A stretch of 64,000 nucleotides of DNA, from positions 1,197,012 through 1,261,011 of the forward strand of contig NZ_BCNO01000001.1 of NCBI RefSeq assembly GCF_001514535.1, in the 5' to 3' direction. A program made the position numbers and the translations under genes. This document shows positions 1 through 64,000 of this stretch, in pieces. This DNA comes from Thermodesulfovibrio aggregans (GTDB taxonomy: Bacteria; Nitrospirota; Thermodesulfovibrionia; Thermodesulfovibrionales; Thermodesulfovibrionaceae). The notes under the pieces are model-generated. The model saw nothing but the letters and a program-made list of their open reading frames with translations, ran no database searches and was not told the origin of the DNA. Positions within the stretch are counted from its first letter, which is position 1. Each line of letters starts with the position of its first letter.

Positions 1-2
1 AG

Positions 3-428
3 GCATTGTTTCAGAGGAAATTTTCTCAGGCAGGTGATTTATTTGTAAAAGCCTATGAAAAAAAGAAAAAAATTATCTATCTTATGAATGCTGGATATTC
101 TTACTCTCTGGCAGAAGACAGTAAAAAAGCTATTGAATACTTAAATAAAGTGGCAGGTATGAATGATGAAGCTTTTTCAAATCTTGCAAAATTCAAGATT
201 GCAATGATTTATCTTAAAAACAATGATAAAGAACAGGCAATCAAAGTTTTAAAAGAAATCGTAAGTGGAAAATCTCTTGTAATGAAAGATGTTTCATTGT
301 TTGAACTGGCAAAAATAACTGAGAACAAGGAAGAAGCCAGGAAGTATTATGAAGAAATTATCAGTAAATTTCCCGATTCTGCCATAGTTGAAGAGGCAAA
401 AGAGGCTTTAAAAAATCTGAGTAATTAA
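3..428 (+). CDS. TPR-repeat protein, C-terminal part (5' end outside window)
   Basis: The reading frame is open to the left edge of the window, so the TTG at position 6 is probably an internal leucine codon and not a start. The visible 140 or so residues are helical pairs with the tetratricopeptide pattern, for example NAGYSYSLAEDSKKAIEYL, then KIAMIYLKNNDKEQAIKVL, then ELAKITENKEEARKYYEEI. The last repeat ends in the FPDSAIVEEAKEAL pattern common in exported TPR lipoproteins of the YfgC/BamD style. TPR repeats mediate protein-protein contacts; the partner cannot be told. It ends 67 nt before a strong hairpin shared with the convergent rhodanese gene. Confidence 0.7.
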   Translation, partial: ALFQRKFSQAGDLFVKAYEKKKKIIYLMNAGYSYSLAEDSKKAIEYLNKVAGMNDEAFSNLAKFKIAMIYLKNNDKEQAIKVLKEIVSGKSLVMKDVSLFELAKITENKEEARKYYEEIISKFPDSAIVEEAKEALKNLSN

Positions 429-494
429 GCTTTTTTCTGAGTTTCTATTTGGTTTTAACTGGAAGGTTGTTTAATCTTATACTGATGAGTGCAA

Positions 495-530
495 TAGAAA
501 TTAGGGGAGCACCTGCTCCCCTAATTTCTA
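495..530. terminator. Bidirectional hairpin between convergent genes
   Basis: A perfect 16-bp inverted repeat (495-510 and 515-530) with a 4-nt ACCT loop. The core stem is GC-rich (GGGGAGC/GCTCCCC) and the outer stem AT-rich, giving A- and T-rich flanks in both directions. It lies between the convergent TPR and rhodanese genes and includes the rhodanese TAG stop, so it can terminate both. Confidence 0.75.
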
Positions 531-998
531 TTCCTTTACATACTCTGTTGCCAATCTTCCAACTTCTTTAGCAAATTCAGCAATACCACCTTTAAACTGG
601 AATGCATTGTTAAAACCTATTGCTCTAAGAGCGATTGTGGCTGCTGCAGCTCTATCTCCTGTGTGACATAGTACAGCAATCTTTTTATCCCTTGGAAGTT
701 TTTTTAAATTTTCAGGTTTAAAAAGTTCATGCATCGGTATTAAAAGTGAGCCTTTCCAGACCGGAGCAATTAGCTTTTGCTCAGCAGGTGTTCTTATGTC
801 AAGAATAACAAATTCTTCTTTCTTTTTAATCATCTCAAGTATGTCCTTTGTGGTTATCTGGCATGGTCTCATTGTAAGAACTTCAGGGGTCATCTGTGAA
901 AACATGGTATCAAATTTTTTTGCCATTTCAGTATCATAAGCAAAAGCAGATGTAGTAAGAATTATTGTTGCTAAAAAAATCAAAGCAATTTTTCTCAT
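528..998 (-). CDS. Exported single-domain rhodanese-like protein
   Basis: A 156-residue protein with a Sec signal peptide (residues 1-20, ending TSAFA), so it acts outside the cytoplasm. The rest is one rhodanese domain: the ILDIRTPAE strand, the SLLIPMHEL stretch, and the active-site loop AVLCHTGDRAAAA with catalytic Cys111 in a CxxGxR pattern. Rhodaneses carry sulfane sulfur as a cysteine persulfide; the donor and acceptor are not visible here. It is the second gene of a two-gene leftward operon, 17 nt after another exported rhodanese. The 36-nt hairpin at its stop codon probably ends the transcript. Confidence 0.88.
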   Translation of the reverse strand: MRKIALIFLATIILTTSAFAYDTEMAKKFDTMFSQMTPEVLTMRPCQITTKDILEMIKKKEEFVILDIRTPAEQKLIAPVWKGSLLIPMHELFKPENLKKLPRDKKIAVLCHTGDRAAAATIALRAIGFNNAFQFKGGIAEFAKEVGRLATEYVKE

Positions 999-1015
999 TT
1001 TTAAACCCTCCTAAC

Positions 1016-1483
1016 TTACTTTTTTATACCTTTACCCATTCCCTGAGGTTCTCCTTTTTCTACGGTTTCTCCAGCCTTTATCCAGACATCAAATCCACCT
1101 TTGAGATTGTATACATTCTTGTAACCAAGTTTCTTTAAATCACAGGTAACGATTGCACCTCTTCCGCCTGTTTTGCAATAAACTAAATAAACTTTATCTT
1201 TATCCGGTATCCATTCATCAGCTTTAAAGTCCATGAGTCCTCTTGGGGTCCATAGAGCTCCAGGAATGTGACCAGCAATGTATTCAGTATACTCCCTTAC
1301 ATCTAAAATGATAGCACCTTTTGCAATTAAATCCTTTGCACCTTTTACATCAACCTCCTGAATTCCACATTGTTTTGCCTCTTTAACACGCTCATCGCTC
1401 AGTGGAGTTGCTGCCCATGTTAAGTTGAAAAGCATAATAAGAATCGCTCCGATGATAAGAAAACTTCTTGTTAAGCTTCTCAC
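1016..1483 (-). CDS. Exported single-domain rhodanese-like protein
   Basis: A 155-residue protein with an N-terminal signal sequence (SFLIIGAILIMLFNLTWA) and one rhodanese domain: IILDVREYTEYIAGHIPGA, then the active-site loop LVYCKTGGRGA with Cys103 in CxxGxR, then LKKLGYKNVYNLKGGFDVW. A GTG start at 1483 is chosen because an AGGAGGT ribosome site lies 5 nt before it. It heads a leftward pair with the next rhodanese, divergent from the larger rhodanese at 1666. Periplasmic sulfur-transfer or sulfide/polysulfide handling is inferred from the neighbours. Confidence 0.88.
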   Translation of the reverse strand: MRSLTRSFLIIGAILIMLFNLTWAATPLSDERVKEAKQCGIQEVDVKGAKDLIAKGAIILDVREYTEYIAGHIPGALWTPRGLMDFKADEWIPDKDKVYLVYCKTGGRGAIVTCDLKKLGYKNVYNLKGGFDVWIKAGETVEKGEPQGMGKGIKK

Positions 1484-1504
1484 ATTACACCTCCTCGTGT
1501 TATT

Positions 1505-1523
1505 AATCTGCCCACGGCAGATT
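1505..1523. promoter_or_regulatory. Perfect 8-bp inverted repeat in the rhodanese leader
   Basis: AATCTGCC-CAC-GGCAGATT, a perfect 19-nt dyad lying just after the predicted transcription start of the leftward rhodanese operon and before its ribosome site. It could be an operator or a leader hairpin. No regulator can be named. Confidence 0.4.
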
Positions 1524-1537
1524 TTATACCTTATAGG

Positions 1538-1567
1538 AGTATATAATTCTGATTTAAGTTAAGTCAA
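1538..1567 (-). promoter_or_regulatory. Promoter of the leftward rhodanese operon
   Basis: Read on the minus strand: TTGACT (1562-1567), an 18-nt spacer, then TATACT (1538-1543). It is a sigma-70-like promoter giving a leader of about 45 nt before the GTG at 1483. Confidence 0.6.
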
Positions 1568-1611
1568 GTTATTAAAAAATAAAAAATTTACCATCACTGG
1601 GTATATAAATA

Positions 1612-1640
1612 TTGACAAAATCTATAAATAAAGATAAAAT
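1612..1640 (+). promoter_or_regulatory. Promoter of the selenoprotein rhodanese gene
   Basis: TTGACA (1612-1617), a 17-nt spacer, then TAAAAT (1635-1640): a near-consensus sigma-70 promoter. The ribosome site AGGAGGT at 1654-1660 follows, 5 nt before the ATG at 1666. The TTG inside the -35 box is therefore not the start codon. Confidence 0.75.
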
Positions 1641-1665
1641 TATAGAAAAAAATAGGAGGTATTTT

Positions 1666-3018
1666 ATGGGTAAAAAACGAAATGGTTTGTTTTTAGGTGT
1701 TTTTATTTTATTTTTAGCCTTAGCTCTGGTAGCCTCACAGGGTATATCTCAGCAAAAACCCATAATTGCTAAAGGATGCTCGTTACCTGGATGCCATACG
1801 GCAAAAGCAGGGGAACTATGGGGTAATCTAAAAACTGTCTCTGGAAAAGCTGAGATGATTCAGATTGATACAGGTGCTTTGTGGACAGTCAAGTTTGATG
1901 AAAACACGAAAGTAAAGAACTGGAATCAACCTCTTAACAAACTTCCAAAGGAAAAAGAGATAGCTATCACCTATGTAGAGAAAAATGGCGAGCTCTATGC
2001 AACCTTAATTAATGTTAAACCACCGGTTGCCGTTGATCCATCAAAAGTTGTAAAAGTTGCTGAGATGAAAAGAATTTACGATGAAAAGAGTGCTTTGATT
2101 ATTGACTGTAGACCTGCTGGCAGATATAATGAAGGTCATATTCCAGGTTCAATAAATATCTGGTTTGCAGAATTTGATAAACACATTGACAAACTTCCCA
2201 AAGACAAGAATGCTCCTATAGTTTACTACTGTCAGGGTCCTACTTGAGCTCTCACTCCTTCATCTGCTCGGAGAGCAGAAGCTTTAGGTTATACAAATGT
2301 AAAGCAGTTTGTAGATGGAATGCCTGAGTGGAAAAAGCAGGGTTATCCAGTTGCATCAACAGTTAAATATTTACAGGAACTCATAAGCAAAGACATTCCT
2401 CATGTTTTAGTTGATGTAAGACCAAAACAAGAGGCTGAAAAGGAACACATAAAAGGTGCTGTAAATATACCTCTTGATGAGCTTGCAAAGGCTAAGAAAC
2501 TTTTTCCAAAACAGAAAAATGCACCCATAATAATCTACTGCACCAAGGACAATCTCTCTCAAAAAGCCTTTGATATTGTAAGAAAATGGGGTTATATAAA
2601 TACTTCATATCTTGAAGGTGGAATTGATGCATGGAAAAAGGCAGGAGGTGAAGTACTTTCAGGACAGCTAAAAAAGGAAATTGTATATGTACCTAAACCA
2701 AAACCTGGAACAATAGGAATTGAAGAATTTAAGAAAATTACAGGTAAGATTCCACCAAATGTAATAATCCTTGATGTTAGAGATCCTGAAGAGACCCAGA
2801 TGGGAATGATTAAAGGTGCAAAAAACATTCCTGTCAATGAACTCAAGGACAGACTTAATGAACTTCCAAAAGACAAAGAAATTATCGTTCACTGTGCTAC
2901 AGGAATGAGAGCAGAGATGGCTTATAACATCCTTAAAGAAGCAGGATACAATGTAAAATTTCTTGATGCATCAATTCAGATTAAAAAAGGTGGTAAATAT
3001 AAAATTACTGAAAACTAA
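1666..3018 (+). CDS. Exported triple-rhodanese selenoprotein with N-terminal CX4CH motif (in-frame TGA at 2245-2247 read as Sec194)
   Basis: Seen: one frame runs from ATG 1666 to the TAA at 3018, interrupted only by TGA 2245-2247. It encodes 450 residues: a signal peptide (about 1-30), a haem-like CSLPGCH motif (38-44), a small beta-rich domain, then three rhodanese domains (about 130-215, 230-325, 345-440). The TGA falls inside the first active-site loop, YYCQGPT-U-ALTPSSARRAEALGY, and homology to rhodaneses continues unbroken after it. Known: many rhodaneses with this longer loop have a second Cys at this place (C-x-G-x-x-C). Domain 2 has YCTKDN (Cys292) and domain 3 HCATGMR (Cys410). A SECIS-like hairpin follows the TGA. 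Inference: periplasmic sulfur transfer using a Cys189/Sec194 pair. The alternative is two genes split by a nonsense mutation, less likely given the SECIS and the missing second start. It has its own promoter, ribosome site and terminator. Confidence 0.85.
2258..2281 (+). promoter_or_regulatory. Candidate bacterial SECIS element
   Basis: Upper stem CTGCTC (2264-2269) pairs perfectly with GAGCAG (2273-2278) around a GGA loop. A lower stem CTT/AAG (2258-2260 with 2279-2281) is separated by a 5' bulge that contains a U. The first loop G is 22 nt after the TGA. Guanines at the start of a small apical loop, a bulged U below the upper stem and a spacing of roughly 16-37 nt are features of SelB-binding hairpins such as that of E. 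coli fdhF. Confidence 0.7.
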
Positions 3019-3022
3019 TTAA

Positions 3023-3041
3023 AGGGGGCTTTATGCCCCCT
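3023..3041 (+). terminator. Terminator after the rhodanese selenoprotein
   Basis: A 7-bp stem AGGGGGC/GCCCCCT with a TTTAT loop, followed by the pyrimidine run CTCTCTGTT. It lies 4 nt after the stop codon and isolates this gene from the cytochrome gene, which has its own -10 box. Confidence 0.7.
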
Positions 3042-3049
3042 CTCTCTGT

Positions 3050-3055
3050 TATAAT
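3050..3055 (+). promoter_or_regulatory. Extended -10 box for the multihaem cytochrome (leaderless)
   Basis: TGT-TATAAT, only 5 nt before the ATG at 3061 and with no Shine-Dalgarno. Transcription would start at or next to the start codon. Confidence 0.55.
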
Positions 3056-3060
3056 TCTAA

Positions 3061-4950
3061 ATGCCTTTCAAATTAGGTAAAATAAGTGACCTTGCATCCC
3101 CTCTTACAGTAACTTTATTTTTTCTTCAATTCATACTAATTACGGGTTTTCTTGGATATCAATATTATATGGATTCATCTGAAAGTTGTATTAACTGTCA
3201 TGGTTCAGAGGAGAAGATGAAAGAATTCGGTTATCCTCAGTTTTACGTTACCCTTGAGGATGTAAGAAAAGGCACAGGACATAAAACAGTTCAATGCAGG
3301 GACTGTCATCTTGGAAATGGAAGAGCATGGGATAAGGAGAGGGCACATAAGGGAATGTTAAAGGCTATTTTTGTAAATGAGAGTGCAGAGCCTGTTGACA
3401 GAAAGAAAATTTACACTAAAGAGGAAACAGAGTTAAATAAAATCATACCGGCTGGCGAAAATTCACTATTTGAACTTCTACCAAAGAAAAGAGAAAATGG
3501 AGAGATTTCCCTTCATCCTCAGGTGCGAAATATTCTCTGGCATGACAGAAATCCAAATGACTTTAATTTTGACCCGAAGATAGCAGAGAAGACCTGTGGC
3601 AAAAGAGGATGTCACACTGAGGAGCTAAAACAGTTTAAGAACACCATAATGGGAGCAAATTTTCGTCAAAGAACAATGCGAAGCTGGCTTGAACCTTATG
3701 GACCTCATAACTGCGGACCATCTTTTGCAGACCTACCACCGGCAGAGGTTTTAAAGACTTCAGGATTTGATTTTACAAATACGGAAAAAATAAGAAAAGA
3801 GATAAATTTGCCATTTACGGATGAGCAGGCAATAGCCAAGCAGAGACTTTGCAATGTATGTCATGCAGGATGTCTTGACTGTCACTATGCACCAAATAAA
3901 GATAAAGGTTCACACTCTTTCATAAAAGTGCCTGATTCCTACAGTTGCATGGGAAGGGGAAGGGGTAATTCAGTATGTCATACAGGTTCAGGCCATTCAA
4001 GAAGAGGTGAGACTTATATTGGTAAATTTTATTCCATACCTCAGGGGAGAAAGCCGGATGTTCATTTTCAAAAAGGAATTCACTGCGTAGAATGTCATCC
4101 CACAGGTAAAAGAGGAATGGGGGATATGCAAAGAAAGGCAACCTGTGGAGACTGCCACATTGAAATAGAGAAAGCCCACGCAAAGTCAATTCATAAGAAT
4201 CTTACCTGTACAGCCTGTCATGTAACAGAAGCTGGTGGATATCAGATAACTGTATGGGGGAAAGGATTTATTGGAGAAAAACCAAATCCATTTAAAAAAT
4301 ACTCTCTCTATTATGGGATTCAAAAACCTCTCATTTTAATGAAAGACCAAAGGGGTATCTGGTTTCCTGTAAAAATATTTCCTCACATTGTGGGAAATAT
4401 AGAGAAAGATGTGCCAGCAACAGGAATTAAGTTCAGATGGGAGAAGGGACAGACAAGGGATATGTATGCCATAATAGGAACTTTTGATGGACTGCCATCT
4501 GCCAATAAACATTTAGCATGGTTACAGATTGAAGAGGTATCCCATCCATTTGGAAAAGCAAGAGATTGTAAAAGTTGTCACCGCAGTAGGCAGATTTCCG
4601 TATCTGAGTGGCAGTATGAAGATATTCAGGGTGCAGAGCCGTTCAGAGGAGGATACCGAATAGTTGCCGATGAAAGAGGTTTGAGACTTGAAGACTTCTG
4701 GCACAGTAATATAAAAGTTCTGCCCGGATTTGAGATATCTGACTTTGCTTCATGGATTTATCTTAAGGATAAGTGGTTTATAAAAGGAGATTTTTCAATA
4801 AAAGTAGATGGCAAAAAATATCTTTACTATGAAAAGCTCTACAGAGATAATCTTGATAAAATAAAAAGGCTTGAAAGTTTGAGAAACAACTCTCAGGAAA
4901 TGAAAAAAATAAAGGCAATTCTTATGCATAATCCGGATGCGAAAATTTAA
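3061..4950 (+). CDS. Membrane-anchored multihaem cytochrome c, about ten haem sites
   Basis: A 629-residue protein with one N-terminal transmembrane anchor (about 14-34), NapC/NirT-like in layout, and a large periplasmic part. Eight CXXCH haem motifs are visible (Cys43, 79, 264, 271, 342, 362, 383 and about 514). A CX4CH (CGKRGCH, 179-185) and a possible CX9CH (Cys296/Cys306-His307) bring the total to as many as ten. The last 110 residues carry no haem motif. It probably passes electrons between the quinone pool and a periplasmic reaction. Its position after the rhodanese gene suggests sulfur-compound reduction or oxidation, but the substrate cannot be read from the sequence. No Shine-Dalgarno; a -10 box lies 5 nt upstream, so the mRNA is probably leaderless. 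Confidence 0.85.
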   Translation: MPFKLGKISDLASPLTVTLFFLQFILITGFLGYQYYMDSSESCINCHGSEEKMKEFGYPQFYVTLEDVRKGTGHKTVQCRDCHLGNGRAWDKERAHKGMLKAIFVNESAEPVDRKKIYTKEETELNKIIPAGENSLFELLPKKRENGEISLHPQVRNILWHDRNPNDFNFDPKIAEKTCGKRGCHTEELKQFKNTIMGANFRQRTMRSWLEPYGPHNCGPSFADLPPAEVLKTSGFDFTNTEKIRKEINLPFTDEQAIAKQRLCNVCHAGCLDCHYAPNKDKGSHSFIKVPDSYSCMGRGRGNSVCHTGSGHSRRGETYIGKFYSIPQGRKPDVHFQKGIHCVECHPTGKRGMGDMQRKATCGDCHIEIEKAHAKSIHKNLTCTACHVTEAGGYQITVWGKGFIGEKPNPFKKYSLYYGIQKPLILMKDQRGIWFPVKIFPHIVGNIEKDVPATGIKFRWEKGQTRDMYAIIGTFDGLPSANKHLAWLQIEEVSHPFGKARDCKSCHRSRQISVSEWQYEDIQGAEPFRGGYRIVADERGLRLEDFWHSNIKVLPGFEISDFASWIYLKDKWFIKGDFSIKVDGKKYLYYEKLYRDNLDKIKRLESLRNNSQEMKKIKAILMHNPDAKI

Positions 4951-5009
4951 GTCTTAACAATTTATCTGCATCTTAAATAAAGATAAAGGAGCCTGCCATT
5001 GAAAAGTAG

Positions 5010-5207
5010 TTAACTGAGTCCCTAAATCAACCTGAACAGCTTACAACAGAAACCCCTGGTCTTTGTATTTAAATAACATAGAAAGCCTTTTCCAGCTTAA
5101 GGACAACAATAATGAAGAAAAGGCAAGAATCATAAAAATAAGCATATTTTTGACAGAAAAGGGCATATTAGGTTCTCTGATGCATGTAGATCTAGGGTTT
5201 AGGTAAA
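5010..5207 (+). pseudogene. Possible remnant of a small gene, split by a frameshift
   Basis: The 267-nt space between the cytochrome and the next gene holds two overlapping protein-like stretches in different + frames. LTESLNQPEQLTTETPGL (from 5010) has no start. A second stretch, open from 5036, is protein-like from about 5063 to the TAG at 5205-5207 (NNIESLFQLKDNNNEEKARI, then a hydrophobic run). Joined by one frameshift they would give about 65 residues. No start codon, ribosome site or recognised family; this may be chance. Confidence 0.22.
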
Positions 5208-5217
5208 ATTTAAAAAC

Positions 5218-6165
5218 TCATTCCTCAACGCATATTTCTCTTCTTGTTACAGCAAAAATTGTTTTAATGAGAACAAAGCTAATTACTGCTGTTGTGATTA
5301 CCACAAAAATATAGCTTAGATATTCGTATATCGGAAGATTTGTCATTCTATATCTTAATGCAATTGCTATTGTGACAGCATCAAGTGGGAAAGTATATGC
5401 CCACCAGGATATGTAGAATTTCAGTTTTATAAATTTCTTTATTAAGGCGAATAAGACAATACACAGGAAAAGGGCAAAATAAAAAAGAATATTTCCAAAT
5501 GCATCTATACCGGTGTTAATTTTTGTATATGATATAAAACCAACAGCCGGTGGAGCAATTAGAATAAAAAATGTAGGGTATAGTCTTTCAGGTAAAGGAT
5601 TATGAAAGATAAATCGGTAAAATACTATTGTAAAGAGACAAATCCAGAATATTATGCCAATGCTGAAGAAAAACCAGGACAGTTCTTTAGAATAATTAAT
5701 ACCCTGAATAGGGATAATTATTGCTCCAACAACAGGAATAAACCAGGCTGGATTTATCATTTCCACTTTAAATTCTTTATTTATCCAGAAGGTAAGAGTT
5801 CTTACAAGAAATATAAAATGTAGAATACTTCCAAAAAGCCAAAATAAAAAGGCAAAATAAACATTTATCTCTCCGTAGGCAACAGCGAGAAGTAGAAGAG
5901 AAATGGAAATTGTAGGAAAGAAGCTTGATTTTACTGGATGATTGAACTCTTTTTTTACTTCAGAGGAATATTTAAATAATTTTGTTATATATACAATTAA
6001 AAAAAGACCAAAGAGGGATGTGGAAAAATAAGTAAGAAAAATACCAGAATTTCTTAAAAATTCATCTATAAAAGACAATCTCATATAGGCAATTGCAAGA
6101 CCTGTAAGTCCCATTATGACAGCAAAAAATGAAATGGGAAAATTTTTAATTCTGCTGCCTTCCAT
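5218..6165 (-). CDS. TehA/SLAC1-family (TDT) anion channel or transporter
   Basis: A 315-residue integral membrane protein with about ten hydrophobic segments. The strings NPAWFIPVVGAIIIP and ILIAPPAVGF match the conserved repeats of the TDT family, which includes bacterial TehA and plant SLAC1 channels. These proteins move small anions or dicarboxylic acids; some relatives export sulfite. In a sulfur organism beside rhodanese and cytochrome genes, sulfite or another small anion is a reasonable but unproven substrate. ATG 6165 is preceded by AGGAGG, and a consensus promoter lies at 6201-6229 on the minus strand. It is a single-gene unit divergent from cstA. Confidence 0.8.
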   Translation of the reverse strand: MEGSRIKNFPISFFAVIMGLTGLAIAYMRLSFIDEFLRNSGIFLTYFSTSLFGLFLIVYITKLFKYSSEVKKEFNHPVKSSFFPTISISLLLLAVAYGEINVYFAFLFWLFGSILHFIFLVRTLTFWINKEFKVEMINPAWFIPVVGAIIIPIQGINYSKELSWFFFSIGIIFWICLFTIVFYRFIFHNPLPERLYPTFFILIAPPAVGFISYTKINTGIDAFGNILFYFALFLCIVLFALIKKFIKLKFYISWWAYTFPLDAVTIAIALRYRMTNLPIYEYLSYIFVVITTAVISFVLIKTIFAVTRREICVEE

Positions 6166-6200
6166 ATACCCCTCCTATTTTTAAAAAGTTAATAATTTGT

Positions 6201-6229
6201 ATTATAAAAATAACAAAAGATAAAGTCAA
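6201..6229 (-). promoter_or_regulatory. Promoter of the TehA-like gene
   Basis: Minus strand: TTGACT (6224-6229), a 17-nt spacer, TATAAT (6201-6206). It gives a leader of about 28 nt containing an AGGAGG site before ATG 6165. Confidence 0.7.
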
Positions 6230-6260
6230 TAAAAAGAATAATACCCCTATAGTCTATTTT

Positions 6261-6344
6261 ATCAAGCAAATTATTAGTTTTTTGACATCATTATGCTTTG
6301 CTTGATTTGAAAACATGAAAGAGAAGTTCTCAAAATCATGTTTT
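6261..6344. promoter_or_regulatory. Dense inverted repeats upstream of cstA
   Basis: Three dyads in 84 nt: ATCAAGCAAA (6261-6270) with its perfect complement at 6297-6306; AAAACATGA (6310-6318) with TCATGTTTT (6336-6344); and, nested in the latter, GAGAA-G-TTCTC (6321-6331). They lie just upstream of and over the -35 region of the cstA promoter, as expected for operators. No regulator can be assigned. Confidence 0.5.
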
Positions 6345-6348
6345 TTGA

Positions 6349-6356
6349 TATAAAAT
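6349..6356 (+). promoter_or_regulatory. Extended -10 box of cstA
   Basis: TGA-TATAAA (or TAAAAT at 6351-6356), 7-9 nt before ATG 6364, without a Shine-Dalgarno: probably a leaderless transcript. Confidence 0.5.
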
Positions 6357-6363
6357 ACTGCCT

Positions 6364-8100
6364 ATGAACACGCTCCTTGTAGTAATAATCTCAACATTTA
6401 TTTTCTCTATTGCATACAGGTTTTATGCCAGATATATCTCCCGAGTTTTCAATGAAGATGACAGAAATCCAACTCCTGCTAAAACAATAAATGATGGAGT
6501 TGACTATGTGCCTTCAAAAACACTGGTTGTATTTTCCCATCACTTTTCCTCAATTGCAGGCGCAGGTCCCATAGTAGGTCCTGTTGTTGCAATGTTATAT
6601 GGATTTTATCCCACATGGTTGTGGATTTTATTTGGTGCAATACTCATAGGAGCAGTTCATGACAGTACTTCCATATTTGTTAGCTTAAGGGAAAAAGGTA
6701 AATCCATTGTTGAGATAGCAAAGAAAACAATGGGCAGATGGGGATTTACTCTGTTTATTCTCTTTGTATTTTTCATGCTTTTGCTTGTCTGTGCTGCTTT
6801 TCTTGATCTTACCTGTGTTGCTTTGACATCTGTGGTAAAACTTAAACTGCTCAATCTTTCTGATTCACAGACACTTTTCAAAACCATAAGAGATGAAAAA
6901 ACAGGAGAGGTTTTAGCACAAATCGGAGGAATTGCCTCAACTTCAGTGATAATAATTACAGCCTTTGCACCGGTTATGGGATACCTTCTATACAGAAGGA
7001 ATATGAGAGTATTTTATGCTTTTGTTTTTTCTTTAATTGTAATTGCCTTATCAGTTTTTATTGGCTTTGTCTTACCTGTAAGATTTTCCCGTGAAACATG
7101 GATGGTGCTTGTTTCCATATACTGTTTTATTGCCTCTGCAATTCCTGTGTGGATAGTGCTTCAGCCAAGAGATTTTATCAATTCTTTTTTTCTTTATAGT
7201 GGTATAGTTGCTTTAATAGTTTCAGCAATTATTGGAGGATTTAAGGGAATAGAGGTTACAGCACCATCATTGAATATCGCTGAAGGCACTGCAAAACTCG
7301 GTCCTATCTGGCCTATTCTCTTCATAACTGTTGCCTGTGGGGCAATAAGCGGATTTCATACTCTTGTAGCAACAGGCACAACTGTAAAACAGCTTTCAAA
7401 AGAGTCTGACGCAAGAAGAGTAGGGTATGGAGCAATGCTTCTTGAGGGACTTCTCTCTGTTGGTGTAATTGTTGCTATTGGAGCAGGACTTACCTATACG
7501 GCATACAAAGAAATAGTTTTCCCCGCAGGAGGTAAATCCAATCCTGTTTTGGCTTTTTCTTTGAGTTCAGGTTTGTTTATGGAAAAGGTTATAGGGATTC
7601 CTTCATATATTGGAACTATTTTCGGAATACTCATGATAGAAGGATTTGTTATAACCACTCTTGACACAGCAGTAAGGCTTGGAAGGCTTATTTTACAGGA
7701 ATTCTGGAGGAATATTTTTAAAAAACCACCAAGATTTGTATTTTCCAGATTTTTTAACTCTACTGTGATGATTGTATCCATGTTTTTGCTTGCTTATAAA
7801 AATGGATTTGCTGTAGTCTGGCCTGTTTTTGGTTCAGCAAATCAACTCATGGCAGCACTTGCATTGATAGCCATATCACTGTGGCTTACAATGATGCATA
7901 AGAAGAGACTTTTTACAGTTCTTCCTGCGATTTTCATGCTTGCAACAACAATTTATTCTTTAGGGTTTCTTCTGTTTAAGAAATTTCTTCCCTCAGGAAA
8001 TATTCCTTTAATCGGGATTACAATCATTCTTTTTGTCCTTGCATGGTTTGTATTTCTTATATCATTAAGGAAATTCATTGAATACAGAAGAGGGATATAA
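6364..8100 (+). CDS. cstA: Carbon starvation protein A (CstA-family peptide/pyruvate transporter)
   Basis: A 578-residue polytopic membrane protein. The N-terminal part contains the family signatures ARYISRVFNEDD, NDGVDYVPSKT, FSHHFSSIAGAGPIVGPVVA and GAVHDSTSIFVSLREKGKS, typical of CstA. E. coli CstA and its paralogue act in peptide and pyruvate uptake. This form is shorter than the roughly 700-residue E. coli protein, like many anaerobe homologues. It is followed 3 nt later by an L-2-hydroxyglutarate oxidase gene, so the two are probably cotranscribed. Inverted repeats upstream suggest regulation. Confidence 0.9.
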   Translation: MNTLLVVIISTFIFSIAYRFYARYISRVFNEDDRNPTPAKTINDGVDYVPSKTLVVFSHHFSSIAGAGPIVGPVVAMLYGFYPTWLWILFGAILIGAVHDSTSIFVSLREKGKSIVEIAKKTMGRWGFTLFILFVFFMLLLVCAAFLDLTCVALTSVVKLKLLNLSDSQTLFKTIRDEKTGEVLAQIGGIASTSVIIITAFAPVMGYLLYRRNMRVFYAFVFSLIVIALSVFIGFVLPVRFSRETWMVLVSIYCFIASAIPVWIVLQPRDFINSFFLYSGIVALIVSAIIGGFKGIEVTAPSLNIAEGTAKLGPIWPILFITVACGAISGFHTLVATGTTVKQLSKESDARRVGYGAMLLEGLLSVGVIVAIGAGLTYTAYKEIVFPAGGKSNPVLAFSLSSGLFMEKVIGIPSYIGTIFGILMIEGFVITTLDTAVRLGRLILQEFWRNIFKKPPRFVFSRFFNSTVMIVSMFLLAYKNGFAVVWPVFGSANQLMAALALIAISLWLTMMHKKRLFTVLPAIFMLATTIYSLGFLLFKKFLPSGNIPLIGITIILFVLAWFVFLISLRKFIEYRRGI

Positions 8101-8103
8101 AAT

Positions 8104-9288
8104 ATGATTTTAATCTGCGGTGCAGGAATTACAGGACTTTCAATTGCAAGAGAACTTCTAAATTATGGATTTTCTGACATAACAATTATAGAAAAAGAGC
8201 AGAATCTCGGAAAACACGCCTCAGGAAGAAACAGCGGTGTGCTTCATGCAGGAATTTACTACACGCCTGATAGCTTGAAAGCGAAGTTCTGCCTTAAAGG
8301 CAACAGACTCATGAAGCAATACTGTAGACAAAAGGGTTTAACTCTTATTGAATCTGGAAAAGTAATTGTTACAAAAAAAGAAAGCGAACTCACCACACTT
8401 AATGAACTTTACAGAAGAGCAAAGCTAAATGGAGCTAACGTTGAACTCATAGATGAAAAAGCTTTAAAAAAAATTGAACCCTACGCAAAAACCTTTAAAG
8501 AAGCTCTATTTTCTCCTGAGACAGCAGTAATAAATCCTCAAGAAATTTTAAATACCCTTGAAACAGAGCTTTCAGGCAAAGGAGTGAAGATAATAAAGGG
8601 AGTTACACTACATGATGTAAAGGGAAGCAGAACTGCTATAACCGATAGAGGGGATATGGAATTTGACCATTTTATCAATGCAGCAGGTGCTCATGCAGAT
8701 AGAATCGCTCATATGTTTGGATTGGCAAAGCAATACAGAATCGTTCCATTTAAGGGGCTTTATAAGAAGTTAAATAAAGGCAAATCATTTCTTGTAAGAG
8801 GAAACATCTATCCAGTGCCTGATATAAAAAATCCTTTTCTGGGAGTTCATTTTACTAAAATTCATGATGGCACTGTTTATGTAGGACCTACGGCAACACC
8901 TGCTTTTGGAAGGGAAAACTACAAAGTATTTGATGATCTCGGCATTGAAACCCTGAAAATTCTCTGGAGAGATTTATCTCTTTTTTTGAGCAATGAAAAA
9001 TTCAGAAACACAGCTTTCACAGAGATGAGAAAATATTTTAAGAAAAAGTTTTATGAAGATGTTAAGGATATGATTGAAGGAGTCAGTATTGATGACCTTT
9101 TGCCATCCAATAAAGTAGGAATAAGACCGCAGCTTATTGATTTGAATAAAAAAGAGCTTGTAATGGACTTTTTAGTAATCAAGGATTCAAATACAATTCA
9201 TATTCTCAATGCCATATCACCAGCCTTTACTTCTGCCTTTTCATTTGCAGAGTTTATTGTAAAAGAATATTTTATGGTAACCGGTTAA
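8104..9288 (+). CDS. lhgO: L-2-hydroxyglutarate oxidase / FAD-dependent oxidoreductase
   Basis: 394 residues, the usual length for LhgO. An FAD-binding Rossmann motif sits at the start (LICGAGITGLSIA), with IIEKE as the acidic end of strand 2. ASGRNSGVLHAGIYYTPDSLKAKFC is the LhgO/L2HGDH signature, and the C-terminal region has the expected GVSIDDLLPSNKVGIRPQ. Known members oxidise L-2-hydroxyglutarate to 2-oxoglutarate and feed electrons to the quinone pool. It lies 3 nt after cstA; in E. coli lhgO is likewise in a carbon-starvation operon (csiD-lhgO-gab), so a shared starvation role is plausible. Confidence 0.85.
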   Translation: MILICGAGITGLSIARELLNYGFSDITIIEKEQNLGKHASGRNSGVLHAGIYYTPDSLKAKFCLKGNRLMKQYCRQKGLTLIESGKVIVTKKESELTTLNELYRRAKLNGANVELIDEKALKKIEPYAKTFKEALFSPETAVINPQEILNTLETELSGKGVKIIKGVTLHDVKGSRTAITDRGDMEFDHFINAAGAHADRIAHMFGLAKQYRIVPFKGLYKKLNKGKSFLVRGNIYPVPDIKNPFLGVHFTKIHDGTVYVGPTATPAFGRENYKVFDDLGIETLKILWRDLSLFLSNEKFRNTAFTEMRKYFKKKFYEDVKDMIEGVSIDDLLPSNKVGIRPQLIDLNKKELVMDFLVIKDSNTIHILNAISPAFTSAFSFAEFIVKEYFMVTG

Positions 9289-9353
9289 CAATTCCAAGAA
9301 TGATGAACGTAATCTCAACAAAAATCAAAAAGAGAGAATCTGAATTTGCTTAC

Positions 9354-9383
9354 TTGAATTCTTTTAAATTTTTTTGCTATACA
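9354..9383 (+). promoter_or_regulatory. Promoter of the beta-helix gene
   Basis: TTGAAT (9354-9359), an 18-nt spacer, TATACA (9378-9383), 39 nt before ATG 9423. Confidence 0.45.
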
Positions 9384-9422
9384 TTATACAGCAAAGTTTA
9401 ATTAGAGAACTTGAGTTTAGCT

Positions 9423-11093
9423 ATGAAAAGAAAAGGCATTTTTATAATAGCCATATTAAGTTTAATTGTATTATCAACTTTACCTTCTAAAGTTTTTTCA
9501 GCAACTTACTATGTAAGACCAGATGGCGGAACTGCAAAGCAGTGCACAGGATTAGTTGATAAACCATATCCGGGAAGTGGGATAAATCAACCGTGTGCAT
9601 GGTCACATCCATTCTGGGCTTTAAAAATTGAGGGAGGCTTACCCCGGTGGCGCCTTTCTTCAGGTGATACATTGATTATCAAATCAGGAAGTTATATGAT
9701 GGGATATGGAGCACCAAATACAGGATGGTGTGATAGAGCTTTCTCTTGGGATTGTGTATTACCACCACTTCCATCCAATGTGAGGATTCTGGGTGAAGGG
9801 TGGGATAAAGGATGTCCCAATCCTCCAGAACTTTGGGCAACTGAAAGGGCTTTACAGATATTTAATCTTACCGGTTCTAACAAGGTGATACTTGCCTGCT
9901 TAGATTTAACAGACCATGCAAGTTGTGCCGATTTTCATAAAAACAGAAATGCCCGTTGTCAACGTGAAAATCCACCATTTGGTCACTGGGGAGAGAGAGG
10001 TATATTTGCAAAAGACTCTCAAAATGTAACTTTGCAAGATCTTAATATTCATGGTTTTGCTGTAGAGGGAATTAAAGCAGGGCGTATCAGTAACTGGAGA
10101 CTATTGAGGGTCAGGATAGCTGGCAATGGCTGGAGTGGTTGGGATGGTGATTTACAAGAAGATAGAGGTTCTTCAAATAGTGGAGAAATAAGATTCTCTC
10201 AAGTTACAATTGAATGGAATGGTTGTGTTGAAACCTATCCTGACAGACAGCCTTCATATTGCTGGGCTCAGTCAGCAGGTGGATATGGAGATGGAGTTGG
10301 GACAGGACGCACAGGAGGGCATTGGATCATTGAGGATTCTATCTTTCGCTATAATACTTCTGATGGATTAGATTTACTTTATGTAGGAGTAGGCATACCA
10401 AATACATTTGTAGAACTTCATCGTGTTCAAGCCTATGGAAATGCAGGAAACCAGATAAAAATTGGCGGACAGAGTTTAATAGATAATTCCCTTATCATCG
10501 GAAACTGCAACTACTTTACAGGTAAACCCTTTGCACCAGATATGGGTGATGTAAACTCTGGGGATGCCTGTCGTGCAGGAGGAGCAAGCGTTTCGTTGTC
10601 AGCAGGTCCTAACAATAAAAATTATGTAGTAAATAGCACAATAATTGGTGAGGGATGGGCAATGACAGAGATTTTATGTCAAACTAATGATTTTCCAGAT
10701 GCTCCACCATGCAAAGGTAATGAGAGGCTTTATCTTGTAAATAATATCTTTTATGCATTTCCTAATGTAACAAAAGTTGGTGATTGGCCTGATCTAATTG
10801 GTGATGGAGACCCCGGTAAGTTCACCCGTCCTGAGACTATACATCACAATCTTTTTTATAGGGTTCAGATTGATGTGCCAGTTGGTGTTACGAATATAAA
10901 TGCAGATCCATTATTTGTTCGTTTTAATGACATAAATAATATAGATGCTCATTTGAAGATTGGCAGTCCTGCCATTGATAGGGGATTAAATGTTGGTGAA
11001 TTAGGGGGGCGAATTCCAAATTATGATTTAGAGGGAAAAGTTAGACCTGCTGGCGCAGGTGTAGACTTAGGTGCTTACGAGTTTTATCCATGA
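9423..11093 (+). CDS. Secreted right-handed beta-helix protein, cysteine-rich
   Basis: 556 residues from ATG 9423, chosen over TTG 9411 because it starts directly with a Sec signal peptide (MKRKGIFIIAILSL... ending KVFSA). After it comes the YYVRPDGG start common in secreted parallel beta-helix proteins, then a series of short strand-turn units (NVTLQDLNIHGF, NWRLLRVRIAGNGW, HWIIEDSIFRYNTSDG) and the C-terminal pattern GSPAIDRGLN...VRPAGAGVDLGAYEF. This fold is used by polysaccharide lyases, hydrolases and adhesins. No catalytic set is clear, so no substrate is given. It is unusually rich in Cys and Trp, suggesting disulfides outside the cell. Confidence 0.75.
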   Translation: MKRKGIFIIAILSLIVLSTLPSKVFSATYYVRPDGGTAKQCTGLVDKPYPGSGINQPCAWSHPFWALKIEGGLPRWRLSSGDTLIIKSGSYMMGYGAPNTGWCDRAFSWDCVLPPLPSNVRILGEGWDKGCPNPPELWATERALQIFNLTGSNKVILACLDLTDHASCADFHKNRNARCQRENPPFGHWGERGIFAKDSQNVTLQDLNIHGFAVEGIKAGRISNWRLLRVRIAGNGWSGWDGDLQEDRGSSNSGEIRFSQVTIEWNGCVETYPDRQPSYCWAQSAGGYGDGVGTGRTGGHWIIEDSIFRYNTSDGLDLLYVGVGIPNTFVELHRVQAYGNAGNQIKIGGQSLIDNSLIIGNCNYFTGKPFAPDMGDVNSGDACRAGGASVSLSAGPNNKNYVVNSTIIGEGWAMTEILCQTNDFPDAPPCKGNERLYLVNNIFYAFPNVTKVGDWPDLIGDGDPGKFTRPETIHHNLFYRVQIDVPVGVTNINADPLFVRFNDINNIDAHLKIGSPAIDRGLNVGELGGRIPNYDLEGKVRPAGAGVDLGAYEFYP

Positions 11094-11150
11094 TATCAAT
11101 TTCACTTTATTTCAAGATAGTTAATCTATTTGAAAACTAAGATAACATGA

Positions 11151-11156
11151 TATAAT
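11151..11156 (+). promoter_or_regulatory. Extended -10 box of the binding-protein/kinase operon
   Basis: TGA-TATAAT, 12 nt before ATG 11169, with no Shine-Dalgarno: a transcript with at most a few leader bases. Confidence 0.5.
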
Positions 11157-11168
11157 TTAAACTGAACA

Positions 11169-12275
11169 ATGTCCAAGTCTTTTTATATAACAACATTAAC
11201 TCTTTTTTTTGTAGGAATTTTTCTTTGGTTCTTTTATCCACCACCCAAACCTCCAATAAAAGTGGGATTGATGGTTTCTCTTACAGGAAGTTCACCTGAC
11301 CTTGGCAGAGAGATAAGAGATGGTGCTTTTATGGCAGTAGAGGAAATTAACAATGGCGGAGGAATTAATGGTAGAAGGATAGAGTTGATTATAAAGGATA
11401 ACATGGCTAATAGTGAGATAGCTAAAGAAAATTACTTAGAATTTTTAAATGAAGGCGTGACTGCAGTTATTGGTCCTGCAACAAGCACAATTGCAAGGGC
11501 ACTTTTACCATTAATTAATGAGCATAAACTTCTTGCCATATCACCAACTGTTTCTGCCACTGAATTTACAGGAAAAGATGATTATTTCATAACACTTGAA
11601 CCATGCAATAATAAGTTTGCCAGAGTTTTTGGAAAATATGTAAGAGAAAAAATCAAACCTAAAAAAACTTTAATTATGATAGATGAGAGAAATCCAGTTT
11701 ATACAGGTGATTTTGCAGGCTCTTTCATTAATCAAATTAAAAAGATTTCTTCTATTTATACTTTAACCATTAGCGAGAAGGTTTCAGATTTTGATGAGTT
11801 AGTGAATCATGCATTAAGCTATAGACCTGACTTTGTATTAATTATAACGGATATATTTAATGCATCAATAATAATTCAAAAAATAAGAAGAATAAATAGT
11901 CATGTCCAATTGGGTATTGCACCATGGGCAAGATTTTATGGATTAGTTGTTTTTACAGGTCATTTTTCAGAAGGAGTTTTGAGCGTTGATTTTTATGATC
12001 AGTCAACAAAAAAATACATGGAATTCAAAGAAAAATTTATGAAAAAATTTGGCTATCCTCCTGATTCTTCAGTTATAAATGGATATAATGCCGTGATGAT
12101 TATCAAAGAGGCAATTTTAAAATCTGCTAAATCAGGCTCTATCGGAGAAAACATTCTGAATTCTAAATTCAATCTTCCCTTAGGAGATATTAGCATAAAC
12201 CAATATGGAGATTCTGAAATTGAACCTTTTGTAATAGTAATTAAAAATGGCATCTTTGAAAGGATAGAATCATGA
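11169..12275 (+). CDS. Type I periplasmic-binding (Leu/Ile/Val-type) sensor protein, membrane-anchored
   Basis: 368 residues. An uncleaved-looking hydrophobic N-terminus (YITTLTLFFVGIFLWFF) is followed by a Peripla_BP type I fold: IKVGLMVSLTGSSPDLGREIRDGAFMAVEEINNGGGINGRRIELII is the classical start of branched-chain amino-acid binding proteins, then VIGPATSTIARALLPLINEHKL. No ABC permease or ATPase is nearby. Its stop overlaps the start of a sensor kinase, so it probably binds an amino acid or small organic ligand and passes the signal to that kinase and not to a transporter. Confidence 0.8.
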   Translation: MSKSFYITTLTLFFVGIFLWFFYPPPKPPIKVGLMVSLTGSSPDLGREIRDGAFMAVEEINNGGGINGRRIELIIKDNMANSEIAKENYLEFLNEGVTAVIGPATSTIARALLPLINEHKLLAISPTVSATEFTGKDDYFITLEPCNNKFARVFGKYVREKIKPKKTLIMIDERNPVYTGDFAGSFINQIKKISSIYTLTISEKVSDFDELVNHALSYRPDFVLIITDIFNASIIIQKIRRINSHVQLGIAPWARFYGLVVFTGHFSEGVLSVDFYDQSTKKYMEFKEKFMKKFGYPPDSSVINGYNAVMIIKEAILKSAKSGSIGENILNSKFNLPLGDISINQYGDSEIEPFVIVIKNGIFERIES

Positions 12276-14320
12276 GAATAGTTTTTAACTTTAAGAGTTT
12301 TATTTTCCTTTTACTATTTATCTTTAGCCTGTTTTTCCTTTTTTCTGTCAATGCAATAACATATATATTAACCAAGGTAGTCACAATTAAAGACAAACAG
12401 AATGCATACGAAGCCATAATTAGTAATTTTAGACAATACTTTGAAAAAACAATAATAGAAAATGAGAAATTTCTTGATTTGGCAATAAACATAATTGATA
12501 AAGAGAAAAACTTAGAAAAAAAGAAAAACAAACTTAAGGAAATCATGAATTTATATCCTTTTGCTAAATATGTGATTGTTTTTGATAGAGAGGGTTTTAT
12601 TAAAGAGATGTATCCTTTCAGACGAGATGCTTTAAATCTCTATATGGGAAATACTGCCCTTTTTAAAAATATTGAGAAAGCTAAATTCTCAGGTCCCTAT
12701 GTTTTTTTATTTGATAGGAAGTCCTATTATGCTCAATCAAAAAAATTTGGTGATAGCTATGCCCTCATGCTTGTTGATATTCCGAATTTTAATAATTTTT
12801 TAAAAGAGTTAAATGAAAATGGTTATGTTTCTTTTATTGTTGATGAAGCAGGCAAAATTATAGCTCATTATGATGAGAAATATGTAAATGAGGGTGCTAA
12901 CATAAAGATGTTAATCCCTAAATTAAATGAAATATCAGAGACCCAAGAACCAACTGAGTTTATAATGGATGGCGAAAAATATCTCTTATATTCAAAATTT
13001 TGCAACTGTTTATATAAATATATTTTTATTGGTAATAAATATGAAAAGGCTTTTGCAGAATATAATGCATTTAAAAAGCAGCTTTTTTCCCTTTTCATAT
13101 TCTTTACCTTTTTATCACTTGGCTTGAGCTTGTTGATCTCTTCTTTTTTACAGAAACCTGTTTTAGAGTTATTTAGAATTATAAATAATATAAAAAAGCA
13201 AAACTATGATATAAAAGCCAAGCCATTATATTTTCAAGAAACCAATACTCTTGCTGAAAACATAATTGAAATGGGAAGGACAATTGCTGAAAGAGAGATG
13301 GAGTTGTCAAAACTTTTTGAAACATCAAGGGATGCAATTGTATTTTCTACTCTTGATGGAAAGCTTTTGAACATAAATCCTCAGGGACTTAAGATTTTTG
13401 GATATAAGGATAAAAATCAGATAGAGAGCGTTACTGATTTCTATTACAACATAGAAGACAGGAAGAGAATATTAGAAAAGATAATTAAAGAGGGATATGT
13501 TGAGAGTTTTGAAGTTAAATTAAAACGTGCTGATAGAAGCTTATTTTATGGTCTCATATCTTCGTCTCTTGTAAGAGATGAAAAAGGAAATCCTCTTTTT
13601 CTTATTTCTACTATAAAAGATATTACAGAAAAGATAAAAATGCAGGAACAGCTTTTTCAATCCCAGAAGATGGAAAGCATTGGTAGACTTGCAGGTAGCA
13701 TTGCCCATGATCTCAACAATATGCTTACAGTTATTTCAAGTAATAATCAATTGATACAGCTTTACAACAAAGATAATGAGAAGATAAAGAAATATACAGA
13801 GGGAATAGCTAATGCAGTTGATAAAACAAAAGATTTCATAAAAAAACTTCTTGCCTTTTCAAGAAAACAGGTTTTTGAATTTGGCAGTTACGATATAAAT
13901 GAGGTCATTAAAGAAGAGATAAAACTTCTCAAACCGACGATAAGAGAGGATATTATTTTTAGCTATACATTATACCCTGAACCTCTATATGTGAATCTTG
14001 ACAGAACTCAGTTTACTCAAATTTTACTTAATCTCGTAGTAAATGCAATTGATGCAATGCCTAATGGAGGTGATATAAAAATTCAAGTTGAGAGAAAAAA
14101 AATAGACAGAGAGATATATAGAGTTTATTCTAATTTAAAAGAGGGGGATTTTGTCTGCATTAGTTTTTCCGATACAGGACATGGCATACCTGAGGAAATC
14201 AGGGATAAAATATTTGAGCCTTTTTTACTACAAAAGAAAAAGGTACAGGACTTGGGCTTTCAACTGTTTACAGCATTGTGGAACAACATAAAGGTTTTAT
14301 TAATGTCTACAGCGAAGTAG
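12272..14320 (+). CDS. Hybrid sensor histidine kinase, frameshifted near the end of the ATPase domain
   Basis: 682 residues before the frame ends. Order: transmembrane segment (about 8-30), an extracytoplasmic Cache-like sensor, a second transmembrane segment (about 270-290), HAMP-like linker, PAS domain (LFETSRDAIVFSTLDGKLLNINP), the HisKA box with the phospho-acceptor His in GSIAHDLNNML, and HATPase motifs (LVVNAIDAMPNGG, DTGHGIPEEIRDKIFEPF). After FEPF the frame goes wrong. Adding one T to the six-T run at 14221-14226 restores the G2 box ([18 protein letters not shown]) and joins the receiver fragment that follows. The gene overlaps the binding-protein gene by 4 nt. It is either a broken gene, a sequencing error in a homopolymer, or rescued by slippage. 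Confidence 0.8.
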   Translation: MRIVFNFKSFIFLLLFIFSLFFLFSVNAITYILTKVVTIKDKQNAYEAIISNFRQYFEKTIIENEKFLDLAINIIDKEKNLEKKKNKLKEIMNLYPFAKYVIVFDREGFIKEMYPFRRDALNLYMGNTALFKNIEKAKFSGPYVFLFDRKSYYAQSKKFGDSYALMLVDIPNFNNFLKELNENGYVSFIVDEAGKIIAHYDEKYVNEGANIKMLIPKLNEISETQEPTEFIMDGEKYLLYSKFCNCLYKYIFIGNKYEKAFAEYNAFKKQLFSLFIFFTFLSLGLSLLISSFLQKPVLELFRIINNIKKQNYDIKAKPLYFQETNTLAENIIEMGRTIAEREMELSKLFETSRDAIVFSTLDGKLLNINPQGLKIFGYKDKNQIESVTDFYYNIEDRKRILEKIIKEGYVESFEVKLKRADRSLFYGLISSSLVRDEKGNPLFLISTIKDITEKIKMQEQLFQSQKMESIGRLAGSIAHDLNNMLTVISSNNQLIQLYNKDNEKIKKYTEGIANAVDKTKDFIKKLLAFSRKQVFEFGSYDINEVIKEEIKLLKPTIREDIIFSYTLYPEPLYVNLDRTQFTQILLNLVVNAIDAMPNGGDIKIQVERKKIDREIYRVYSNLKEGDFVCISFSDTGHGIPEEIRDKIFEPFLLQKKKVQDLGFQLFTALWNNIKVLLMSTAK

Positions 14321-14769
14321 GCGTAGGAACAACGTTTAAAATATATTTTCCTCTTGTTGAGACAAAAACAGAAAAAGTGGATTCAAAGATTGAAGAAATA
14401 CAATTAGAGAAAAAGAGAATTCTTCTTGTGGAGGATCAGGATGAAGTAAGAGATGGAATAGAAGAGTTGTTAAATAAATACGGATTTGAGGTTCATTCAA
14501 TTTCCTCTGCCTTAGAATTGCTTGAGCGTTTTGATGAATACAGAGATAAGTTTGACATTTGCCTTTCCGATATAATTATGCCTAAAATGAACGGAGTTGA
14601 ACTTTACAGAAGATTAAAGAAAGTCAAGCCTGACATAAAGTTTATTTTCATGACTGGATACGCAAACAACATTGAACAGGTTAATGAACTTATAAAAGAA
14701 GGTTTAAGTTTACTTTCAAAACCTTTCACTATTCATGAATTTTTAGAAAAGATTAGACAACTTGACTAA
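14278..14769 (+). CDS. C-terminal part of the hybrid kinase: end of ATPase domain plus receiver domain
   Basis: 163 residues in the +1 frame relative to the kinase. The first 35 residues (EQHKGFINVYSEVGVGTTFKIYFPL) are the last strand of the HATPase domain of the preceding frame, so this is not an independent gene by origin. A full receiver domain follows: ILLVEDQDE (acidic pair), CLSDIIMPKMNG (phospho-acceptor Asp), FMTGYA (switch Thr) and LSKPF (conserved Lys). The GTG at 14278 has no good ribosome site. The intact gene would run 12272-14769, about 832 residues. Confidence 0.7.
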   Translation: MEQHKGFINVYSEVGVGTTFKIYFPLVETKTEKVDSKIEEIQLEKKRILLVEDQDEVRDGIEELLNKYGFEVHSISSALELLERFDEYRDKFDICLSDIIMPKMNGVELYRRLKKVKPDIKFIFMTGYANNIEQVNELIKEGLSLLSKPFTIHEFLEKIRQLD

Positions 14770-14813
14770 GTAAAAATTTTTTAATCCTATATAGTTTAAT
14801 CTAAATGAATCCA

Positions 14814-14856
14814 TTGACAAATTCTTCATTTTTCTTTTATTTTAGTAAGTGCTTAC
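14814..14856 (+). promoter_or_regulatory. Promoter and palindrome before the RND efflux operon
   Basis: TTGACA (14814-14819), an 18-nt spacer and TATTTT (14838-14843) form a promoter. The palindrome GTAAG-TG-CTTAC (14845-14856) covers the expected transcription start. A repressor operator there would fit an inducible efflux pump. A GGGGG-type ribosome site follows at 14872-14876. Confidence 0.5.
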
Positions 14857-14880
14857 ATGCTGGTGATTTAAGGGGGCAGA

Positions 14881-15969
14881 ATGAATATACTTAAAACATT
14901 TCTGATAATTTTTTGCTGTTTTCTTCTTTTTTCTTGTTCAAAGTCTTCTAAACAGAAACAGACTCCCTCAGTTCCGGTTGTTGTTGCTCAGGCATCAGTA
15001 AAGGATGTTCCAGTTCAGATTACAGCAGTAGGAAATGTGGAAGCCTACTCTTCAGTGACAATCAAATCAAGAGTTGAAGGACAGCTCATTAAAGCAAACT
15101 TTAAAGAAGGTGATGAAGTCCGGAAAGGGCAACTTCTTTTTGTTATTGATCCAAGACCATTTGAAGAAGCTGTAAGACAGGCTGAGGCAAATTTATTGAG
15201 AGATAAAGCTCAACTTGATTTTGCAAGGGCTGATCTTGAAAGATACGATGAACTTATAAAAGAAGGGCTTGTATCAAGGCAGCAGTATGAAAAAATTCGC
15301 ACAAACTATGAATCTCTTAAAGCAACTGTAAAGGCAGATGAAGCAATCCTTAATAACGCAAGATTGCAACTAAGTTACTGTTATATCTACTCTCCTATTG
15401 ATGGAAAAATCGGCTCCCTACTTGTTCATACCGGAAACATGATAAAAGCAAATGATACTCAGCTTGCGGTAATAAATCAGATTGTTCCAATATTTGTCCG
15501 TTTTTCAGTGCCAGAGCAGGAGCTTTTCAGAATTAAAAAGGCAATGTCTGAGGGAATGCTTAAAACTGAAGCTGTTGTTAAAGGTGTTGATGCAAGCTAT
15601 ACTGCACAGGGCAGGGTTGTGTTCATTGATAATGCTGTTGATGTGGCAACAGGGACAGTTAAGCTAAAGGCTGAGTTTCCAAATAAAGACAAGATGCTCT
15701 GGCCCGGACAGTTTGTCAATGTTGTTTTAACTCTTGGAGTAAAGAAAAACGCAGTTGTAATTCCATACAGAGCTGTTCAGACAGGTCAGAAAGGTCAGTA
15801 TGTATGGGTTGTTAAAGATGATAAAACCGCTGAGATGAGGGAAGTTACAACAGGGCTTAAGTTTGGCGATGACGTTACAATTGAGAAAGGATTGAAACCA
15901 GGGGACACAGTTGTTATTGACGGACAGTTAAGGCTCACACCAGGAGCAAGGGTGGAGATTAAAAAGTAA
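14881..15969 (+). CDS. RND efflux periplasmic adaptor (membrane fusion) lipoprotein
   Basis: 362 residues. A lipoprotein signal with lipobox LFSC (Cys20) anchors it in the inner membrane facing the periplasm. The fold order is standard: VPVQITAVGNVEAYSSVTIKSRVEGQL (beta-barrel and lipoyl half), RQAEANLLRDKAQLDFARADLERYDEL (helical hairpin), YIYSPIDGKIGSLLVHTGNMI (second lipoyl half) and the C-terminal MPD domain ending GQLRLTPGARVEIKK. It bridges the RND pump to an outer-membrane channel, which is not encoded here. Its TAA overlaps the ATG of the pump gene. Confidence 0.93.
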   Translation: MNILKTFLIIFCCFLLFSCSKSSKQKQTPSVPVVVAQASVKDVPVQITAVGNVEAYSSVTIKSRVEGQLIKANFKEGDEVRKGQLLFVIDPRPFEEAVRQAEANLLRDKAQLDFARADLERYDELIKEGLVSRQQYEKIRTNYESLKATVKADEAILNNARLQLSYCYIYSPIDGKIGSLLVHTGNMIKANDTQLAVINQIVPIFVRFSVPEQELFRIKKAMSEGMLKTEAVVKGVDASYTAQGRVVFIDNAVDVATGTVKLKAEFPNKDKMLWPGQFVNVVLTLGVKKNAVVIPYRAVQTGQKGQYVWVVKDDKTAEMREVTTGLKFGDDVTIEKGLKPGDTVVIDGQLRLTPGARVEIKK

Positions 15970-18900
15970 TGAATCTTTCCCAGATTTTTATTCAGCGTCC
16001 TATAATGACAACTCTCTTAATGGTGGCTATTGTTGTATTTGGTTTGGTGGGATATCGTTATCTTCCAATAGCTGAACTTCCAAATGTTGATTTTCCTACA
16101 ATACTTGTATCAGCGAATCTTCCGGGTGCCTCTCCAGAGACAATGGCATCTGCTGTTGCAACTCCTCTTGAGAAAGAGTTTTCAACCATCTCAGGGTTAA
16201 AATCAATGAACTCGGTCAATGCAAAAGGTGTAACGCAAATAACACTGGAGTTTGATTTAAATAGAGATATAGATGCGGCAGCACAGGATGTGCAAACAGC
16301 AATTGCAAGGGCATCAAGGCAGCTTCCTTCAAACATGCCAACACCTCCAACTTATAATAAGGTTAATCCTGCTGATATGCCAATTCTTTATTTTGCAATA
16401 ACTTCTCCCACAATGCCTCTTTATAAACTTCATGAATATGCTGACACACTTTTAGCACAGAACATCTCAATGGTAAATGGTGTAGCACAGGTTCAGATAT
16501 TTGGCGCTCAAAAATATGCTGTGAGAGTAAGAATAGACCCTCAGAAAATTGCAAGCAGAGGAATAGGAATTGATGAGGTTGAACAGGCAATAAAAAAAGG
16601 AAATGTTGAACTTCCAACAGGAACACTTTATGGTAATTATCAGGCATTTACCATTGAGGCAACGGGTCAACTTTTCAATGCCTCCCAATACAATGAATTG
16701 ATAATAAAAAGCAAAGAAGGCTCTCCTGTAAGAATTAAGGATATTGGTGAAGCTGTTGACAGTGTTGAAAATGATAAACTTGCTGCATGGTATGGAAGTG
16801 AAGGAAAACTTCAGAGAGCAATGGTTTTAGCAGTTTACAGACAACCAGGAACAAACACTGTTAAAGTAGCTGATGATGTAAAAAAGAAAGTAGAGGAGCT
16901 AAAAAAACAGATGCCAGCCTCTGTTTCGCTACATCTTCTTTATGACCGTTCTAAATCAATAAGAGAGTCTGTAAGAGATGTGCAGTTTACTCTGCTCTTT
17001 ACTGTTTTTTTAGTGGTTATGGTTATATTTGTCTTTTTAAGAAGACTATCTGCGACTGTAATTCCCTCTGTTGCTCTGCCAATCTCAATAATTGGAACAT
17101 TTGCTGTTATGTATCTTCTTGGATACAGCCTTGATAATCTCTCTCTCATGGCACTTACTCTTTCAATTGGTTTTTTAGTAGATGATGCCATTGTTATGCT
17201 TGAAAACATTGTAAGACACATTGAGAGGGGAGAAAAACCCTTTGAAGCAGCCTTAAATGGTTCAAGAGAAATATGGTTTACAATTCTATCTATGACACTG
17301 TCCCTTGTTGCAGTTTTCATTCCTGTTCTTTTCATGGGTGGAATTGTAGGAAGGCTTTTTAAAGAGTTTGCTGTGACAATCTCAGTTGCAATTTTGATTT
17401 CAGGACTGGTTTCTCTAACTCTTACACCAATGATGTGTAGTAGATTCCTTAGGGTGGAGGATCAAAAACATGGAAGGCTCTATTTAGCTTTAGAAAAAGG
17501 GTTTGAGTGGATGGTTAATGTTTATAAAGTAAGCTTGAGCTGGTCTTTGAAGCATCACAAATTGATGATGCTTGGTTCTGCAGTGATTTTGCTTCTTACG
17601 ATTTATATTTTTGTCAAAATTCCAACAGGTTTTTTACCAAGTGAAGATAAAAGTCAGATTTTTATAATAACAGAAGCTTCAGAAGACATATCTTTTGACG
17701 AGATGGTAAGACATCAACTTCAACTGGCTAACATTGTTTTAAAAGAGCAAACAGTTAGAGCATTTATGACATCTGTTGGTCCTGGCCCTGCATCTCCTGC
17801 TCCGAATAATGCAAGAATGTTTATTCATCTAAAACCTCTTTCAGAAAGACCCCATGTTGATAAGTTAATAGAACAACTCAGACCCAAGCTTAATTCAATT
17901 CCCGGGCTTAAAGTATATCCTCAAAATCCTCCAACAATTCGTATAGGTGGAACTCTTACAAAAGCTCTATATCAGTTCACTCTTTCAGGAAGTGATCTTC
18001 AGGAACTCTATCACTATGCCCAGATTTTAGAGGGAAAAATGAAACAGATTCCAGTTATTCAGGACGTTTCATCCAATTTACAAATAAAAACTCCGCAACT
18101 GAATATAGAGATTGATAGAGCAAAGGCAGAGTCTCTTGGTGTTACCGCAGAGCAGATAGAAAATGCGCTCTGGAATGCCTTTGGAAGCAAATGGGTATCA
18201 ACAATTTATGCTCCAAATAATCAGTATCAGGTTATTCTTGAGCTTAAGCCCGAGTATCAGAAAGATCCTTCAGCACTTTCAATGCTTTATATTCGCTCCT
18301 CAAAGGGAGAGCTTGTTCCTCTTAATTCTGTTGCCACTGTATCTGAGAGCATAGGTCCATTGACTGTAAATCATACAGGACAGCTTCCTTCAGTCACGAT
18401 ATCATTCAATCTTAAACCAGGAGTTTCACTTGGTGAAGCAGTAACAGAGATTCAAAAAGTTGCAAGAACAACTCTTCCAGATACGATAATGACAAGTTTT
18501 CAGGGTGCTGCTCAGGCGTTTAAAGAGTCTTTTGAGGGACTATGGTTTTTGCTGATTGTGGCAGTTTTTGTAGTATATTTAGTTCTGGGAATTCTCTATG
18601 AAAGCTTTATTCATCCTTTGACAATTCTTTCTGCCCTTCCTTTTGCAGGATTTGGAGCACTGGTTACATTGCTTGTCTTTGGAGTTGAATTAAACATCTA
18701 TGCTTTCGTTGGAATAATAATGCTTATTGGACTTGTAAAGAAAAATGGAATTATGATGATAGACTTTGCCCTTCATGCCCAGAGAAATGAAGGTATGAAA
18801 CCACAGGAAGCAATTTATAGCGCCTGCCTTATAAGGTTTCGTCCAATCATGATGACAACTGCTGCAGCACTTTTTGGAGCTCTGCCAATTGCACTTGGGA

Positions 18901-19049
18901 TTGGAGCAGGTGGTGAGGTTCGTCAGCCCCTTGGACTGGCTGTTGTAGGAGGCTTGCTTTTTTCACAGATGTTGACTTTGTTTGTAACTCCGGTGTTTTA
19001 TCTTTACATGGATAGGCTTCAGAGTTTTTTAAGAAGCAGAGAAAAATGA
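15969..19049 (+). CDS. RND-family multidrug efflux permease (AcrB/MdtB type)
   Basis: 1026 residues, normal for HAE1 pumps. It begins with NLSQIFIQRPIMTTLLMVAIVVFGLVGYRYLPIAELPNVDFP, the AcrB-like first helix. The helix 4 proton-relay motif GFLVDDAIVMLENIVRH shows two adjacent Asp, as required for proton coupling. The second half repeats the fold (VVYLVLGILYESFIHPLTILSALPFAGFGAL; LVKKNGIMMIDFA). It exports hydrophobic or toxic compounds from the periplasm using the proton gradient; substrate unknown. It overlaps the adaptor gene by one base, so the two are translationally coupled. Confidence 0.95.
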   Translation: MNLSQIFIQRPIMTTLLMVAIVVFGLVGYRYLPIAELPNVDFPTILVSANLPGASPETMASAVATPLEKEFSTISGLKSMNSVNAKGVTQITLEFDLNRDIDAAAQDVQTAIARASRQLPSNMPTPPTYNKVNPADMPILYFAITSPTMPLYKLHEYADTLLAQNISMVNGVAQVQIFGAQKYAVRVRIDPQKIASRGIGIDEVEQAIKKGNVELPTGTLYGNYQAFTIEATGQLFNASQYNELIIKSKEGSPVRIKDIGEAVDSVENDKLAAWYGSEGKLQRAMVLAVYRQPGTNTVKVADDVKKKVEELKKQMPASVSLHLLYDRSKSIRESVRDVQFTLLFTVFLVVMVIFVFLRRLSATVIPSVALPISIIGTFAVMYLLGYSLDNLSLMALTLSIGFLVDDAIVMLENIVRHIERGEKPFEAALNGSREIWFTILSMTLSLVAVFIPVLFMGGIVGRLFKEFAVTISVAILISGLVSLTLTPMMCSRFLRVEDQKHGRLYLALEKGFEWMVNVYKVSLSWSLKHHKLMMLGSAVILLLTIYIFVKIPTGFLPSEDKSQIFIITEASEDISFDEMVRHQLQLANIVLKEQTVRAFMTSVGPGPASPAPNNARMFIHLKPLSERPHVDKLIEQLRPKLNSIPGLKVYPQNPPTIRIGGTLTKALYQFTLSGSDLQELYHYAQILEGKMKQIPVIQDVSSNLQIKTPQLNIEIDRAKAESLGVTAEQIENALWNAFGSKWVSTIYAPNNQYQVILELKPEYQKDPSALSMLYIRSSKGELVPLNSVATVSESIGPLTVNHTGQLPSVTISFNLKPGVSLGEAVTEIQKVARTTLPDTIMTSFQGAAQAFKESFEGLWFLLIVAVFVVYLVLGILYESFIHPLTILSALPFAGFGALVTLLVFGVELNIYAFVGIIMLIGLVKKNGIMMIDFALHAQRNEGMKPQEAIYSACLIRFRPIMMTTAAALFGALPIALGIGAGGEVRQPLGLAVVGGLLFSQMLTLFVTPVFYLYMDRLQSFLRSREK

Positions 19050-19055
19050 TATAAT
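19050..19055 (+). promoter_or_regulatory. Extended -10 box of the restriction-modification operon
   Basis: TGA-TATAAT immediately after the efflux gene stop, 14 nt before ATG 19070. A short or absent leader is expected and no Shine-Dalgarno is present. Confidence 0.5.
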
Positions 19056-19069
19056 TTTTATAAGTGTTT

Positions 19070-20311
19070 ATGAACGAGAAACTTTATTACAAGGAAAATA
19101 ACGCAGAGATAAGTAATGATGAATTTTTGACCACAGTTTATGCAAGAAAAACTCCTACAGCAAATAAGCTTAAAAAACACGGTTTCATTTTTGCCTGTAC
19201 TAAAAAGAGTGAAAATGAGATGCTTTCAAAAAAAATAATTGTAACCGGGAAGCAATATGCTCATAAAATTTTTGCTGTTAGAGATGGAGATTATGTTTTT
19301 CTGTATAATCTTGATACTGACACTCTTTTAGGCACTTTTTTAGCAAGGGGAGAGCCATCATTTGATAGTTCATTGAAAATTTTTAATGGTAAATATCCCT
19401 ATTACATTGCTGTTGAACCAGTTTCTGAGGTCAAAGAGATAAGAAATGCAAGTAAATTTTTTAATAAATTAAATATTTCTTGGAGAGATATTTTAAATGA
19501 AAATGGAGCGCTTTATCTAAGGTCTATTTTAGATAACATGATTTTTGTTTCATTGAATAAAGAAAAATTGATTGATGAAAATTACAGACCCCCAATTTTT
19601 TCTACAACATTTTGGGACTATCCATACCAGAGTTATGGCGATACACCAAAGGGAAATAATAAATATCCAGGTGTTACTCCAGCATTTATAATCTTTAACC
19701 TTATTTGGAGGTATACTGAACCTGGAGATTTAGTATGTGATCCAATGGCTGGCTCTGGAACTACTATTGATGTTTGCAGAGAAGAAAAAAGGAATATTAT
19801 TGCATTTGATATTGTGCCTACAAGAAAAGATATAATACAGGCTGATGCCAGAAGTTTGCCTCTTAAGGACAATTCTATTGATATGATATTCATTGATTCA
19901 CCTTATAGTGATAACATAAAATACAATCCACATCCTCTCAACATTGGAAATATCCCAGCAACTTCTGAAGAGTTCTTTGATGAACTTGAAAATGTAATGA
20001 GAGAGTGCTTTAGAGTCTTAAAAGAGGGAAAAATTTTAGCATGGCTTATTGGAGATCAATGGGCAAAAGGAGTGTTTGTTCCAGTAGGATTAAAAATTTA
20101 TGAAAGACTTACAAAATATTTCAGCCCTGTTGATATAGTTTGTGTAGCAAGAAGAAATCAAGCTTCAAACACACCCTTTTGGCATAGTAAGGCAATAAAG
20201 CACAATTTTTATTTACGAGGGTTTAAGTATCTCATTATAGTTAAGAAAGATTCTTCAAATGATAAAAAAATAAGAAAACCAAAAATTAAGTGGAACACCT
20301 ATGAAAGATGA
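19070..20311 (+). CDS. Restriction-modification DNA methyltransferase with an N-terminal DCD/EVE-like domain
   Basis: 413 residues from ATG 19070. The upstream in-frame GTG at 19064 is rejected because it falls almost in the promoter. The first 130 or so residues (KKHGFIFACTKKSENEMLSKKIIV...DGDYVFLYNLDTDTLLGTFLA) resemble the plant DCD / PUA-like reader fold. The rest is an amino-methyltransferase: the SAM-binding DPMAGSGTTID comes first and the catalytic DSPYSD about 70 residues later. That order fits gamma- or related-class N4-cytosine/N6-adenine enzymes. DSPY does not by itself decide the base. It overlaps the restriction endonuclease gene by 11 nt, forming a type II pair. Target unknown. 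Confidence 0.82.
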   Translation: MNEKLYYKENNAEISNDEFLTTVYARKTPTANKLKKHGFIFACTKKSENEMLSKKIIVTGKQYAHKIFAVRDGDYVFLYNLDTDTLLGTFLARGEPSFDSSLKIFNGKYPYYIAVEPVSEVKEIRNASKFFNKLNISWRDILNENGALYLRSILDNMIFVSLNKEKLIDENYRPPIFSTTFWDYPYQSYGDTPKGNNKYPGVTPAFIIFNLIWRYTEPGDLVCDPMAGSGTTIDVCREEKRNIIAFDIVPTRKDIIQADARSLPLKDNSIDMIFIDSPYSDNIKYNPHPLNIGNIPATSEEFFDELENVMRECFRVLKEGKILAWLIGDQWAKGVFVPVGLKIYERLTKYFSPVDIVCVARRNQASNTPFWHSKAIKHNFYLRGFKYLIIVKKDSSNDKKIRKPKIKWNTYER

Positions 20312-20984
20312 GAAAACTAAATTTTTTACTGAGATCAAAAATAATATAAAAAAAGAGATAAAAGATAAAGGAATTGGGAGTCTATCGAAAATTTTAGAAA
20401 ATTTTAGAGAAACTTACATAAAAGAAATTTCAAAGTTTGGTATTAAAGACACTGAACAAAGCTGGAAACCATTTAAGGGAAATCTGCTAGAAGAAATCAT
20501 ACTTGAAAATATATTTGTTGAAGTTGAAAAAGCAGGTTTAAAAGCTTTAAAAGGTAATAAATTAGAAAAAGAAGAAAGTAAGTTAAATGAATGTTTATCA
20601 AAAGTAAAAAGAAGCTTAGTGGTCGACTATGGCAAATTTGGTATGCACTTGCCAGATGCTGATGTCATTATTTTTAATCCTGAAGAGTGTAAAGCTTTAG
20701 CAGTTATTTCATCTAAATCGACATTAAGAGAGAGAGTTGCTCAAACTGGATATTGGTTTTTAAAGCTTAAAAGTAGCAGGTTAACAAAAAAGATAAAAGT
20801 TTTCTTTATCACCCTCGATGAAGATGGTGATTTAGTTGTTAAACATCCTGCTAAAAAAGGAAGAGCAATTGCTGAAATTGATACAGATGGCACATTTGTC
20901 ATCACAAGCAAAACTATTGAAGAGAGCAGCAAGGTTAAAAAATTCGAAAAATTTTTAGAAGAAATAGAAAAATTAAAAAGTTAA
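20301..20984 (+). CDS. Type II restriction endonuclease, BsaWI-like
   Basis: 227 residues. The segment LPDADVIIF...ALAVISSKSTLRERVAQTGYWFLKL has the PD...SxK layout of the PD-(D/E)XK nuclease core, and the STLRERVAQTGYW tail is characteristic of BsaWI-like enzymes. BsaWI cuts sites with a CCGG core, but this relative's site cannot be deduced. The N-terminal half is helical and charged. The gene overlaps the methyltransferase gene, which should protect the same site. Both are as AT-rich as the surroundings, so there is no obvious compositional sign of recent transfer. Confidence 0.75.
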   Translation: MKDEKTKFFTEIKNNIKKEIKDKGIGSLSKILENFRETYIKEISKFGIKDTEQSWKPFKGNLLEEIILENIFVEVEKAGLKALKGNKLEKEESKLNECLSKVKRSLVVDYGKFGMHLPDADVIIFNPEECKALAVISSKSTLRERVAQTGYWFLKLKSSRLTKKIKVFFITLDEDGDLVVKHPAKKGRAIAEIDTDGTFVITSKTIEESSKVKKFEKFLEEIEKLKS

Positions 20985-21006
20985 AATTTTTAATTGGAGG
21001 TGGGTT

Positions 21007-21489
21007 ATGGAAATCAAAGCAATAAAAGTTGAAATTCCTGAGGGATGTAACATTATACTTGGACAGACCCATTTCATAAAAACCGCTGAAGATCTTTATG
21101 AGATACTTGCAACCCATATTCCCCATGCTAAGTTTGCAGTTGCCTTTACAGAAGCATCTGGACCATGTCTTATCCGTTCTGAAGGAAATGATGAAGAGCT
21201 AAGACAGGCATGTATTCTGAATCTTCAAAACATAGGTGCTGGTCATGTATTCTGTATTCTCATGAAAGGTGCTTTCCCAATCAGTGTCTTGAATGCTATA
21301 AAGATGTGTCAGGAAGTATGCAGTATTTACTGTGCCACAGCAAATCCCCTTGAAGTTGTAGTTGCAGAAACCGAGCTCGGAAGAGGAATTCTTGGTGTTA
21401 TTGACGGAGCAAGTCCAAAAGGAGTTGAAAAACCTGAAGACAGAGAGCACAGAAAAGAGTTTTTGAGAAAAATTAATTATAAACTTTAA
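21007..21489 (+). CDS. Adenosine-specific kinase (DUF355 family)
   Basis: 160 residues, the family's full length. The strings GQTHFIKTAEDLYEIL, FAVAFTEASGPCLIRSEGND, HVFCILMKGAFPISVLNAIK, IYCATANPLEVVVAETELGRGILGVIDG match the small adenosine-specific kinase family known from archaea and thermophilic bacteria. The biological role of the family is poorly defined. GGAGGTGG precedes the ATG. Its stop codon overlaps the stop of the convergent amrS gene by 4 nt. Confidence 0.85.
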   Translation: MEIKAIKVEIPEGCNIILGQTHFIKTAEDLYEILATHIPHAKFAVAFTEASGPCLIRSEGNDEELRQACILNLQNIGAGHVFCILMKGAFPISVLNAIKMCQEVCSIYCATANPLEVVVAETELGRGILGVIDGASPKGVEKPEDREHRKEFLRKINYKL

Positions 21490-22496
21490 GGAAGTCCCAC
21501 CCCCTCAATTGGAGTTCCGCAGTTTTTACAGCGGGACTCCTTTATATTTATTTTGTTGATAAAAAATCCGAATCTCTCAATGAGAAGATTTTTACAATTA
21601 GGGCAGTAAGTATTTTCTCCTCCTTCCCCCGGAATATTACCAACATACACAAACTTGAGCCCCTCTTCAAAGCCAATGTTTCTTGCCTTTTTTAAGGTTT
21701 CCACAGGAGTTCTTGGTTTGTCTGTAAGTTGATATGTGGGATAAAACTGCGTTACATGCCATGGAATTGAAGGGTCAATTGATACGAGAAAACGGGCTGT
21801 ATTTCTTAAAAATTCTTCTGAATCATTTAAATCAGGAATAATTAATGTCGTAACTTCAACCCATACTCCAAGTTCTTTAAGAAGTTTAATATTTTTCATT
21901 ACAGGCTCAACCCTTGCACCACAGATTTTTTTGTAAAAATCGTCATCTCCTTTAAGGTCAACATTTATTGCATCAAGATATGGTGCGATGAATCTTAGAG
22001 CTTCCTCTGACATGTAACCATTGCTTACCCATACATTTTTAATCCCTTCTTTATGGGCTAAAACCATACAGTCGTAGGCAAACTCAAGGAAAATGGTTGG
22101 CTCAGTATAGGTATAGGAAATGCTCTTACAACCACTTGCTCTTGCCTCTTTTACAACATCCTCAGGTGTAAACTCCTCTCCAGGGATGTCTTTGTAAAGT
22201 TTCGGATATTGAGAGATTGTGTAGTTCTGGCAATGAAGACACCGAAAGTTGCATCCTACTGTAGCAATTGAATAGGATACAGAACCAGGATAGAAATGAA
22301 AAAGGGGCTTTTTTTCAATAGGGTCAATATGATAGGCAATTATTTTCCCATAAACAAGGCTATAAAGCTTTCCATCTCTGTTTTCTCTTACTCCGCAGAT
22401 ACCTCTTGCATCATTAGAGATTATACAATGGTGATTGCATAGTCCGCATTTCACCTTTCCATCAGAGAGTTTTTCATAAAATAAAGCTTCTTTCAT
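21486..22496 (-). CDS. amrS: AmmeMemoRadiSam system radical SAM enzyme
   Basis: 336 residues. N-terminal Cys pairs (CGLCNHHCIISNDARGICGVREN) precede the radical SAM cluster motif CNFRCLHCQN. FEEGLKFVYVGNIPGEGGENTYCPNC near the C-terminus, with a further CKNCG, completes the AmrS pattern. The family is related to pyruvate-formate-lyase activases and occurs with AMMECR1 and Memo proteins, neither of which is in this window. The chemistry of the system is not established. It follows a DUF2934 gene with an ATGA overlap, in a leftward two-gene operon. Confidence 0.9.
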   Translation of the reverse strand: MKEALFYEKLSDGKVKCGLCNHHCIISNDARGICGVRENRDGKLYSLVYGKIIAYHIDPIEKKPLFHFYPGSVSYSIATVGCNFRCLHCQNYTISQYPKLYKDIPGEEFTPEDVVKEARASGCKSISYTYTEPTIFLEFAYDCMVLAHKEGIKNVWVSNGYMSEEALRFIAPYLDAINVDLKGDDDFYKKICGARVEPVMKNIKLLKELGVWVEVTTLIIPDLNDSEEFLRNTARFLVSIDPSIPWHVTQFYPTYQLTDKPRTPVETLKKARNIGFEEGLKFVYVGNIPGEGGENTYCPNCKNLLIERFGFFINKINIKESRCKNCGTPIEGVGLP

Positions 22497-22750
22497 GATT
22501 TTTTGCCTCTGCCTTTACCTCTGGGTTTTTCTTTTGAAGCTTTTTTGACTGCTCTTTTCCTTTTTGGTTTTTCCTCTGCTTCAGATGGTTCACAACATCC
22601 TGATATCTCTTCAGTTTGATATTTTGCTAAAACAATTCTTTCCGCTTCAAGCCAGTTATCAAGGTCTCTTCCAGGAATGCATCCGCTTTTAACATAAAGT
22701 TCATAGGCAACCTGCCTTATTTCCTCTTCAAGTTTTTCTCTGTCAATCAT
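22493..22750 (-). CDS. Small DUF2934-family protein with a basic tail
   Basis: 85 residues. The part EEEIRQVAYELYVKSGCIPGRDLDNWLEAERIVLAKY matches the DUF2934 pattern (AYELY...G...DLDDWLEAE). The last 30 residues are a Lys/Arg-rich tail (KPKRKRAVKKASKEK...), suggesting nucleic-acid or acidic-surface contact. GGAGGTG lies 5 nt before the ATG. Function unknown. The stop overlaps the amrS start (ATGA). Confidence 0.7.
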   Translation of the reverse strand: MIDREKLEEEIRQVAYELYVKSGCIPGRDLDNWLEAERIVLAKYQTEEISGCCEPSEAEEKPKRKRAVKKASKEKPRGKGRGKKS

Positions 22751-22817
22751 TTTTACACCTCCATTTCTTTTTTTAAGTATATCAAAAATTTCAATTTTTA
22801 GTAATGTCCCTGTGTGT

Positions 22818-22823
22818 TATAAT
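22818..22823 (+). promoter_or_regulatory. Extended -10 box of the TrmN6-like gene (leaderless)
   Basis: TGT-TATAAT, 6 nt before ATG 22830, no Shine-Dalgarno. Confidence 0.6.
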
Positions 22824-22829
22824 CATTTG

Positions 22830-23534
22830 ATGCAATATACAGTTGATTCAATAGGAGACATAAAAATCTGCCAGCCAAAAGAAGGTTATCGCTTTAGTGT
22901 AGATGCTTTAATTCTTGCTCACTTTGTAAATTTAAAGAGAGTTAATAAAATTTTAGATGTTGGTGCAGGAACAGGAGTAATTGGTATTATACTGGCAAAA
23001 AGATATCCTGAATCACATATTACAATGATAGAAATTCAACCAGAACTTGCAGAACTTGCTCAAATAAGTTGTGATTTAAACAATATTTCAGATAGAGTAA
23101 GAATCCTATGTGCCGATGCAAAAGATTTTAAAGAGTCCGATTACGATCTTGTAGTTACAAATCCACCATTCAGAAGACCTGGAACAGGTAAGATGAGTCC
23201 TCTGGAAGAAAAGGCTCTGGCAAGACACGAATTAAGTCTTACGATTAGAGACATTTCTCATATAGGGCAGAGAGTTTTAAGACATAGGGGAAGACTTTGT
23301 ATGATTCACCTGCCAGAAAGACTTACTGAGATTATTAGAGTCATGGGAAGTTATTCTCTTGAAGTTAAGAGAATCCGTTTTGTTCATTCAAAACTACATA
23401 CAGAGGCAAAAATGGTACTTATAGAGGCTGTAAAAGGCGGAAGGGTTGCTCTTAAGGTAGAGCCACCGCTTTTTATTTACACTGAAAACGGAGAATATAC
23501 AGATGAAATGAAAAAAATATATGAATTTTTATGA
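22830..23534 (+). CDS. tRNA1(Val) (adenine-37 N6)-methyltransferase-like protein
   Basis: 234 residues from ATG 22830. A longer frame from GTG 22812 would begin upstream of the -10 box and is rejected. Rossmann methyltransferase: ILDVGAGTGVIGIILAKRYPE (SAM site), MIEIQPELAELAQ (strand 2), and the catalytic VVTNPPFRRPGTG, the NPPF motif of N6-adenine methyltransferases of the YfiC/TrmN6 family. EGYRFSVDALILAHF at the start is typical of this family. It probably modifies tRNA; a related small-molecule or protein target is possible. Confidence 0.82.
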   Translation: MQYTVDSIGDIKICQPKEGYRFSVDALILAHFVNLKRVNKILDVGAGTGVIGIILAKRYPESHITMIEIQPELAELAQISCDLNNISDRVRILCADAKDFKESDYDLVVTNPPFRRPGTGKMSPLEEKALARHELSLTIRDISHIGQRVLRHRGRLCMIHLPERLTEIIRVMGSYSLEVKRIRFVHSKLHTEAKMVLIEAVKGGRVALKVEPPLFIYTENGEYTDEMKKIYEFL

Positions 23535-23616
23535 TTTTGATCATAAATTCCTTCCCATGTCATCTGATAGAATCAATTAAAGCAGTTGAAAAATTTTTCA
23601 AATGGAGGACAGAAAA

Positions 23617-24273
23617 ATGATTAAAAGACCAATTGTTCAGATTGATGAAGATAAATGTGATGGATGCGGGCTTTGTGTTAATGCCTGTGCAGAGGGTGCT
23701 ATTCAGATTGTTAATGGAAAGGCTAAACTGGTTAACGAAGTCTACTGTGATGGATTGGGTGCCTGTCTTGGAAGTTGTCCGAAGGGTGCTATAACTATTG
23801 TTGAAAGAGAAGCAAAACCTTTTGATGAAGAAGCAACCAAAAAGCATCTGGAATTTCTTAAAAAAACAGAATCACCACTTTGTGAATGTATGGCATTCGT
23901 TAAAAATCTTAAACTCAGTAACTGGCCTATTCAACTAAAACTTGTCTCTGTTAATGCTTCTTTCCTTAGAGGAGCAGATTTAGTGATTGCTGCAGACTGC
24001 ACAGCCTTTTCATACAGGCTATTTCACGAAAACTTGCTGAAAGATAAAAAGTTACTCATTGCATGTCCCAAGCTTGATGATGCCTTATTCTACATTGAAA
24101 AACTTACAGAAATTTTCAAAGTAAATAATATTAAATCGGTAACTGTAGTAAGAATGACTGTTCCCTGTTGCGGAGGATTAAGCTGGATTGTAAAAGAAGC
24201 AATGAATAGGGCAGGGGTTAAAATTCCCTTTGAAGAAAAAGTAGTAGACATAGACGGAACGCTTAAAAATTGA
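23617..24273 (+). CDS. Two-cluster ferredoxin with a large C-terminal domain
   Basis: 218 residues. ATG 23617 is chosen over 23602 because GGAGG (23604-23608) stands 8 nt before it. Residues about 11-55 hold two 4Fe-4S ferredoxin motifs: CDGCGLCVNAC, and GLGACLGSCPKGA preceded by the incomplete-looking VYCDGLGAC. The remaining 140 residues contain further Cys (LCECMAF, AADCTAFSYRLF, IACPKLDD, TVPCCGGLSW) and resemble the C-terminal part of ATP-independent iron-sulfur proteins found in anaerobes. An electron carrier in the cytoplasm. It appears to be a single-gene unit. Confidence 0.82.
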   Translation: MIKRPIVQIDEDKCDGCGLCVNACAEGAIQIVNGKAKLVNEVYCDGLGACLGSCPKGAITIVEREAKPFDEEATKKHLEFLKKTESPLCECMAFVKNLKLSNWPIQLKLVSVNASFLRGADLVIAADCTAFSYRLFHENLLKDKKLLIACPKLDDALFYIEKLTEIFKVNNIKSVTVVRMTVPCCGGLSWIVKEAMNRAGVKIPFEEKVVDIDGTLKN

Positions 24274-24308
24274 AAAAATAAGATTTTCAAATAGTTAGTT
24301 TTTTATTG

Positions 24309-24314
24309 TAAAAT
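24309..24314 (+). promoter_or_regulatory. -10 box of the peptide permease operon (leaderless)
   Basis: TAAAAT, 7 nt before ATG 24322, no Shine-Dalgarno and no TGn extension. Confidence 0.4.
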
Positions 24315-24321
24315 TTAATCT

Positions 24322-25302
24322 ATGCTTTTTTATTTACTCAGGCGATTCCTTTTGATGATTCCAATTCTTTTTGGTATCACCTTTATATGTTTTATCGTAA
24401 TAAATCTTGCACCTGGCTCACCTGCAAGCTTTACTGAGGAATTATCACCAAAGGCTTCTCCAGAGGCTATGGAAGCTCTTAAAAAGCTTTACGGACTTGA
24501 CAGACCAATTCATGAAAGATATTTAAACTGGCTCAGGATGGTTATTACAATGGATTTGGGAAAAAGTTTTGTCGATGGAAGACCGGTAAAAGAAAAAATT
24601 AAAGAAAGACTTCCAATTACTGTAACTCTTAATATGCTCTCACTTCTTCTTATACTTGTCGTTTCCATTCCAATTGGAGTTTACTCGGCCCTGAAACCGG
24701 GAAGCTTTTTTGACAGAGCTCTCACTGTTTTTGTATTTACCGGTTTTTCTGTGCCCACTTTCTGGATCGCTCTGCTTGCGATGATTGTTTTTGGTGTAAA
24801 TCTTGGATTGCTTCCAATTTCTGGAATTCAAAGTATTGGTGCAGAGACATTGCCATTTCACGAGAGAATAATTGATTGGATTAAACATCTTATCTTACCT
24901 GTTACAATCATGTCCTTTGCAGGCCTTGCTGGAATGTCCCGATATACCCGTTCAAGTATGCTCGAGGTTCTGAGGCAGGATTTTATAAGAACAGCAAGGG
25001 CAAAGGGATTACCTGAAAGGGTTGTGATTATGAAACATGCCTTGAGAAATGCCTTACTACCTGTTGTGACTCTCTTAGGACTCGCAATTCCTGGACTTAT
25101 TGGTGGAAGTGTTATATTTGAAAGCATTTTTTCAATTCCTGGAATGGGGCAACTTTTTTACGCTTCTGCCATGGCAAGGGATTATCCAACAATAATGGGA
25201 ATATTGTTGATAGGTGCATTATTAACGCTGATTGGAAATCTTTTAGCAGATATTGCCTATTTCATAGTTGATCCAAGAATCAGGGTTAAAGGTGATGTTT
25301 AA
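24322..25302 (+). CDS. ABC transporter permease, DppB/OppB type
   Basis: 326 residues, six transmembrane segments. It opens with [31 protein letters not shown], the canonical DppB/OppB N-terminus, and carries the inner-membrane EAA loop [31 protein letters not shown] that contacts the ATPase. These permeases import di/oligopeptides or nickel. It is paired with a DppC-type partner, but no substrate-binding protein or ATP-binding subunit lies in the window, so those must be elsewhere or shared. Confidence 0.92.
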
Positions 25303-26134
25303 GCTGATAGTTAAACGAATTTTAAGGAATCGCCTTGCAGTTGCTGGCTTAACATTTATTGGGTTTATATTTTTTATTGCTGTTTTTGCACCTTATATTG
25401 CTCCGTATGATCCATACAAAATCAATGTTTATAAGGTTCTTGAGCCACCTTCAACTGAACATCTTTTTGGCACAGATGAGCTTGGACGGGATGTTTTTTC
25501 GAGAATTATTTTTGGGGCAAGGATTTCTCTTAAAGTAGGATTTCTTGCCATGGGTATTGCTATTTTCACTGGAACAATACTTGGTGCAATAGCAGGATAC
25601 TATGGAAGGTGGATTGATACAGTTATAATGAGAGTTGTTGATGTTATGCTCGCTTTTCCGACACTGTTTTTGATTTTAGCTGTGGTAGCTGTTCTGGAAC
25701 CAAGCATTTACATAATTATGGTAGTGATTGGTCTTACTGGATGGATGGATGTGGCAAGGCTTGTAAGAGCAGAGGTTTTATCTTTAAAGGAAAGAGAGTT
25801 TGTTCTTGCTGCAAGGGCAATTGGAGCAGGTTCTGGTAGAATTATTTTTAAACATATTCTCCCAAATGCGATTTATCCTGTTATTGTTGCTGCGACTTTT
25901 TCTGTTGGTGGAGCAATATTAATTGAAAGTGGACTTAGTTTTCTCGGTCTCGGAATTCAACCACCAGAGCCAAGCTGGGGAGGGATTTTAAGTGTTGGCA
26001 AAGACTACATTACTGTTGCATGGTGGATGAGTTTATTTCCTGGCTTATCAATATTTTTAACTGTGCTGTCCTTTAATCTTTTAGGCGAAGCATTGAGGGA
26101 TGCTCTTGATCCCAGACACTGGACAGAAGATTAA
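25295..26134 (+). CDS. ABC transporter permease, DppC/OppC type
   Basis: 279 residues from ATG 25295, which overlaps the dppB-like stop by 8 nt and has AAAGG just before it. The N-terminal cytoplasmic stretch and first helix ([37 protein letters not shown]) and the segment [24 protein letters not shown] are DppC hallmarks. The EAA loop is [24 protein letters not shown]. Substrate is probably a peptide or nickel. Its stop overlaps the convergent lpxC stop by 4 nt. Confidence 0.92.
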
Positions 26135-27009
26135 ACAGCCTGAGTTGACAGTTGAAAATTAAAATAGGGCTCTTCCTCTAATTCGTAATATCCTGATTCA
26201 ATAAGATGCTTTAAGAAATTTATATGAGCAGTATGTCCACCTTTTTCAATTATAAAGTGTCCTTTAATTGGATACCCAACTAAAGATAAATCACCGATTG
26301 CATCAAGAATTTTATGTCTAACAAATTCATCTCTGAATCTCAGTTTCCCTCCTACAACTCCTTTTTCATCAAGTACAAGAGCATTATCAAGAGAGCCTCC
26401 ACGGGCAAAACCATTTTGAAGCAGATATTGTATATCTTTTAAAAACCCAAATGTTCTTGCAGGTGCTATCTCTCTCAGAAAGATTTGTTCGTTAATTTCA
26501 ATTGAGAGAGATTGTTCTAAAATCAAAGGATGTTCATAAAAGATTTTATAGGTTATTTTAAATCCTTTGTATGGTTTAGCTACAATTCGTGAACGAGAGC
26601 TTTCATACAAAAAAGGCTTTGTTATCTTAAATAATGGTATTGTTTTTCCCTGTTTTGCAGTTCCTGTCTTCATAATGGTTTTTGCAAATTCAAGGGCACT
26701 ACCATCAAGAACAGGAACTTCTGAGCCATCAATCTCTATGATAAGATTGGTTATTCCAAAGGCATATAGTGTGGCAAGAAGGTGTTCAACAGTTCTAATT
26801 TTTATTCCATCAATTCCTATGGTTGTTGCTAAAGATGTATCAATTACAAAAGGAAGTTTAGCCTTAACAGGAACGCCTTTGTCTGTTCTGTAAAAAACTA
26901 TACCTGTATCCCTTTGAGCAGGAATAAGCTTTATATTAATCTTTTTTCCAGTATGTATTCCTATACCAGACAGGGTTATTTCTGATTTTATTGTTTTCTG
27001 AAAAGGCAT
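26131..27009 (-). CDS. lpxC: UDP-3-O-acyl-N-acetylglucosamine deacetylase
   Basis: 292 residues from ATG 27009 (a TTG lies one codon earlier). Two LpxC domains: QKTIKSEITLSGIGIHTGKKINI at the start, the zinc ligand His in TVEHLLATL, and HKILDAIGDLSLVGYPIKGHFIIEKGGHTAH near the end with the His and Asp ligands and the catalytic His. It catalyses the committed step of lipid A synthesis, which shows that the organism makes lipopolysaccharide. No Shine-Dalgarno. TATACT lies 8 nt upstream on the minus strand, so the mRNA may be leaderless. Confidence 0.95.
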   Translation of the reverse strand: MPFQKTIKSEITLSGIGIHTGKKINIKLIPAQRDTGIVFYRTDKGVPVKAKLPFVIDTSLATTIGIDGIKIRTVEHLLATLYAFGITNLIIEIDGSEVPVLDGSALEFAKTIMKTGTAKQGKTIPLFKITKPFLYESSRSRIVAKPYKGFKITYKIFYEHPLILEQSLSIEINEQIFLREIAPARTFGFLKDIQYLLQNGFARGGSLDNALVLDEKGVVGGKLRFRDEFVRHKILDAIGDLSLVGYPIKGHFIIEKGGHTAHINFLKHLIESGYYELEEEPYFNFQLSTQAV

Positions 27010-27017
27010 CAAAGAAA

Positions 27018-27023
27018 AGTATA
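27018..27023 (-). promoter_or_regulatory. -10 box of lpxC (possibly leaderless)
   Basis: TATACT on the minus strand, 8 nt before the lpxC ATG. No recognisable ribosome site between them. Confidence 0.4.
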
Positions 27024-27117
27024 CAAAAATAATGCCAGAATAAAATTGTTGATATTATTTGCTCAATAAAAATATTAATGTGGTTAAAAAGATACAGTCA
27101 TGGAAAAAATAGAACAT

Positions 27118-28473
27118 TCAATTTACTTCTCCACCTACAACTATCTCTGGGATTCTTATTGTTGGCATTCCATCTGTTACCGGAACTCCCTGAGAATTCT
27201 TACCGCAGGTTCCAATAGAAAATCCCAGATCACTGCCAACCATATCAATACTTTTTAAGATTTCCTGCCCGGTGCCAATCAGCAGTGCACCTCTTACAGG
27301 CTCTCCAATCATACCTTTTTCTATAAGATATCCTTCTTGAACCTCAAAAACAAACTCTCCATTAACAGTATTAACCTGTCCACCGCCCATTTTCTTAACA
27401 AAGAGCCCTTTGTCAACAGAGCGGATTATTTCTTCTGGAGAGTGTTTTCCGGGTGCAATAAAAGTATTACTCATTCTAGGGATCGGATAGTGTTCATAGG
27501 ATTGTCTTCTTCCATTTCCTGTTGATGGCTTGCCTTCTTTCAAGGCAGTATATCTGTCATAAAGATAGTTAACAAGAACACCTTTTTCAATTAAAATTGT
27601 TTTCTGAGAGGGTGTTCCTTCATCATCAAAAACATAGGATCCTCTCATATTGGGAAGTGTGGGATCATCCACCACTGTTATTAATTCTGAGGCTATTTTT
27701 TCACCGATTTTTTCACTATAAACTGAAAGACCTTCCTGAACAAGGTCTGCTTCAAGTCCGTGCCCTACTGCTTCATGTATCATTGTTCCGCCTGCTTCTG
27801 AGGAAATTACAACAGGCATTCTTCCTCCCTGTATGCGCCTTGCCTTAAGCATCATAAGTGCTCTCTTTGCTGCTTTAAGGGCAATATCTTCCGGCGAAAT
27901 TTCTTCAAAAAGTTCGGTTCCTTTTAATCCTCCTACTGCTTCATATCCTGTCTGAATAATTCCATTTTCAGAGGCTACAATTTGGACTAAAAAGAGTGTT
28001 TGAACTCTCTTTTCCTCAGTAAAATTTCCGAGTGAATTAGCTATTTTAATACTCTGAATAGTATCAGCATATAAGACTTTTACTTGTTTGATCTTTGTGC
28101 TTTCCTTCCATGATACTTCATTAGCTCTTTTTATAAAACCTGTCTTTTCTGATATGGTGATACTGTCTGGATTATTTTTTATAAAAAATTGAGTTGTTGG
28201 ATTAACTTTTTTCAAGTTGATGTTTTTACTTGAATAGTTGCTTTTTAATGAAGAAATTAGTTCCTCAATTCCATTTTTTGTTAAATCGTTTGTATAGGCA
28301 TAATATATTTTTCCTTCTTTAATTACTCTAACTCCCAATCCTTTATCAAAAACTGAAGAACACTTTTGGACTTTATTTTCTTCCATCTGAAGTTGAGTTG
28401 TATTTTTTTCTTCAAGGAATACATCAACATAATCACCGTCTAACTTAGTCAATATATCACTGAACAAATCCAT
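27118..28473 (-). CDS. tldD: TldD-family metalloprotease
   Basis: 451 residues from ATG 28473, with AGGAGG 5 nt before it. The metal-binding motif HEAVGHGLEADLV is of the TldD HExxxH type; the following GSYVFDDEGTPSQKTILIEKGVLVNYLYDR and the C-terminal GTCGKNSQGVPVTDGMPTIRIPEIVVGG are TldD hallmarks. TldD works with TldE (PmbA) to degrade unfolded or modified peptides. No tldE partner is in the window. It is a single gene facing away from ileS. Confidence 0.92.
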   Translation of the reverse strand: MDLFSDILTKLDGDYVDVFLEEKNTTQLQMEENKVQKCSSVFDKGLGVRVIKEGKIYYAYTNDLTKNGIEELISSLKSNYSSKNINLKKVNPTTQFFIKNNPDSITISEKTGFIKRANEVSWKESTKIKQVKVLYADTIQSIKIANSLGNFTEEKRVQTLFLVQIVASENGIIQTGYEAVGGLKGTELFEEISPEDIALKAAKRALMMLKARRIQGGRMPVVISSEAGGTMIHEAVGHGLEADLVQEGLSVYSEKIGEKIASELITVVDDPTLPNMRGSYVFDDEGTPSQKTILIEKGVLVNYLYDRYTALKEGKPSTGNGRRQSYEHYPIPRMSNTFIAPGKHSPEEIIRSVDKGLFVKKMGGGQVNTVNGEFVFEVQEGYLIEKGMIGEPVRGALLIGTGQEILKSIDMVGSDLGFSIGTCGKNSQGVPVTDGMPTIRIPEIVVGGEVN

Positions 28474-28587
28474 CAATGCCTCCTTGTTTTGTTATTTTTC
28501 TAATATATCATTTTTTAGCAAAGTTCTAATATTTTGTTAAAATCATCATGGCTACTTTAGAGTTTGAATTTTGATAAACTATTGTGG

Positions 28588-28593
28588 TATTCT
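28588..28593 (+). promoter_or_regulatory. Extended -10 box of the ileS operon (leaderless)
   Basis: TGG-TATTCT, 7 nt before ATG 28601; a TTGAAT at 28564-28569 lies 18 nt upstream as a possible -35. No Shine-Dalgarno. Confidence 0.5.
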
Positions 28594-28600
28594 TTATTTT

Positions 28601-31348
28601 ATGCTTAAGGATTACAAGGATACTCTTAACTTACCTCAGACAGAATTTCCTATGAAGGCGAATCTCGCTGAAAGGGAACCTGCTATTTTAAGGTTCTGGA
28701 AAGAAAACAGAATATATGAAAAACTTCAGGAGAAAAACAAAAACACAGGAGGAAGATGTTTTATTCTTCATGATGGTCCTCCCTATGCTAATGGTCATAT
28801 TCATATCGGGCACGCATTGAATAAAATACTTAAAGATATAATTGTCAAATATCACTCAATGCTTGGACAGTACTGTCCCTTTGTTCCAGGATGGGATTGT
28901 CATGGACTGCCAATTGAGCTACAGGTAGATAAATCACTTGGCAAAGAAAAGGAAAGTATAGATATTTTTAAAAAGCGTCAGCTTTGCAGAGAATATGCTG
29001 AAAAATTTATCAATATTCAGAGAGAAGAGTTTATTCGTCTTGGAGTTTTTGGTTACTGGGATACTCCCTACATCACCATGTCCAATGACTATGAAGCAAC
29101 AATTGTAAGAGAGTTCCTCACATTTGTTAAAAATGGTTATGTTTACAGAGGTAAAAAACCTGTTTACTGGTGTCCTTCCTGTGTAACAGCTCTGGCTGAC
29201 GCAGAGGTTGAGTATGCTGATAAAGAGTCTCCGTCAGTTTTTGTTGCCTTTGAGGTAATTGATAAAGAAAGATTACCAGTTGAAGATTTGCCAGTATACA
29301 TTGTAATATGGACAACAACTCCCTGGACTTTACCTGCCAATTTAGCACTGGCAGTACATCCAGATTTTGATTATGTGGGATTGAAAAGCCCAAAGGGTGT
29401 TTTAATAGTAGTTAAAGAAGCTATCAAGAATTTAAAAGACAAAGTTGAAATAGATGAGTCACCTCTTTTTGAGATTAAAGGTAAAGAGCTTGAGGGTATA
29501 AAAGCAAAGCATCCATTTATTGACAGAATCTCAGAGGTTGTGGTTGCTGACTTTGTTGAAACTGGTGAAGGAACAGGTGTTGTTCATATCGCTCCAGGAC
29601 ATGGTGAGGAAGACTATGAAGTTGGATTGAAATACGGGCTTGAAATATATGCACCTGTTGATGATAGAGGAAGATTCACAGATGATGTCCCTTATTTTGC
29701 AGGTGAGAATGTTTTTAAAGCGAATAAGGCAATAATAGAGCACATGAAAGAAAATGGCTCACTGCTCTGGCATGGCAGTATTACTCACTCTTATCCCCAT
29801 TGCTGGAGATGTAAAAAGCCCATAATATTCAGAGCAACAACTCAGTGGTTTATTTCAATGACCCATGGTGACCTCCGTAAGCGAGCTCTTCAGGAGATAG
29901 ATAAAGTAAGATGGATTCCTTCATGGGGTAGAGAAAGAATTTACTCAATGGTTGAGAGAAGGCCAGATTGGTGTCTTTCCCGTCAGAGAGCATGGGGAGT
30001 TCCGATTACGTTATTTGTCTGTAAAAAATGTGGCTATGTAGTTAAGGATGAAAAATTATTTGATAAAATTTGCGAACTTGTTGAGCAGGAAGGCTCTGAT
30101 GTCTGGTTTAAACTGAATTTAGAAGATTTACTTCCCGATTATTCATGTCCAGAGTGTGGTTCAAAGGATTTTCAAAAGGAAAAAGATATTCTTGATGTAT
30201 GGTTTGACTCAGGAGTAAGTCATGCTGCAGTTCTTGAGAGAGATCCAAGACTCAGCTGGCCTGCTGATATGTATCTTGAGGGAAGTGATCAGCATAGGGG
30301 ATGGTTCCAGAGTTCTTTGATTGCCTCGCTGGGAAATAAAGGGAAAGCACCTTATAAGATTGTTCTTACTCATGGATTTACAGTTGATGGACAGGGTAGA
30401 AAAATGTCCAAGTCACTGGGAAATGTAATAGCTCCACAGGAGATTATAAAAACTAATGGTGCTGATATTGTAAGACTGTGGGTTTCAGCAGAAGATTACA
30501 GGGATGACATAAAGCTTTCACAGGAAATTTTATCAAGACTTACAGAGGCATACAGAAAAATTAGAAACACATTGAGATATCTTCTTGGCAATATCTATGA
30601 CTATGATGGCAGAGACTATTCAGCCTATCTTCTTGAGATAGATAGATGGGCAATGATGAGACTTCAAAAACTAATTAAAAAAGTAAGAGCAGCTTATGAA
30701 GATTTTGAGTTTCATCAGGTATTTCATGCAGTTCATAACTTCTGTGTTACTGATATGAGCGCCTTTTATCTTGATATTTTAAAAGACAGGCTCTATACAT
30801 TTAAATCTGACTCCCTGGAAAGAAGGGCAGCACAATGGGTTTTATATAACATAGCAGAGTCTCTTATTAAACTGATTGCTCCAATTCTCTCATTTACAGC
30901 AGAAGAGGCATGGCAACATCTTCCATTTAAGAAAACTGAAAGCGTATTTTTAGAAAAAATGCCTGAGATAGAGGAGAGTTTTATAGATGAGAATCTTCAG
31001 CTCAGATGGGATAAATTGATTGAGATAAGGGATGAGGTTAATAGAGCTCTTGAGGTAAAAAGAAAGGAAAAATTCATAGGAAACTCTCTTGAAGCCAAGA
31101 TAATACTATTTGTCAATGAAAAATTGAAGAGTTTTTTGGAATCCTATTATGATTTTTTACCAGCTCTATTTATTGTTTCCCAGGTAGAGTTAAAGAAATT
31201 AGAATCTACAGACACTGAATTTACTGTTACAGTGGAAAAGGCTGAAGGAGAGAAATGTCAGCGCTGTTGGAATTATTCTCCTATGGTTGGGAAACTCGAA
31301 GTTGCTGATGTATGCCAAAGATGTTATCATGTTCTCAAAAGTTCCTAA
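28601..31348 (+). CDS. ileS: Isoleucyl-tRNA synthetase
   Basis: 915 residues from ATG 28601, giving the usual start MLKDYKDTLNLPQTEFPMKANL; the TTG ten codons earlier lies upstream of the -10 box. Class I signatures: PPYANGHIHIGH and KMSKS (in GRKMSKSLGN). The editing domain lies between them. The C-terminal zinc finger CQRCWNYSP...VADVCQRCYHVL is present. It charges tRNA-Ile in the cytoplasm. It starts a long series of overlapping genes beginning with lspA, a common pairing. Confidence 0.97.
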   Translation: MLKDYKDTLNLPQTEFPMKANLAEREPAILRFWKENRIYEKLQEKNKNTGGRCFILHDGPPYANGHIHIGHALNKILKDIIVKYHSMLGQYCPFVPGWDCHGLPIELQVDKSLGKEKESIDIFKKRQLCREYAEKFINIQREEFIRLGVFGYWDTPYITMSNDYEATIVREFLTFVKNGYVYRGKKPVYWCPSCVTALADAEVEYADKESPSVFVAFEVIDKERLPVEDLPVYIVIWTTTPWTLPANLALAVHPDFDYVGLKSPKGVLIVVKEAIKNLKDKVEIDESPLFEIKGKELEGIKAKHPFIDRISEVVVADFVETGEGTGVVHIAPGHGEEDYEVGLKYGLEIYAPVDDRGRFTDDVPYFAGENVFKANKAIIEHMKENGSLLWHGSITHSYPHCWRCKKPIIFRATTQWFISMTHGDLRKRALQEIDKVRWIPSWGRERIYSMVERRPDWCLSRQRAWGVPITLFVCKKCGYVVKDEKLFDKICELVEQEGSDVWFKLNLEDLLPDYSCPECGSKDFQKEKDILDVWFDSGVSHAAVLERDPRLSWPADMYLEGSDQHRGWFQSSLIASLGNKGKAPYKIVLTHGFTVDGQGRKMSKSLGNVIAPQEIIKTNGADIVRLWVSAEDYRDDIKLSQEILSRLTEAYRKIRNTLRYLLGNIYDYDGRDYSAYLLEIDRWAMMRLQKLIKKVRAAYEDFEFHQVFHAVHNFCVTDMSAFYLDILKDRLYTFKSDSLERRAAQWVLYNIAESLIKLIAPILSFTAEEAWQHLPFKKTESVFLEKMPEIEESFIDENLQLRWDKLIEIRDEVNRALEVKRKEKFIGNSLEAKIILFVNEKLKSFLESYYDFLPALFIVSQVELKKLESTDTEFTVTVEKAEGEKCQRCWNYSPMVGKLEVADVCQRCYHVLKSS

Positions 31349-31772
31349 GGCTCTGGTTTTAATTTTACCTGTTCTTATATTTGATCAACTTACAAAATAT
31401 CTTGCCATTAAGTTTTTAGCTCCATCTGGAGTAGTTAAGATCTTGCCTTTTTTTAATCTGGTTTATGTTGAAAATACAGGCACAGCCTTTGGAATGTTTA
31501 AATTTTTAAGTAATGAAATTTTTATTTTAATAGCTTTAGGTGCTACAGTGTTTCTTATTTATATGCATATTAAGGATCCTCAAAACTGGTTTATTTACTC
31601 ACTTTTAGTTGCAGGAGCACTGGGAAATACTATTGATAGGATTATTTATGGTCATGTGATAGATTTTATAGACCTTCATCTGAGAGAGTTTCACTGGCCT
31701 GCTTTTAATGTAGCTGACTCAGCTATAACCATAGGAATTGTTCTTTTTCTTTACAAGAACCTGAAAAAATGA
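31329..31772 (+). CDS. lspA: Lipoprotein signal peptidase (signal peptidase II)
   Basis: 147 residues from ATG 31329, which overlaps the last 20 nt of ileS; an earlier in-frame start would add non-homologous residues. Four transmembrane segments with the conserved LIFDQLTKYLA, VYVENTGTAFGMF, AGALGNTIDRIIYGHVIDFIDLH and WPAFNVADSAITIG. The two catalytic Asp are in the last two blocks. It cleaves lipoprotein signal peptides in the inner membrane, matching the lipoproteins encoded in this window (RND adaptor, M48 protease). Confidence 0.95.
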   Translation: MFSKVPKALVLILPVLIFDQLTKYLAIKFLAPSGVVKILPFFNLVYVENTGTAFGMFKFLSNEIFILIALGATVFLIYMHIKDPQNWFIYSLLVAGALGNTIDRIIYGHVIDFIDLHLREFHWPAFNVADSAITIGIVLFLYKNLKK

Positions 31773-32176
31773 AAGTTTTTACCTATTCTGAAAAAGAAAC
31801 AAAGATTTTAGGTAAAATGCTTGGAAGTTTTGTGCAAAAAGAGGGAATAAAAGTCATAGCTCTTTATGGAGAGATGGGAGCAGGTAAAACCGTTCTTACA
31901 AAAGGAATTGCTTCTGCCTTTGGAATAGATGAGAAAAATATTGCAAGCTCAAGTTTTGTGATAGTTTCTCACTATCCAGAATTTGATTTCTGTCATATTG
32001 ACCTTTACAGACTTGATAATTTAAAGGATGAGGATATTGATTTATGGGAATACTTTGACAGTTGTACCTGTGTTATAGAATGGGCTGAGAGACTGAGTGA
32101 AATACCCGAAAATACTTTAAAAATTAAAATAGATTTGGTTACAGAGACAACAAGAGTTTTTAATATGGAGATGTAA
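31769..32176 (+). CDS. tsaE: tRNA threonylcarbamoyladenosine biosynthesis ATPase TsaE
   Basis: 135 residues, normal for TsaE. P-loop GEMGAGKTVLTKGIASAFGI, then the family pattern SSSFVIVSHYP and FCHIDLYRLDN, then CVIEWAERL. It works with TsaB, TsaC and TsaD to make t6A on ANN-decoding tRNAs. The start overlaps the lspA stop (ATGA) and the next gene starts directly after its stop. Confidence 0.94.
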   Translation: MKVFTYSEKETKILGKMLGSFVQKEGIKVIALYGEMGAGKTVLTKGIASAFGIDEKNIASSSFVIVSHYPEFDFCHIDLYRLDNLKDEDIDLWEYFDSCTCVIEWAERLSEIPENTLKIKIDLVTETTRVFNMEM

Positions 32177-33028
32177 ATGTTTAAAAAGCTTTCAATTCTT
32201 TATAAAGAGAATGATAATTCGGCTCTTGAAACAGCTATTAAAGTTCAGGATTGGCTGAAAAATAAAGATGCAGAATGCATAATTTTTCACTCCGTTGGAG
32301 TTTTATCCAGTTTCAGTCATTCAGAAATAATGGCAATTCAGAACTCTGATACGGTCATTGTTCTTGGTGGAGATGGCACAATGCTCAGTGCTTCAAGACT
32401 TATTGGCGGGAAAAAAGTTCCAATAATTGGAATCAATATGGGTAAGCTTGGATTCATAACAGAGATTTCAAGAATTGATTTATTTGAAACTCTGGAACAG
32501 ATATTTTCAGGTAATTATGAGATAGAAGAAAGAAGTATGATAAATGCCAAGATTCTGAGAGATGAAAAAATAATAAACGAATATCTTGGTCTCAATGACA
32601 TTGTAATTGGTAAGGGTATAATGGCAAAAATTTCAGATTTTGATTTATTTATAAATAATCTTTATGTTTCAACAATAAAAGCTGATGGAGTAATAATATC
32701 TACCCCAACAGGCTCAACAGCTTATAATCTCTCTGCAGGAGGTCCTATTCTTTATCCTACACTAAAAGGCTTAGTATTTACCCCAATCTGTCCCCATACT
32801 CTAACTGTTAGACCTATTGTTTTACCCGATGATTTTATAATTGATGTAGTTATATCTACCCATGGGAAGGACATTTTTTTAACAGTAGATGGTCAGATCG
32901 GATTTCCTTTGCAGAAAAATGATAGAGTGAGATGTAGAATTGCTGAGGAAAAAACTTATCTGATAGCACCAGTTGGCAGAGATTATTTTAAGATTTTAAG
33001 AGACAAACTAAGATGGGGCGAGAGATAG
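32177..33028 (+). CDS. nadK: NAD kinase
   Basis: 283 residues. NAD kinase signatures: TVIVLGGDGTMLSASR (GGDGT motif), GINMGKLGFITEI, the SDFDLFINN region, and DGVIISTPTGSTAYNLSAGGPILYPTLKGLVFTPICPH. It phosphorylates NAD to NADP in the cytoplasm. It begins immediately after the tsaE stop and overlaps the following glycosylase gene by 16 nt. Confidence 0.96.
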   Translation: MFKKLSILYKENDNSALETAIKVQDWLKNKDAECIIFHSVGVLSSFSHSEIMAIQNSDTVIVLGGDGTMLSASRLIGGKKVPIIGINMGKLGFITEISRIDLFETLEQIFSGNYEIEERSMINAKILRDEKIINEYLGLNDIVIGKGIMAKISDFDLFINNLYVSTIKADGVIISTPTGSTAYNLSAGGPILYPTLKGLVFTPICPHTLTVRPIVLPDDFIIDVVISTHGKDIFLTVDGQIGFPLQKNDRVRCRIAEEKTYLIAPVGRDYFKILRDKLRWGER

Positions 33029-33726
33029 ACAAAGTAGTTGAGATACTCAATTTTTATAAAAATCTTGGATTTAAAGATTTACCTGAACAGTTCATTAATT
33101 CTTTACTGGAAAGACAATCACTAAACGTTTTAGCTTCAGATTATGATACATCTTCAGACCAAGAAAAACTCTCAATTGAAAAATTGAATGAACAAATCAG
33201 GAACTGCAAAAAATGTCCTCTGAGTAATTCAAGAACAAATCCTGTATGTGGTGAAGGTAGTATTACAGCAAAACTTATGTTTGTTGGTGAAGCTCCGGGT
33301 GTTGATGAGGATTTGCAGGGAAGACCTTTTGTGGGTGAGGCTGGTAAACTCTTAACAAGCCTTATTGAAAAAATGGGTTTTAAAAGGGAGGAGGTTTATA
33401 TAACAAATACAGTGAAATGCCATCCTCCAATGAATAGAGATCCCTTTGAAACTGAAATATCTTCATGCTTTGAATATTTAAAAAAAGAAATTAAAATAGT
33501 TCTACCAAAAGTTATTATGACTCTCGGTAAAGTTGCAACATATACTTTAATGGGAATGCATGGGAAGCTTAAGGATTTACAGATATCTAAAATAAGAGGA
33601 AAGGTTTTCTTTTACGAGCAGATTCCTGTTATTCCCACATTTCATCCAGCTTATTTACTAAGAAACAGAAAAGACAAATGGCTTACATGGAATGATGCAC
33701 AAGAAGCTCTAAGGAGGCTTAAATGA
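33013..33726 (+). CDS. Uracil-DNA glycosylase, family 4 (iron-sulfur type)
   Basis: 237 residues. The core holds CKKCPLSNSRTNPVCGEG (first Cys pair), LMFVGEAPGVDEDLQGRPFVGEAGKLL (catalytic GEAPG loop), VYITNTVKCHPPMNRDP with a further Cys and a fourth Cys in EISSCFEYL, and HPAYLLRN near the end. Four Cys bind a 4Fe-4S cluster in this family, which is typical of thermophiles and removes uracil from DNA arising by cytosine deamination. It has a 60-residue N-terminal extension before the first Cys. Overlaps nadK and the HIT gene. Confidence 0.93.
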   Translation: MGREIDKVVEILNFYKNLGFKDLPEQFINSLLERQSLNVLASDYDTSSDQEKLSIEKLNEQIRNCKKCPLSNSRTNPVCGEGSITAKLMFVGEAPGVDEDLQGRPFVGEAGKLLTSLIEKMGFKREEVYITNTVKCHPPMNRDPFETEISSCFEYLKKEIKIVLPKVIMTLGKVATYTLMGMHGKLKDLQISKIRGKVFFYEQIPVIPTFHPAYLLRNRKDKWLTWNDAQEALRRLK

Positions 33727-34208
33727 AAGTTTTATGGGCACCATGGAGGATTGAGTATATACTCGGGCAGAAAGAAAAGGGGTGTATATTCTGTGATAAA
33801 CCCAAAGAGGACAGAGACAGAGATAATCTTATTCTTTACAGAGGCAAACTTTCTTTTATTATCATGAATAAATATCCTTACAGTTCAGGACATCTCATGG
33901 TAGTACCGTACAGGCATGTGCACAGTCTTGAAGAACTGAATAAAGAGGAACTTACAGAATGCATGGTTCTTACTGTTAAATGTCTGAAGTGTCTCAAAAA
34001 AGTAATGCATCCAGATGGATTCAATGTAGGACTCAATATTGGAGTAGTGGCTTCTGCAAGTATTGATGAACATCTTCACTGGCATATTGTACCACGCTGG
34101 GCAGGAGATGTTGGATTTATGACAATACTTGATGACATAAGAGTGGTACCAGAACACATCCTTGCAACCTATGACAAACTTTATCCATGCTTTAAGGAGG
34201 AAGAATAA
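33723..34208 (+). CDS. HIT-family nucleotide hydrolase or phosphorylase
   Basis: 161 residues. GCIFCDKPKEDRD at the start with a zinc-type Cys pair, SGHLMVVPYRHV in the middle, and the histidine triad HLHWHIVPRW at the catalytic site (residues about 119-128). This is the Ap4A phosphorylase-like bacterial HIT group that splits dinucleoside polyphosphates. The start overlaps the glycosylase stop (ATGA) and its stop overlaps the gmhA start by one base. Confidence 0.92.
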   Translation: MKVLWAPWRIEYILGQKEKGCIFCDKPKEDRDRDNLILYRGKLSFIIMNKYPYSSGHLMVVPYRHVHSLEELNKEELTECMVLTVKCLKCLKKVMHPDGFNVGLNIGVVASASIDEHLHWHIVPRWAGDVGFMTILDDIRVVPEHILATYDKLYPCFKEEE

Positions 34209-34813
34209 TGGAAATTGAGGAAAAAATCAAAAAAGCCTTTGAAGAGTCAATCAGAGTTAAAGAGCAATTTTTTAAGGAAAATATTAATTTGATTAAAGAA
34301 GTCTCAGAAATTATTGCAAAAACTCTTAATGAAGGTGGAAAAATTTTAATTTTTGGAAATGGTGGAAGTGCCACAGATGCATCTCATATTGCTGCAGAGT
34401 TTGTTAATAGATTCAAAAGAGAAAGACCAGGACTTCCAGCAATTGCCTTAAATACAGATATGGCTGTTATTACAGCTATAGCAAATGATTATGACTATTC
34501 AGAGATTTTTGCAAAACAGATTAAAGCATTGGGAAACTCTGGTGATATAGCAATTGGAATAAGTACATCAGGTTCATCAAGGAATGTTATTAAAGCAGTT
34601 GAGGTTGCAAAAAAAAGAGGACTCAAAACAATAGCTTTTACAAGCACTAAAGGTGAGAAACTGATTTCAAAGGTTGATTATGCCTTTGCTGTTCCATCAG
34701 AGGATACACCAAGAATTCAGGAAACCCACATTACTCTTGGGCACATTATATGCGAAGTTGTTGAGGATATCTTATTTGAGCTTCCGGCAACTAAAAAGAA
34801 AGTAAAACAATGA
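34208..34813 (+). CDS. gmhA: Phosphoheptose isomerase (sedoheptulose-7-phosphate isomerase)
   Basis: 201 residues with one SIS domain. [22 protein letters not shown] is the GmhA active-site signature, followed by [27 protein letters not shown] and, near the end, [18 protein letters not shown]. It makes the heptose precursor of lipopolysaccharide core from sedoheptulose-7-phosphate. With lpxC it supports a Gram-negative envelope. An AGGAGGA site lies just upstream within the HIT gene. Confidence 0.93.
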
Positions 34814-35289
34814 CCATTATAGGAATTGATCCTGGTAGCAGACATTTTGGCTATGGAATTATTGATTCTGAGAAGATGAAATTAATAGATGCTGCTACTA
34901 TCAACATACCTCTAAGTATGAGTTTACCAGGAAAGCTCAAGTATATATATGATCTTTTGTCAGAAGTTATTGATAGACACAATCCCTGCGAGATGGCCGT
35001 AGAGAAAATTTTTGCAGGTAAAAAAATTCCTTCTTCATTTATTCTTGGATATACAAGGGCAGTAGCTCTTTTAGCGGCAGCTCAAAAAAATATATCTGTT
35101 TATGAATACAGTTCCACAGAGATAAAAAAAGCACTTACAGGATATGGAAGAGCTCACAAAATTCAGGTTAAAAGCATGGTATATAACCTTCTTAATATTG
35201 ATAGAAAAATTTCCTATGACTGTGCTGATGCTTTGGCTGTTGCAATATGCCATATCCATTCAAGAGAGTTCTTAAAAGTGTTAAAATAA
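34810..35289 (+). CDS. ruvC: Crossover junction endodeoxyribonuclease RuvC
   Basis: 159 residues. [16 protein letters not shown] opens the RNase H-like fold with the first catalytic Asp; MAVEKIFAG gives a Glu, and [15 protein letters not shown] holds the C-terminal acidic residues. It resolves Holliday junctions. It overlaps gmhA by 4 nt and is followed directly by ruvA and ruvB, the classical order. Confidence 0.95.
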
Positions 35290-35293
35290 ATAA

Positions 35294-35866
35294 ATGCTTG
35301 ATTTTATAATAGGTAAAGCTGTTACTGTTAAACAGGACAGAGTTGTTGTTCAAACAGGTGGAATTGGCTATTCAATCAAAATACCAGTTAGACTATCCAG
35401 ATACATAAACACAGATGAGGAAGTTCAGATTTACACTGCTTTGATTTTAAAGGAAGAATTAATAGAGATTTATGGATTTCTGGATAGTTCTGAAAGAGAT
35501 CTATTTGAAAAGTTGATAAAAATTTCAGGTATTGGTCCAACGATGGCGATTAATATTCTTTCTACCTATGATAGAGAAACTCTTTTAAAAATAATTGAGG
35601 ATGAGGATATAAAATCACTAAGTAAGATTCCAGGAGTTGGTAAGAAAACTGCTCAAAGAATTTTTCTTGAACTAAAAGGAGTTTTACCTTCATTAAAATA
35701 CGAAAGAGATCAGAGATATGAAGATTTATTATCAGCTCTTGTAAGTTTGGGATATAAGAGATTGGAGGCAAAGGAAGTTCTTGAGAAGGTTTATAATAAT
35801 GAAAAAGATGAAGCAACAATTATCAAAGAAGCTCTTAGCATTTTAACGGGGAAAGATGGAAAATAA
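35294..35866 (+). CDS. ruvA: Holliday junction branch migration protein RuvA
   Basis: 190 residues. N-terminal OB domain ([31 protein letters not shown]), two helix-hairpin-helix units ([16 protein letters not shown] and [21 protein letters not shown]), and a C-terminal domain III that contacts RuvB. It binds the four-way junction. Four nt after ruvC and overlapping ruvB by 11 nt. Confidence 0.96.
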
Positions 35867-36833
35867 TGAGTTTTTAGACATAACGCTTAGACCAAGGACA
35901 TTAAAAGAATTTATAGGTCAGAAGAAAATTAAAGAAAATATTGAAGTTTTTATAAAGGCTGCTCTTATAAGACAGGAACCTCTTGATCATGTTCTTTTCT
36001 GCGGACCTCCTGGTCTTGGAAAAACAACGCTTGCAACCGTAATAGCAAATGAACTTGGCGTAAATCTTAAAAGTACATCTGGGCCTGTTCTTGAAAGAGC
36101 AGGGGATGTTGCTGCAATTCTTACAAATCTCTCTGACAGAGATATTTTATTTATTGATGAAATTCACAGGCTTCCAAGAGTTGTTGAGGAAATTTTGTAT
36201 CCTGCTATGGAGGATTTTACTCTTGATATAATTGTTGGTCAGGGACCTTCTGCTCGTTCAATAAAGATAAAACTTCCAAGATTTACACTTATAGGAGCTA
36301 CAACAAGGACAGGATTAATTACATCTCCTCTAAGAGACCGATTTGGCGTTGTCTTCCGACTTGAGTTTTACAGTGCCGATGAACTTAAAGAGATTATAAG
36401 AAGATCATCAAAAATTTTGGGAATTTCAATAGAGGAAGATGCTGCAATGGAGATTGCAAGAAGGTCTCGCGGAACCCCAAGAATAGCAAATAGACTTCTT
36501 AAGAGAGTAAGAGATTTTGCTCAGGTTCAGGGTAAAGAAACAATAGATTTAACAGTAGCAAAAGAGGCTCTTGCTGCAATGGATGTTGACAGTTATGGAC
36601 TTGATGAGATGGATAGAAAAATTCTTCTAACAATAATTGAGAAATTTAATGGTGGTCCTGCTGGTATTGAATCAATTGCAGCTTCTTTAAGAGAAGACAA
36701 GGATACAATTGAGGATGTTTATGAGCCCTATTTAATGCAGGAAGGCTTTATTGAGAGAACAGCAAGAGGCAGAGTTGCTACCCGTCTTGCCTATGAGGTT
36801 TTGAAAAAGAAGATTCCGGAGAGACTTTTTTAA
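35856..36833 (+). CDS. ruvB: Holliday junction branch migration ATPase RuvB
   Basis: 325 residues. [19 protein letters not shown] start, Walker [12 protein letters not shown], Walker [11 protein letters not shown], sensor [22 protein letters not shown], and the C-terminal winged helix [44 protein letters not shown]+ motor driving junction branch migration with RuvA. Its stop overlaps the queH start by one base. Confidence 0.97.
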
Positions 36834-37378
36834 TGAAAATACTGCTTCATACATGCTGTAGCAACTGTGCTATTTATCCAATAGAGATTTTAACAGAGAA
36901 AGGATATGATGTTATTTTATTCTGGTATAATCCCAATATTCATCCCTACACTGAATACCGAGCAAGAATGCATTCTTTAAAAAAGCTTGAACAACTCTGG
37001 AATCTTAGAGTTATTTATGATGACAATTACAGAGAATTTTATAAGTTTTTAAGGGCTGTGGCAGGGAAAGAGAAAGAGAGATGCGAAATATGTTATAGAA
37101 TGAGACTTGAAAGAACTGCAGAAAAAGCCAAGGAAATCGGAATTGAAAGATTTTCAACCACATTGTTGGTAAGCCCCTATCAAAAATTTGATAAAATAAT
37201 AGAAATTGGAAACGAATTAAGTAGAGTTTTTGGTGTTAATTTTATCGGAGAAGACTTTAGAGAAGGTTTTAAAAAGGCAATGAAGAGCGCAGTTGAACTT
37301 GAACTCTACAGACAGAAATACTGTGGATGTATATATTCAGAAGCTGAAAGATACTTAAAGAGGATAAATTATGAATGA
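36833..37378 (+). CDS. queH: Epoxyqueuosine reductase QueH
   Basis: 181 residues. LLHTCCSNCAIYPIEILTEKGYDVILFWYNPNIHPYTEYRAR is the QueH start, with adjacent Cys pair plus a third Cys. CEICYRMRLERTAEKAKEIGIERFSTTLLVSPYQKFD follows and KYCGCIYSEAERY ends it. These Cys bind iron-sulfur and support reduction of epoxyqueuosine to queuosine in tRNA. It lies six genes from, and in the same operon as, queA, which makes epoxyqueuosine. Confidence 0.93.
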   Translation: MKILLHTCCSNCAIYPIEILTEKGYDVILFWYNPNIHPYTEYRARMHSLKKLEQLWNLRVIYDDNYREFYKFLRAVAGKEKERCEICYRMRLERTAEKAKEIGIERFSTTLLVSPYQKFDKIIEIGNELSRVFGVNFIGEDFREGFKKAMKSAVELELYRQKYCGCIYSEAERYLKRINYE

Positions 37379-37586
37379 AATTGGAAAATTTTTGATTCTT
37401 ATCGGAATAGTAACCATGGTAATTGGTTTACTGTTGATGATGGTGGGAAAAATCCCATTTATTGGTAGACTTCCGGGTGATATTATAATTGAGAAAAGAA
37501 ACTTTGTATTCTATTTTCCACTAGGCACATCAGTTCTCTTAAGCATTATCCTCTCTTTAATATTTTATCTTTTGAGCAAAAAATGA
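37371..37586 (+). CDS. Small DUF2905-family membrane protein
   Basis: 71 residues, two transmembrane helices separated by the conserved GKIPFIGRLPGDIIIEKRNFVFYFPLGTS. This matches the DUF2905 family, common in bacteria and often in the ruvB-queA neighbourhood. Function unknown. It overlaps queH by 8 nt and the next gene by 4. Confidence 0.88.
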   Translation: MNEIGKFLILIGIVTMVIGLLLMMVGKIPFIGRLPGDIIIEKRNFVFYFPLGTSVLLSIILSLIFYLLSKK

Positions 37587-38578
37587 GTATAATGAGGCTA
37601 ATTTTATCAATTGTGATTATTGTATTTTTTAGTTTACCGGTCTATGGAATTGATAGAAATGATAAGTCATTTATTAGAGTTCTTTTAGGAGATGTAAGAC
37701 CAAAGTTAAATGATTTAAAACACATAAAAAAAGTGGCATCAAAAGCGATCATAGATGGTTCAGTTTATTCTGGAGAAATTGAAATATGGAAAGGTTCTGA
37801 AGGCTATTTCCTTATAAATGTAGTTAATCTTGAGGATTATGTAAAGGGAGTTGTGACATCAGAAGTTGGAATTAATTGGCCTGAGGAAGCACTAAAAGCC
37901 CAGGCTGTTGCAGCAAGAACATATGCTGTGGCACAAATTATTCGTAATAGAGATAGAAATTTTTACGATGTTACATCATCTGTATTTCATCAGGTTTACA
38001 GACAAGATGAAGGTGCGGAACAGATAGAAAAAGCTGTTAGGGAAACAAAAGGGCAGATACTTACTTATGAAGGTCAGCCTATAATGGCTTTTTATCATGC
38101 CTGTAGCATAGGAAAAACTGAAAATCCAGAGGAAGTTTTCGGCAAAAATTATCCCTACTTAAAGTCTGTAGAAGTACCATCAACTCCTTCACCTTATACT
38201 TTATGGGAGAAAAAAATTTCATTTGATACTCTTAAAAAAGCTTTATCAATAGATAAAATATCAGATGTTAAAATAAAAAGTTACACCAGTACTGGAAGGG
38301 TAAAAGAACTTGAATTTAGTGATGGAAAGAATAAAAAAACAATAAGGACAACTGAATTAAGAAGAATTCTTCAGTGGACAGCAATTCCAAGCACTATGAT
38401 CAATTCAGTAAAGGTTGAGGAAGATGGTGTAGTGTTTGAAGGATATGGATTTGGTCATGGAGTAGGGATGTGTCAGTGGTGTGCTTTTCAGATGGCACAT
38501 GAAGGAAAAAATTATAAAGAAATACTTCAATATTTCTATCCTGGTACAGAAATAACTACAATCAATGAAAATAACTGA
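37583..38578 (+). CDS. SpoIID/LytB-domain exported protein
   Basis: 331 residues with a signal peptide (about 1-22, ending LPVYG). The SpoIID signature is NLEDYVKGVVTSEVGINWPEEALKAQAVAARTYAVAQ, then the Cys-containing FYHACSIGKTENPEEVFG and the C-terminal GYGFGHGVGMCQWCAFQMAHEGKNYKEILQYFYPGT. SpoIID is a lytic transglycosylase in sporulators and LytB enhances amidases. In a non-sporulator it is probably a peptidoglycan remodelling enzyme. It overlaps queA by 14 nt. Confidence 0.92.
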   Translation: MSIMRLILSIVIIVFFSLPVYGIDRNDKSFIRVLLGDVRPKLNDLKHIKKVASKAIIDGSVYSGEIEIWKGSEGYFLINVVNLEDYVKGVVTSEVGINWPEEALKAQAVAARTYAVAQIIRNRDRNFYDVTSSVFHQVYRQDEGAEQIEKAVRETKGQILTYEGQPIMAFYHACSIGKTENPEEVFGKNYPYLKSVEVPSTPSPYTLWEKKISFDTLKKALSIDKISDVKIKSYTSTGRVKELEFSDGKNKKTIRTTELRRILQWTAIPSTMINSVKVEEDGVVFEGYGFGHGVGMCQWCAFQMAHEGKNYKEILQYFYPGTEITTINENN

Positions 38579-39599
38579 ACTTGATTATCCATTACCTGCA
38601 GATTTAATAGCTCAGGAGCCTATATTAGAGAGAGATAAAGCCCGTCTTCTTGTCTTGCATAAAAAAACAGGACAGATAGAGCACAAAATTTTTTATGAAA
38701 TTACCAATTATTTTCAAGAAGGTGATATGCTTATTATCAATAATACAAAGGTTATTCCTGCGAGACTTGTAGGGAGGAAACCAACAGGAGGAAAAATAGA
38801 AATTCTCCTCATCAAACAGAAGAAAGCTTTATCTAATGAGGTGGAATGGGAAATAATGACAAAAGGAAAATATGAAGGAGACGTTTTCATAGATGATATC
38901 AAAGCTGAAATAAGAATTAATTGCGATGGAAAAAAAATTATTTTTTCTATGAGTCCTCAGGATGTAAAAAAACTTTTAGATGAAAAAGGTTTTATGCCTC
39001 TACCACCATACATAAAAAGACAGCCCAGTCAGTCTGACAGACAGTATTATCAAACAGTTTATGCAAAAGCAAATGGTTCTATAGCTGCACCAACAGCAGG
39101 TCTTCATTTTACCGATGAACTTCTTAAGAATATAGCAAACAGAGGAGTTAAATTAAGAGAGATAACGCTTCATGTGGGTGTTGGAACTTTTAAACCAATT
39201 AAAGTAAAAAATTTAGAGGAACATAAAATGGATTCTGAATATTTTGAAATAGAAAAGTCACTTATAGAAGAAATATACCTGGTTAAAAAAGAAGGTAAAA
39301 AAATTTTTTCAGTTGGCACAACCACAACAAGGGCGTTAGAGGGTTATGCTTCTGAGGAGTACGAAGATATGGGAACCGATGATTTTAAAATAAGAGGACT
39401 GACTGATATTTTTATTTATCCAGGATATGAGTTTAAGATTGTTGATGCCTTGATTACAAATTTTCATCTGCCAAAATCAACTCCTCTTGCATTGGTTTAT
39501 GCCTTTTGTGATTCTGAAAAGGTTAAAAAAGCATACATGGAAGCTGTTGAAAAAAGGTATAGATTTTTTTCTTATGGTGATGCTATGTTAATCTTATGA
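38565..39599 (+). CDS. queA: S-adenosylmethionine:tRNA ribosyltransferase-isomerase
   Basis: 344 residues. LDYPLPADLIAQEPILERDKARLLVL start, MLIINNTKVIPARL, APTAGLHFTDELL (active-site region), HVGVGTFKPIK, TTTTRALEGYA and YPGYEFKIVDALITNFHLPKSTPLALVYAF: full-length QueA. It transfers the ribosyl part of SAM to preQ1 in tRNA, giving epoxyqueuosine. Together with queH upstream it supplies the last steps of queuosine synthesis. Confidence 0.97.
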   Translation: MKITELDYPLPADLIAQEPILERDKARLLVLHKKTGQIEHKIFYEITNYFQEGDMLIINNTKVIPARLVGRKPTGGKIEILLIKQKKALSNEVEWEIMTKGKYEGDVFIDDIKAEIRINCDGKKIIFSMSPQDVKKLLDEKGFMPLPPYIKRQPSQSDRQYYQTVYAKANGSIAAPTAGLHFTDELLKNIANRGVKLREITLHVGVGTFKPIKVKNLEEHKMDSEYFEIEKSLIEEIYLVKKEGKKIFSVGTTTTRALEGYASEEYEDMGTDDFKIRGLTDIFIYPGYEFKIVDALITNFHLPKSTPLALVYAFCDSEKVKKAYMEAVEKRYRFFSYGDAMLIL

Positions 39600-40243
39600 A
39601 ACAAAAAAGTGAGGAACTTCTGGTGATAAGCAAGAAAGTCTTTTTTTTAATATTATTAGGAATTGCTTTTGTCGGAATTGTTATAGGCTATACCATTGGA
39701 TATGTTACAACTCCTGTAAAGGAAATATATGTAAGCAAGACTGATGAGTCTGAAAAAACTGTTTTATCAACAACTGTTGGAACAGCCTTTGCCAACAGAC
39801 AGGAAACTCCAAAGATAGAAGTTAAACAGGAGCAGACTAAACAGAGTGAGGAAAAAAGTTCAGGAAAGTCAAATACTGAAATTACAGAAAAACAACAGGA
39901 GAAAACATCTGCACAGATTGATAAAAATAAGCAAACTACAAGTTCTGAGCAGCAGATCAAGACAGAACAGGTAAAAAAATTTACAAAAGTCGCTAAATAT
40001 AAAACTCATAAAAAAGCAGTTTATACAATTCAGCTTGGGGCATTTTCGGATATGGCAAATGTTTATGAATTACAGAAAAAATTAAAGGATTCAGGATATG
40101 ATGCTTTTGTGGTAAAGGAAGATTTGTATAAATTGAGAATAGGGAAGTTTGAAAGATTTTCTCATGCCAAAAAACTATCACAACAATTGCATTCCAGAGG
40201 ATTTGAAAACTTTATAGTTAAAATAAAAGGAGGTAAGCCATAG
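39596..40243 (+). CDS. SPOR-domain inner-membrane protein
   Basis: 215 residues. A single transmembrane segment (about 13-35), a long low-complexity linker rich in Lys, Gln, Glu, Ser and Thr (about 50-135), and a C-terminal SPOR domain (about 140-213: YTIQLGAFSDMANVYELQKKLKDSGYDAFVV...LRIGKFERFSHAKKLSQQL). SPOR domains bind denuded glycan at the division septum. Orientation is inside-out with the SPOR part periplasmic. It overlaps queA by 4 nt and its 3' end contains the ribosome site of phoH. Confidence 0.9.
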   Translation: MKQKSEELLVISKKVFFLILLGIAFVGIVIGYTIGYVTTPVKEIYVSKTDESEKTVLSTTVGTAFANRQETPKIEVKQEQTKQSEEKSSGKSNTEITEKQQEKTSAQIDKNKQTTSSEQQIKTEQVKKFTKVAKYKTHKKAVYTIQLGAFSDMANVYELQKKLKDSGYDAFVVKEDLYKLRIGKFERFSHAKKLSQQLHSRGFENFIVKIKGGKP

Positions 40244-41202
40244 CACGCATATTAGAGCTTGATGAAGAAAGAGAATATCCCTTCATTCATGGAGGGTTAG
40301 ACAAGATATTCAAACTGATAGAAGAGGTTTTAGATGTTACTCTAAGCATCAGGGGGAATAAACTAATTATTCAGGGTGAAAACGAAGAAGACATTAAAAA
40401 AGCTGAAAAAGTAATAGAAGACATAAGAGCTATTAACAGAGAGGGTTACATAGTTAAACCAGAAGATGTAATGCACTCTATTCAGAAAATTAAGGAAGAT
40501 AAAGAGTTCTCAATAGTCAGTCTTTTCAAAGGTGGAATTCCTATCCCTTCCAAGAAGAGAGTTATCATTCCAAAAACACCAACTCAAAAAGAATATATGG
40601 AAGCTATGCTAAAATATGACATAGTTTTTGGAATAGGACCTGCAGGCACTGGGAAAACCTATCTCGCCATGGCTATGGCAATTCATTTTTTACTTACTAG
40701 GCAGGTATCAAGAATTGTACTTGTAAGACCGGCAGTCGAAGCAGGAGAAAAATTGGGATTTCTACCTGGAGCGATTGAAGAAAAAGTGAGCCCCTATCTA
40801 AGACCTCTTTATGATGCTCTTTATGACATGCTTGACCTTGACAGAGCATCAAAACTTATTGAAAAAGGTGCAATTGAAATAGCACCTCTTGCATTTATGA
40901 GAGGTAGAACACTTAATGATTCTTTTATTATTCTTGATGAAGCCCAAAATACGACAACAGAGCAGATGAAAATGTATCTTACAAGGCTTGGATTTGGGTC
41001 AAAAACTGTGATAACAGGAGATATTACACAGATAGATCTTCCTCCTCAGAAAGTATCTGGATTGGTAGAAGCATTAAAGATACTAAAAGACATTGAAGGA
41101 ATAAAGGTAATATATTTTACTGACAAAGATGTCGTAAGACACAGACTTGTTCAGGAAATAATAAAGGCATATGAAAAATATGAAAGACACGACTCCACTT
41201 AA
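40240..41202 (+). CDS. phoH: PhoH-family ATPase, probable ATA start codon
   Basis: 320 residues if it starts at the ATA at 40240, normal for PhoH. The frame is open from 40237 and contains no ATG, GTG or TTG until ATG 40471. Yet residues 1-77 (RILELDEEREYPFIHGGLDKIFKLIEEVLDVTLSIRGNKLIIQG...) are clearly the conserved N-terminal KH-like domain. A perfect AGGAGG at 40228-40233 stands 6 nt before the ATA. The ATPase domain follows with Walker A GPAGTGKT (133-140), VRPAVEAGEKLGFLPG, and Walker B FIILDEAQNTT. An RNA-linked ATPase; it is next to pgpH and ybeY as in many bacteria. Confidence 0.85.
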   Translation: MARILELDEEREYPFIHGGLDKIFKLIEEVLDVTLSIRGNKLIIQGENEEDIKKAEKVIEDIRAINREGYIVKPEDVMHSIQKIKEDKEFSIVSLFKGGIPIPSKKRVIIPKTPTQKEYMEAMLKYDIVFGIGPAGTGKTYLAMAMAIHFLLTRQVSRIVLVRPAVEAGEKLGFLPGAIEEKVSPYLRPLYDALYDMLDLDRASKLIEKGAIEIAPLAFMRGRTLNDSFIILDEAQNTTTEQMKMYLTRLGFGSKTVITGDITQIDLPPQKVSGLVEALKILKDIEGIKVIYFTDKDVVRHRLVQEIIKAYEKYERHDST

Positions 41203-42679
41203 ACCTGTCACTCCTGATAGATCTTACTTAAGAAAATTTATTGAAAAATTTAAATCTTCTCAAAACGGCAAGGACAAGAAAAAATTTATTGACATGGAGA
41301 TATTGCCTTTTCTTATTGTTTTATCAGCTTTGAATGCCTTTTTACTTTATGATTTTAAATCGGAAATGACATTTTTGGGAAATTTTATCGTTATCTTCCT
41401 TCTTATTGTTTTTTTCTACAGAGACCTTATTAGATACAAACCTGCTTACCTTAAGAAGAAAAAAATGAAGACTTTACTTGTAACTTTAATGCTTTCAACA
41501 TTGATTTTTATAAGAATATTTGACCACATATTTTCAGTTTTTTCCAAAGGATTAGGAATTGATGGTATGGTTATTCACACCTTTGCAATACCCTTTGCAA
41601 TAGGTTCTGTGCTTGTGGTATTATTATTCGACTTCCATACTGCTATAACATTTTCTTTAATCCTCAGCTTAATGTCTGGAATATGGTTGAAAAGTTCTCT
41701 CATGCCTATTTATGTCTTTATCGGATGCCTTATCGGTGCATTTACTTTAATCAGATGCAAAAGAAGAACAGATATAATAAATGCAGGCATATACATTGCA
41801 ATTGCTAACATAGTTAGTTCAATAGCTCTTCTTTTTATTATGGAAGAATTTAGTTTTTCAATGTTTTATTTTTCATCTCTTTTTTCTGTTATTAGTGGAT
41901 TATCAGTATCAGCATTGTGTTTTCTTATTCTACCATTAATAGAAAAAGTTTTTAATGTAACAACTCCATTGAGTCTTATTGAACTACTTGATATTGATCA
42001 TCCTCTACTGAAACAACTTTCAGTCGAAGCTCCTGGAACTTATCATCATAGCATGATAGTTGGTTCTCTTGCAGAAGCAGCAGCTGAGGTTGTGGGAGTT
42101 AATCCTTTGCTTGCAAAGGTAGCTTCCTATTATCACGATATAGGTAAAATCAGAATGCCCGAGTATTTCGTTGAAAATCAGACAGGATGTATAAGTAAAC
42201 ATGAAAAACTTAAACCTCATCTTAGCAGCATGATTATAATTTCTCATGTAAAAGACGGGGTTGAACTTGCAGAAGAATATAATCTTCCTGAAACCATAAA
42301 AGATGTAATCCAGCAACATCATGGAACAGCACTTGTTACATATTTTTATCAAAAGGCTTTAAAAGAGATGGAAACTCCTCCATCTGAACAGGATTATCGA
42401 TATCCAGGTCCAAAACCACAAACAAAACTGGCAGCTTTAGTTATGCTTGCAGATGCAGTAGAGGCTGCATCAAGAACGCTTGATGATCCAACGCCTGCAA
42501 GAATTTCAGGACTCGTAGATAAAATAATTAAAAACATATTCCTTGATGGACAGCTTGATGAATGTGAAATTACATTGAAAGACCTAAGTGAGATAAAAAG
42601 AAAGTTTGAATTTATTCTTACAGGGATATTCCACAGAAGAATCTCCTATCCAGAACCTGTGAAAGAAAAATCTACATGA
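41171..42679 (+). CDS. 7TM-HD family phosphohydrolase, PgpH-like
   Basis: 502 residues. About seven to eight transmembrane helices lie in residues 45-260, followed by a cytoplasmic HD domain: YHHSMIVGSLAEAAAEVVGVNPLLAKVASYYHDIGKIRMPEYF (HD pair), then HLSSMIIISHVKDG and VIQQHHGT. PgpH of Listeria hydrolyses c-di-AMP, so the same is likely. Usual PgpH proteins are near 700 residues because of an extracellular 7TMR-HDED domain between the first and second helices; here only about 20 residues follow the first helix, so that sensor appears to be missing. Overlaps phoH by 32 nt and ybeY by 4. Confidence 0.88.
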   Translation: MKNMKDTTPLKPVTPDRSYLRKFIEKFKSSQNGKDKKKFIDMEILPFLIVLSALNAFLLYDFKSEMTFLGNFIVIFLLIVFFYRDLIRYKPAYLKKKKMKTLLVTLMLSTLIFIRIFDHIFSVFSKGLGIDGMVIHTFAIPFAIGSVLVVLLFDFHTAITFSLILSLMSGIWLKSSLMPIYVFIGCLIGAFTLIRCKRRTDIINAGIYIAIANIVSSIALLFIMEEFSFSMFYFSSLFSVISGLSVSALCFLILPLIEKVFNVTTPLSLIELLDIDHPLLKQLSVEAPGTYHHSMIVGSLAEAAAEVVGVNPLLAKVASYYHDIGKIRMPEYFVENQTGCISKHEKLKPHLSSMIIISHVKDGVELAEEYNLPETIKDVIQQHHGTALVTYFYQKALKEMETPPSEQDYRYPGPKPQTKLAALVMLADAVEAASRTLDDPTPARISGLVDKIIKNIFLDGQLDECEITLKDLSEIKRKFEFILTGIFHRRISYPEPVKEKST

Positions 42680-43155
42680 AAGTATCAGTAGAAGTCATCA
42701 ACAGACAGAGAAAAATCATAGTTTCATCCCGAAGAGTGATAAATTTAGTAAAAAAAATACTCAAGTTCTTATATGAAGTTAAAAATAAAAATCTATTCAA
42801 ACTAACAGGGGAAAATTCAACCATGCTTTCCGTATCAGTAATATTTGTTGGAGAGAGAAAAATGAAAGAACTCAATTTCAGATACAGAGGTAAAAAATCA
42901 ACCACTGATGTTCTATCCTTTCCCTATTTAGAAGAGGAACCTTCAGGTAGTTTATTTCTCGGAGAGATTATCATTGATCCGAAAAAAGTTTTATCTCAGG
43001 CAAAACAGTACAATGTAAACTTCTCACAGGAACTTGATAGAATCCTGGTTCATGGCATTCTTCACCTTATAGGCTATGACCATGAAGGCTCTGCCTATGA
43101 AGCAAGAAAAATGCGCAAGCTTGAAGAAAAGATTCTGAGTTTTTTACAGTCCTAA
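42676..43155 (+). CDS. ybeY: Endoribonuclease YbeY (16S rRNA maturation)
   Basis: 159 residues. The zinc motif [26 protein letters not shown] (H3xH5xH) and [19 protein letters not shown] are diagnostic. It acts in 16S rRNA 3'-end processing and ribosome quality control. The N-terminal 40 residues form the usual small strand-helix part. It overlaps the pgpH-like gene by 4 nt, and its 3' end overlaps the convergent leuC by 12 nt. Confidence 0.95.
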
Positions 43156-44409
43156 TTCTTCAGGTACTCCAATTCTTCCAAGCACTCCGCTTGCAGCTGC
43201 CACAGCAGGAGAACTCAAATAAACTTCGCTTTCAGGATGTCCCATTCTTCCTACAAAGTTTCTGTTTGTAGTAGCTATTGCCCTTTCTCCTTTTGCAAGG
43301 ATTCCCATATGTCCTCCAAGGCATGGACCACATGTTGGAGGAGAGACCACTGCTTGAGCTTCTATGAATATTTCTATTAATCCCTCTTTTAGTGCTTCCA
43401 TGTAAATAAGCTGTGTTGCAGGAATTATTATCATTCTCACCTCTGGATGAACTTTCCTTCCTTTAAGAACTGCTGCTGCTTCTCTCAGGTCTTCAAGTCT
43501 TCCATTTGTGCATGAACCAATTACAACCTGGTCAATTTTTATGTGAGTGAGTTCCTTTGCTGGTTTTACATTTGATGGAAGATGAGGACAGGCAACCATC
43601 GGTGAAATTTTTGAGCAGTCATACTCTCTTACCTCTGCATATTGTGCATCAGGGTCTGAATTGTAGATTTTATAAGCTCTTTTAGCTCGCCCTTTTACAT
43701 ATTCCTCTGTAATTTTATCAGGAACAATGATGCCAGCCTTTGCACCTGCTTCAATTGCCATGTTACACATTGTAAATCTTCCAGCCATTGGCATTCTGTC
43801 AATAACTTCACCGGTAAACTCCATCGCCATGTATGAAGCTCCGTCAACTCCAATGTCTCCAATTGTATAAAGAATTAAATCTTTTCCACCCACCCATCTT
43901 TGAAGACTTCCATAGTAAATAAACTTTATAGTTTCAGGCACTTTAAACCAGCATTCACCAGTAGCCATTGCAACAGCTGCATCAGTTGAACCAACACCTG
44001 TTGCAAAAGCTCCAAGCGCTCCATAGGTGCATGTATGACTGTCTGCTCCAATTACAAGATCACCTGGAAGTACCAATCCCTGCTCAGGTAAAAGAGCATG
44101 TTCAATACCAACTCTTCCAATTTCAAAGTAGTGTTTGATTTTGTATTTATATGCAAACTCTCTAAGCATCTTACACTGCTCAGCAGCTTTTATATCTTTT
44201 TGAGGAGTAAAGTGATCAGGCACAAGAGCTATTTTTTCTCTGTCAAAAACATCCTTTAGTCCAAGCTTTTCAAACTCCTTTATAGCAATAGGAGCTGTAA
44301 TATCATTGGCAAGAACAAGATCAACCTTTGCATTTATTATTTCACCGGCAGAGACTTCTTTTTTTCCAGCATGATCTGCAAGAATTTTTTCAGCTATTGT
44401 CATTCCCAT
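43144..44409 (-). CDS. leuC: 3-isopropylmalate dehydratase large subunit
   Basis: 421 residues, the short LeuC/homoaconitase form found in thermophiles and archaea. Aconitase-type signatures: [52 protein letters not shown] and [14 protein letters not shown]; the three Cys in the latter two blocks ligate the 4Fe-4S cluster. It isomerises 2- to 3-isopropylmalate in leucine synthesis. No leuD is adjacent. ATG 44409 has AGGAGG 6 nt upstream. A homoaconitase role is possible but less likely without lysine genes nearby. Confidence 0.92.
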
Positions 44410-44481
44410 AGACTTCCTCCTTTTTATCCTTTATAGAATTTAATTATTGCACAAAATGGGCTCTTTAATCAAAAATAAAGT

Positions 44482-45267
44482 GTGGATAACTTAAAGAATA
44501 CACTTGAAAAACTATATTATTCTTTTGATTTTAAAAGCGCCATTGAGCATGATCCAATTAAATTTCCAAAAAGATATAATGAACCCATTGATATTGAAGT
44601 TTCTGCCTTTGTCTCAACAGCTTTTGCCTATGGAAATATTAAGTGTTTCTGTAGTTTCCTTGAAGAACTATTCAAAATCATGGGTAAGTCTCCTTCAGAT
44701 TTTATCATGAATTTTAAACCTCAGTGGTTAATAAAAAAACTGAACAAAAAATATAGATTCAGCTCTATTCATGATATTGTGGCTTTTTTATTTATTCTTA
44801 AGAGTTTGCTTAAAAAAGAGAATTCTCTGGAAAAATTTTTTATAAATAGTTCGTCAAAGTTTCAAAATCCCACAGTTGGTAAAATTTCAAACTTTGTTCA
44901 GAAAGCTTTACAAATTAATTTAACCCCTGTTTACGGAAGAGATATAAAAACCGCAGGTTTGCTTCACTTCTTTCCATCTCCTGAAAAGGGAAGTCCCTGT
45001 AAAAGAATTAATCTTTTTTTAAGATGGATGGTAAGAGCTGAAGATATTGATTTTGGATTGTGGAAAACTATAAAACCATCAGAGTTAATTATTCCACTTG
45101 ATGTGCATGTATTAAGGGTTTCAAGGAGGATTGGACTAACCAGAAGAAACTCTCAAAACATAAAAACCGCTCAGGATATTACAGAATCTTTAAGAAAGAT
45201 AAATCCCTCAGACCCTTTAAAATACGACTTTGTTCTCTGTCACGGAGACATTAATAGGTTGATTTAA
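44482..45267 (+). CDS. TIGR02757 family protein (DUF2400)
   Basis: 261 residues from GTG 44482. LYYSFDFKSAIEHDPIKFPKRYNEPIDIEVSAFVSTAFAYGNIKCFCSFLEEL, FFPSPEKGSPCKRINLFLRWMVR and the C-terminal IIPLDVHVLRVSRRIGLTRR, DPLKYDFVLCHGDINR fit the TIGR02757 family. The LDVHVLR region with a C-terminal helix-rich fold recalls DNA glycosylase-like HhH proteins, but function is unknown. A perfect DnaA-box sequence (TGTGGATAA, 44481-44489) coincides with the first codons. Confidence 0.82.
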   Translation: MDNLKNTLEKLYYSFDFKSAIEHDPIKFPKRYNEPIDIEVSAFVSTAFAYGNIKCFCSFLEELFKIMGKSPSDFIMNFKPQWLIKKLNKKYRFSSIHDIVAFLFILKSLLKKENSLEKFFINSSSKFQNPTVGKISNFVQKALQINLTPVYGRDIKTAGLLHFFPSPEKGSPCKRINLFLRWMVRAEDIDFGLWKTIKPSELIIPLDVHVLRVSRRIGLTRRNSQNIKTAQDITESLRKINPSDPLKYDFVLCHGDINRLI

Positions 45268-46033
45268 TTACTGCTTTTAGAAGTGACACTGACCATGAAA
45301 TCTGCTCAATAAGTTCCTCTTCATTGGGCATTCTTTTTTCTTTGTAACATTGATTTGCAATTTTTATCGCTGAATTTGCAATTTTTGAAATTTCCTTCTT
45401 TAAATCTTCTGAGTTTGAGATAGCTATTTCTTTTATTGCCTTATTGATCTTTTCCTCTGTTTGACTGCTTCCAATGTAAACATCAAAGGCTTCGTCAAAT
45501 TTTATATGGTATTCTTTGTTAAAATTCCCTTCATCAAAATATATTTTTCCGTCGCTTGCAGGATTGTCTCCATAGGGAAAATTATGCAAAGGTTGAGAAA
45601 GATCACCTATGTAGTGAGCAATTGTGACAAGATAGTATTCATAGGCAAGCCTGTTGTCAGGCTTGTTTTTATCAAGAGATTTCATTTTTTCGTATAGATT
45701 CACTATTTTCCAGTAAAGAACACCTGCCTGATGGGGTAGCAGAATTTTTAAGTTTCTTCCATCAATGTTGACTATTACCTCTTTAACAGTATATTTATCA
45801 ATGTATTCTGGTGTGATGACCGTGCCAGGTGCAGCATCATGATAGTGCATTGGTGCAAGAAGATCATAGTTTTCATCACGGATTATATCCGGCATGCATG
45901 CAGCCTCTGGAATCCTTATTCCTGCTTTTTTAGCTATGTATGCATGGGTAAAGCAGTCCCACGCATAGGAGTTTGAAAAAGAAAAGAAGAGGATGAGAAA
46001 AAAAGTCATATAATTAATATAAAATTTTCTCAT
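45251..46033 (-). CDS. Secreted S1/P1-nuclease or phospholipase C-like zinc protein
   Basis: 260 residues with a signal peptide cleaved after NSYA, so that the mature protein begins with Trp (WDCFTHAYIAKKAG). In the S1/P1 nuclease and zinc phospholipase C fold the N-terminal Trp is a zinc ligand. Further ligands would be the His in FTHAY, HYHDA, and HYIGDLSQPLHNFPYGDN, the most diagnostic motif. It would cleave nucleic acid or phospholipid in the periplasm or outside. Its 3' end overlaps the TIGR02757 gene by 17 nt. It lies 16 nt downstream of the outer-membrane barrel gene, so the two are cotranscribed. Confidence 0.78.
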   Translation of the reverse strand: MRKFYINYMTFFLILFFSFSNSYAWDCFTHAYIAKKAGIRIPEAACMPDIIRDENYDLLAPMHYHDAAPGTVITPEYIDKYTVKEVIVNIDGRNLKILLPHQAGVLYWKIVNLYEKMKSLDKNKPDNRLAYEYYLVTIAHYIGDLSQPLHNFPYGDNPASDGKIYFDEGNFNKEYHIKFDEAFDVYIGSSQTEEKINKAIKEIAISNSEDLKKEISKIANSAIKIANQCYKEKRMPNEEELIEQISWSVSLLKAVIKSTY

Positions 46034-46049
46034 CCTCTTGTCTCCTTAG

Positions 46050-47447
46050 TTATAGTTTATACTGAAGTTGCCATCTTATGAAAGTGGCATTTTTAGCTTT
46101 GTCAGAGTAAAAGTCTCCAGGTTCAAAATACTCAACCTGAAGCATTCCATCAAGGTTTTTTGTGAATTTGTAAGTTCCGATAATTGCCCAGAGATCTCCT
46201 CTATTTTTACCACTATTGGAGAACATATCCTTGTAAGTGCCAGAGGTTATGTTTGTTTTTTCATCAGCCCAGAGATGCTGATAGGAAAGGATTATTCCAA
46301 GGTCTTTCGTTGGATTTAATTTAAGTTTTGTAACAAGGGCTTTTATATTTGTCCAGTAACCTGGAATTGGTCCGCCTTTTCCTGCTGTTTCAGGAATTAA
46401 TGTATAGATTAGTAACTCATTCCACTGGGGAGCCCTTGAAAACAGAGGATTAAAGCCTTCATCTTTGGTTGTGTCAGTTTTATCGCCTGACAGGTAAACA
46501 TAGCCTGCTTCAAGGTAGGGCTTTACTGGGCAGTTTTTAAATTCATATCCTGCGAAGATATAGCCTCCAAGTCCTCTTATACTGTTTCCACTTGCAGTGT
46601 ATTTTCCTATCTGCCTTGCCAATTCGCCTCTCAATGAAAAATCACTCAGTTTAAATACTGCTCTCATACCGAATGTGTTGATGTATTTTTCATCTATACC
46701 TATATATTCATCTTCTTTTTTGTAGATGTAGTAAGGCTCTATATTTAACCATTCAGATACTTTATTTCTACCATAAATCCAGAATCCCTGCTCATTGGAG
46801 GCTGTAAGTCTTTTTTTATGGTTTATGTATAAACGCCCCCTATCTGCTCTATCGTAATAGGCAGGATGCAGACTCGGAAGATACTGATCTGTTTTAGGGT
46901 CTGAAACATAAACAAGATCAACCGTATGACCATCTGCAATCAAAACAGAAGCTTTCACTGCATTGAAATAAAATGTTCTTGAACCATCTCCTGGTGTTCC
47001 ATCAAGAATGAGAAATCCCTCTCCGTACATGTCTGCTCCTAAGAAATCCTGCCTACCAATGCGAAAGTTTACAGGTAAGTCAAAAGGTTTTTTAATATCA
47101 ATGTAGAGGTTGTCAACTATCACCTCATCCTGGTCAAACCTCTTTCTGTTTTTTCCATCATCAAGAGTTAAACGAAATGGACCTGTATAATACTTTGGTT
47201 CTGTTGCCAATCTTAGATAAAATCTGAGATTGTCATTGAACTTAACATTATCCCATAGCTGAATTCTCAATCTGAAAAAGTTTCTGTCAGGTTGAGCATC
47301 CCGTGCTGTCCCCAAAGATACAACATTATCCCAGATTTCCTGTCTTAATCTTAAAGATGCACCCGGTTCATTTTCAATGGCAAAGGATAAAGAAAAGAAA
47401 CTGAAGAGAAAAGTCAGACTTAGTAAAAATCTCCAAAGTTGCTTCAT
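46050..47447 (-). CDS. AlgE-like outer-membrane beta-barrel protein
   Basis: 465 residues with signal peptide (MKQLWRFLLSLTFLFSFFSLSFA). The body is a run of alternating amphipathic strands with aromatic ends: SLRLRQEIWDNVVSLG, NFFRLRIQLWDNVKFNDNLRFYLRLATEP, ADMYGEGFLILDGTPGDGSRTFYFNAVKA, and a C-terminal strand TFIRWQLQYKL. This fits the alginate-export/AlgE porin family. In non-alginate organisms such proteins are general outer-membrane channels. A GGGGGG-type site precedes the ATG and an extended -10 (TGG-TATAAT) is at 47479-47484 on the minus strand. Confidence 0.75.
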   Translation of the reverse strand: MKQLWRFLLSLTFLFSFFSLSFAIENEPGASLRLRQEIWDNVVSLGTARDAQPDRNFFRLRIQLWDNVKFNDNLRFYLRLATEPKYYTGPFRLTLDDGKNRKRFDQDEVIVDNLYIDIKKPFDLPVNFRIGRQDFLGADMYGEGFLILDGTPGDGSRTFYFNAVKASVLIADGHTVDLVYVSDPKTDQYLPSLHPAYYDRADRGRLYINHKKRLTASNEQGFWIYGRNKVSEWLNIEPYYIYKKEDEYIGIDEKYINTFGMRAVFKLSDFSLRGELARQIGKYTASGNSIRGLGGYIFAGYEFKNCPVKPYLEAGYVYLSGDKTDTTKDEGFNPLFSRAPQWNELLIYTLIPETAGKGGPIPGYWTNIKALVTKLKLNPTKDLGIILSYQHLWADEKTNITSGTYKDMFSNSGKNRGDLWAIIGTYKFTKNLDGMLQVEYFEPGDFYSDKAKNATFIRWQLQYKL

Positions 47448-47478
47448 ATAACCCCCCTAATTTATAAAAATGAAAAAA

Positions 47479-47484
47479 ATTATA
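47479..47484 (-). promoter_or_regulatory. Extended -10 box of the outer-membrane barrel operon
   Basis: TGG-TATAAT on the minus strand, 31 nt before the ATG at 47447. Here a normal leader with a ribosome site is present. Confidence 0.5.
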
Positions 47485-47562
47485 CCATATATCAAAAAAA
47501 TTTTTTACCAATTTTTTACCATTTGTTGTAAAATTTAAAAAACATTCCTTAGGAGGTGTTCC

Positions 47563-47802
47563 ATGAGAGAAGAAGAGATCATTGAAGTTCTCAAAAGAGA
47601 AAATGAAGAATTTCGTAAGCTTTACGAGGAACACAGGCATCTTGACAGTCTTCTTGACGAGATGAACAAAAAACCTTATCTAACTCCCGAAGAGGAAATT
47701 GAGAAAAAAAGAATGCAGAAAGAAAAACTTTACAAAAAAGATAAAATGGCTGAAATGATAAGACAATACAAATCCAAACTTGCAAAGGAGGCAACTCAGT
47801 GA
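47563..47802 (+). CDS. DUF465-family small coiled-coil protein
   Basis: 79 residues, all helix and highly charged: [54 protein letters not shown]. This matches the YdcH/DUF465 pattern (EHxxLdxxldel...LtpeeE...LkkeKLxlKDem). Function unknown. AGGAGG stands 6 nt before the ATG, and it overlaps ilvD by 4 nt. Confidence 0.85.
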
Positions 47803-49451
47803 GAAGTGACAGTATAAAAAAAGGTCTTGAAAGAACTCCTCACAGAGCTCTCCTCTATGCAACAGGGATACCAAAATCAGAGATGAAAAAACCATTTATC
47901 GGCGTTGCAACAAGTTTTACCGACATAATACCCGGACATATTTCAATGAATGAACTGGGAAGATTTATAGAAAAAGGAATTCATACTGGCGGGGGCTATC
48001 CATTTTTCTTTGGCATCCCTGGAATTTGTGACGGAATTGCGATGGGACATAAGGGAATGAAGTATTCTCTGCCATCAAGAGAGCTAATTGCAGATATAAT
48101 TGAATGCATTGTTGAAGCTCATCAGTTTGATGGAATAGTGCTTCTTACAAACTGTGATAAAATCACCCCAGGAATGCTCATGGCTGCTGCAAGGCTTGAT
48201 ATTCCCGCAATAGTGCTTACAGCAGGACCAATGCTTGCAGGATACTATAAGGGTCAGAGAAGAAACCTTACTACTGATACCTTTGAAGCTGTTGGAAAGT
48301 TTAAAAAAGGACTTTTGACAGAACAGGACATTCAAGCACTTGAACTATGTGCATGTCCAACTGCTGGTTCCTGTCAGGGAATGTACACGGCAAATACTAT
48401 GGCATGTATAACTGAAGCACTTGGAATGAGCCTTCCAGGTGTTGGAGCAACTCCGGCAGTCATGTCTGAAAAGCGCAGGCTTGCTTTTGAAACCGGTGTA
48501 AAAATTGTTGAACTGGTCAAAAATAGAATTACAGCAAGAAAAATACTTACAAAAGAAGCTTTCTACAATGCCATTACAGTTGACATGGCACTCGGTGGCT
48601 CCACCAATACAGTGCTTCATATAAAAGCTATTGCCAATGAGGCAGGAATTGAACTTCCTCTTGAGATTTTTGATGAAGTAAGCAGAAAAACTCCTCACAT
48701 TGTAAACATAATTCCCTCAGGAGAACATTACATGGAAGACCTTTACAGAGCTGGTGGTATTCCTGCTGTTCTTCATAGACTTAAAGATAAAATCTATTCA
48801 AATCCAACAGTTTCAGGCATTGACATAAAAGAGATTGCCAGAAAAGCTCAGATCTTTGATGAAGATGTAGTTCGTCCAATTGAAAAAGCCTATCATAAAG
48901 AAGGAGGAGTGGCGATTCTTAAAGGAAATCTTGCACCTGATGGTGCGGTGGTTAAGCAAACTGCTGTCTCGCCAAAAATGCTTAAATTTGAAGGAACTGC
49001 CCGGTGTTTTGACTCTGAAGAAGATGCAATGAAAGCAATTCTTGATGGAAAAATCAAAGAAGGAGATGTAATTGTAATAAGATACGAAGGACCTTCTGGT
49101 GGTCCTGGAATGAGGGAGATGCTTTCTCCAACAAGTGCGATCACTGGAATGGGACTTAATGAATCTGTTGCTTTGATTACTGATGGAAGATTTTCAGGAG
49201 GAACCAGAGGACCATGTATTGGACATGTCTCACCAGAGGCAGCTCAGGGAGGTCCTATTGCTTTGTTGAAAGATGGTGACAGAATTTTAATTGATATTCC
49301 CAAAAGAAAGCTTGAGGTTAAACTTTCAGAAAGCGAACTTAAAAAGAGAGCTAAAGAGTGGAAGCCACCAAAACCAAAGATAAAGAAGGGATACCTTTTA
49401 AGATATGCTCGAATGGTAAGCTCAGCTGACAAAGGAGCAATACTTGAGTAA
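47799..49451 (+). CDS. ilvD: Dihydroxy-acid dehydratase
   Basis: 550 residues from GTG 47799 with AAAGGAGG upstream. IlvD signatures: [61 protein letters not shown] (cluster Cys), [16 protein letters not shown] (second Cys), [11 protein letters not shown], and [24 protein letters not shown]. It dehydrates dihydroxy acids to keto acids in valine, leucine and isoleucine synthesis. The GTGA overlap with DUF465 suggests coupled translation. Confidence 0.97.
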
Positions 49452-49456
49452 GGGAC

Positions 49457-49486
49457 TTGAATAAACTTTGATTTTTTTTGTATCTT
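49457..49486 (+). promoter_or_regulatory. Promoter of tRNA-Leu
   Basis: TTGAAT (49457-49462), an 18-nt spacer and TATCTT (49481-49486), 7 nt before the tRNA 5' end. It may also serve galU, which starts 23 nt after the tRNA. Confidence 0.45.
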
Positions 49487-49493
49487 AAATATA

Positions 49494-49579
49494 GCCGGAG
49501 TGGCGGAACTGGTAGACGCAAGGGACTTAAAATCCCTCGGAGGGCGACCTCCGTACGAGTTCGAGTCTCGTCTCCGGCA
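49494..49579 (+). tRNA. tRNA-Leu (TAA anticodon)
   Basis: The acceptor stem GCCGGAG/CTCCGGC closes perfectly. The anticodon stem AGGGA/TCCCT encloses loop CTTAAAA, giving anticodon TAA. A long variable arm (GGAGGGCGACCTCC region) marks a class II tRNA, and the T-arm has GTTCGAGTC. The 3' CCA is not encoded. Confidence 0.95.
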
Positions 49580-49602
49580 TTTATTTTTGTCTGGAGGTTA
49601 TA

Positions 49603-50469
49603 GTGATTAAAAAAGCAGTCCTTCCTGTGGCAGGTCTTGGTACAAGATTTCTTCCAGCAACAAAGGCATCACCAAAAGAAATGCTTCCTATAATAGATAA
49701 ACCTCTTATTCAATATGCTGTAGAAGAGGCAATAAAAGCAGGAATTGAGGAATTTTTATTCATTACAGGAAAACACAAAAGAGCGATTGAAGATCATTTT
49801 GACAAAGCCTATGAATTGGAAGAAAGGCTTAAGGCTTCAGGAAAATATGATCTTGTTGAGAAAATTAATAGTTTTGAAAATTACAACTTTGTTTTTATAA
49901 GGCAGAAAGAACCAAAGGGTCTTGGAGATGCTATTTTGTGTGCCAGGTCATTTGTTAAAGATGAACCTTTTGTGGTAATTCTCAGTGATGATTTAATTGA
50001 TCCTGACTATCCTCTTTTAAATGAGATGCTCAAGATTTATGAAGATAAAAAAGCTCCAGTTATAGCTCTTGAAGAGGTTCCTCTGAGTGAAGTTTCAAGG
50101 TATGGAATAGTTTCAGGTAAAAAGATTAATGGATATTATGTTATTGATAATTTAGTAGAAAAACCCAAGCCTCAGGATGCACCTTCCAACTTTGCAATAA
50201 TAGGTAGATATATTTTAACACCTCAAATATTTAAATATCTTGAACAGGTAAAACCTGATAAAAAAGGAGAAGTTCAACTAACTGATGCTTTAAGACTGCT
50301 TTTAAATGAAACAAAGATATACGGGGTGGTAATTAAAGGAAAAAGGTATGATGCAGGAGAAAAGCTTGGTTATTTAAAAACAATAGTAGAATTCGCCTTA
50401 AAAGATCCTGAAATTTCCTCTAATTTTAAAGCGTTTCTTAAAGAAAAACTTTCAAGTTCAATTTGTTAA
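49603..50469 (+). CDS. galU: UTP-glucose-1-phosphate uridylyltransferase
   Basis: 288 residues from GTG 49603 with GGAGG 6 nt before it. KKAVLPVAGLGTRFLPATKASPKEMLPIIDKPLIQYAVEEA is the GalU nucleotide-binding start; FVRQKEP-like FIRQKEPKGLGDAILCA, VEKPKP and RYILTPQIFKYL follow. It makes UDP-glucose for lipopolysaccharide, glycogen or osmolyte synthesis. It may be cotranscribed with the tRNA-Leu upstream. Confidence 0.95.
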   Translation: MIKKAVLPVAGLGTRFLPATKASPKEMLPIIDKPLIQYAVEEAIKAGIEEFLFITGKHKRAIEDHFDKAYELEERLKASGKYDLVEKINSFENYNFVFIRQKEPKGLGDAILCARSFVKDEPFVVILSDDLIDPDYPLLNEMLKIYEDKKAPVIALEEVPLSEVSRYGIVSGKKINGYYVIDNLVEKPKPQDAPSNFAIIGRYILTPQIFKYLEQVKPDKKGEVQLTDALRLLLNETKIYGVVIKGKRYDAGEKLGYLKTIVEFALKDPEISSNFKAFLKEKLSSSIC

Positions 50470-50471
50470 AA

Positions 50472-50485
50472 ATTTTTCGAAAAAT
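50472..50485. promoter_or_regulatory. 14-bp AT-rich palindrome between galU and lon
   Basis: ATTTTTCGAAAAAT, a perfect dyad in the 87-nt galU-lon gap, followed by a second A/T run of similar sequence. Either a weak terminator for galU or an operator for lon. It does not match the CIRCE heat-shock element. Confidence 0.25.
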
Positions 50486-50556
50486 GCCAAAATTTTTCCA
50501 AAAACTGTTAAAATTAAAATAAATATTAAAAATTTTATTCCCAGTAGGAGGAAAAA

Positions 50557-52989
50557 ATGGATGAGATAAAAAAAGAAGATAAAGAACAAAACAATGAACA
50601 AAACAACGAAAAACAGGACAATAAAGAAATAGAGATTCCTGAACAACTTCCTGTTCTTGCAGTAAGAGACATTGTAATTTTTCCGTATATGATAATTCCT
50701 CTTTTTGTTGGTAGAGATATTTCTGTTAAAGCTGTTGAGCATGCTTTGAATACAAATAGGCTTATTCTTTTGCTTACTCAGAAAGATTTTAATATTGAAA
50801 TTCCTGAACCTTCGGATCTTTACAATATTGGGACAATATGCATGATCATGCGAATGTTAAGACTTCCTGATGGAAGATTAAAAATTCTTGTTCAAGGGCT
50901 TTCCAAGGCAAAAGCAATAGAGTTTTCTCAATCAGAAGGTTTTTATCTTGCAAAAATAGAGAGAATTGAAGATATTCAGCTAAAAGAAATTACTCTTGAA
51001 CATGAAGCAATGGTAAGAACAGTTAAGGAACAGCTTGAAAAAGCCATATCACTTGGTAAAAACATACCTCCAGACGCTATGGTTATAATTGAAAATATTG
51101 ATGAACCAGGAAGACTTGCAGACCTTATTGCTTCAAATCTTGGATTAAAGAGTTCTGAAGCACAGCAAATACTTGAAATTACAGATCCTTTTGAAAGATT
51201 AAATAAAGTAAGAGAAATTCTTAACAGAGAAATTCAACTACTTACGATTCAGCAAAAGATTAAAAAAGAAGCAAAAGATGAGATTGATAGAACGCAGAGG
51301 GAATATTTTTTAAGAGAACAGCTTAAGGCAATTCAAAAAGAGCTTGGAGATATTGATGAAAAGGCTGAAGAGATAAATGAATTTAGAAAAAAGATTGAAG
51401 AAGCAAAAATGCCTGAAAAAGTTAAAGAAGAAGCTGAAAAACAGCTTAAAAGACTTGAAAGAATGCATCCTGAAGCTGCTGAGTCAGCGGTTGTTAGAAC
51501 ATATCTTGAGTGGCTTACAGAACTGCCATGGTCACGGTCAACTCAAGACAGGCTTGATATAAAAGCGGCAAAAGAAGTTCTTGATAAAGACCATTATGAT
51601 CTTGAAAAAGTTAAAGAGAGAATACTTGAGTATCTAAGCGTGAGAAAATTAAAAGAGAAAATGAAAGGACCGATTCTTTGCTTTATAGGTCCTCCAGGAG
51701 TTGGAAAGACATCCTTAGGACGTTCAATTGCAAAAGCTCTCGGAAGAGAGTTTGTTAGAATTTCTCTTGGTGGAGTAAGAGATGAGGCAGAAATAAGAGG
51801 ACACAGAAGGACCTATGTTGGTGCTCTACCTGGTAGAATAATTCAGGGAATCAGGCAGGCTGGGACAAATAATCCTGTATTTATGCTTGATGAAATAGAT
51901 AAACTTGGAATGGACTTTAGAGGAGATCCTTCTTCAGCACTTCTTGAAGTGCTTGATCCTGAACAAAACAATAGTTTTGTTGACCACTATCTTGCTGTTC
52001 CCTTTGATTTAAGCAACGTTATGTTTATATGCACCGGAAATGTTGCTGATACAATTCCCTCAGCTTTAAGGGATAGAATGGAGATTATTTATCTTTCAGG
52101 TTACACAGAGGAAGAGAAACTTCAAATTGCCAAAAAATATCTAATTCCAAAACAGCTTGAAGAACATGGGCTCAGTTCTTCAATAATGAAAATCAGTGAT
52201 AAGGCAATAAGATATATAATTACCCATTACACAAGGGAGGCAGGAGTAAGAAATCTTGAAAGAGAGATAGCAAATCTTTGCAGAAAAGTAGCTAAATACA
52301 TTGCAGAAGGGAAAAAGAAAAAGTTTTATATAACACCTCAAAAAGTATCCAAATTTCTTGGTGCACCCAAGTATCTTCCTGAGGAGGAACTTAAAAAAGA
52401 AGAGGTTGGAGTTGCAACAGGTCTTGCGTGGACAGAGGCAGGCGGAGATGTTATCTATGTTGAGGCAACAATTATGAAAGGGAAGGGTAACCTGATTCTT
52501 ACAGGACAGCTTGGAGATGTTATGAAAGAGTCTGCTCAGGCAGCGTTAAGCTATGTAAAATCAAAGGCAAAGGAATTAAATATAGATGAAAAGCTTTTCA
52601 GCACAATGGATTTACATATTCATGTTCCTGCCGGTGCTATCCCTAAGGATGGTCCATCTGCAGGAATTACAATGGCTTCAGCAATTGCCTCAGTTTTCAC
52701 CGGTAAACCATTGAGAAAAGATGTTGCAATGACAGGTGAGATTACATTAAGGGGAAGAGTACTTCCAATTGGAGGACTTAAGGAAAAAGTACTTGCTGCA
52801 AAGAGAATGGGCATAAAAACTGTTATCATACCAAAAAGGAATAAAAAGGATCTTGAAGAGTTGCCCAAATATGTAAAAGAAGGTATGAAATTTATTCTTG
52901 TTGAATCTATGGATGAAGTTTTAAAACATGTTTTTTCAAAAGCTAAAACAAGAGATAGAAAGCAAACAGTAGCAGCTAAATCTAAATGA
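50557..52989 (+). CDS. lon: ATP-dependent protease Lon
   Basis: 810 residues, standard LonA layout. An acidic, Asn/Glu-rich tail (about 1-25) precedes the LON substrate domain ([24 protein letters not shown]). A coiled helical region leads to AAA+ with Walker [15 protein letters not shown] and Walker [13 protein letters not shown]. The protease domain has the catalytic Ser in [14 protein letters not shown] and Lys in [12 protein letters not shown]. It degrades misfolded and regulatory proteins in the cytoplasm. AGGAGG precedes the ATG. Overlaps thiL by 4 nt. Confidence 0.97.
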
Positions 52990-53972
52990 AAAAAGATGAA
53001 CTTGAACTTGTTAAGTATATAAGAAATAAATTTCCTTTTACTGAAGGGATAGGGATTGGAGATGATTCAGCTGTTTTACTTTTCAGGAAATCTGCATTAC
53101 TTACAACTGATTTGATGATTGAAGATGTTCACTTTGATTTGAGCTACACTTCCTTTTATCATCTTGGATTTAAAATTGTTTCTGTCAATGTAAGTGATAT
53201 TTATGCAATGGGTGGAGATTTTAAGGGCTTTTTGTTTTCATTGGGAGTTCCTGTAACTACGAATGAAGAAGATATTGATAGTTTATTTGATGGTATTGAG
53301 GATGCTCTAAATTATTATGGTGGTTATTTGATTGGAGGAGACTTGAGTAGAAGTGAAAAGGTCATACTTTCAGGAGTTGCGGTTGGAGAAACTGAAAGAC
53401 CTATTTTAAGAAAAGGAGCAACTGCAGGGGATCGGATTTTTATAACTTCCTATCTTGGACTTTCTCAAGCAGGCTATTATGTCTTAAAAAGTCTTAACCA
53501 AGAGGATAGGGCAAAAGTAAAATCAACAAAATACTTTGACCTTAATGAAAAAATTATATCATATGGTAAAAGTGAAATAAATGAAGCTTTACAAAGACAT
53601 TTAATGCCTTTTGCGAGAAAATCTGACAAATTTAGAGATATAGCAAAGGCAATGATGGACATCAGTGATGGTTTACTTATTGATTTATATAGACTTTGTG
53701 AAGAGAGTAAAGTTGGTGCAGAGATCTATGTTGACCAAATACCTGTTCATCCTGCGGTAAAAGAGATAGCAAAATTATTTAACATGGATCCACTCAAACT
53801 AATTCTTTCTGGTGGAGAAGACTATGAACTTATTGTGATTTCTGATAAAATTTATGCAACAGAGGTTGGCTTAATTCCAATAGGAAAAATAGTTGAGGGG
53901 GAAGGGATATACTTAGTCGATCCTTCCAAAGGAAAAATTCCTACAAAACCAGAAGGCTGGCAGCATTTCTAA
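52986..53972 (+). CDS. thiL: Thiamine-monophosphate kinase
   Basis: 328 residues. [11 protein letters not shown] (ATP/Mg site), [86 protein letters not shown] and [11 protein letters not shown] are the ThiL signatures. It converts thiamine phosphate to thiamine diphosphate. The start overlaps the lon stop (ATGA) and rimO starts 1 nt after its stop. Confidence 0.95.
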
Positions 53973-53973
53973 A

Positions 53974-55251
53974 ATGAAAAAATTTATGGTTATAACACTT
54001 GGGTGTCCAAAAAATACAGTTGATTCAAGGCATCTAATAGACGCATTAAATTCTGAAGGCTTTTGTTATGTTGAAGAATTCAAAGAGGCAGATTTTATTT
54101 TTATAAACACCTGCTGTTTTATAGATGATGCTAAAGAAGAATCAATAGATGAAATTCTCACAGCAGCAAAATTTAAAGAAAATAGAAAACTTTTTGTATT
54201 TGGTTGTCTTTCTCAAAGATACAAAGAAGAACTGAAAAAAGAAATACCAGAAATTGATGCTCTATTCGGGGTGAACGATACAGAAAATATAGTTAGCTTC
54301 ATGAATCAGTTTAAAGATTTTAAAGGTGGTTCTAAAAGCCTTTCTTATACTGTTGAACCACCAAGTTATAGATATATCAAAATTGCTGATGGTTGCAGTC
54401 GTAGATGTAGTTTCTGTATTATTCCTTCTATTAGAGGTAAATTTAGAAGTATAGAGCCTGAAAAGATAATTAGGGAGGCTGAAGATTTTGTTTTATCTGG
54501 AATAAAAGAGTTAATCCTTGTTGCTCAGGATATTACTCAGTATGGAAAGGATTTAAAAGGTTACAGGCTGCCAGATCTTCTTAAAGATTTATGCTCAATT
54601 AGTGGAGATTTCTGGATAAGACTCCTTTATCTTTATCCATCTGACATTGATGAAACTCTAATTCAAACAGTAGCAGAAAATGATAAAATTGTTAAATATC
54701 TAGATATTCCAATGCAACACAGTGAAGAAAGGATATTGAGACTTATGGGAAGAAGAGGTACAAAGAAAGAGTATTTAAGAAAGATTCGACAAATTAGAGA
54801 AGCAATTCCTGGAGTAACACTCAGAAGTACCTTTATTGTAGGATTTCCTACTGAAAAGGAAGAAGAATTTCAAAATCTCGTTGACTTTATTGAAGAGGTT
54901 CAATTTGATCGTTTAGGTGTTTTTAAATACTCAAGAGAAGAGGGAACTCCTGCCTTCAATTTAAAAGGACAGATTCCTGAGAATGTTAAACAGAGAAGAT
55001 ACGATGAGATTATGACAAGGCAGGCAATTATCTCTCTTGAAAAAAATAGAGCACTCGTTGGTAAAAAATATGATGCCCTGATAGATTATGTTGACGCTGA
55101 TATGGCAATGGCAAGACTTTATTGTCATGCACCAGAGATTGATGGTGTGGTAATATTAGAGAATACGGGGGATTTAAAGGCTGGCAAAAAGGCAAAAGTG
55201 CTTATAACTGAAGCCTATGAATACGACCTTAAAGGAGTTATTGTTTCGTGA
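53974..55251 (+). CDS. rimO: Ribosomal protein S12 methylthiotransferase RimO
   Basis: 425 residues. N-terminal MTTase domain with GCPKNTVDSRHL, NTCCFIDDAKEESID and VFGCLSQRY (three Cys for the auxiliary cluster), radical SAM motif CSRRCSFCIIPSIRGKFRS, and a C-terminal TRAM domain. KNTVDSRH matches RimO (KNxVDSE) and not MiaB. It adds methylthio to an Asp of S12. It overlaps the site-2 protease gene by 4 nt. Confidence 0.95.
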   Translation: MKKFMVITLGCPKNTVDSRHLIDALNSEGFCYVEEFKEADFIFINTCCFIDDAKEESIDEILTAAKFKENRKLFVFGCLSQRYKEELKKEIPEIDALFGVNDTENIVSFMNQFKDFKGGSKSLSYTVEPPSYRYIKIADGCSRRCSFCIIPSIRGKFRSIEPEKIIREAEDFVLSGIKELILVAQDITQYGKDLKGYRLPDLLKDLCSISGDFWIRLLYLYPSDIDETLIQTVAENDKIVKYLDIPMQHSEERILRLMGRRGTKKEYLRKIRQIREAIPGVTLRSTFIVGFPTEKEEEFQNLVDFIEEVQFDRLGVFKYSREEGTPAFNLKGQIPENVKQRRYDEIMTRQAIISLEKNRALVGKKYDALIDYVDADMAMARLYCHAPEIDGVVILENTGDLKAGKKAKVLITEAYEYDLKGVIVS

Positions 55252-56075
55252 GGAAATACTTAATACATGTAATTCTTTTTATTGCAACAGTTTTTACAAC
55301 TCTTTTCGCAGGAGCCCTTCAGCAGGGGATAAATCTATTTAAAGAACCAATTAGACTCTGGGAAGGATACCCATTTTCAATAAGTATCATGACAATTTTG
55401 CTTGGACATGAGATGGGACATTACTTTGCCTCAAAGGTACACAACACAAAGGCAACACTGCCTTATTTTATTCCAGCACCTTCAATAATAGGCACATTCG
55501 GAGCTTTTATAAAGATGAAATCACCGATTTTCACAAGAAAGGCACTCATAGACATTGGAGCAACAGGTCCACTGGTTGGTTTTGTTTTATCATTTATTGC
55601 CTGCATAATTGGACTTAAAATGTCAAAAATAATTCCTGTAACGACACAGGAAGATTTATTTATGCTTGGAGACTCAATTCTTTTTTCTTTGCTTGTGAAA
55701 TTCACACTGGGAAATATTCCCGAGGGACATGATGTTTTGCTTCATTCTGTTGCCTTTGCAGGATGGATAGGACTTTTTGTAACTTCCATGAATCTTTTGC
55801 CTGTAGGACAGCTTGATGGTGGTCACATTGCTTATGCTTTATTTGGAAGATGGCATTTTTATATTTCAAGAATTACTTTATTTGTAGTTGCAGCTTTTGG
55901 AGTTTTTTACTGGTATGGATGGCTTGTATGGGCATTGCTTCTTCTTTTTCTTGGTCTAGATCATCCTCCAATACTTTTGTGGGAAAACAGACTTTCATCA
56001 AGCAGACAAATAGTCGGTGCGGTATCGTTTTTAATCTTTATAATTACATTTGTTCCTGCACCTTTCAGGTTTTAA
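55248..56075 (+). CDS. Site-2-type membrane metalloprotease (M50 family)
   Basis: 275 residues from GTG 55248, about seven transmembrane segments. Zinc motif HEMGHYFASKV (HExxH) and the third ligand in NLLPVGQLDGGHIAYALFG (NxxPxxxLDGG). PSIIGTFGAFIKMKSPIFTRKALIDIGATGPLVGF is typical of the plant EGY-like/Synechocystis group. Such proteases cut membrane-bound regulators, though some of the group are of unclear activity. Situated between rimO and trmB with no gaps. Confidence 0.92.
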   Translation: MRKYLIHVILFIATVFTTLFAGALQQGINLFKEPIRLWEGYPFSISIMTILLGHEMGHYFASKVHNTKATLPYFIPAPSIIGTFGAFIKMKSPIFTRKALIDIGATGPLVGFVLSFIACIIGLKMSKIIPVTTQEDLFMLGDSILFSLLVKFTLGNIPEGHDVLLHSVAFAGWIGLFVTSMNLLPVGQLDGGHIAYALFGRWHFYISRITLFVVAAFGVFYWYGWLVWALLLLFLGLDHPPILLWENRLSSSRQIVGAVSFLIFIITFVPAPFRF

Positions 56076-56984
56076 ATGTGGCATTATTACATTGACTGGC
56101 GAAAAGTAAAAAAGCCTCTTGCCTTTGAAAACTTTACAGTTGAAATCGGCTTTGGTTCCGGTGATTTTTTAATTAAACTCGCAGAGGAAAACAGAGATGA
56201 AGTATTTTTCGGAATTGAGAAATCATGGATATCTATAAACAAACTTTTAAAAAAGTGCAGTCTTAAAAAAATTGATAATATTTACTGCACCAGACTTGAT
56301 GCTTATTGGGCATTTCAGCTTTTATTTAAAGATAGAAGTGTAAAAAAAATAATAATGAATTATCCTGATCCATGGTTTAAAAAATCTCATGCCGAAAGAA
56401 GGCTTACAAAGAGAGAAAATCTTTATGTTTATGCAAAAAAATTAATTCCCTCTGGTGAAGTTCAAATAAGAACTGACGATTACTCTTTTGTTGAGTTTAC
56501 ACTACAGGAAGTTTCCCTTTTGAGTTGTTTTTCCCTAAGTGTTTCAAATCCCACGATAAATGAACCTTTAACAAAGTATGAAAAAAAATGGCTTTCAGCG
56601 GGCAAAGATATATGGGACATATTTCTTAAAAAGGAAAAGGAGCCTTATAACCTGGAAGTTAATGAAATAAAGGAGGTAACTGAGTTGTATCCTGTAAAAG
56701 TTTTAGTAAACAAAGAAAAAGTAGAATTTTTATCACATAGGGAGTTTAAAATTGAAGACGGTCTGTATCTAAAATGTTTTTCTATATGGAGAAAGGAACA
56801 AGACTATGCTTTGGAAGTTTTGCTCAGTGAGAATGGTTTTTTACAAACTTTCATTGTAACTGTAAAGAAGAAAAATGATTATTTTATAATAGATATATCT
56901 CAATTTAGTGAAGTTTTGAAAACTGAAGGAATACAGAAAGCTCTAGTTTTTTTAGGAAAAATAATTGGAAAGGAGATAAAATGA
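56076..56984 (+). CDS. trmB: tRNA (guanine-N7)-methyltransferase with C-terminal extension
   Basis: 302 residues, about 90 longer than E. coli TrmB. The methyltransferase part shows VEIGFGSGDFLIKLA (SAM site), FFGIEKSWISINKLLKK, and the catalytic IIMNYPDPWFKKSHAERRLTK with RTDDYSFVEF. A basic, strand-rich extension (about 210-302) follows, as seen in other thermophilic TrmB proteins such as that of Aquifex. It methylates G46 in tRNA. It starts directly after the M50 protease stop. Confidence 0.92.
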   Translation: MWHYYIDWRKVKKPLAFENFTVEIGFGSGDFLIKLAEENRDEVFFGIEKSWISINKLLKKCSLKKIDNIYCTRLDAYWAFQLLFKDRSVKKIIMNYPDPWFKKSHAERRLTKRENLYVYAKKLIPSGEVQIRTDDYSFVEFTLQEVSLLSCFSLSVSNPTINEPLTKYEKKWLSAGKDIWDIFLKKEKEPYNLEVNEIKEVTELYPVKVLVNKEKVEFLSHREFKIEDGLYLKCFSIWRKEQDYALEVLLSENGFLQTFIVTVKKKNDYFIIDISQFSEVLKTEGIQKALVFLGKIIGKEIK

Positions 56985-57394
56985 AGAAAAGAGTTCTTAT
57001 ATGTGTTCAAAAAGATATTAAAAATGCAATTAACTGGGCATTAAAAGATCTTCCAGAAGTATCACCGCAATATTTTGATCATGTCTATCAAATGGAAAAA
57101 CTTTTTGAGTCAGATATAAATTTTTGCGGTATTATAATTGATTCTCAGATTGATGGTGAAAGTACAACTCCTTTTTTACAAAAAATAAGAGATAAATCAA
57201 AAATTAAAATCCTTTTGATAGTTTCAACTGATACTGGAAAACAGGAAATAATAAATCTGATTCAAGATAAAATGGTTGATAATGTTATTGTGAGACCATT
57301 CAGTGCCAATCAAATAGTTGATGCAGTCGCAAAGTTGTGTGGTATTCATATATCTAAGGAAAAACCTTGGTATATGTATACAAAACCTGAATAG
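56981..57394 (+). CDS. Degenerate receiver-like domain protein
   Basis: 137 residues with CheY-like alternation: KRVLICVQKD (strand 1), FCGIIIDSQIDGEST (strand 3 with an Asp), KILLIVSTDTG (strand 4) and NVIVRPFSANQIVDAV (strand 5-helix 5). The acidic pair after strand 1 is missing and the usual Lys before Pro is Arg (VRPF). It is therefore probably a non-phosphorylated pseudo-receiver that acts through protein contacts. It overlaps trmB by 4 nt. A stand-alone role cannot be guessed. Confidence 0.65.
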   Translation: MKKRVLICVQKDIKNAINWALKDLPEVSPQYFDHVYQMEKLFESDINFCGIIIDSQIDGESTTPFLQKIRDKSKIKILLIVSTDTGKQEIINLIQDKMVDNVIVRPFSANQIVDAVAKLCGIHISKEKPWYMYTKPE

Positions 57395-57400
57395 ATTTGA

Positions 57401-57406
57401 TATAAT
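57401..57406 (+). promoter_or_regulatory. Extended -10 box of the TPR gene (leaderless)
   Basis: TGA-TATAAT, 7 nt before ATG 57414, no Shine-Dalgarno. Confidence 0.6.
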
Positions 57407-57413
57407 TCACACT

Positions 57414-57917
57414 ATGGAAAAGCTGGGCTTTGAAGAAAGATTTGAAGAAGCAAATTTAATGCTCAGATATAAAGAGTTTGAGGAATCTTGCAAAATATAC
57501 AGTGAGCTGATACAAGAAAATCCAAATTTGCCGGAACTTCATAACAATTATGGACTTGCTCTCTTTTATCTAAACAAATTTGATGAGGCAATCGAGGAGT
57601 TTAAAAAAGCCATTGAACTTGATAGTACTTTTGCTCTTCCTTATGCCAACATTGGACTTGTTCACCTAAATAGACATGAGTATGAAAAGGCTGTAGAATT
57701 TTTTCTAAAAGCTCTTGAGTTTGATTCTGATAATCCTGAAACTCATTATAATCTTGCTGTATCTTACTATAGAATGGACAAAAAATATGATGCTTTAAAA
57801 CATTATGAAGCTTTCATAAAGTATGCAGGTGACAACTATACAAAACTGAAAGAGAGTGTTCAGAAAATTATTGCAGAAGTTAAAAAGACTGTTCAAATAA
57901 GTGAAAATGCTCAATAA
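57414..57917 (+). CDS. TPR-repeat protein
   Basis: 167 residues from ATG 57414. A longer frame from 57318 would read through the promoter and the previous gene's end and is rejected. About three to four TPR units: EANLMLRYKEFEESCKIYSELIQENPNLPELHNNYGLALFYLNKFDEAIEEFKKAIELD, then FALPYANIGLVHLNRHEYEKAVEFFLKALEFD, then ETHYNLAVSYYRMDKKYDALKHYEAFIKY. No signal peptide, so probably cytoplasmic scaffold. Partner unknown. Its 3' end overlaps the convergent mqnB by 38 nt. Confidence 0.85.
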   Translation: MEKLGFEERFEEANLMLRYKEFEESCKIYSELIQENPNLPELHNNYGLALFYLNKFDEAIEEFKKAIELDSTFALPYANIGLVHLNRHEYEKAVEFFLKALEFDSDNPETHYNLAVSYYRMDKKYDALKHYEAFIKYAGDNYTKLKESVQKIIAEVKKTVQISENAQ

Positions 57918-58569
57918 TAAAATTTTGAACTATCAAGGATGCTTTTGATACTTCCATGAAACTCAAAGTTTCTGCTCTATCAGTAACCATGTTACTGATA
58001 CTTCTTATTTCAATACAGGGAGTTTTGTAAATCTGTGCTACCTTTGCTACTGCTGCACCTTCCATATTTTCACAGATGGCATTGAATTTTTTCTCAAGAA
58101 ATTTGGCTCTTTTGAGATTTCCAGTGCAGCAGGATACTGTAAGAAATGCACCTTTTGGTAGATTATTTAAAAACTCTGGCATATAAAGAGAAAATTCTTC
58201 AGAATTTAAGAAAATAAATGAATCATCGGTATTCTCACATTTTATCAGTAATCCTTCGTCAGCAAATATTTCTTTTTCTGCAACTGCTATACTGCCAATC
58301 TCAAGTCCAGATGAAGGATAGGCACCTGCTATTCCTGAGATAATAACTCCTTTTATAGGGAATTTTTCAAAACAAATTACAGAGGATATACTTGCCGAGG
58401 CTTTTCCAATTCCTGAGATACATATAATTAAATCAGAGTTTTTTATTTTACCTTTTATAAAAGGTATACTTCTTACAGAAAAAAAGTTTTTATCATCTAA
58501 TTTTTCAACAATCAGTTCGCATTCTCTCTGAGTGGCAAAGAATAGTGCTATCAATTTATGCTGCTTCAA
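57880..58569 (-). CDS. mqnB: Futalosine hydrolase
   Basis: Up to 229 residues of the nucleoside phosphorylase/hydrolase fold. Signatures: ISGIGKASASIS, GVIISGIAGAYPSSGLEIGSIAVAEKEIFADEG and ENMEGAAVAKVAQ (catalytic Glu), followed by EIRSISNMVTDRAE. The GAYPSSGLEIGD-like and ADEG strings fit MqnB better than MTA/SAH nucleosidase. It releases dehypoxanthine futalosine in the alternative menaquinone pathway. The start is uncertain: TTG 58569 lies inside the upstream gene, while TTG 58554 lies just after that gene's stop. No clear ribosome site helps. Confidence 0.85.
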   Translation of the reverse strand: MKQHKLIALFFATQRECELIVEKLDDKNFFSVRSIPFIKGKIKNSDLIICISGIGKASASISSVICFEKFPIKGVIISGIAGAYPSSGLEIGSIAVAEKEIFADEGLLIKCENTDDSFIFLNSEEFSLYMPEFLNNLPKGAFLTVSCCTGNLKRAKFLEKKFNAICENMEGAAVAKVAQIYKTPCIEIRSISNMVTDRAETLSFMEVSKASLIVQNFIIEHFHLFEQSF

Positions 58570-59383
58570 GAGCTTTCAGTCTTTCTTCAAAATCTTTCAT
58601 TCTCTGCGATAGAGCCTTTCTTTCTTCAAGTACATCCTTTAGAACTCCAGCAAGATGGTCGTTCTGTTTGAGTAAGAAATCAAAGTCATACATCTTTAGT
58701 TTGACCTTTATATCCTCCAAATCACTGTGAACTTCTAACATGGAAAGTCTTAGTGCTTCTCTTAATTTCTCAAGAGAAGAGGAAAATCTCTGTTCCATGC
58801 TCATAATTTCAGCCTTTGTAGCCATATCTTTCTTAATTTCAGTAACTTCCTGCTCGAGTTTTGTAAATTTTTGTTTCATTATTCCTACATCTTGTTTAAG
58901 TATCTCGACATCTTGTTTAAGTATTCCTACATCTTGTTTCAGTATCTCTACATCTTCAGCTAATCCCTTAATTTCTTCTTTGACGACAGCTCTTACTTCG
59001 TGCTGAATAACAATTTTCAATTCTTCCCTAACAATGGTTCTTACTTGAGCTTGAATAACCGTCCTCAATTCCTCTTTAACGATAGTTCTTACTTCATCCT
59101 GAATAACCGTCTTCAATTCCTCTCTAACAATAGCTCTTACTTGATCCTGAATAACAGTCCTCAATTCCTCTTTAACAATAGCTCTTACTTCGTTCTGAAT
59201 AACCGTCCTCAATTCCTCTTTAACAATAGCTCTTACTTCGTTCTGAATAACCGTCTTCAATTCCTCTTTAACAATAGTTCTTACTTCGTCCTTAATAACA
59301 GCTTTTACTTCTTCTCTAACAGTATTTTTAACTTCCTCTCTTACAACTGTTCTCATTATTTCGGCTAATTTTTTTTCATCCAT
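58556..59383 (-). CDS. Repeat-built coiled-coil protein of unknown function
   Basis: 275 residues, almost all charged helix. Residues 24-135 are seven tandem 16-residue copies of the type EELRTVIQNEVRAIVK. Each is two related octads (EEL-K/R-x-V-I-x and x-E-V-R-x-I-V-x). Residues about 143-171 switch to clean heptads (VEILKQD, VGILKQD, VEILKQD, VGIMKQK), and the rest is a less regular coiled coil with another long helix at the C-terminus. No signal peptide or membrane segment. AGGAGG stands 6 nt before the ATG. It resembles other prokaryotic rod-like repeat proteins only in style; no function is assigned. Upstream of mqnB on the same strand. Confidence 0.75.
   Translation of the reverse strand: MDEKKLAEIMRTVVREEVKNTVREEVKAVIKDEVRTIVKEELKTVIQNEVRAIVKEELRTVIQNEVRAIVKEELRTVIQDQVRAIVREELKTVIQDEVRTIVKEELRTVIQAQVRTIVREELKIVIQHEVRAVVKEEIKGLAEDVEILKQDVGILKQDVEILKQDVGIMKQKFTKLEQEVTEIKKDMATKAEIMSMEQRFSSSLEKLREALRLSMLEVHSDLEDIKVKLKMYDFDFLLKQNDHLAGVLKDVLEERKALSQRMKDFEERLKALEAA
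58979..59314 (-). repeat. Seven-copy 48-bp in-frame tandem repeat
   Basis: Seven consecutive 48-bp units inside the coiled-coil gene. Copies differ by a few bases each, for example at the codons after the VIQ triplet (NE, DQ, DE, AQ, HE). The reverse complement shows the same period. Copies are similar enough to expect unit gain and loss. Confidence 0.9.
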
Positions 59384-59410
59384 TTGAGTCCTCCTGGATA
59401 AAACATTACG

Positions 59411-60715
59411 TTATAGTATCAGATTAAAGTTATTAACATCAAGTTTTAATCTCCTTAGTTCATCCTTTGAATATCCAGCATAAATCTCTGAAAAAATTGA
59501 ATTATTTGTCAAGATAGGATCTAAATCTTCAGAGATTACACCAAGTTTTACAAGCTCATGCCAGTAATAGGTTCCTTTAATTGGTGAAAACTCAGTTAAA
59601 TGAATCCGAACTTTCAATTTTTTAAGAAAATCAACCCCAGCTCTTACTTCATCAAGGCTCTGTCCGGGAAGTCCATACATTATGTAAACTCCTATTTCCT
59701 GAGAGGAAAATCCCGCTTCTTTAAGATAAAAAACTGCTCTTTCAACTTCTTCAGAGGTAACCTTTCCACCTGTTTCTATCTGCCTTTTTATGTTTACTGT
59801 TTCAAGGCTTAGTCTAATAGTTTTAAAGCCTGACTGTCTCATCAAATAGGCAAGGTCACTGTCAACATAGCGAGCATGAAGTCCATTTGGAGTATGAAAT
59901 CTCAGTTGTAAGTTTTTGTTGATTATTTTTTTAAGAAGAGGTTTTATATGGTAATCAGCTCTGTATAGTAAAGCATCATCATAGAAAGCAAAATCTCTCA
60001 CTCCAAGTCTATACAACTCTTCAATCTCATAAACTATCTCATCTATCTGTCTCTGTTCAAAGGAGTTATATAATAATGAAGAAGCGCAGTATGGACATCT
60101 AAAAGGACATCCTGTTGAAGTTAAAATTGGTGCATAGGGCATTTCTTTGTAAAAGTTTAACTGCCACCAGTATTTTGGCTTATTATTTACTTTTTTAAGC
60201 TTAAGACCAAAATTTTCAACTACTTCAATCAACCTTTTATCTACGTGGCCCTCATAGACAAAATCAGCCTCTATATTCTTCTGTGCATGTTCTTTATATA
60301 GAGTTGCATAAATCCCTCCAAGAATAATCGGAATATGATTAAATTTTTCTTTGAGAATTTCTATAACCTCTTTTACTCCATACCACCAGTAAGCCATAAT
60401 GGATGTTACAAAAATAATGTGAACAGAACCAGCAATGTTTAATTTTTCAATAAATTCTTCCTTACTGCATCCATATCGTTTATATTTTTTAGGTATCTCT
60501 TTTAAAATTTCAGGTTTTTCAATAACTTCTGATTTATACTTTCCTGTTCCGTATTTTTTTATTTTGAAAGAGTTGCAACAGTCTATAAAAAGTAGCTCAA
60601 CATTAAATTGACTTAAAAATTCAGCAATTTTCAGTAAACCTAAAGGTCTTGCCCAGAAGTTATAGGCAGCAAAATCATATATCCAGGGATTTACGAGAAG
60701 ACATCTAACAGTCAT
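59411..60715 (-). CDS. B12-binding-domain radical SAM protein
   Basis: 434 residues. An N-terminal part CLLVNPWIYDFAAYNFWARPLGLLKIAEFL and IIFVTSIMAYWW with ILGGIYATLYKEHA resembles the cobalamin-binding Rossmann domain of this family, but the usual DxHxxG signature is not evident. Radical SAM motif CPFRCPYCAS at about 203-212, then FAFYDDALL, TIRLSLETVNIKRQIETGGKV and YIMYGLPGQSLDEVRAGVDFL typical of the Elp3/MiaB-like core. Substrate unknown. The ATG overlaps the trmI stop, so the two genes are coupled. Confidence 0.85.
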   Translation of the reverse strand: MTVRCLLVNPWIYDFAAYNFWARPLGLLKIAEFLSQFNVELLFIDCCNSFKIKKYGTGKYKSEVIEKPEILKEIPKKYKRYGCSKEEFIEKLNIAGSVHIIFVTSIMAYWWYGVKEVIEILKEKFNHIPIILGGIYATLYKEHAQKNIEADFVYEGHVDKRLIEVVENFGLKLKKVNNKPKYWWQLNFYKEMPYAPILTSTGCPFRCPYCASSLLYNSFEQRQIDEIVYEIEELYRLGVRDFAFYDDALLYRADYHIKPLLKKIINKNLQLRFHTPNGLHARYVDSDLAYLMRQSGFKTIRLSLETVNIKRQIETGGKVTSEEVERAVFYLKEAGFSSQEIGVYIMYGLPGQSLDEVRAGVDFLKKLKVRIHLTEFSPIKGTYYWHELVKLGVISEDLDPILTNNSIFSEIYAGYSKDELRRLKLDVNNFNLIL

Positions 60716-61497
60716 GAAAGTTTTCTAAAAACAACAATAAATCCTGTGTGAGCTACCATTCTTAAAGCAGGTCTCAGGCTTAAGCCTTCTTTTTCCCAGT
60801 TTCTTTCAAAAAGCTCAAATATCCCGACCTTGTAAAGTTTTTGAGAAAAGTTTTTTTCAAATTCTTCCATTAGACTGTAGATTTGCAAAACTGTTGTTAG
60901 ATAACATCCCAGAATTCCTCCAGGTTTTAAAGCCTCTACAACTTTATCAAGAAAAAGCCAGGGTTCTGTAAGATCAATAATTGCTCTATCAAAGTCTGAA
61001 TCTTCAATGCCTTCAGCAATGTCTTTATTTAAGAGAACTAACTGTCCTGCCGATTCATTGGCAATAAATTTTTCAATATTTGCCTTTGCAGTTTGATAAA
61101 AATCTAATCTTTTCTCATATGATACAATCTTACCTTTTTCTCCAACAGCTCTTAAGAGATATAAGGTTAAAGCTCCCGAGCCTGTTCCAACTTCAAATAC
61201 TTTTGCTCCAGGGAAAATATCAAGGAGTGTAATAATTCTTGAAATATCTTTTGGATAGATTATTTGAGCTCCTCTTTTCATTTTGAGAACATAGTCTTCC
61301 AAAGTAGGGGGAAAAACAGTCAGAGTTTCTCCATGAGATGATTTAATTTTAATTCCGTAGGTTTTACCGATTATTTCATTATAAAAAATGTTCCCTTTAT
61401 GAAATGAAAAATGAGTATCTTTTTTCAAAGTTACCAGATATTTTCTTCCCTTTGAATCTATCAAAAGAGCTAAATCGCCTTCTTTGAATGTTGACAA
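60712..61497 (-). CDS. trmI: tRNA (adenine-58 N1)-methyltransferase
   Basis: 261 residues from TTG 61497, chosen because GGAGG (61502-61506) stands 4 nt before it; a longer frame from TTG 61509 would place the ribosome site inside the gene. The TrmI pattern is clear: GKTYGIKIKSSHGETLTVFPPTLEDYVLKMKRGAQIIYPKDISRIITLLDIFPGAKVFEVGTGSGALTLYLLRAVGEKGKIVSYEKR, then VRAI-like FDRAIIDLTEPW. It modifies A58 of tRNA, an important thermostability modification in thermophiles. Confidence 0.93.
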   Translation of the reverse strand: MSTFKEGDLALLIDSKGRKYLVTLKKDTHFSFHKGNIFYNEIIGKTYGIKIKSSHGETLTVFPPTLEDYVLKMKRGAQIIYPKDISRIITLLDIFPGAKVFEVGTGSGALTLYLLRAVGEKGKIVSYEKRLDFYQTAKANIEKFIANESAGQLVLLNKDIAEGIEDSDFDRAIIDLTEPWLFLDKVVEALKPGGILGCYLTTVLQIYSLMEEFEKNFSQKLYKVGIFELFERNWEKEGLSLRPALRMVAHTGFIVVFRKLS

Positions 61498-61515
61498 GAC
61501 TACCTCCAATAAAAA

Positions 61516-61587
61516 AGCGGGCGACGGGATTCGAACCCGCGACCTTCAGCTTGGGAAGCTGACACTCTCCCGCTGAGTTACGCCCGC
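61516..61587 (-). tRNA. tRNA-Gly (CCC anticodon)
   Basis: Read on the minus strand: acceptor GCGGGCG/CGCCCGC, D-arm ACTCAGCGGGAGAGT, anticodon stem TCAGC/GCTGA with loop TTCCCAA (anticodon CCC), T-arm GGGTTCGAATCCC. Discriminator T. CCA not encoded. Confidence 0.93.
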
Positions 61588-61650
61588 AAGTTAATATAGT
61601 TTTTTATATCATCAGAGATTAAAATATGTCAACTTTGAAAAAAATTTTGG

Positions 61651-61656
61651 TAAAAT
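61651..61656 (+). promoter_or_regulatory. Extended -10 box of the YkuK-like gene (leaderless)
   Basis: TGG-TAAAAT, 7 nt before ATG 61664, no Shine-Dalgarno. Confidence 0.5.
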
Positions 61657-61663
61657 AAAAACA

Positions 61664-62158
61664 ATGGAAGTTGAATCGATAAAAAAATCAGTTTTTATAA
61701 GTCCCACATTCGGCGCTCTCACTTTTCAAGAGGTTTTTGAAAAAATAATAGATTTTGTTAGAGAACAACCTGACAGGCAATACAATTTAATAGTAGGGAG
61801 TGACTCTTTCCCAGGAGAGCAAACTGTTTTTGTAACTGCAATTATAATTCATAGAAAAGGTGCCGGTGGAAGATATTTTTACAGAAGAATCAAGTACGAA
61901 AAAATGGATAACTTAAAATTGAGAATTTTTACCGAAGCTTCTCTCAGCCTTGAAGTAGCAGAGACTTTAAGAAAAAAACTTTCAGAAAATGGAGTTTCCC
62001 GTTTACCTGTTGAAATTCATCTTGATGTAGGTAAAAACGGAGCAACAAGAGGCATTGTGAAAGAAGTAATTAAAATGATAGTTGGTTCAGGATATATTGC
62101 CGTAACAAAACCCGAGTCTTTCGGTGCTACAAAAGTGGCAGATAGGCATACAAACTAA
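61664..62158 (+). CDS. YkuK/DUF458-family RNase H-like protein
   Basis: 164 residues. FISPTFGALTFQEVFEKIIDFVREQPDRQYNLIVGSDSFPGEQTVFVTAIIIHRKGAGGRYFYRR and EIHLDVGKNGATRGIVKEVIKMIVGSGYIAVTKPESFGATKVADRHT match the DUF458 family. The acidic residues in VGSDS and EIHLDVG suggest an RNase H-like fold. Function unknown. Its stop codon abuts the 3' end of the antisense tRNA-Thr with no gap. Confidence 0.85.
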   Translation: MEVESIKKSVFISPTFGALTFQEVFEKIIDFVREQPDRQYNLIVGSDSFPGEQTVFVTAIIIHRKGAGGRYFYRRIKYEKMDNLKLRIFTEASLSLEVAETLRKKLSENGVSRLPVEIHLDVGKNGATRGIVKEVIKMIVGSGYIAVTKPESFGATKVADRHTN

Positions 62159-62230
62159 AGCCGGGAATGGGATTTGAACCCACGACCGGTCGATTACGAA
62201 TCGACTGCTCTACCGCTGAGCTATCCCGGC
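62159..62230 (-). tRNA. tRNA-Thr (CGT anticodon)
   Basis: Minus strand: acceptor GCCGGGA/TCCCGGC, D-arm GCTCAGCGGTAGAGC, anticodon stem GTCGA/TCGAC with loop TTCGTAA (anticodon CGT), T-arm GGGTTCAAATCCC, discriminator T. CCA not encoded. Confidence 0.93.
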
Positions 62231-62236
62231 ATTATT

Positions 62237-62764
62237 CTATATTTTATCAAACTCTTCTTTAAAGTAGCGATAGGTCTCTTCATCAAAAAGACAGAACTCA
62301 ATTACTTCAACAGTTGTCTCAGTACTTTTCAGATATTCTACAGCAGTTTTAATTAAAACTTTTGCTACCATATTTTTCGGACATCCGTATATACCTGAGC
62401 TTATTGCAGGAAATGATATGCTTTTTAGTTTATAATCATTAGCTAATTTAAGACTACTTAATACAGCATTTTTAAGCTTTTTTTCCTCATCTCCTTCGCC
62501 CCATTTTGGTCCAACAGCATGAATAACATATTTAGCCTTTAAAGAACCAGCAGAAGTGATTGCTGCAGAACCTGTTGGAACAAAACCTATTCTGTCGCTT
62601 TCCTCCTGTATTATCTTTCCACCTTTTCTAACAATGGCTCCTGCAACTCCACCGCCGTGTTTCAGATAGTTATTGGCTGCATTCACAATTGCATCTGTAT
62701 CTTTTTCTGTAATATCTCCGACCATTATTCGTAAGGTTCTTCCATTTATCTTTTTTTCCTCCAT
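62237..62764 (-). CDS. Macrodomain protein (ADP-ribose/O-acetyl-ADP-ribose type)
   Basis: 175 residues from ATG 62764, with AGGAGG 5 nt before it; a longer frame beginning 29 codons earlier has no ribosome site. Macrodomain signatures: [35 protein letters not shown] (ADP-ribose pocket), [24 protein letters not shown] and [21 protein letters not shown]. It probably removes or binds ADP-ribose groups. It may share a transcript with the downstream tRNA-Thr. Divergent from the moaE-like gene. Confidence 0.92.
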
Positions 62765-62796
62765 TTTTACCTCCTGCTTTAGAGACTTATTTTTGT

Positions 62797-62802
62797 TATA
62801 AT
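62797..62802 (+). promoter_or_regulatory. Extended -10 box of the MoaE-like gene (near-leaderless)
   Basis: TGT-TATAAT, 9 nt before ATG 62812, in the 47-nt gap to the divergent macrodomain gene. No Shine-Dalgarno. Confidence 0.55.
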
Positions 62803-62811
62803 ATATTTTAA

Positions 62812-63162
62812 ATGATTGATAGCTGGATAAGTGAAATAAAAAGCCATCCACAAAGTAGTTCCATCGGTATGATTCTTGTCCATAATGGAATTGTCAGGGC
62901 AACCTCTAAGGAAGGAAAACCTGTAAAAGGTATGCGACTTTCCTATAATGCACAAAAATTAAATGAGATTATTAAAGAAATAAAAAATAGAGAGGGAGTA
63001 TTTGAGGTGAGAGTCTGGATAAATGAGGGAGAGTTAAAAATTGGGGATGACATAATGAAAGTCCTTGTTGCGGGAAGGTTTCGCACAGATGTTATTCCTG
63101 CTTTACAGGAACTTGTAAGTAGAATAAAAAATGAAGTTGTCCATGAAGAAGAGATTATCTAA
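62812..63162 (+). CDS. MoaE-like molybdopterin synthase catalytic-subunit homologue
   Basis: 116 residues. [97 protein letters not shown] matches the short MoaE-like proteins of anaerobic sulfate and sulfur reducers. The active-site Lys environment of full MoaE (about 150 residues) is only partly present, so it may be a variant, not the synthase itself. It overlaps the M48 protease start by 20 nt. Confidence 0.75.
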
Positions 63163-64000
63163 AATTTTCATTGTTTTTCTAATCTTCTTACTCTCTGGAT
63201 GTATTCAGGAGATAGACCCTCTTTCAGGAAAAAAAACTTACACTCTTCTTTCAACACAGCAAGAGATTTCTATTGGCCATCAGGTCATTCCATCGGCAAT
63301 CAATGAAAATGACGGCTTATATCCTGATAGGGAAGTTCAAAACTACATCCGAGAGCTTGGAGCAGAAATTTCATCAGTTACACCAAGAAAAGTTGATTAC
63401 CAGTTTTATGTGGTAAATTCTTCTCAGGTAAATGCTTTTGCACTGCCAGGTGGACCGGTTTTTATAACAAGGGGAATTATACTTAAGATGGATAAAGAAA
63501 GCGAACTTGTAGGAGTTCTTGCCCATGAACTCGGACATATTAATGCAAGACATCACGCAAAATTTCTTGAAAAAACTTATGGAACGAATATTTTGCTTAG
63601 TATTCTTGGTATTGCCATACAAGAAAGTAAATATGCCGGAGCAGTAATGAGTCTTGCTCAGGTATCAGCGGGAATACTTCAGCTTAAATACAGCCGTGAT
63701 CAGGAAAATGAAGCAGATACGCTTGGAGTCAGATTTAGTTATCAGAGCGGATATGATCCGAGAGGATTAATCAGCATGTTTGAAAAATTCAAAGCAATGG
63801 AGAGAGGGAGTTCTGTTGAATGGTTAAGTACTCATCCCTTGCCAGAGACAAGGATAAAGAATGTTCAACAGATGATTGCAACTCAGTATCCTGATAGTTA
63901 CAGATTAAGACAGGATAGTGATAGATTTCAAAGAATTAAATCAATTCTCAAGTCTACAGATCAATCCTATGTTTATGTTGAACAGGCTAAAAAATATATA
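63143..64000 (+). CDS. M48-family metalloprotease lipoprotein (3' end outside window)
   Basis: 286 residues visible from ATG 63143; the frame is still open at the window end. Lipobox LLSGC (Cys20) follows a short hydrophobic signal. The M48 domain follows: VNSSQVNAFALPGGPVFITRGII, the zinc site GVLAHELGHINARH, and the third ligand in SRDQENEADTLGVRFSYQSGYDPRG. STHPLPETRI follows, as in BepA/YfgC. These periplasmic proteases take part in outer-membrane protein quality control and often carry C-terminal TPRs. It starts inside the MoaE-like gene. Confidence 0.92.
   Translation, partial: MKKRLSKIFIVFLIFLLSGCIQEIDPLSGKKTYTLLSTQQEISIGHQVIPSAINENDGLYPDREVQNYIRELGAEISSVTPRKVDYQFYVVNSSQVNAFALPGGPVFITRGIILKMDKESELVGVLAHELGHINARHHAKFLEKTYGTNILLSILGIAIQESKYAGAVMSLAQVSAGILQLKYSRDQENEADTLGVRFSYQSGYDPRGLISMFEKFKAMERGSSVEWLSTHPLPETRIKNVQQMIATQYPDSYRLRQDSDRFQRIKSILKSTDQSYVYVEQAKKYI

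Follow-up and report, generated by a model that had tools for sequence, protein, structure and literature searches.

A predicted haem c–selenocysteine rhodanese and a decahaem cytochrome in a putative periplasmic sulfane-sulfur respiration locus of Thermodesulfovibrio

The window analyzed here, a stretch of 64,000 nucleotides from Thermodesulfovibrio aggregans, a hot-spring-type sulfate-reducing bacterium, carries three rhodanese genes and a multihaem cytochrome gene. Judging from sequence comparisons, we favor, with somewhat less than even confidence, the explanation that the window contains an end portion of a Thermodesulfovibrio locus for periplasmic respiration of sulfane sulfur, operating by the mechanism proposed below. 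Most likely, the module would exchange sulfane sulfur, such as that of thiosulfate or polysulfide, between rhodaneses and a molybdoenzyme with haem-borne electrons. Comparison with relatives suggests that this gene island is part of a bigger unit that recurs among them and serves the respiration of sulfur compounds. One of the rhodaneses, RhoSec, is a predicted haem c–Sec–rhodanese fusion.

Results

Pfam searches recovered one PF00581 stretch each in RhoA and RhoB and three in RhoSec. RhoA (528–998, minus strand, 156 aa, loop LCHTGDR) and RhoB (1016–1483, minus strand, 155 aa, loop YCKTGGR) are single-domain proteins predicted to be exported, scoring 41.5 and 74.4 bits, respectively. RhoSec (1666–3018, plus strand) encodes 450 aa when an in-frame UGA is read as selenocysteine (Sec), and its three stretches matched PF00581 with E 1.4e-59. 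All three proteins exceeded the curated cut-off (22.2 bits), the loop Cys is present in each of the five domains, and the hydrophobic N-termini fit putative export. Coordinates, PF00581 matches and N-termini agree with the original prediction of three exported rhodanese genes with five domains. Further, a whole-genome PF00581 search returned exactly five matches, all within the 528–4950 stretch of the window. Of the 16 genus genomes, 11 have RhoA next to RhoSec, which in G014 is reduced to a remnant (loci L001–L022), and RhoB was found in the window's genome (G000) and in G001, G002, G006, G010, G013 and G015. In the 182-bp intergenic region between the divergent RhoB and RhoSec genes (1484–1665), promoter-like matches were no better than in shuffled sequence.

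According to its sequence and alignment A1, RhoSec comprises a hydrophobic N-terminus, a CX4CH haem-type motif (CSLPGCH, 1777–1797, plus strand), a small beta domain (about 50–117) and three rhodanese domains. The CX4CH of the window aligns with the CXXCH of relatives in A1, and a haem motif was present in 74 of the 81 RhoSec rows (CXXCH in 67, CX4CH in 7). The loop Cys of domain 2 was found in just 9 of 81 rows. A fold search with the RhoSec structure model (pLDDT 83.8) gave only rhodaneses among the matches listed, with low TM values across the multi-domain chain. A relationship of the small beta domain to ExtJ was rejected (hhalign probability 0.3%), and an apparent RhoSec–Cyt fusion in G003 (open frame of 1039 aa) proved to be a scaffold gap of 98 N.

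The UGA (2245–2247, plus strand; codon 194) lies in domain 1, five residues past the loop Cys189, within YYCQGPT-U-ALTP. At this site, the 81 RhoSec rows had UGA in 49 cases, Cys in 31 and Ser in one, and a quick tree indicated at least 10 changes; an in-frame UGA codon that aligns with Cys in homologues is the pattern used to recognize bacterial selenoproteins. Directly after the UGA, as looked for in a selenoprotein gene, a SECIS-like hairpin begins 15 nt downstream (2263–2279, plus strand; 7-bp stem, loop GGA). This hairpin covaries, with 88.5% of cells paired in alignment A3 vs. at most 52.2% in slid controls, and five of its seven pairs are altered on both sides. At the hairpin position of the Cys set A4, which included 29 of the 31 Cys rows, 64.0% were paired. 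Folded as a single sequence, the window's hairpin was not unusual on its own (z -0.92), best-hairpin energy did not differ significantly between Sec and Cys homologues (p 0.06), and an Rfam scan of the window returned tRNAs only.

The genome of the window encodes Sec machinery (SelA, SelB and tRNA-Sec). A clean tracking of Sec/Cys with SelB within the genus was sought and found to be weak: both Cys genomes, G006 and G009, lacked a SelB match, but G009 has SelA and tRNA-Sec, and completeness is 72% for G006. Across the wider set, 18 of 19 Sec genomes had a SelB score above the cut-off, vs. 20 of 29 Cys genomes (Fisher one-sided p 0.03). The exchange of UGA and Cys at one site, the covarying hairpin and the Sec machinery uphold the proposed Sec-containing rhodanese, Sec itself being predicted. 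A putative role of RhoSec as a selenyl-sulfide carrier is chemically reasonable.

The part of PMC13188914 consulted lists forms 1–5, TsoB and NF041203 as rhodanese selenoproteins, and RhoSec likewise has Sec in the rhodanese loop. Compared by motif alone, the UxxS of form 1 (WP_010941598) in that listing is compatible with the U-x-[LM]-[ST] of RhoSec. The UxxxxU spacing of TsoB equals that of the CxxxxU in RhoSec, where the first position is Cys; however, RhoSec scored only 92.1 bits against TsoB (NF045694, cut-off 805) and 94.9 bits against NF041203 (cut-off 115), a family with a CxU motif. For the proteins listed, the same part of PMC13188914 mentions neither a haem c motif nor three domains.

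Cyt (3061–4950, plus strand, 629 aa) has one N-terminal transmembrane helix and ten haem motifs, consisting of eight CXXCH, one CX4CH (CGKRGCH) and one C-x9-CH, each conserved without change in all 28 relatives aligned. Both the membrane-anchored cytochrome with up to ten haems and the CX4CH motif claimed for selenoprotein and cytochrome alike were thus recovered. The single N-terminal helix followed by haem motifs is shared with the NrfH/NapC quinol dehydrogenases, but Cyt has ten haems and lies far under both cut-offs (NrfH, TIGR03153: 28.1 vs. 134.2 bits; PF03264, NrfH/NapC: 17.3 vs. 24.1 bits). Its haem-free AlphaFold model (pLDDT 61.7) gave no Foldseek match at E ≤ 0.001; because of the low pLDDT and this empty result, no conclusion was drawn on the fold. 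A frameshift splits Cyt in G008. Outside the genus, the Cyt neighbors c7 and c27 appear to resemble a RodZ-type HTH protein and RNase R, which gives no functional hint.

RhoSec and Cyt are separated by 42 bp, and their co-transcription is uncertain because a GC-rich inverted repeat (3023–3041), with no T-run on the plus strand, sits in this gap. The anion channel described as following the cytochrome is present as a TehA/SLAC1-family gene (5218–6165; SLAC1 188.6 bits, cut-off 27.9), but it lies on the opposite, convergent strand (minus) and is a looser neighbor. In G000, G004, G005, G009 and G014 it lies next to Cyt or to what is left of Cyt; as adjacency is kept in some relatives, we regard it as a loose member at most.

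Within Thermodesulfovibrio, the RhoSec–Cyt order is conserved and the pairing is beyond chance. RhoSec, Cyt, cytochrome b/Rieske and PhsABC genes are contiguous in seven genus genomes (G002–G006, G009 and G012), and in the window's genome the Rieske and cytochrome b genes and a PhsABC/PsrABC-type molybdoenzyme lie 10.7 kb away, outside the window. Cyt, cytochrome b and PhsA co-occur in an identical 12 of the 16 genus genomes. Since three near-complete genomes of the genus (G001, G010 and G013, 99% complete) lack RhoSec and keep Cyt, cytochrome b and PhsA, RhoSec is dispensable. Among 20 regions fetched around Cyt outside the genus, there were no pairings with an adjacent RhoSec, and in one Desulfobulbaceae locus (L185) Cyt lies within 10 kb of RhoSec. 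The neighborhood conservation suggested as a check therefore holds for RhoSec–Cyt inside the genus, but not beyond it, and RhoSec is absent from three genus genomes.

Such separation bears on a reading in which Cyt and the bc genes would serve general periplasmic electron transfer (e.g., to Fe(III)) and the rhodaneses would form an independent sulfide/sulfane detoxification set located next to them by chance. In line with this, 41 of the order's 61 genomes contain Cyt, mostly among unrelated neighbors, and RhoSec is away from Cyt in 10 other-family genomes. However, several lineages repeatedly place RhoSec together with PhsA, bc genes and multihaem genes, and loss was joint in G014 (99% complete), where RhoSec and Cyt survive only as remnants and both cytochrome b and PhsA are missing; we consider this reading quite improbable. 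A PhsA-type gene, counted at 400 bits within the fetched flank, was present in 17 of 80 RhoSec loci, 12 (of 74) being outside the genus, and the other 63 loci, many on short contigs, had none at this threshold. Some of the loci with PhsA-type genes outside the genus also carry Geobacter ExtM/ExtN.

The best PDB match of the Mo subunit was 2vpw (E 3e-222; chain labelled thiosulfate reductase), its best NCBIfam model was PhsA (557 bits, cut-off 694), and the NrfD Pfam model scored 128.6 bits (cut-off 25.8). The PhsA Cys column that provides the Mo ligand is kept in the alignment. The locus resembles the thiosulfate-polysulfide reductase PhsABC/PsrABC plus Sud in its Mo subunit (full-length to Thermus 2vpw), its FeS and NrfD subunits and the exported-type rhodaneses nearby; further, the RhoSec profile reached 1qxn (E 4.5e-6), the Sud rhodanese of Wolinella. 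In contrast to those systems, the rhodanese here is a haem c–Sec triple-domain protein, the locus adds Rieske/cytochrome b and the decahaem cytochrome, and the PhsA score, like those for ExtP, NrfH and ExtN, is below the NCBIfam cut-off.

The locus also shares rhodanese, multihaem cytochromes, Rieske and cytochrome b with Geobacter extHIJKLMNOPQS (selenite/tellurite). The main rival explanation is an ext-cluster relative that would reduce selenite/tellurite or supply selenide, with RhoSec handling Se(0)/selenide. ExtJ was over its cut-off (52.5 bits) beside NrfD in the window's genome, outside the window (61.5), and in L109 (70.1), and the closest model to cytochrome b was ExtP (245.4 bits, cut-off 290, E 4.8e-73). 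RhoSec-Cys adjoins ExtM/ExtN homologues in several deltaproteobacterial loci, and in L152 these scored 1021.8 (ExtM, cut-off 800) and 628.2 bits (ExtN, cut-off 200). The higher potential of selenite would suit a bc-type complex. Loss of extI impairs selenite/tellurite reduction, according to the part of PMC5877670 consulted. Despite these links, the Cyt of the window failed the ExtM (16.5 bits), ExtN (26.5 bits) and ExtO models, and none of the 16 genus genomes had an above-cut-off match to DUF3373, the porin family that accompanies RhoSec in loci of the Geobacter type and served here as a proxy for the ext outer-membrane porin. In addition, PhsABC is present, the molybdoenzyme is of the PhsA/PsrA type with far lower scores for the YnfE/YnfF selenate models, and the G012 locus contains sulfur-relay genes, so that we judge this rival unlikely.

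Of those relay genes (DsrE/DsrE/DsrH/TusA/YedE), inside the locus in this one species, the YedE, TusA and DsrE-type ones resemble the YTD cluster of sulfur disproportionators, for which a part in disproportionation is proposed in PMC12998232. Consistent with this, the module might oxidize sulfide/persulfide or split periplasmic thiosulfate, sending electrons to the quinone pool or outward cytochromes. PsrA/PhsA enzymes can run both ways, and RhoSec has a PhsA-type neighbor in loci that carry the labels Rubrivivax and Ectothiorhodospiraceae. Apart from G012, however, none of the genus loci examined contains the YTD cluster, that of the window's genome included: G012 alone has a YedE with a full PF04143 match inside the locus, and the weaker PF04143 matches of the window's genome lie elsewhere. 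Disproportionating growth of the genus was not found reported in the parts of the literature consulted, and an oxidative or disproportionating role seems to us as unlikely as the selenite/tellurite one.

Discussion

The PhsA/PsrA-type molybdoenzyme, the Rieske/cytochrome b pair and the G012 sulfur-relay genes favor sulfane-sulfur chemistry. In periplasmic sulfane-sulfur respiration, our preferred explanation, the selenol of RhoSec (Sec194) would take a sulfur atom from thiosulfate or polysulfide, and Cys189 of the same loop would resolve the perselenide, so that sulfide is set free and a selenenyl-sulfide stays behind, to be reduced by electrons from Cyt via RhoSec's own haem. Alternatively, RhoSec might pass sulfur via domain 3 (Cys410) and RhoA/RhoB to the PhsA-type enzyme, much as Sud serves the polysulfide reductase of Wolinella. 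The link between the module and the quinone pool would run through Cyt and the Rieske/cytochrome b pair. RhoSec would be an accessory that tunes this module rather than its core, because it is missing from some species that retain the other parts. The original reading of sulfane-sulfur chemistry tied to the quinone pool thus gains from the molybdoenzyme, the bc genes and the G012 relay genes, but the separation of Cyt outside the genus, the absence of RhoSec from three genus genomes and the TehA orientation speak against it.

The potentials of thiosulfate (about -0.4 V) and polysulfide (about -0.26 V) are far below that of menaquinol, and for this reason their reduction would not be a downhill process if driven by a bc-type complex; the bc components may be used with a different couple or work in the oxidative direction. 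In the part of PMC5165239 consulted, strain N1 reduces thiosulfate, with its PhsABC homologue proposed as responsible, which supports our explanation, but does not use elemental sulfur as an acceptor, which counts against it. Also against it are the 63 RhoSec loci with no PhsA-type gene at 400 bits in the flank, the rarity of the domain 2 loop Cys, the scores of the PhsA, ExtP, NrfH and ExtN models below their cut-offs, and the three genomes that keep Cyt, cytochrome b and PhsA but lack RhoSec. A bolder idea, which we regard as a long shot, is that RhoSec would be the founder of a family of haem-wired selenoenzymes in Nitrospirota, Desulfobacterota and some Proteobacteria. Here, a c-haem would feed single electrons to a Cys-x4-Sec rhodanese site for the reductive cleavage of sulfane sulfur. 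A rhodanese would thereby act as a terminal respiratory reductase (or, reversed, an oxidase), with a quinol-linked decahaem cytochrome as its electron supply and a PhsABC-type molybdoenzyme as its partner.

Review listings of rhodanese selenoproteins give no function. One family is now defined by its architecture, haem c plus a Cys-x4-Sec rhodanese and two further domains; it spans several phyla, has exchanged Sec and Cys repeatedly, and recurs near PhsA-type molybdoenzymes, bc-type genes and multihaem cytochromes. This suggests a possible sulfur role for the ext 'selenite/tellurite' cluster, and offers a concrete, testable site at which sulfate reducers and bacteria of the Geobacter type could carry out electron transfer with sulfane sulfur in the periplasm.

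Gene Layout of the Island and Conservation of Cyt

The original prediction, five rhodanese domains in three genes around a divergent region, was borne out: RhoA (528-998) and RhoB (1016-1483), both on the minus strand, diverge from RhoSec (1666-3018, plus strand) at a 182-bp gap, and a whole-genome search placed all five PF00581 domains of the 2.0-Mb genome in this island. The closest named relatives of this genome are Thermodesulfovibrio, and the window covers C1:1197012-1261011 of it. Cyt (3061-4950, plus strand) starts 42 bp past RhoSec. In line with the up to ten haems anticipated for this cytochrome, it carries ten haem motifs, a C-x9-CH (C296/C306-H307) and a CX4CH among them. All ten are unchanged across the 28 sequences aligned, and Cyt scored below the cut-offs of the NrfH, NapC and Ext models. 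The expected anion-channel gene (SLAC1/TehA, 5218-6165) does adjoin Cyt, but faces RhoSec-Cyt. A CstA-type carrier and an L-2-hydroxyglutarate oxidase family gene (338 vs. cut-off 299 bits) follow at 6364-9288.

Of 61 genomes from the order, 41 have a Cyt match at E ≤ 0.001. Within the genus, RhoSec and Cyt are linked; outside it, RhoSec was found near Cyt in none of 20 fetched Cyt regions (L081-L100).

RhoSec as a Candidate Selenoprotein and Haem Protein

Judged from its sequence, RhoSec is a strong selenoprotein candidate. Its codon 194 is UGA, and of 81 homologues (80 fetched loci plus the window), 49 have UGA at this site, 31 have Cys and one (L180) has Ser. The loop Cys189 is present in 80 rows, the domain-3 Cys410 in all 81 and the domain-2 Cys in nine. 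In the 49 UGA rows, the DNA 3' of the UGA forms a single ungapped hairpin with 88.5% of cells paired, vs. 32.6-52.2% in slid controls and 64.0% in the Cys rows (29 of 31, L169 and L185 excluded). Both-sided changes were observed at five of seven pairs, in 34 cells vs. 11.4 in shuffles, and a loop G in the first two positions occurred in 47/49 UGA rows vs. 17/31 Cys rows (p 1e-5). Because this stretch is under coding constraint, the covariation is support rather than proof; folded as a single sequence, the window's hairpin region was not unusually stable (z -0.92). SelA, SelB and tRNA-Sec are all present in the window's genome, and a quick tree required at least ten Sec/Cys changes, eight of them forced by well-supported branches. 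A SECIS-like hairpin persists in one Cys form (L116:10592-10642), likely as a relic of a recent Sec-to-Cys change. The genome of locus L071 (G026) has a second RhoSec paralogue, 35% identical and with an in-frame UGA.

RhoSec is also a candidate haem protein. Its N-terminal CX4CH is read as a haem site because CXXCH stands there in most relatives (alignment A1): a motif occurs in 74 of 81 rows (CXXCH in 67, CX4CH in seven) and is missing from seven, one of them truncated. The predicted structure (pLDDT 83.8) comprises a six-stranded beta domain (residues ~50-117) and three rhodanese folds. A second RhoSec-like clade from Geobacteraceae (L205, L208, L213, L214), about 30% identical and without the haem motif, adjoins another kind of molybdopterin oxidoreductase in the last three loci and is possibly ExtH.

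Rhodanese selenoproteins are already known as predictions (excerpts of PMC13188914 and PMC9312934), and the RhoSec family may correspond to the form 1 protein (WP_010941598, UxxS). Within the excerpts of open-licence PMC literature covered, neither a haem c-Sec-rhodanese nor an association of one with PhsABC and a decahaem cytochrome was found described.

The Larger Locus within the Genus

Beside Cyt in the genus lie the C- and N-parts of cytochrome b and a Rieske gene, on the opposite strand, followed by a Tat-type PhsA/PsrA-like subunit, the FeS and NrfD subunits and a protein of ExtJ type. Genomes G002, G003, G004, G005, G006, G009 and G012 have RhoSec, Cyt, cytochrome b and PhsA in one contiguous run; in G001 the run lacks RhoSec. 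In the window's genome, PhsA (C1:1185747-1187936) lies 10.7 kb before RhoSec, while it is on another contig in G008 and more than 50 kb off in G010 and G013. A DsbA-like fragment and a di-haem CCP/MauG protein adjoin the cytochrome b genes of the window's genome (L101:4691-6167).

PhsA, cytochrome b and Cyt are common to the same 12 of 16 genus genomes, counting G003, whose Cyt has an N gap, and G008, whose Cyt is frameshifted. Of the four genomes without them, three are only 63-68% complete, and therefore G014 (99%) is the sole firm loss; here, degraded RhoSec and Cyt stand between intact RhoA and TehA (L022/L072), and both PhsA and cytochrome b are absent. Among genomes at least 90% complete, joint presence (ten with, one without) is not significant alone (p 0.09). 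Outside the genus, PhsA was detected at E ≤ 1e-150 in one of 45 genomes of the order (G025, 58% identity).

Recurrence beside RhoSec and Functional Interpretation

The neighbourhoods of 80 RhoSec loci, six of them from the genus, were surveyed with flanks of up to 10 kb, many being shorter. A PhsA-type gene (at least 400 bits) was present in 17, with 46-92% identity to the better of the queries, L145 itself being one. Five belong to the genus (L108-L112) and 12 do not: L135, L142, L144, L145, L152, L155, L172 and L180 (Geobacteraceae, related or unclassified), together with L143, L158, L167 (labelled Rubrivivax) and L184 (Ectothiorhodospiraceae); MAG labels can be in error. Across the 80 loci, other neighbours were Rieske (14), cytochrome b (13), ExtM-type (10), Cyt (7) and ExtN-type (5) genes. 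L142 reads porin-RhoSec-octahaem-PhsA-NrfD-ExtM-ExtN-Rieske, and the cytochromes of L152 exceed the ExtM and ExtN cut-offs. One decahaem protein (L152:19312-20655) was matched at more than 600 bits by both NF040967 (ExtN) and NF040968 ('ExtO FeS subunit'), the latter of which looks mislabelled. The likeness to ExtJ and ExtP and the ExtM/N neighbours recall the Geobacter ext cluster and make selenite/tellurite reduction a possible alternative role (excerpts of PMC5877670 and PMC6148476).

Among solved structures, PhsA comes closest to 2vpw (E 3e-222), an entry deposited under the name thiosulfate reductase; aligned to it, PhsA keeps the Cys of the Mo-ligand column. In a sulfane-sulfur respiration module, chemistry would take place at Cys189/Sec194 of RhoSec, electrons would run from its haem through Cyt to quinone, and RhoSec may hand over to PhsA. 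For another rhodanese fusion, from Pelobacter, a logic has been proposed in which the domains form a persulfide, form a disulfide and release sulfide (excerpts of PMC3543383). Only one species (G012) carries a YedE-TusA-DsrE-DsrE-DsrH set between Cyt and cytochrome b (L103:7899-10378). The PhsABC homologue of strain N1 (THER_0551-0553), which from its gene content would be the L107 gene set, has been proposed to explain thiosulfate use (excerpts of PMC5165239). The likeness to 2vpw, the N1 proposal and the G012 relay genes point to sulfane sulfur as the theme of the locus.

Follow-up and report, generated by a model that had tools for sequence, protein, structure and literature searches.

The locus analysed here raises a simple question: are two adjacent open reading frames two genes, or are they one gene in which a TGA is read as selenocysteine (Sec), and what might the product of such a gene do? 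It lies in a 64-kb stretch of DNA, which we call the window. Standard ORF calling places one frame at 1612-2247 (211 aa) and another at 2320-3018 (232 aa). Read through its sole internal TGA (codon 194, 2245-2247, forward strand), however, the sequence from 1666 to 3018 on the same strand is a single frame of 450 codons plus a stop, of which the two called ORFs are the halves. This bears out the original prediction, which had described a 450-residue frame interrupted by that TGA alone, likely to be split by gene callers, with Cys189 and Sec194 five residues apart. The ATG at 1666 is preceded, at a distance of 6 nt, by the Shine-Dalgarno sequence AGGAGG (1654-1659, forward strand) and, further upstream, by a sigma-70-like promoter match (TTGACA-17-TAAAAT, 1612-1640, forward strand) that agrees with 11 of 12 consensus positions and is to be read as a consensus match only. 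Elsewhere in the window TGA serves as an ordinary stop, terminating 16 of the 43 long frames, so that the genetic code is unaltered and a reassigned codon can be ruled out. Of the in-frame TGAs in these 64 kb, that at 2245 alone is flanked on either side by long free coding sequence.

The complete set of genes expected of a selenoprotein-making bacterium, selA, selB, selC and selD, is found in the 2.0-Mb genome to which the window belongs and which its named close relatives place in the genus Thermodesulfovibrio (Nitrospirota): SelA, SelB and SelD each score above cut-off, and a tRNA-Sec with anticodon UCA scores 77.4 bits. SelD carries a Sec of its own, with an in-frame TGA at GUAAK, a position (GUxxK) that we take to be the known Sec site of this protein. 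Relatives of the gene occur in 12 of the 16 genomes of the genus, the window's own included, and, counted at E below 1e-50, in 59 of 396 sampled Nitrospirota genomes (about 15%). Among 71 aligned sequences, residue 194 is encoded by TGA in 58, by a Cys codon in 12 and by a Trp codon (TGG) in one, a distant relative (L135 in G038). Within the genus, the TGA is kept in eight genomes besides the window's own, and Cys stands at residue 194 in two congeners (G012 and G006). The original prediction had named a genome without Sec machinery, homologues that all end at this point, or a TGT or TGC misread as TGA, as grounds for abandoning it. Instead, the machinery is present, the homologues run on through TGA or through Cys at the identical position, and the recurrence of TGA in independently assembled genomes excludes a read error.

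The TGA forms co-occur with SelA, which is encoded in 50 of the 52 genomes with TGA forms versus 174 of the 396 Nitrospirota genomes overall (hypergeometric p 8e-18, a value that ignores relatedness); of the two TGA genomes without it, one (G220) has a tRNA-Sec and the other (G093) is 74% complete. Both SelA and any detectable tRNA-Sec are missing from one genome with a Cys form (G193). At least seven changes between Sec and Cys at residue 194 are implied by a maximum-likelihood tree, and these comparisons delineate a family that is phylum-wide in Nitrospirota, with an evolving Sec/Cys position. Several further observations concern individual members. A single genome (G295) holds both a Sec copy and a closely related Cys copy (L073, L128), and some genomes, for example G029, G124 and G251, contain beside the main form a member of a divergent clade of paralogues (L129, L131, L132, L133 and L134) whose motif is CxxxxUGMSPHF. 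In another congener (G013) the gene is reduced to an eroded remnant (L156, about 2215-2520), in which residues 17-55 abut residues 360-425 alongside a cytochrome fragment, and which is a case of natural loss. Viral contigs yielded zero relatives of the selenoprotein, and plasmids only generic rhodaneses, none of them spanning 80% of the query.

Beyond the codon itself, the RNA that follows it carries a signal of its own. A 7-bp hairpin, UCUGCUC-GGA-GAGCAGA (2263-2279, forward strand; offsets 18 to 34, counted from the first UGA base), has the features by which bacterial SECIS elements were judged here (PMC1088965), namely a stem-loop directly after the UGA and a small, G-containing apical loop, which within the genus is GGA or GUA. 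Across the 58 Sec sequences the six common pairs of the stem are conserved at 93-100%, and compensatory changes on both sides turn C-G to U-A, G-C to A-U and U-A to C-G. Compared with synonymous shuffles, the median z is -1.9 in Sec forms versus -0.7 in Cys forms. The window's own hairpin is no more stable than its synonymous shuffles (p 0.14) because the encoded amino acids favour the hairpin, and folding of the single sequence over 46 nt from the UGA gives z = 0.10; thermodynamic stability alone is thus no evidence here, and it is conservation and covariation that count. Among the Cys forms, the hairpin is broken in G012 and G006, weakened in G193 and still present in G339, G367 and G261, the last of these outcomes being expected if the conversions to Cys are recent. 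Synonymous variation, a measure independent of folding energy, reaches its minimum within the genus (first 380 codons) in an 11-codon stretch that starts right past the UGA.

These results leave little room for the simplest reading of the locus, namely two separate genes or a pseudogene, with translation ending at the TGA and a second ORF beginning at ATG 2320. While this reading matches standard ORF calling exactly, it is contradicted by the phylum-wide conservation of the TGA, by Cys at the identical column in homologues, by SECIS covariation together with SelA co-occurrence, and by the position of the TGA within the first rhodanese domain. Moreover, dN/dS past the UGA is 0.025-0.03 against the three closest relatives and equally low before it, a mark of strong purifying selection on the downstream part of the protein; a truncated protein followed by dead sequence cannot explain such values. 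We therefore rejected the split-gene reading as extremely improbable. That the two ORFs are one gene, whose UGA at 2245-2247 is decoded as Sec by SelA, SelB and tRNA-Sec with the aid of the hairpin at 2263-2279, is close to certain from the comparative sequence evidence.

The predicted selenoprotein opens with a hydrophobic export signal of about 25 residues (1666-1740, forward strand; predicted helix at residues 3-25), from which we infer with good support that it is exported. The CX4CH motif noted in the original prediction is indeed there, at residues 38-44 (1777-1797, forward strand), and its meaning can now be made more precise. In a protein with an export signal, CXXCH normally marks a c-type heme site, with CX4CH as an accepted variant. 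C38, C43 and H44 are invariant across 47 sequences, and the motif reads CXXCH outside the genus and G029 and CX4CH within the genus; the region is absent in a few divergent members (the G150, G177 and G154 copies). Being invariant, and CXXCH in most relatives, the motif probably serves as a c-type heme site; the protein, which at sequence level has the export signal and conserved motif of a c-type heme protein, very likely carries one heme there. A single such motif may, on the other hand, bind heme without any role in electron transfer. After the motif comes an OB-fold domain (1807-2025, forward strand; AlphaFold model pLDDT 86.5), to which CusF (Foldseek E 2e-4) and SilF are the nearest structures. 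With the full model, Foldseek gives low TM-scores of about 0.2, and similarity is claimed at domain level only; the metal-binding methionines of CusF are not obvious in the OB domain.

The rest of the protein is made of rhodanese domains. PF00581 matches with 199 bits, above the gathering score, in three stretches, and it is matched in all 53 family members examined. Domain 1 (2038-2355, forward strand) contains the catalytic Cys189 (2230-2232) and Sec194, domain 2 (2356-2670, forward strand) is probably non-catalytic, and domain 3 (2713-2985, forward strand) contains the loop CATGMR with C410. Across the alignment of the 53 sequences, C189 and C410 never vary, at least 90% have Sec or Cys in column 194, and no conserved Cys was found in domain 2. 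By gathering score and catalytic Cys loop alike, the protein falls within the rhodanese superfamily. The three rhodanese domains of the original prediction thus stand as three Pfam stretches, only two of which, domains 1 and 3, are likely to be active, and we infer with good support that the live sites are C189/U194 and C410. Within the active-site loop U194 is the sixth residue, a place taken by Arg in domain 3. In one relative (L136 in G209, 183-1082) the catalytic Cys189 is itself replaced by Sec, which together with Sec194 gives UxxxxU; the gene is interrupted further on.

The surroundings of the gene offer a possible electron partner, a 629-aa multiheme c-type cytochrome (3061-4950, forward strand) that adjoins it throughout the genus and has nine heme motifs in relatives. 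Among the Nitrospirota loci compared, however, this adjacency is not conserved outside the genus, three congeners (L153, L154 and L155 in G001, G002 and G014) have the multiheme cytochrome without the selenoprotein gene, and the two genes are separated at 3023-3041 by a strong hairpin (GGGGGC) followed by a T-rich tail, a terminator-like element that may end or attenuate transcription. The partnership is accordingly uncertain, that is, possible but not established. On the other side lie two divergent neighbours identified by Pfam as single-domain rhodaneses (1016-1483 and 528-998, both on the reverse strand). Across the phylum, no conserved gene neighbourhood was found beyond the genus. Genes for sigma-54 activators stand beside several copies of the selenoprotein gene (L090, L096 and L099), and in L096 a cytochrome with eight heme motifs lies just downstream as well; as members of a large generic family, these activators were discounted as conserved neighbours.

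With regard to function, our preferred reading, which may well be right but is far from assured, is that of a periplasmic redox sulfurtransferase acting as a persulfide/polysulfide reductase in an anaerobe that metabolises sulfur. Cys189 would accept sulfane sulfur from polysulfide, thiosulfate or a persulfide carrier, the formation of a Cys persulfide being standard rhodanese chemistry. Sec194, in the same loop, would attack this persulfide, releasing sulfide and leaving a Cys189-S-Se-Sec194 selenylsulfide, the formation and turnover of which would involve two electrons per turn. Re-reduction of this bond would fall to the attached heme, fed by multiheme cytochromes, or to a thiol partner, and domain 3 would hand on or take up sulfur. 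A broader proposal takes the family, with c-type heme, CusF-like OB domain and Cys-x4-Sec rhodanese on one polypeptide, to be an uncatalogued, phylum-wide group of heme-wired periplasmic seleno-persulfide reductases; this is possible, if doubtful.

The same selenoprotein could also run in the oxidative direction or act as a carrier, oxidising sulfide or thiols with electrons leaving via the heme, or shuttling between thiol-disulfide and persulfide states without being a net reductase. We regard this as rather unlikely. Three rhodanese domains do suggest a sulfur relay, the three-domain proteins YnjE and EanB are Foldseek neighbours, and single-domain rhodanese genes adjoin; yet the Cys-x4-Sec pair fits persulfide reduction at least as well, and sequence cannot decide the direction. 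Unlikely, too, is a role in reducing selenium or tellurium oxyanions or peroxide rather than in transferring sulfur. The Ext cluster of Geobacter, implicated in selenite/tellurite reduction, includes ExtH, a 49-kDa rhodanese-like protein clustered with multiheme cytochromes (PMC5877670), and the cytochrome next to our gene weakly matches the ExtN/ExtO and NrfH models. The ExtN/ExtO matches, however, score about 27 bits where the cut-off is 200, the selenoprotein of the Ext cluster is ExtKL and not the rhodanese (PMC5877670), and outside the genus the surroundings of family members showed no conserved multiheme cluster.

Since standard annotation splits the gene at the TGA, a family present in about 15% of the sampled Nitrospirota is probably recorded mostly as halves. 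The family would connect the use of selenium with sulfur chemistry in the periplasm and, probably, with electron transfer through heme, and a heme-wired seleno-persulfide reductase, if true, would be a new type of enzyme in sulfur cycling. The natural Sec/Cys pairs, including the two copies within one genome, provide material for asking why Sec is kept, and the three congeners that lack the gene are natural knockouts for comparison.

How does the family relate to proteins already described? YnjE of E. coli and EanB of Chlorobium are alike in their multi-rhodanese architecture, at about 15-18% identity, and to our knowledge have neither Sec nor a heme motif. A rhodanese-like selenoprotein, WP_010941598.1, which we take to be a Geobacter sulfurreducens protein, shares the PF00581 domain. 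It represents form 1 (UxxS; PMC13188914, PMC9312934) of the five forms listed in a 2026 review, UxxS, UxxG, CxU, UxxG and UxxxxU (PMC13188914). Its UxxS corresponds to the URLS, UALS or UAMS of most relatives, the motif within the genus being UALT, and, compared by motif only, form 1 of Geobacter and the Nitrospirota proteins may belong to one family. The rhodanese part of TsoB (NF045694, UxxxxU) aligns with domain 1, with a spacing equal to that of C189/U194 and a motif also seen in one relative (G209). TsoB, however, is a DsbD-type fusion, whereas the family described here combines heme, OB fold and three rhodaneses, and the model was rejected (92.1 versus 805 bits, only domain 1 covered). 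The rhodanese-related selenoprotein family NF041203 (rhodanese_LYCAU, form 3) likewise aligns with domain 1, but it is a single domain of 126 positions with CxU, and it was rejected at 94.9 versus 115 bits, Sec standing here at Cys+5 and not at Cys+2. None of the NCBIfam models searched names the window protein, and no paper on heme, OB fold and Sec-rhodanese together was found in a literature search mostly outside subscription journals. Rhodanese selenoproteins as such are already known, as is the presence of heme and Sec in one protein, ExtKL. In Geobacter, one cluster encodes a 49-kDa rhodanese-like protein, ExtH, and a Sec-containing multiheme cytochrome (PMC5877670), so that heme and Sec meet in the cytochrome ExtKL; here, with no cluster in common, both are placed in the rhodanese protein itself, the heme by prediction.
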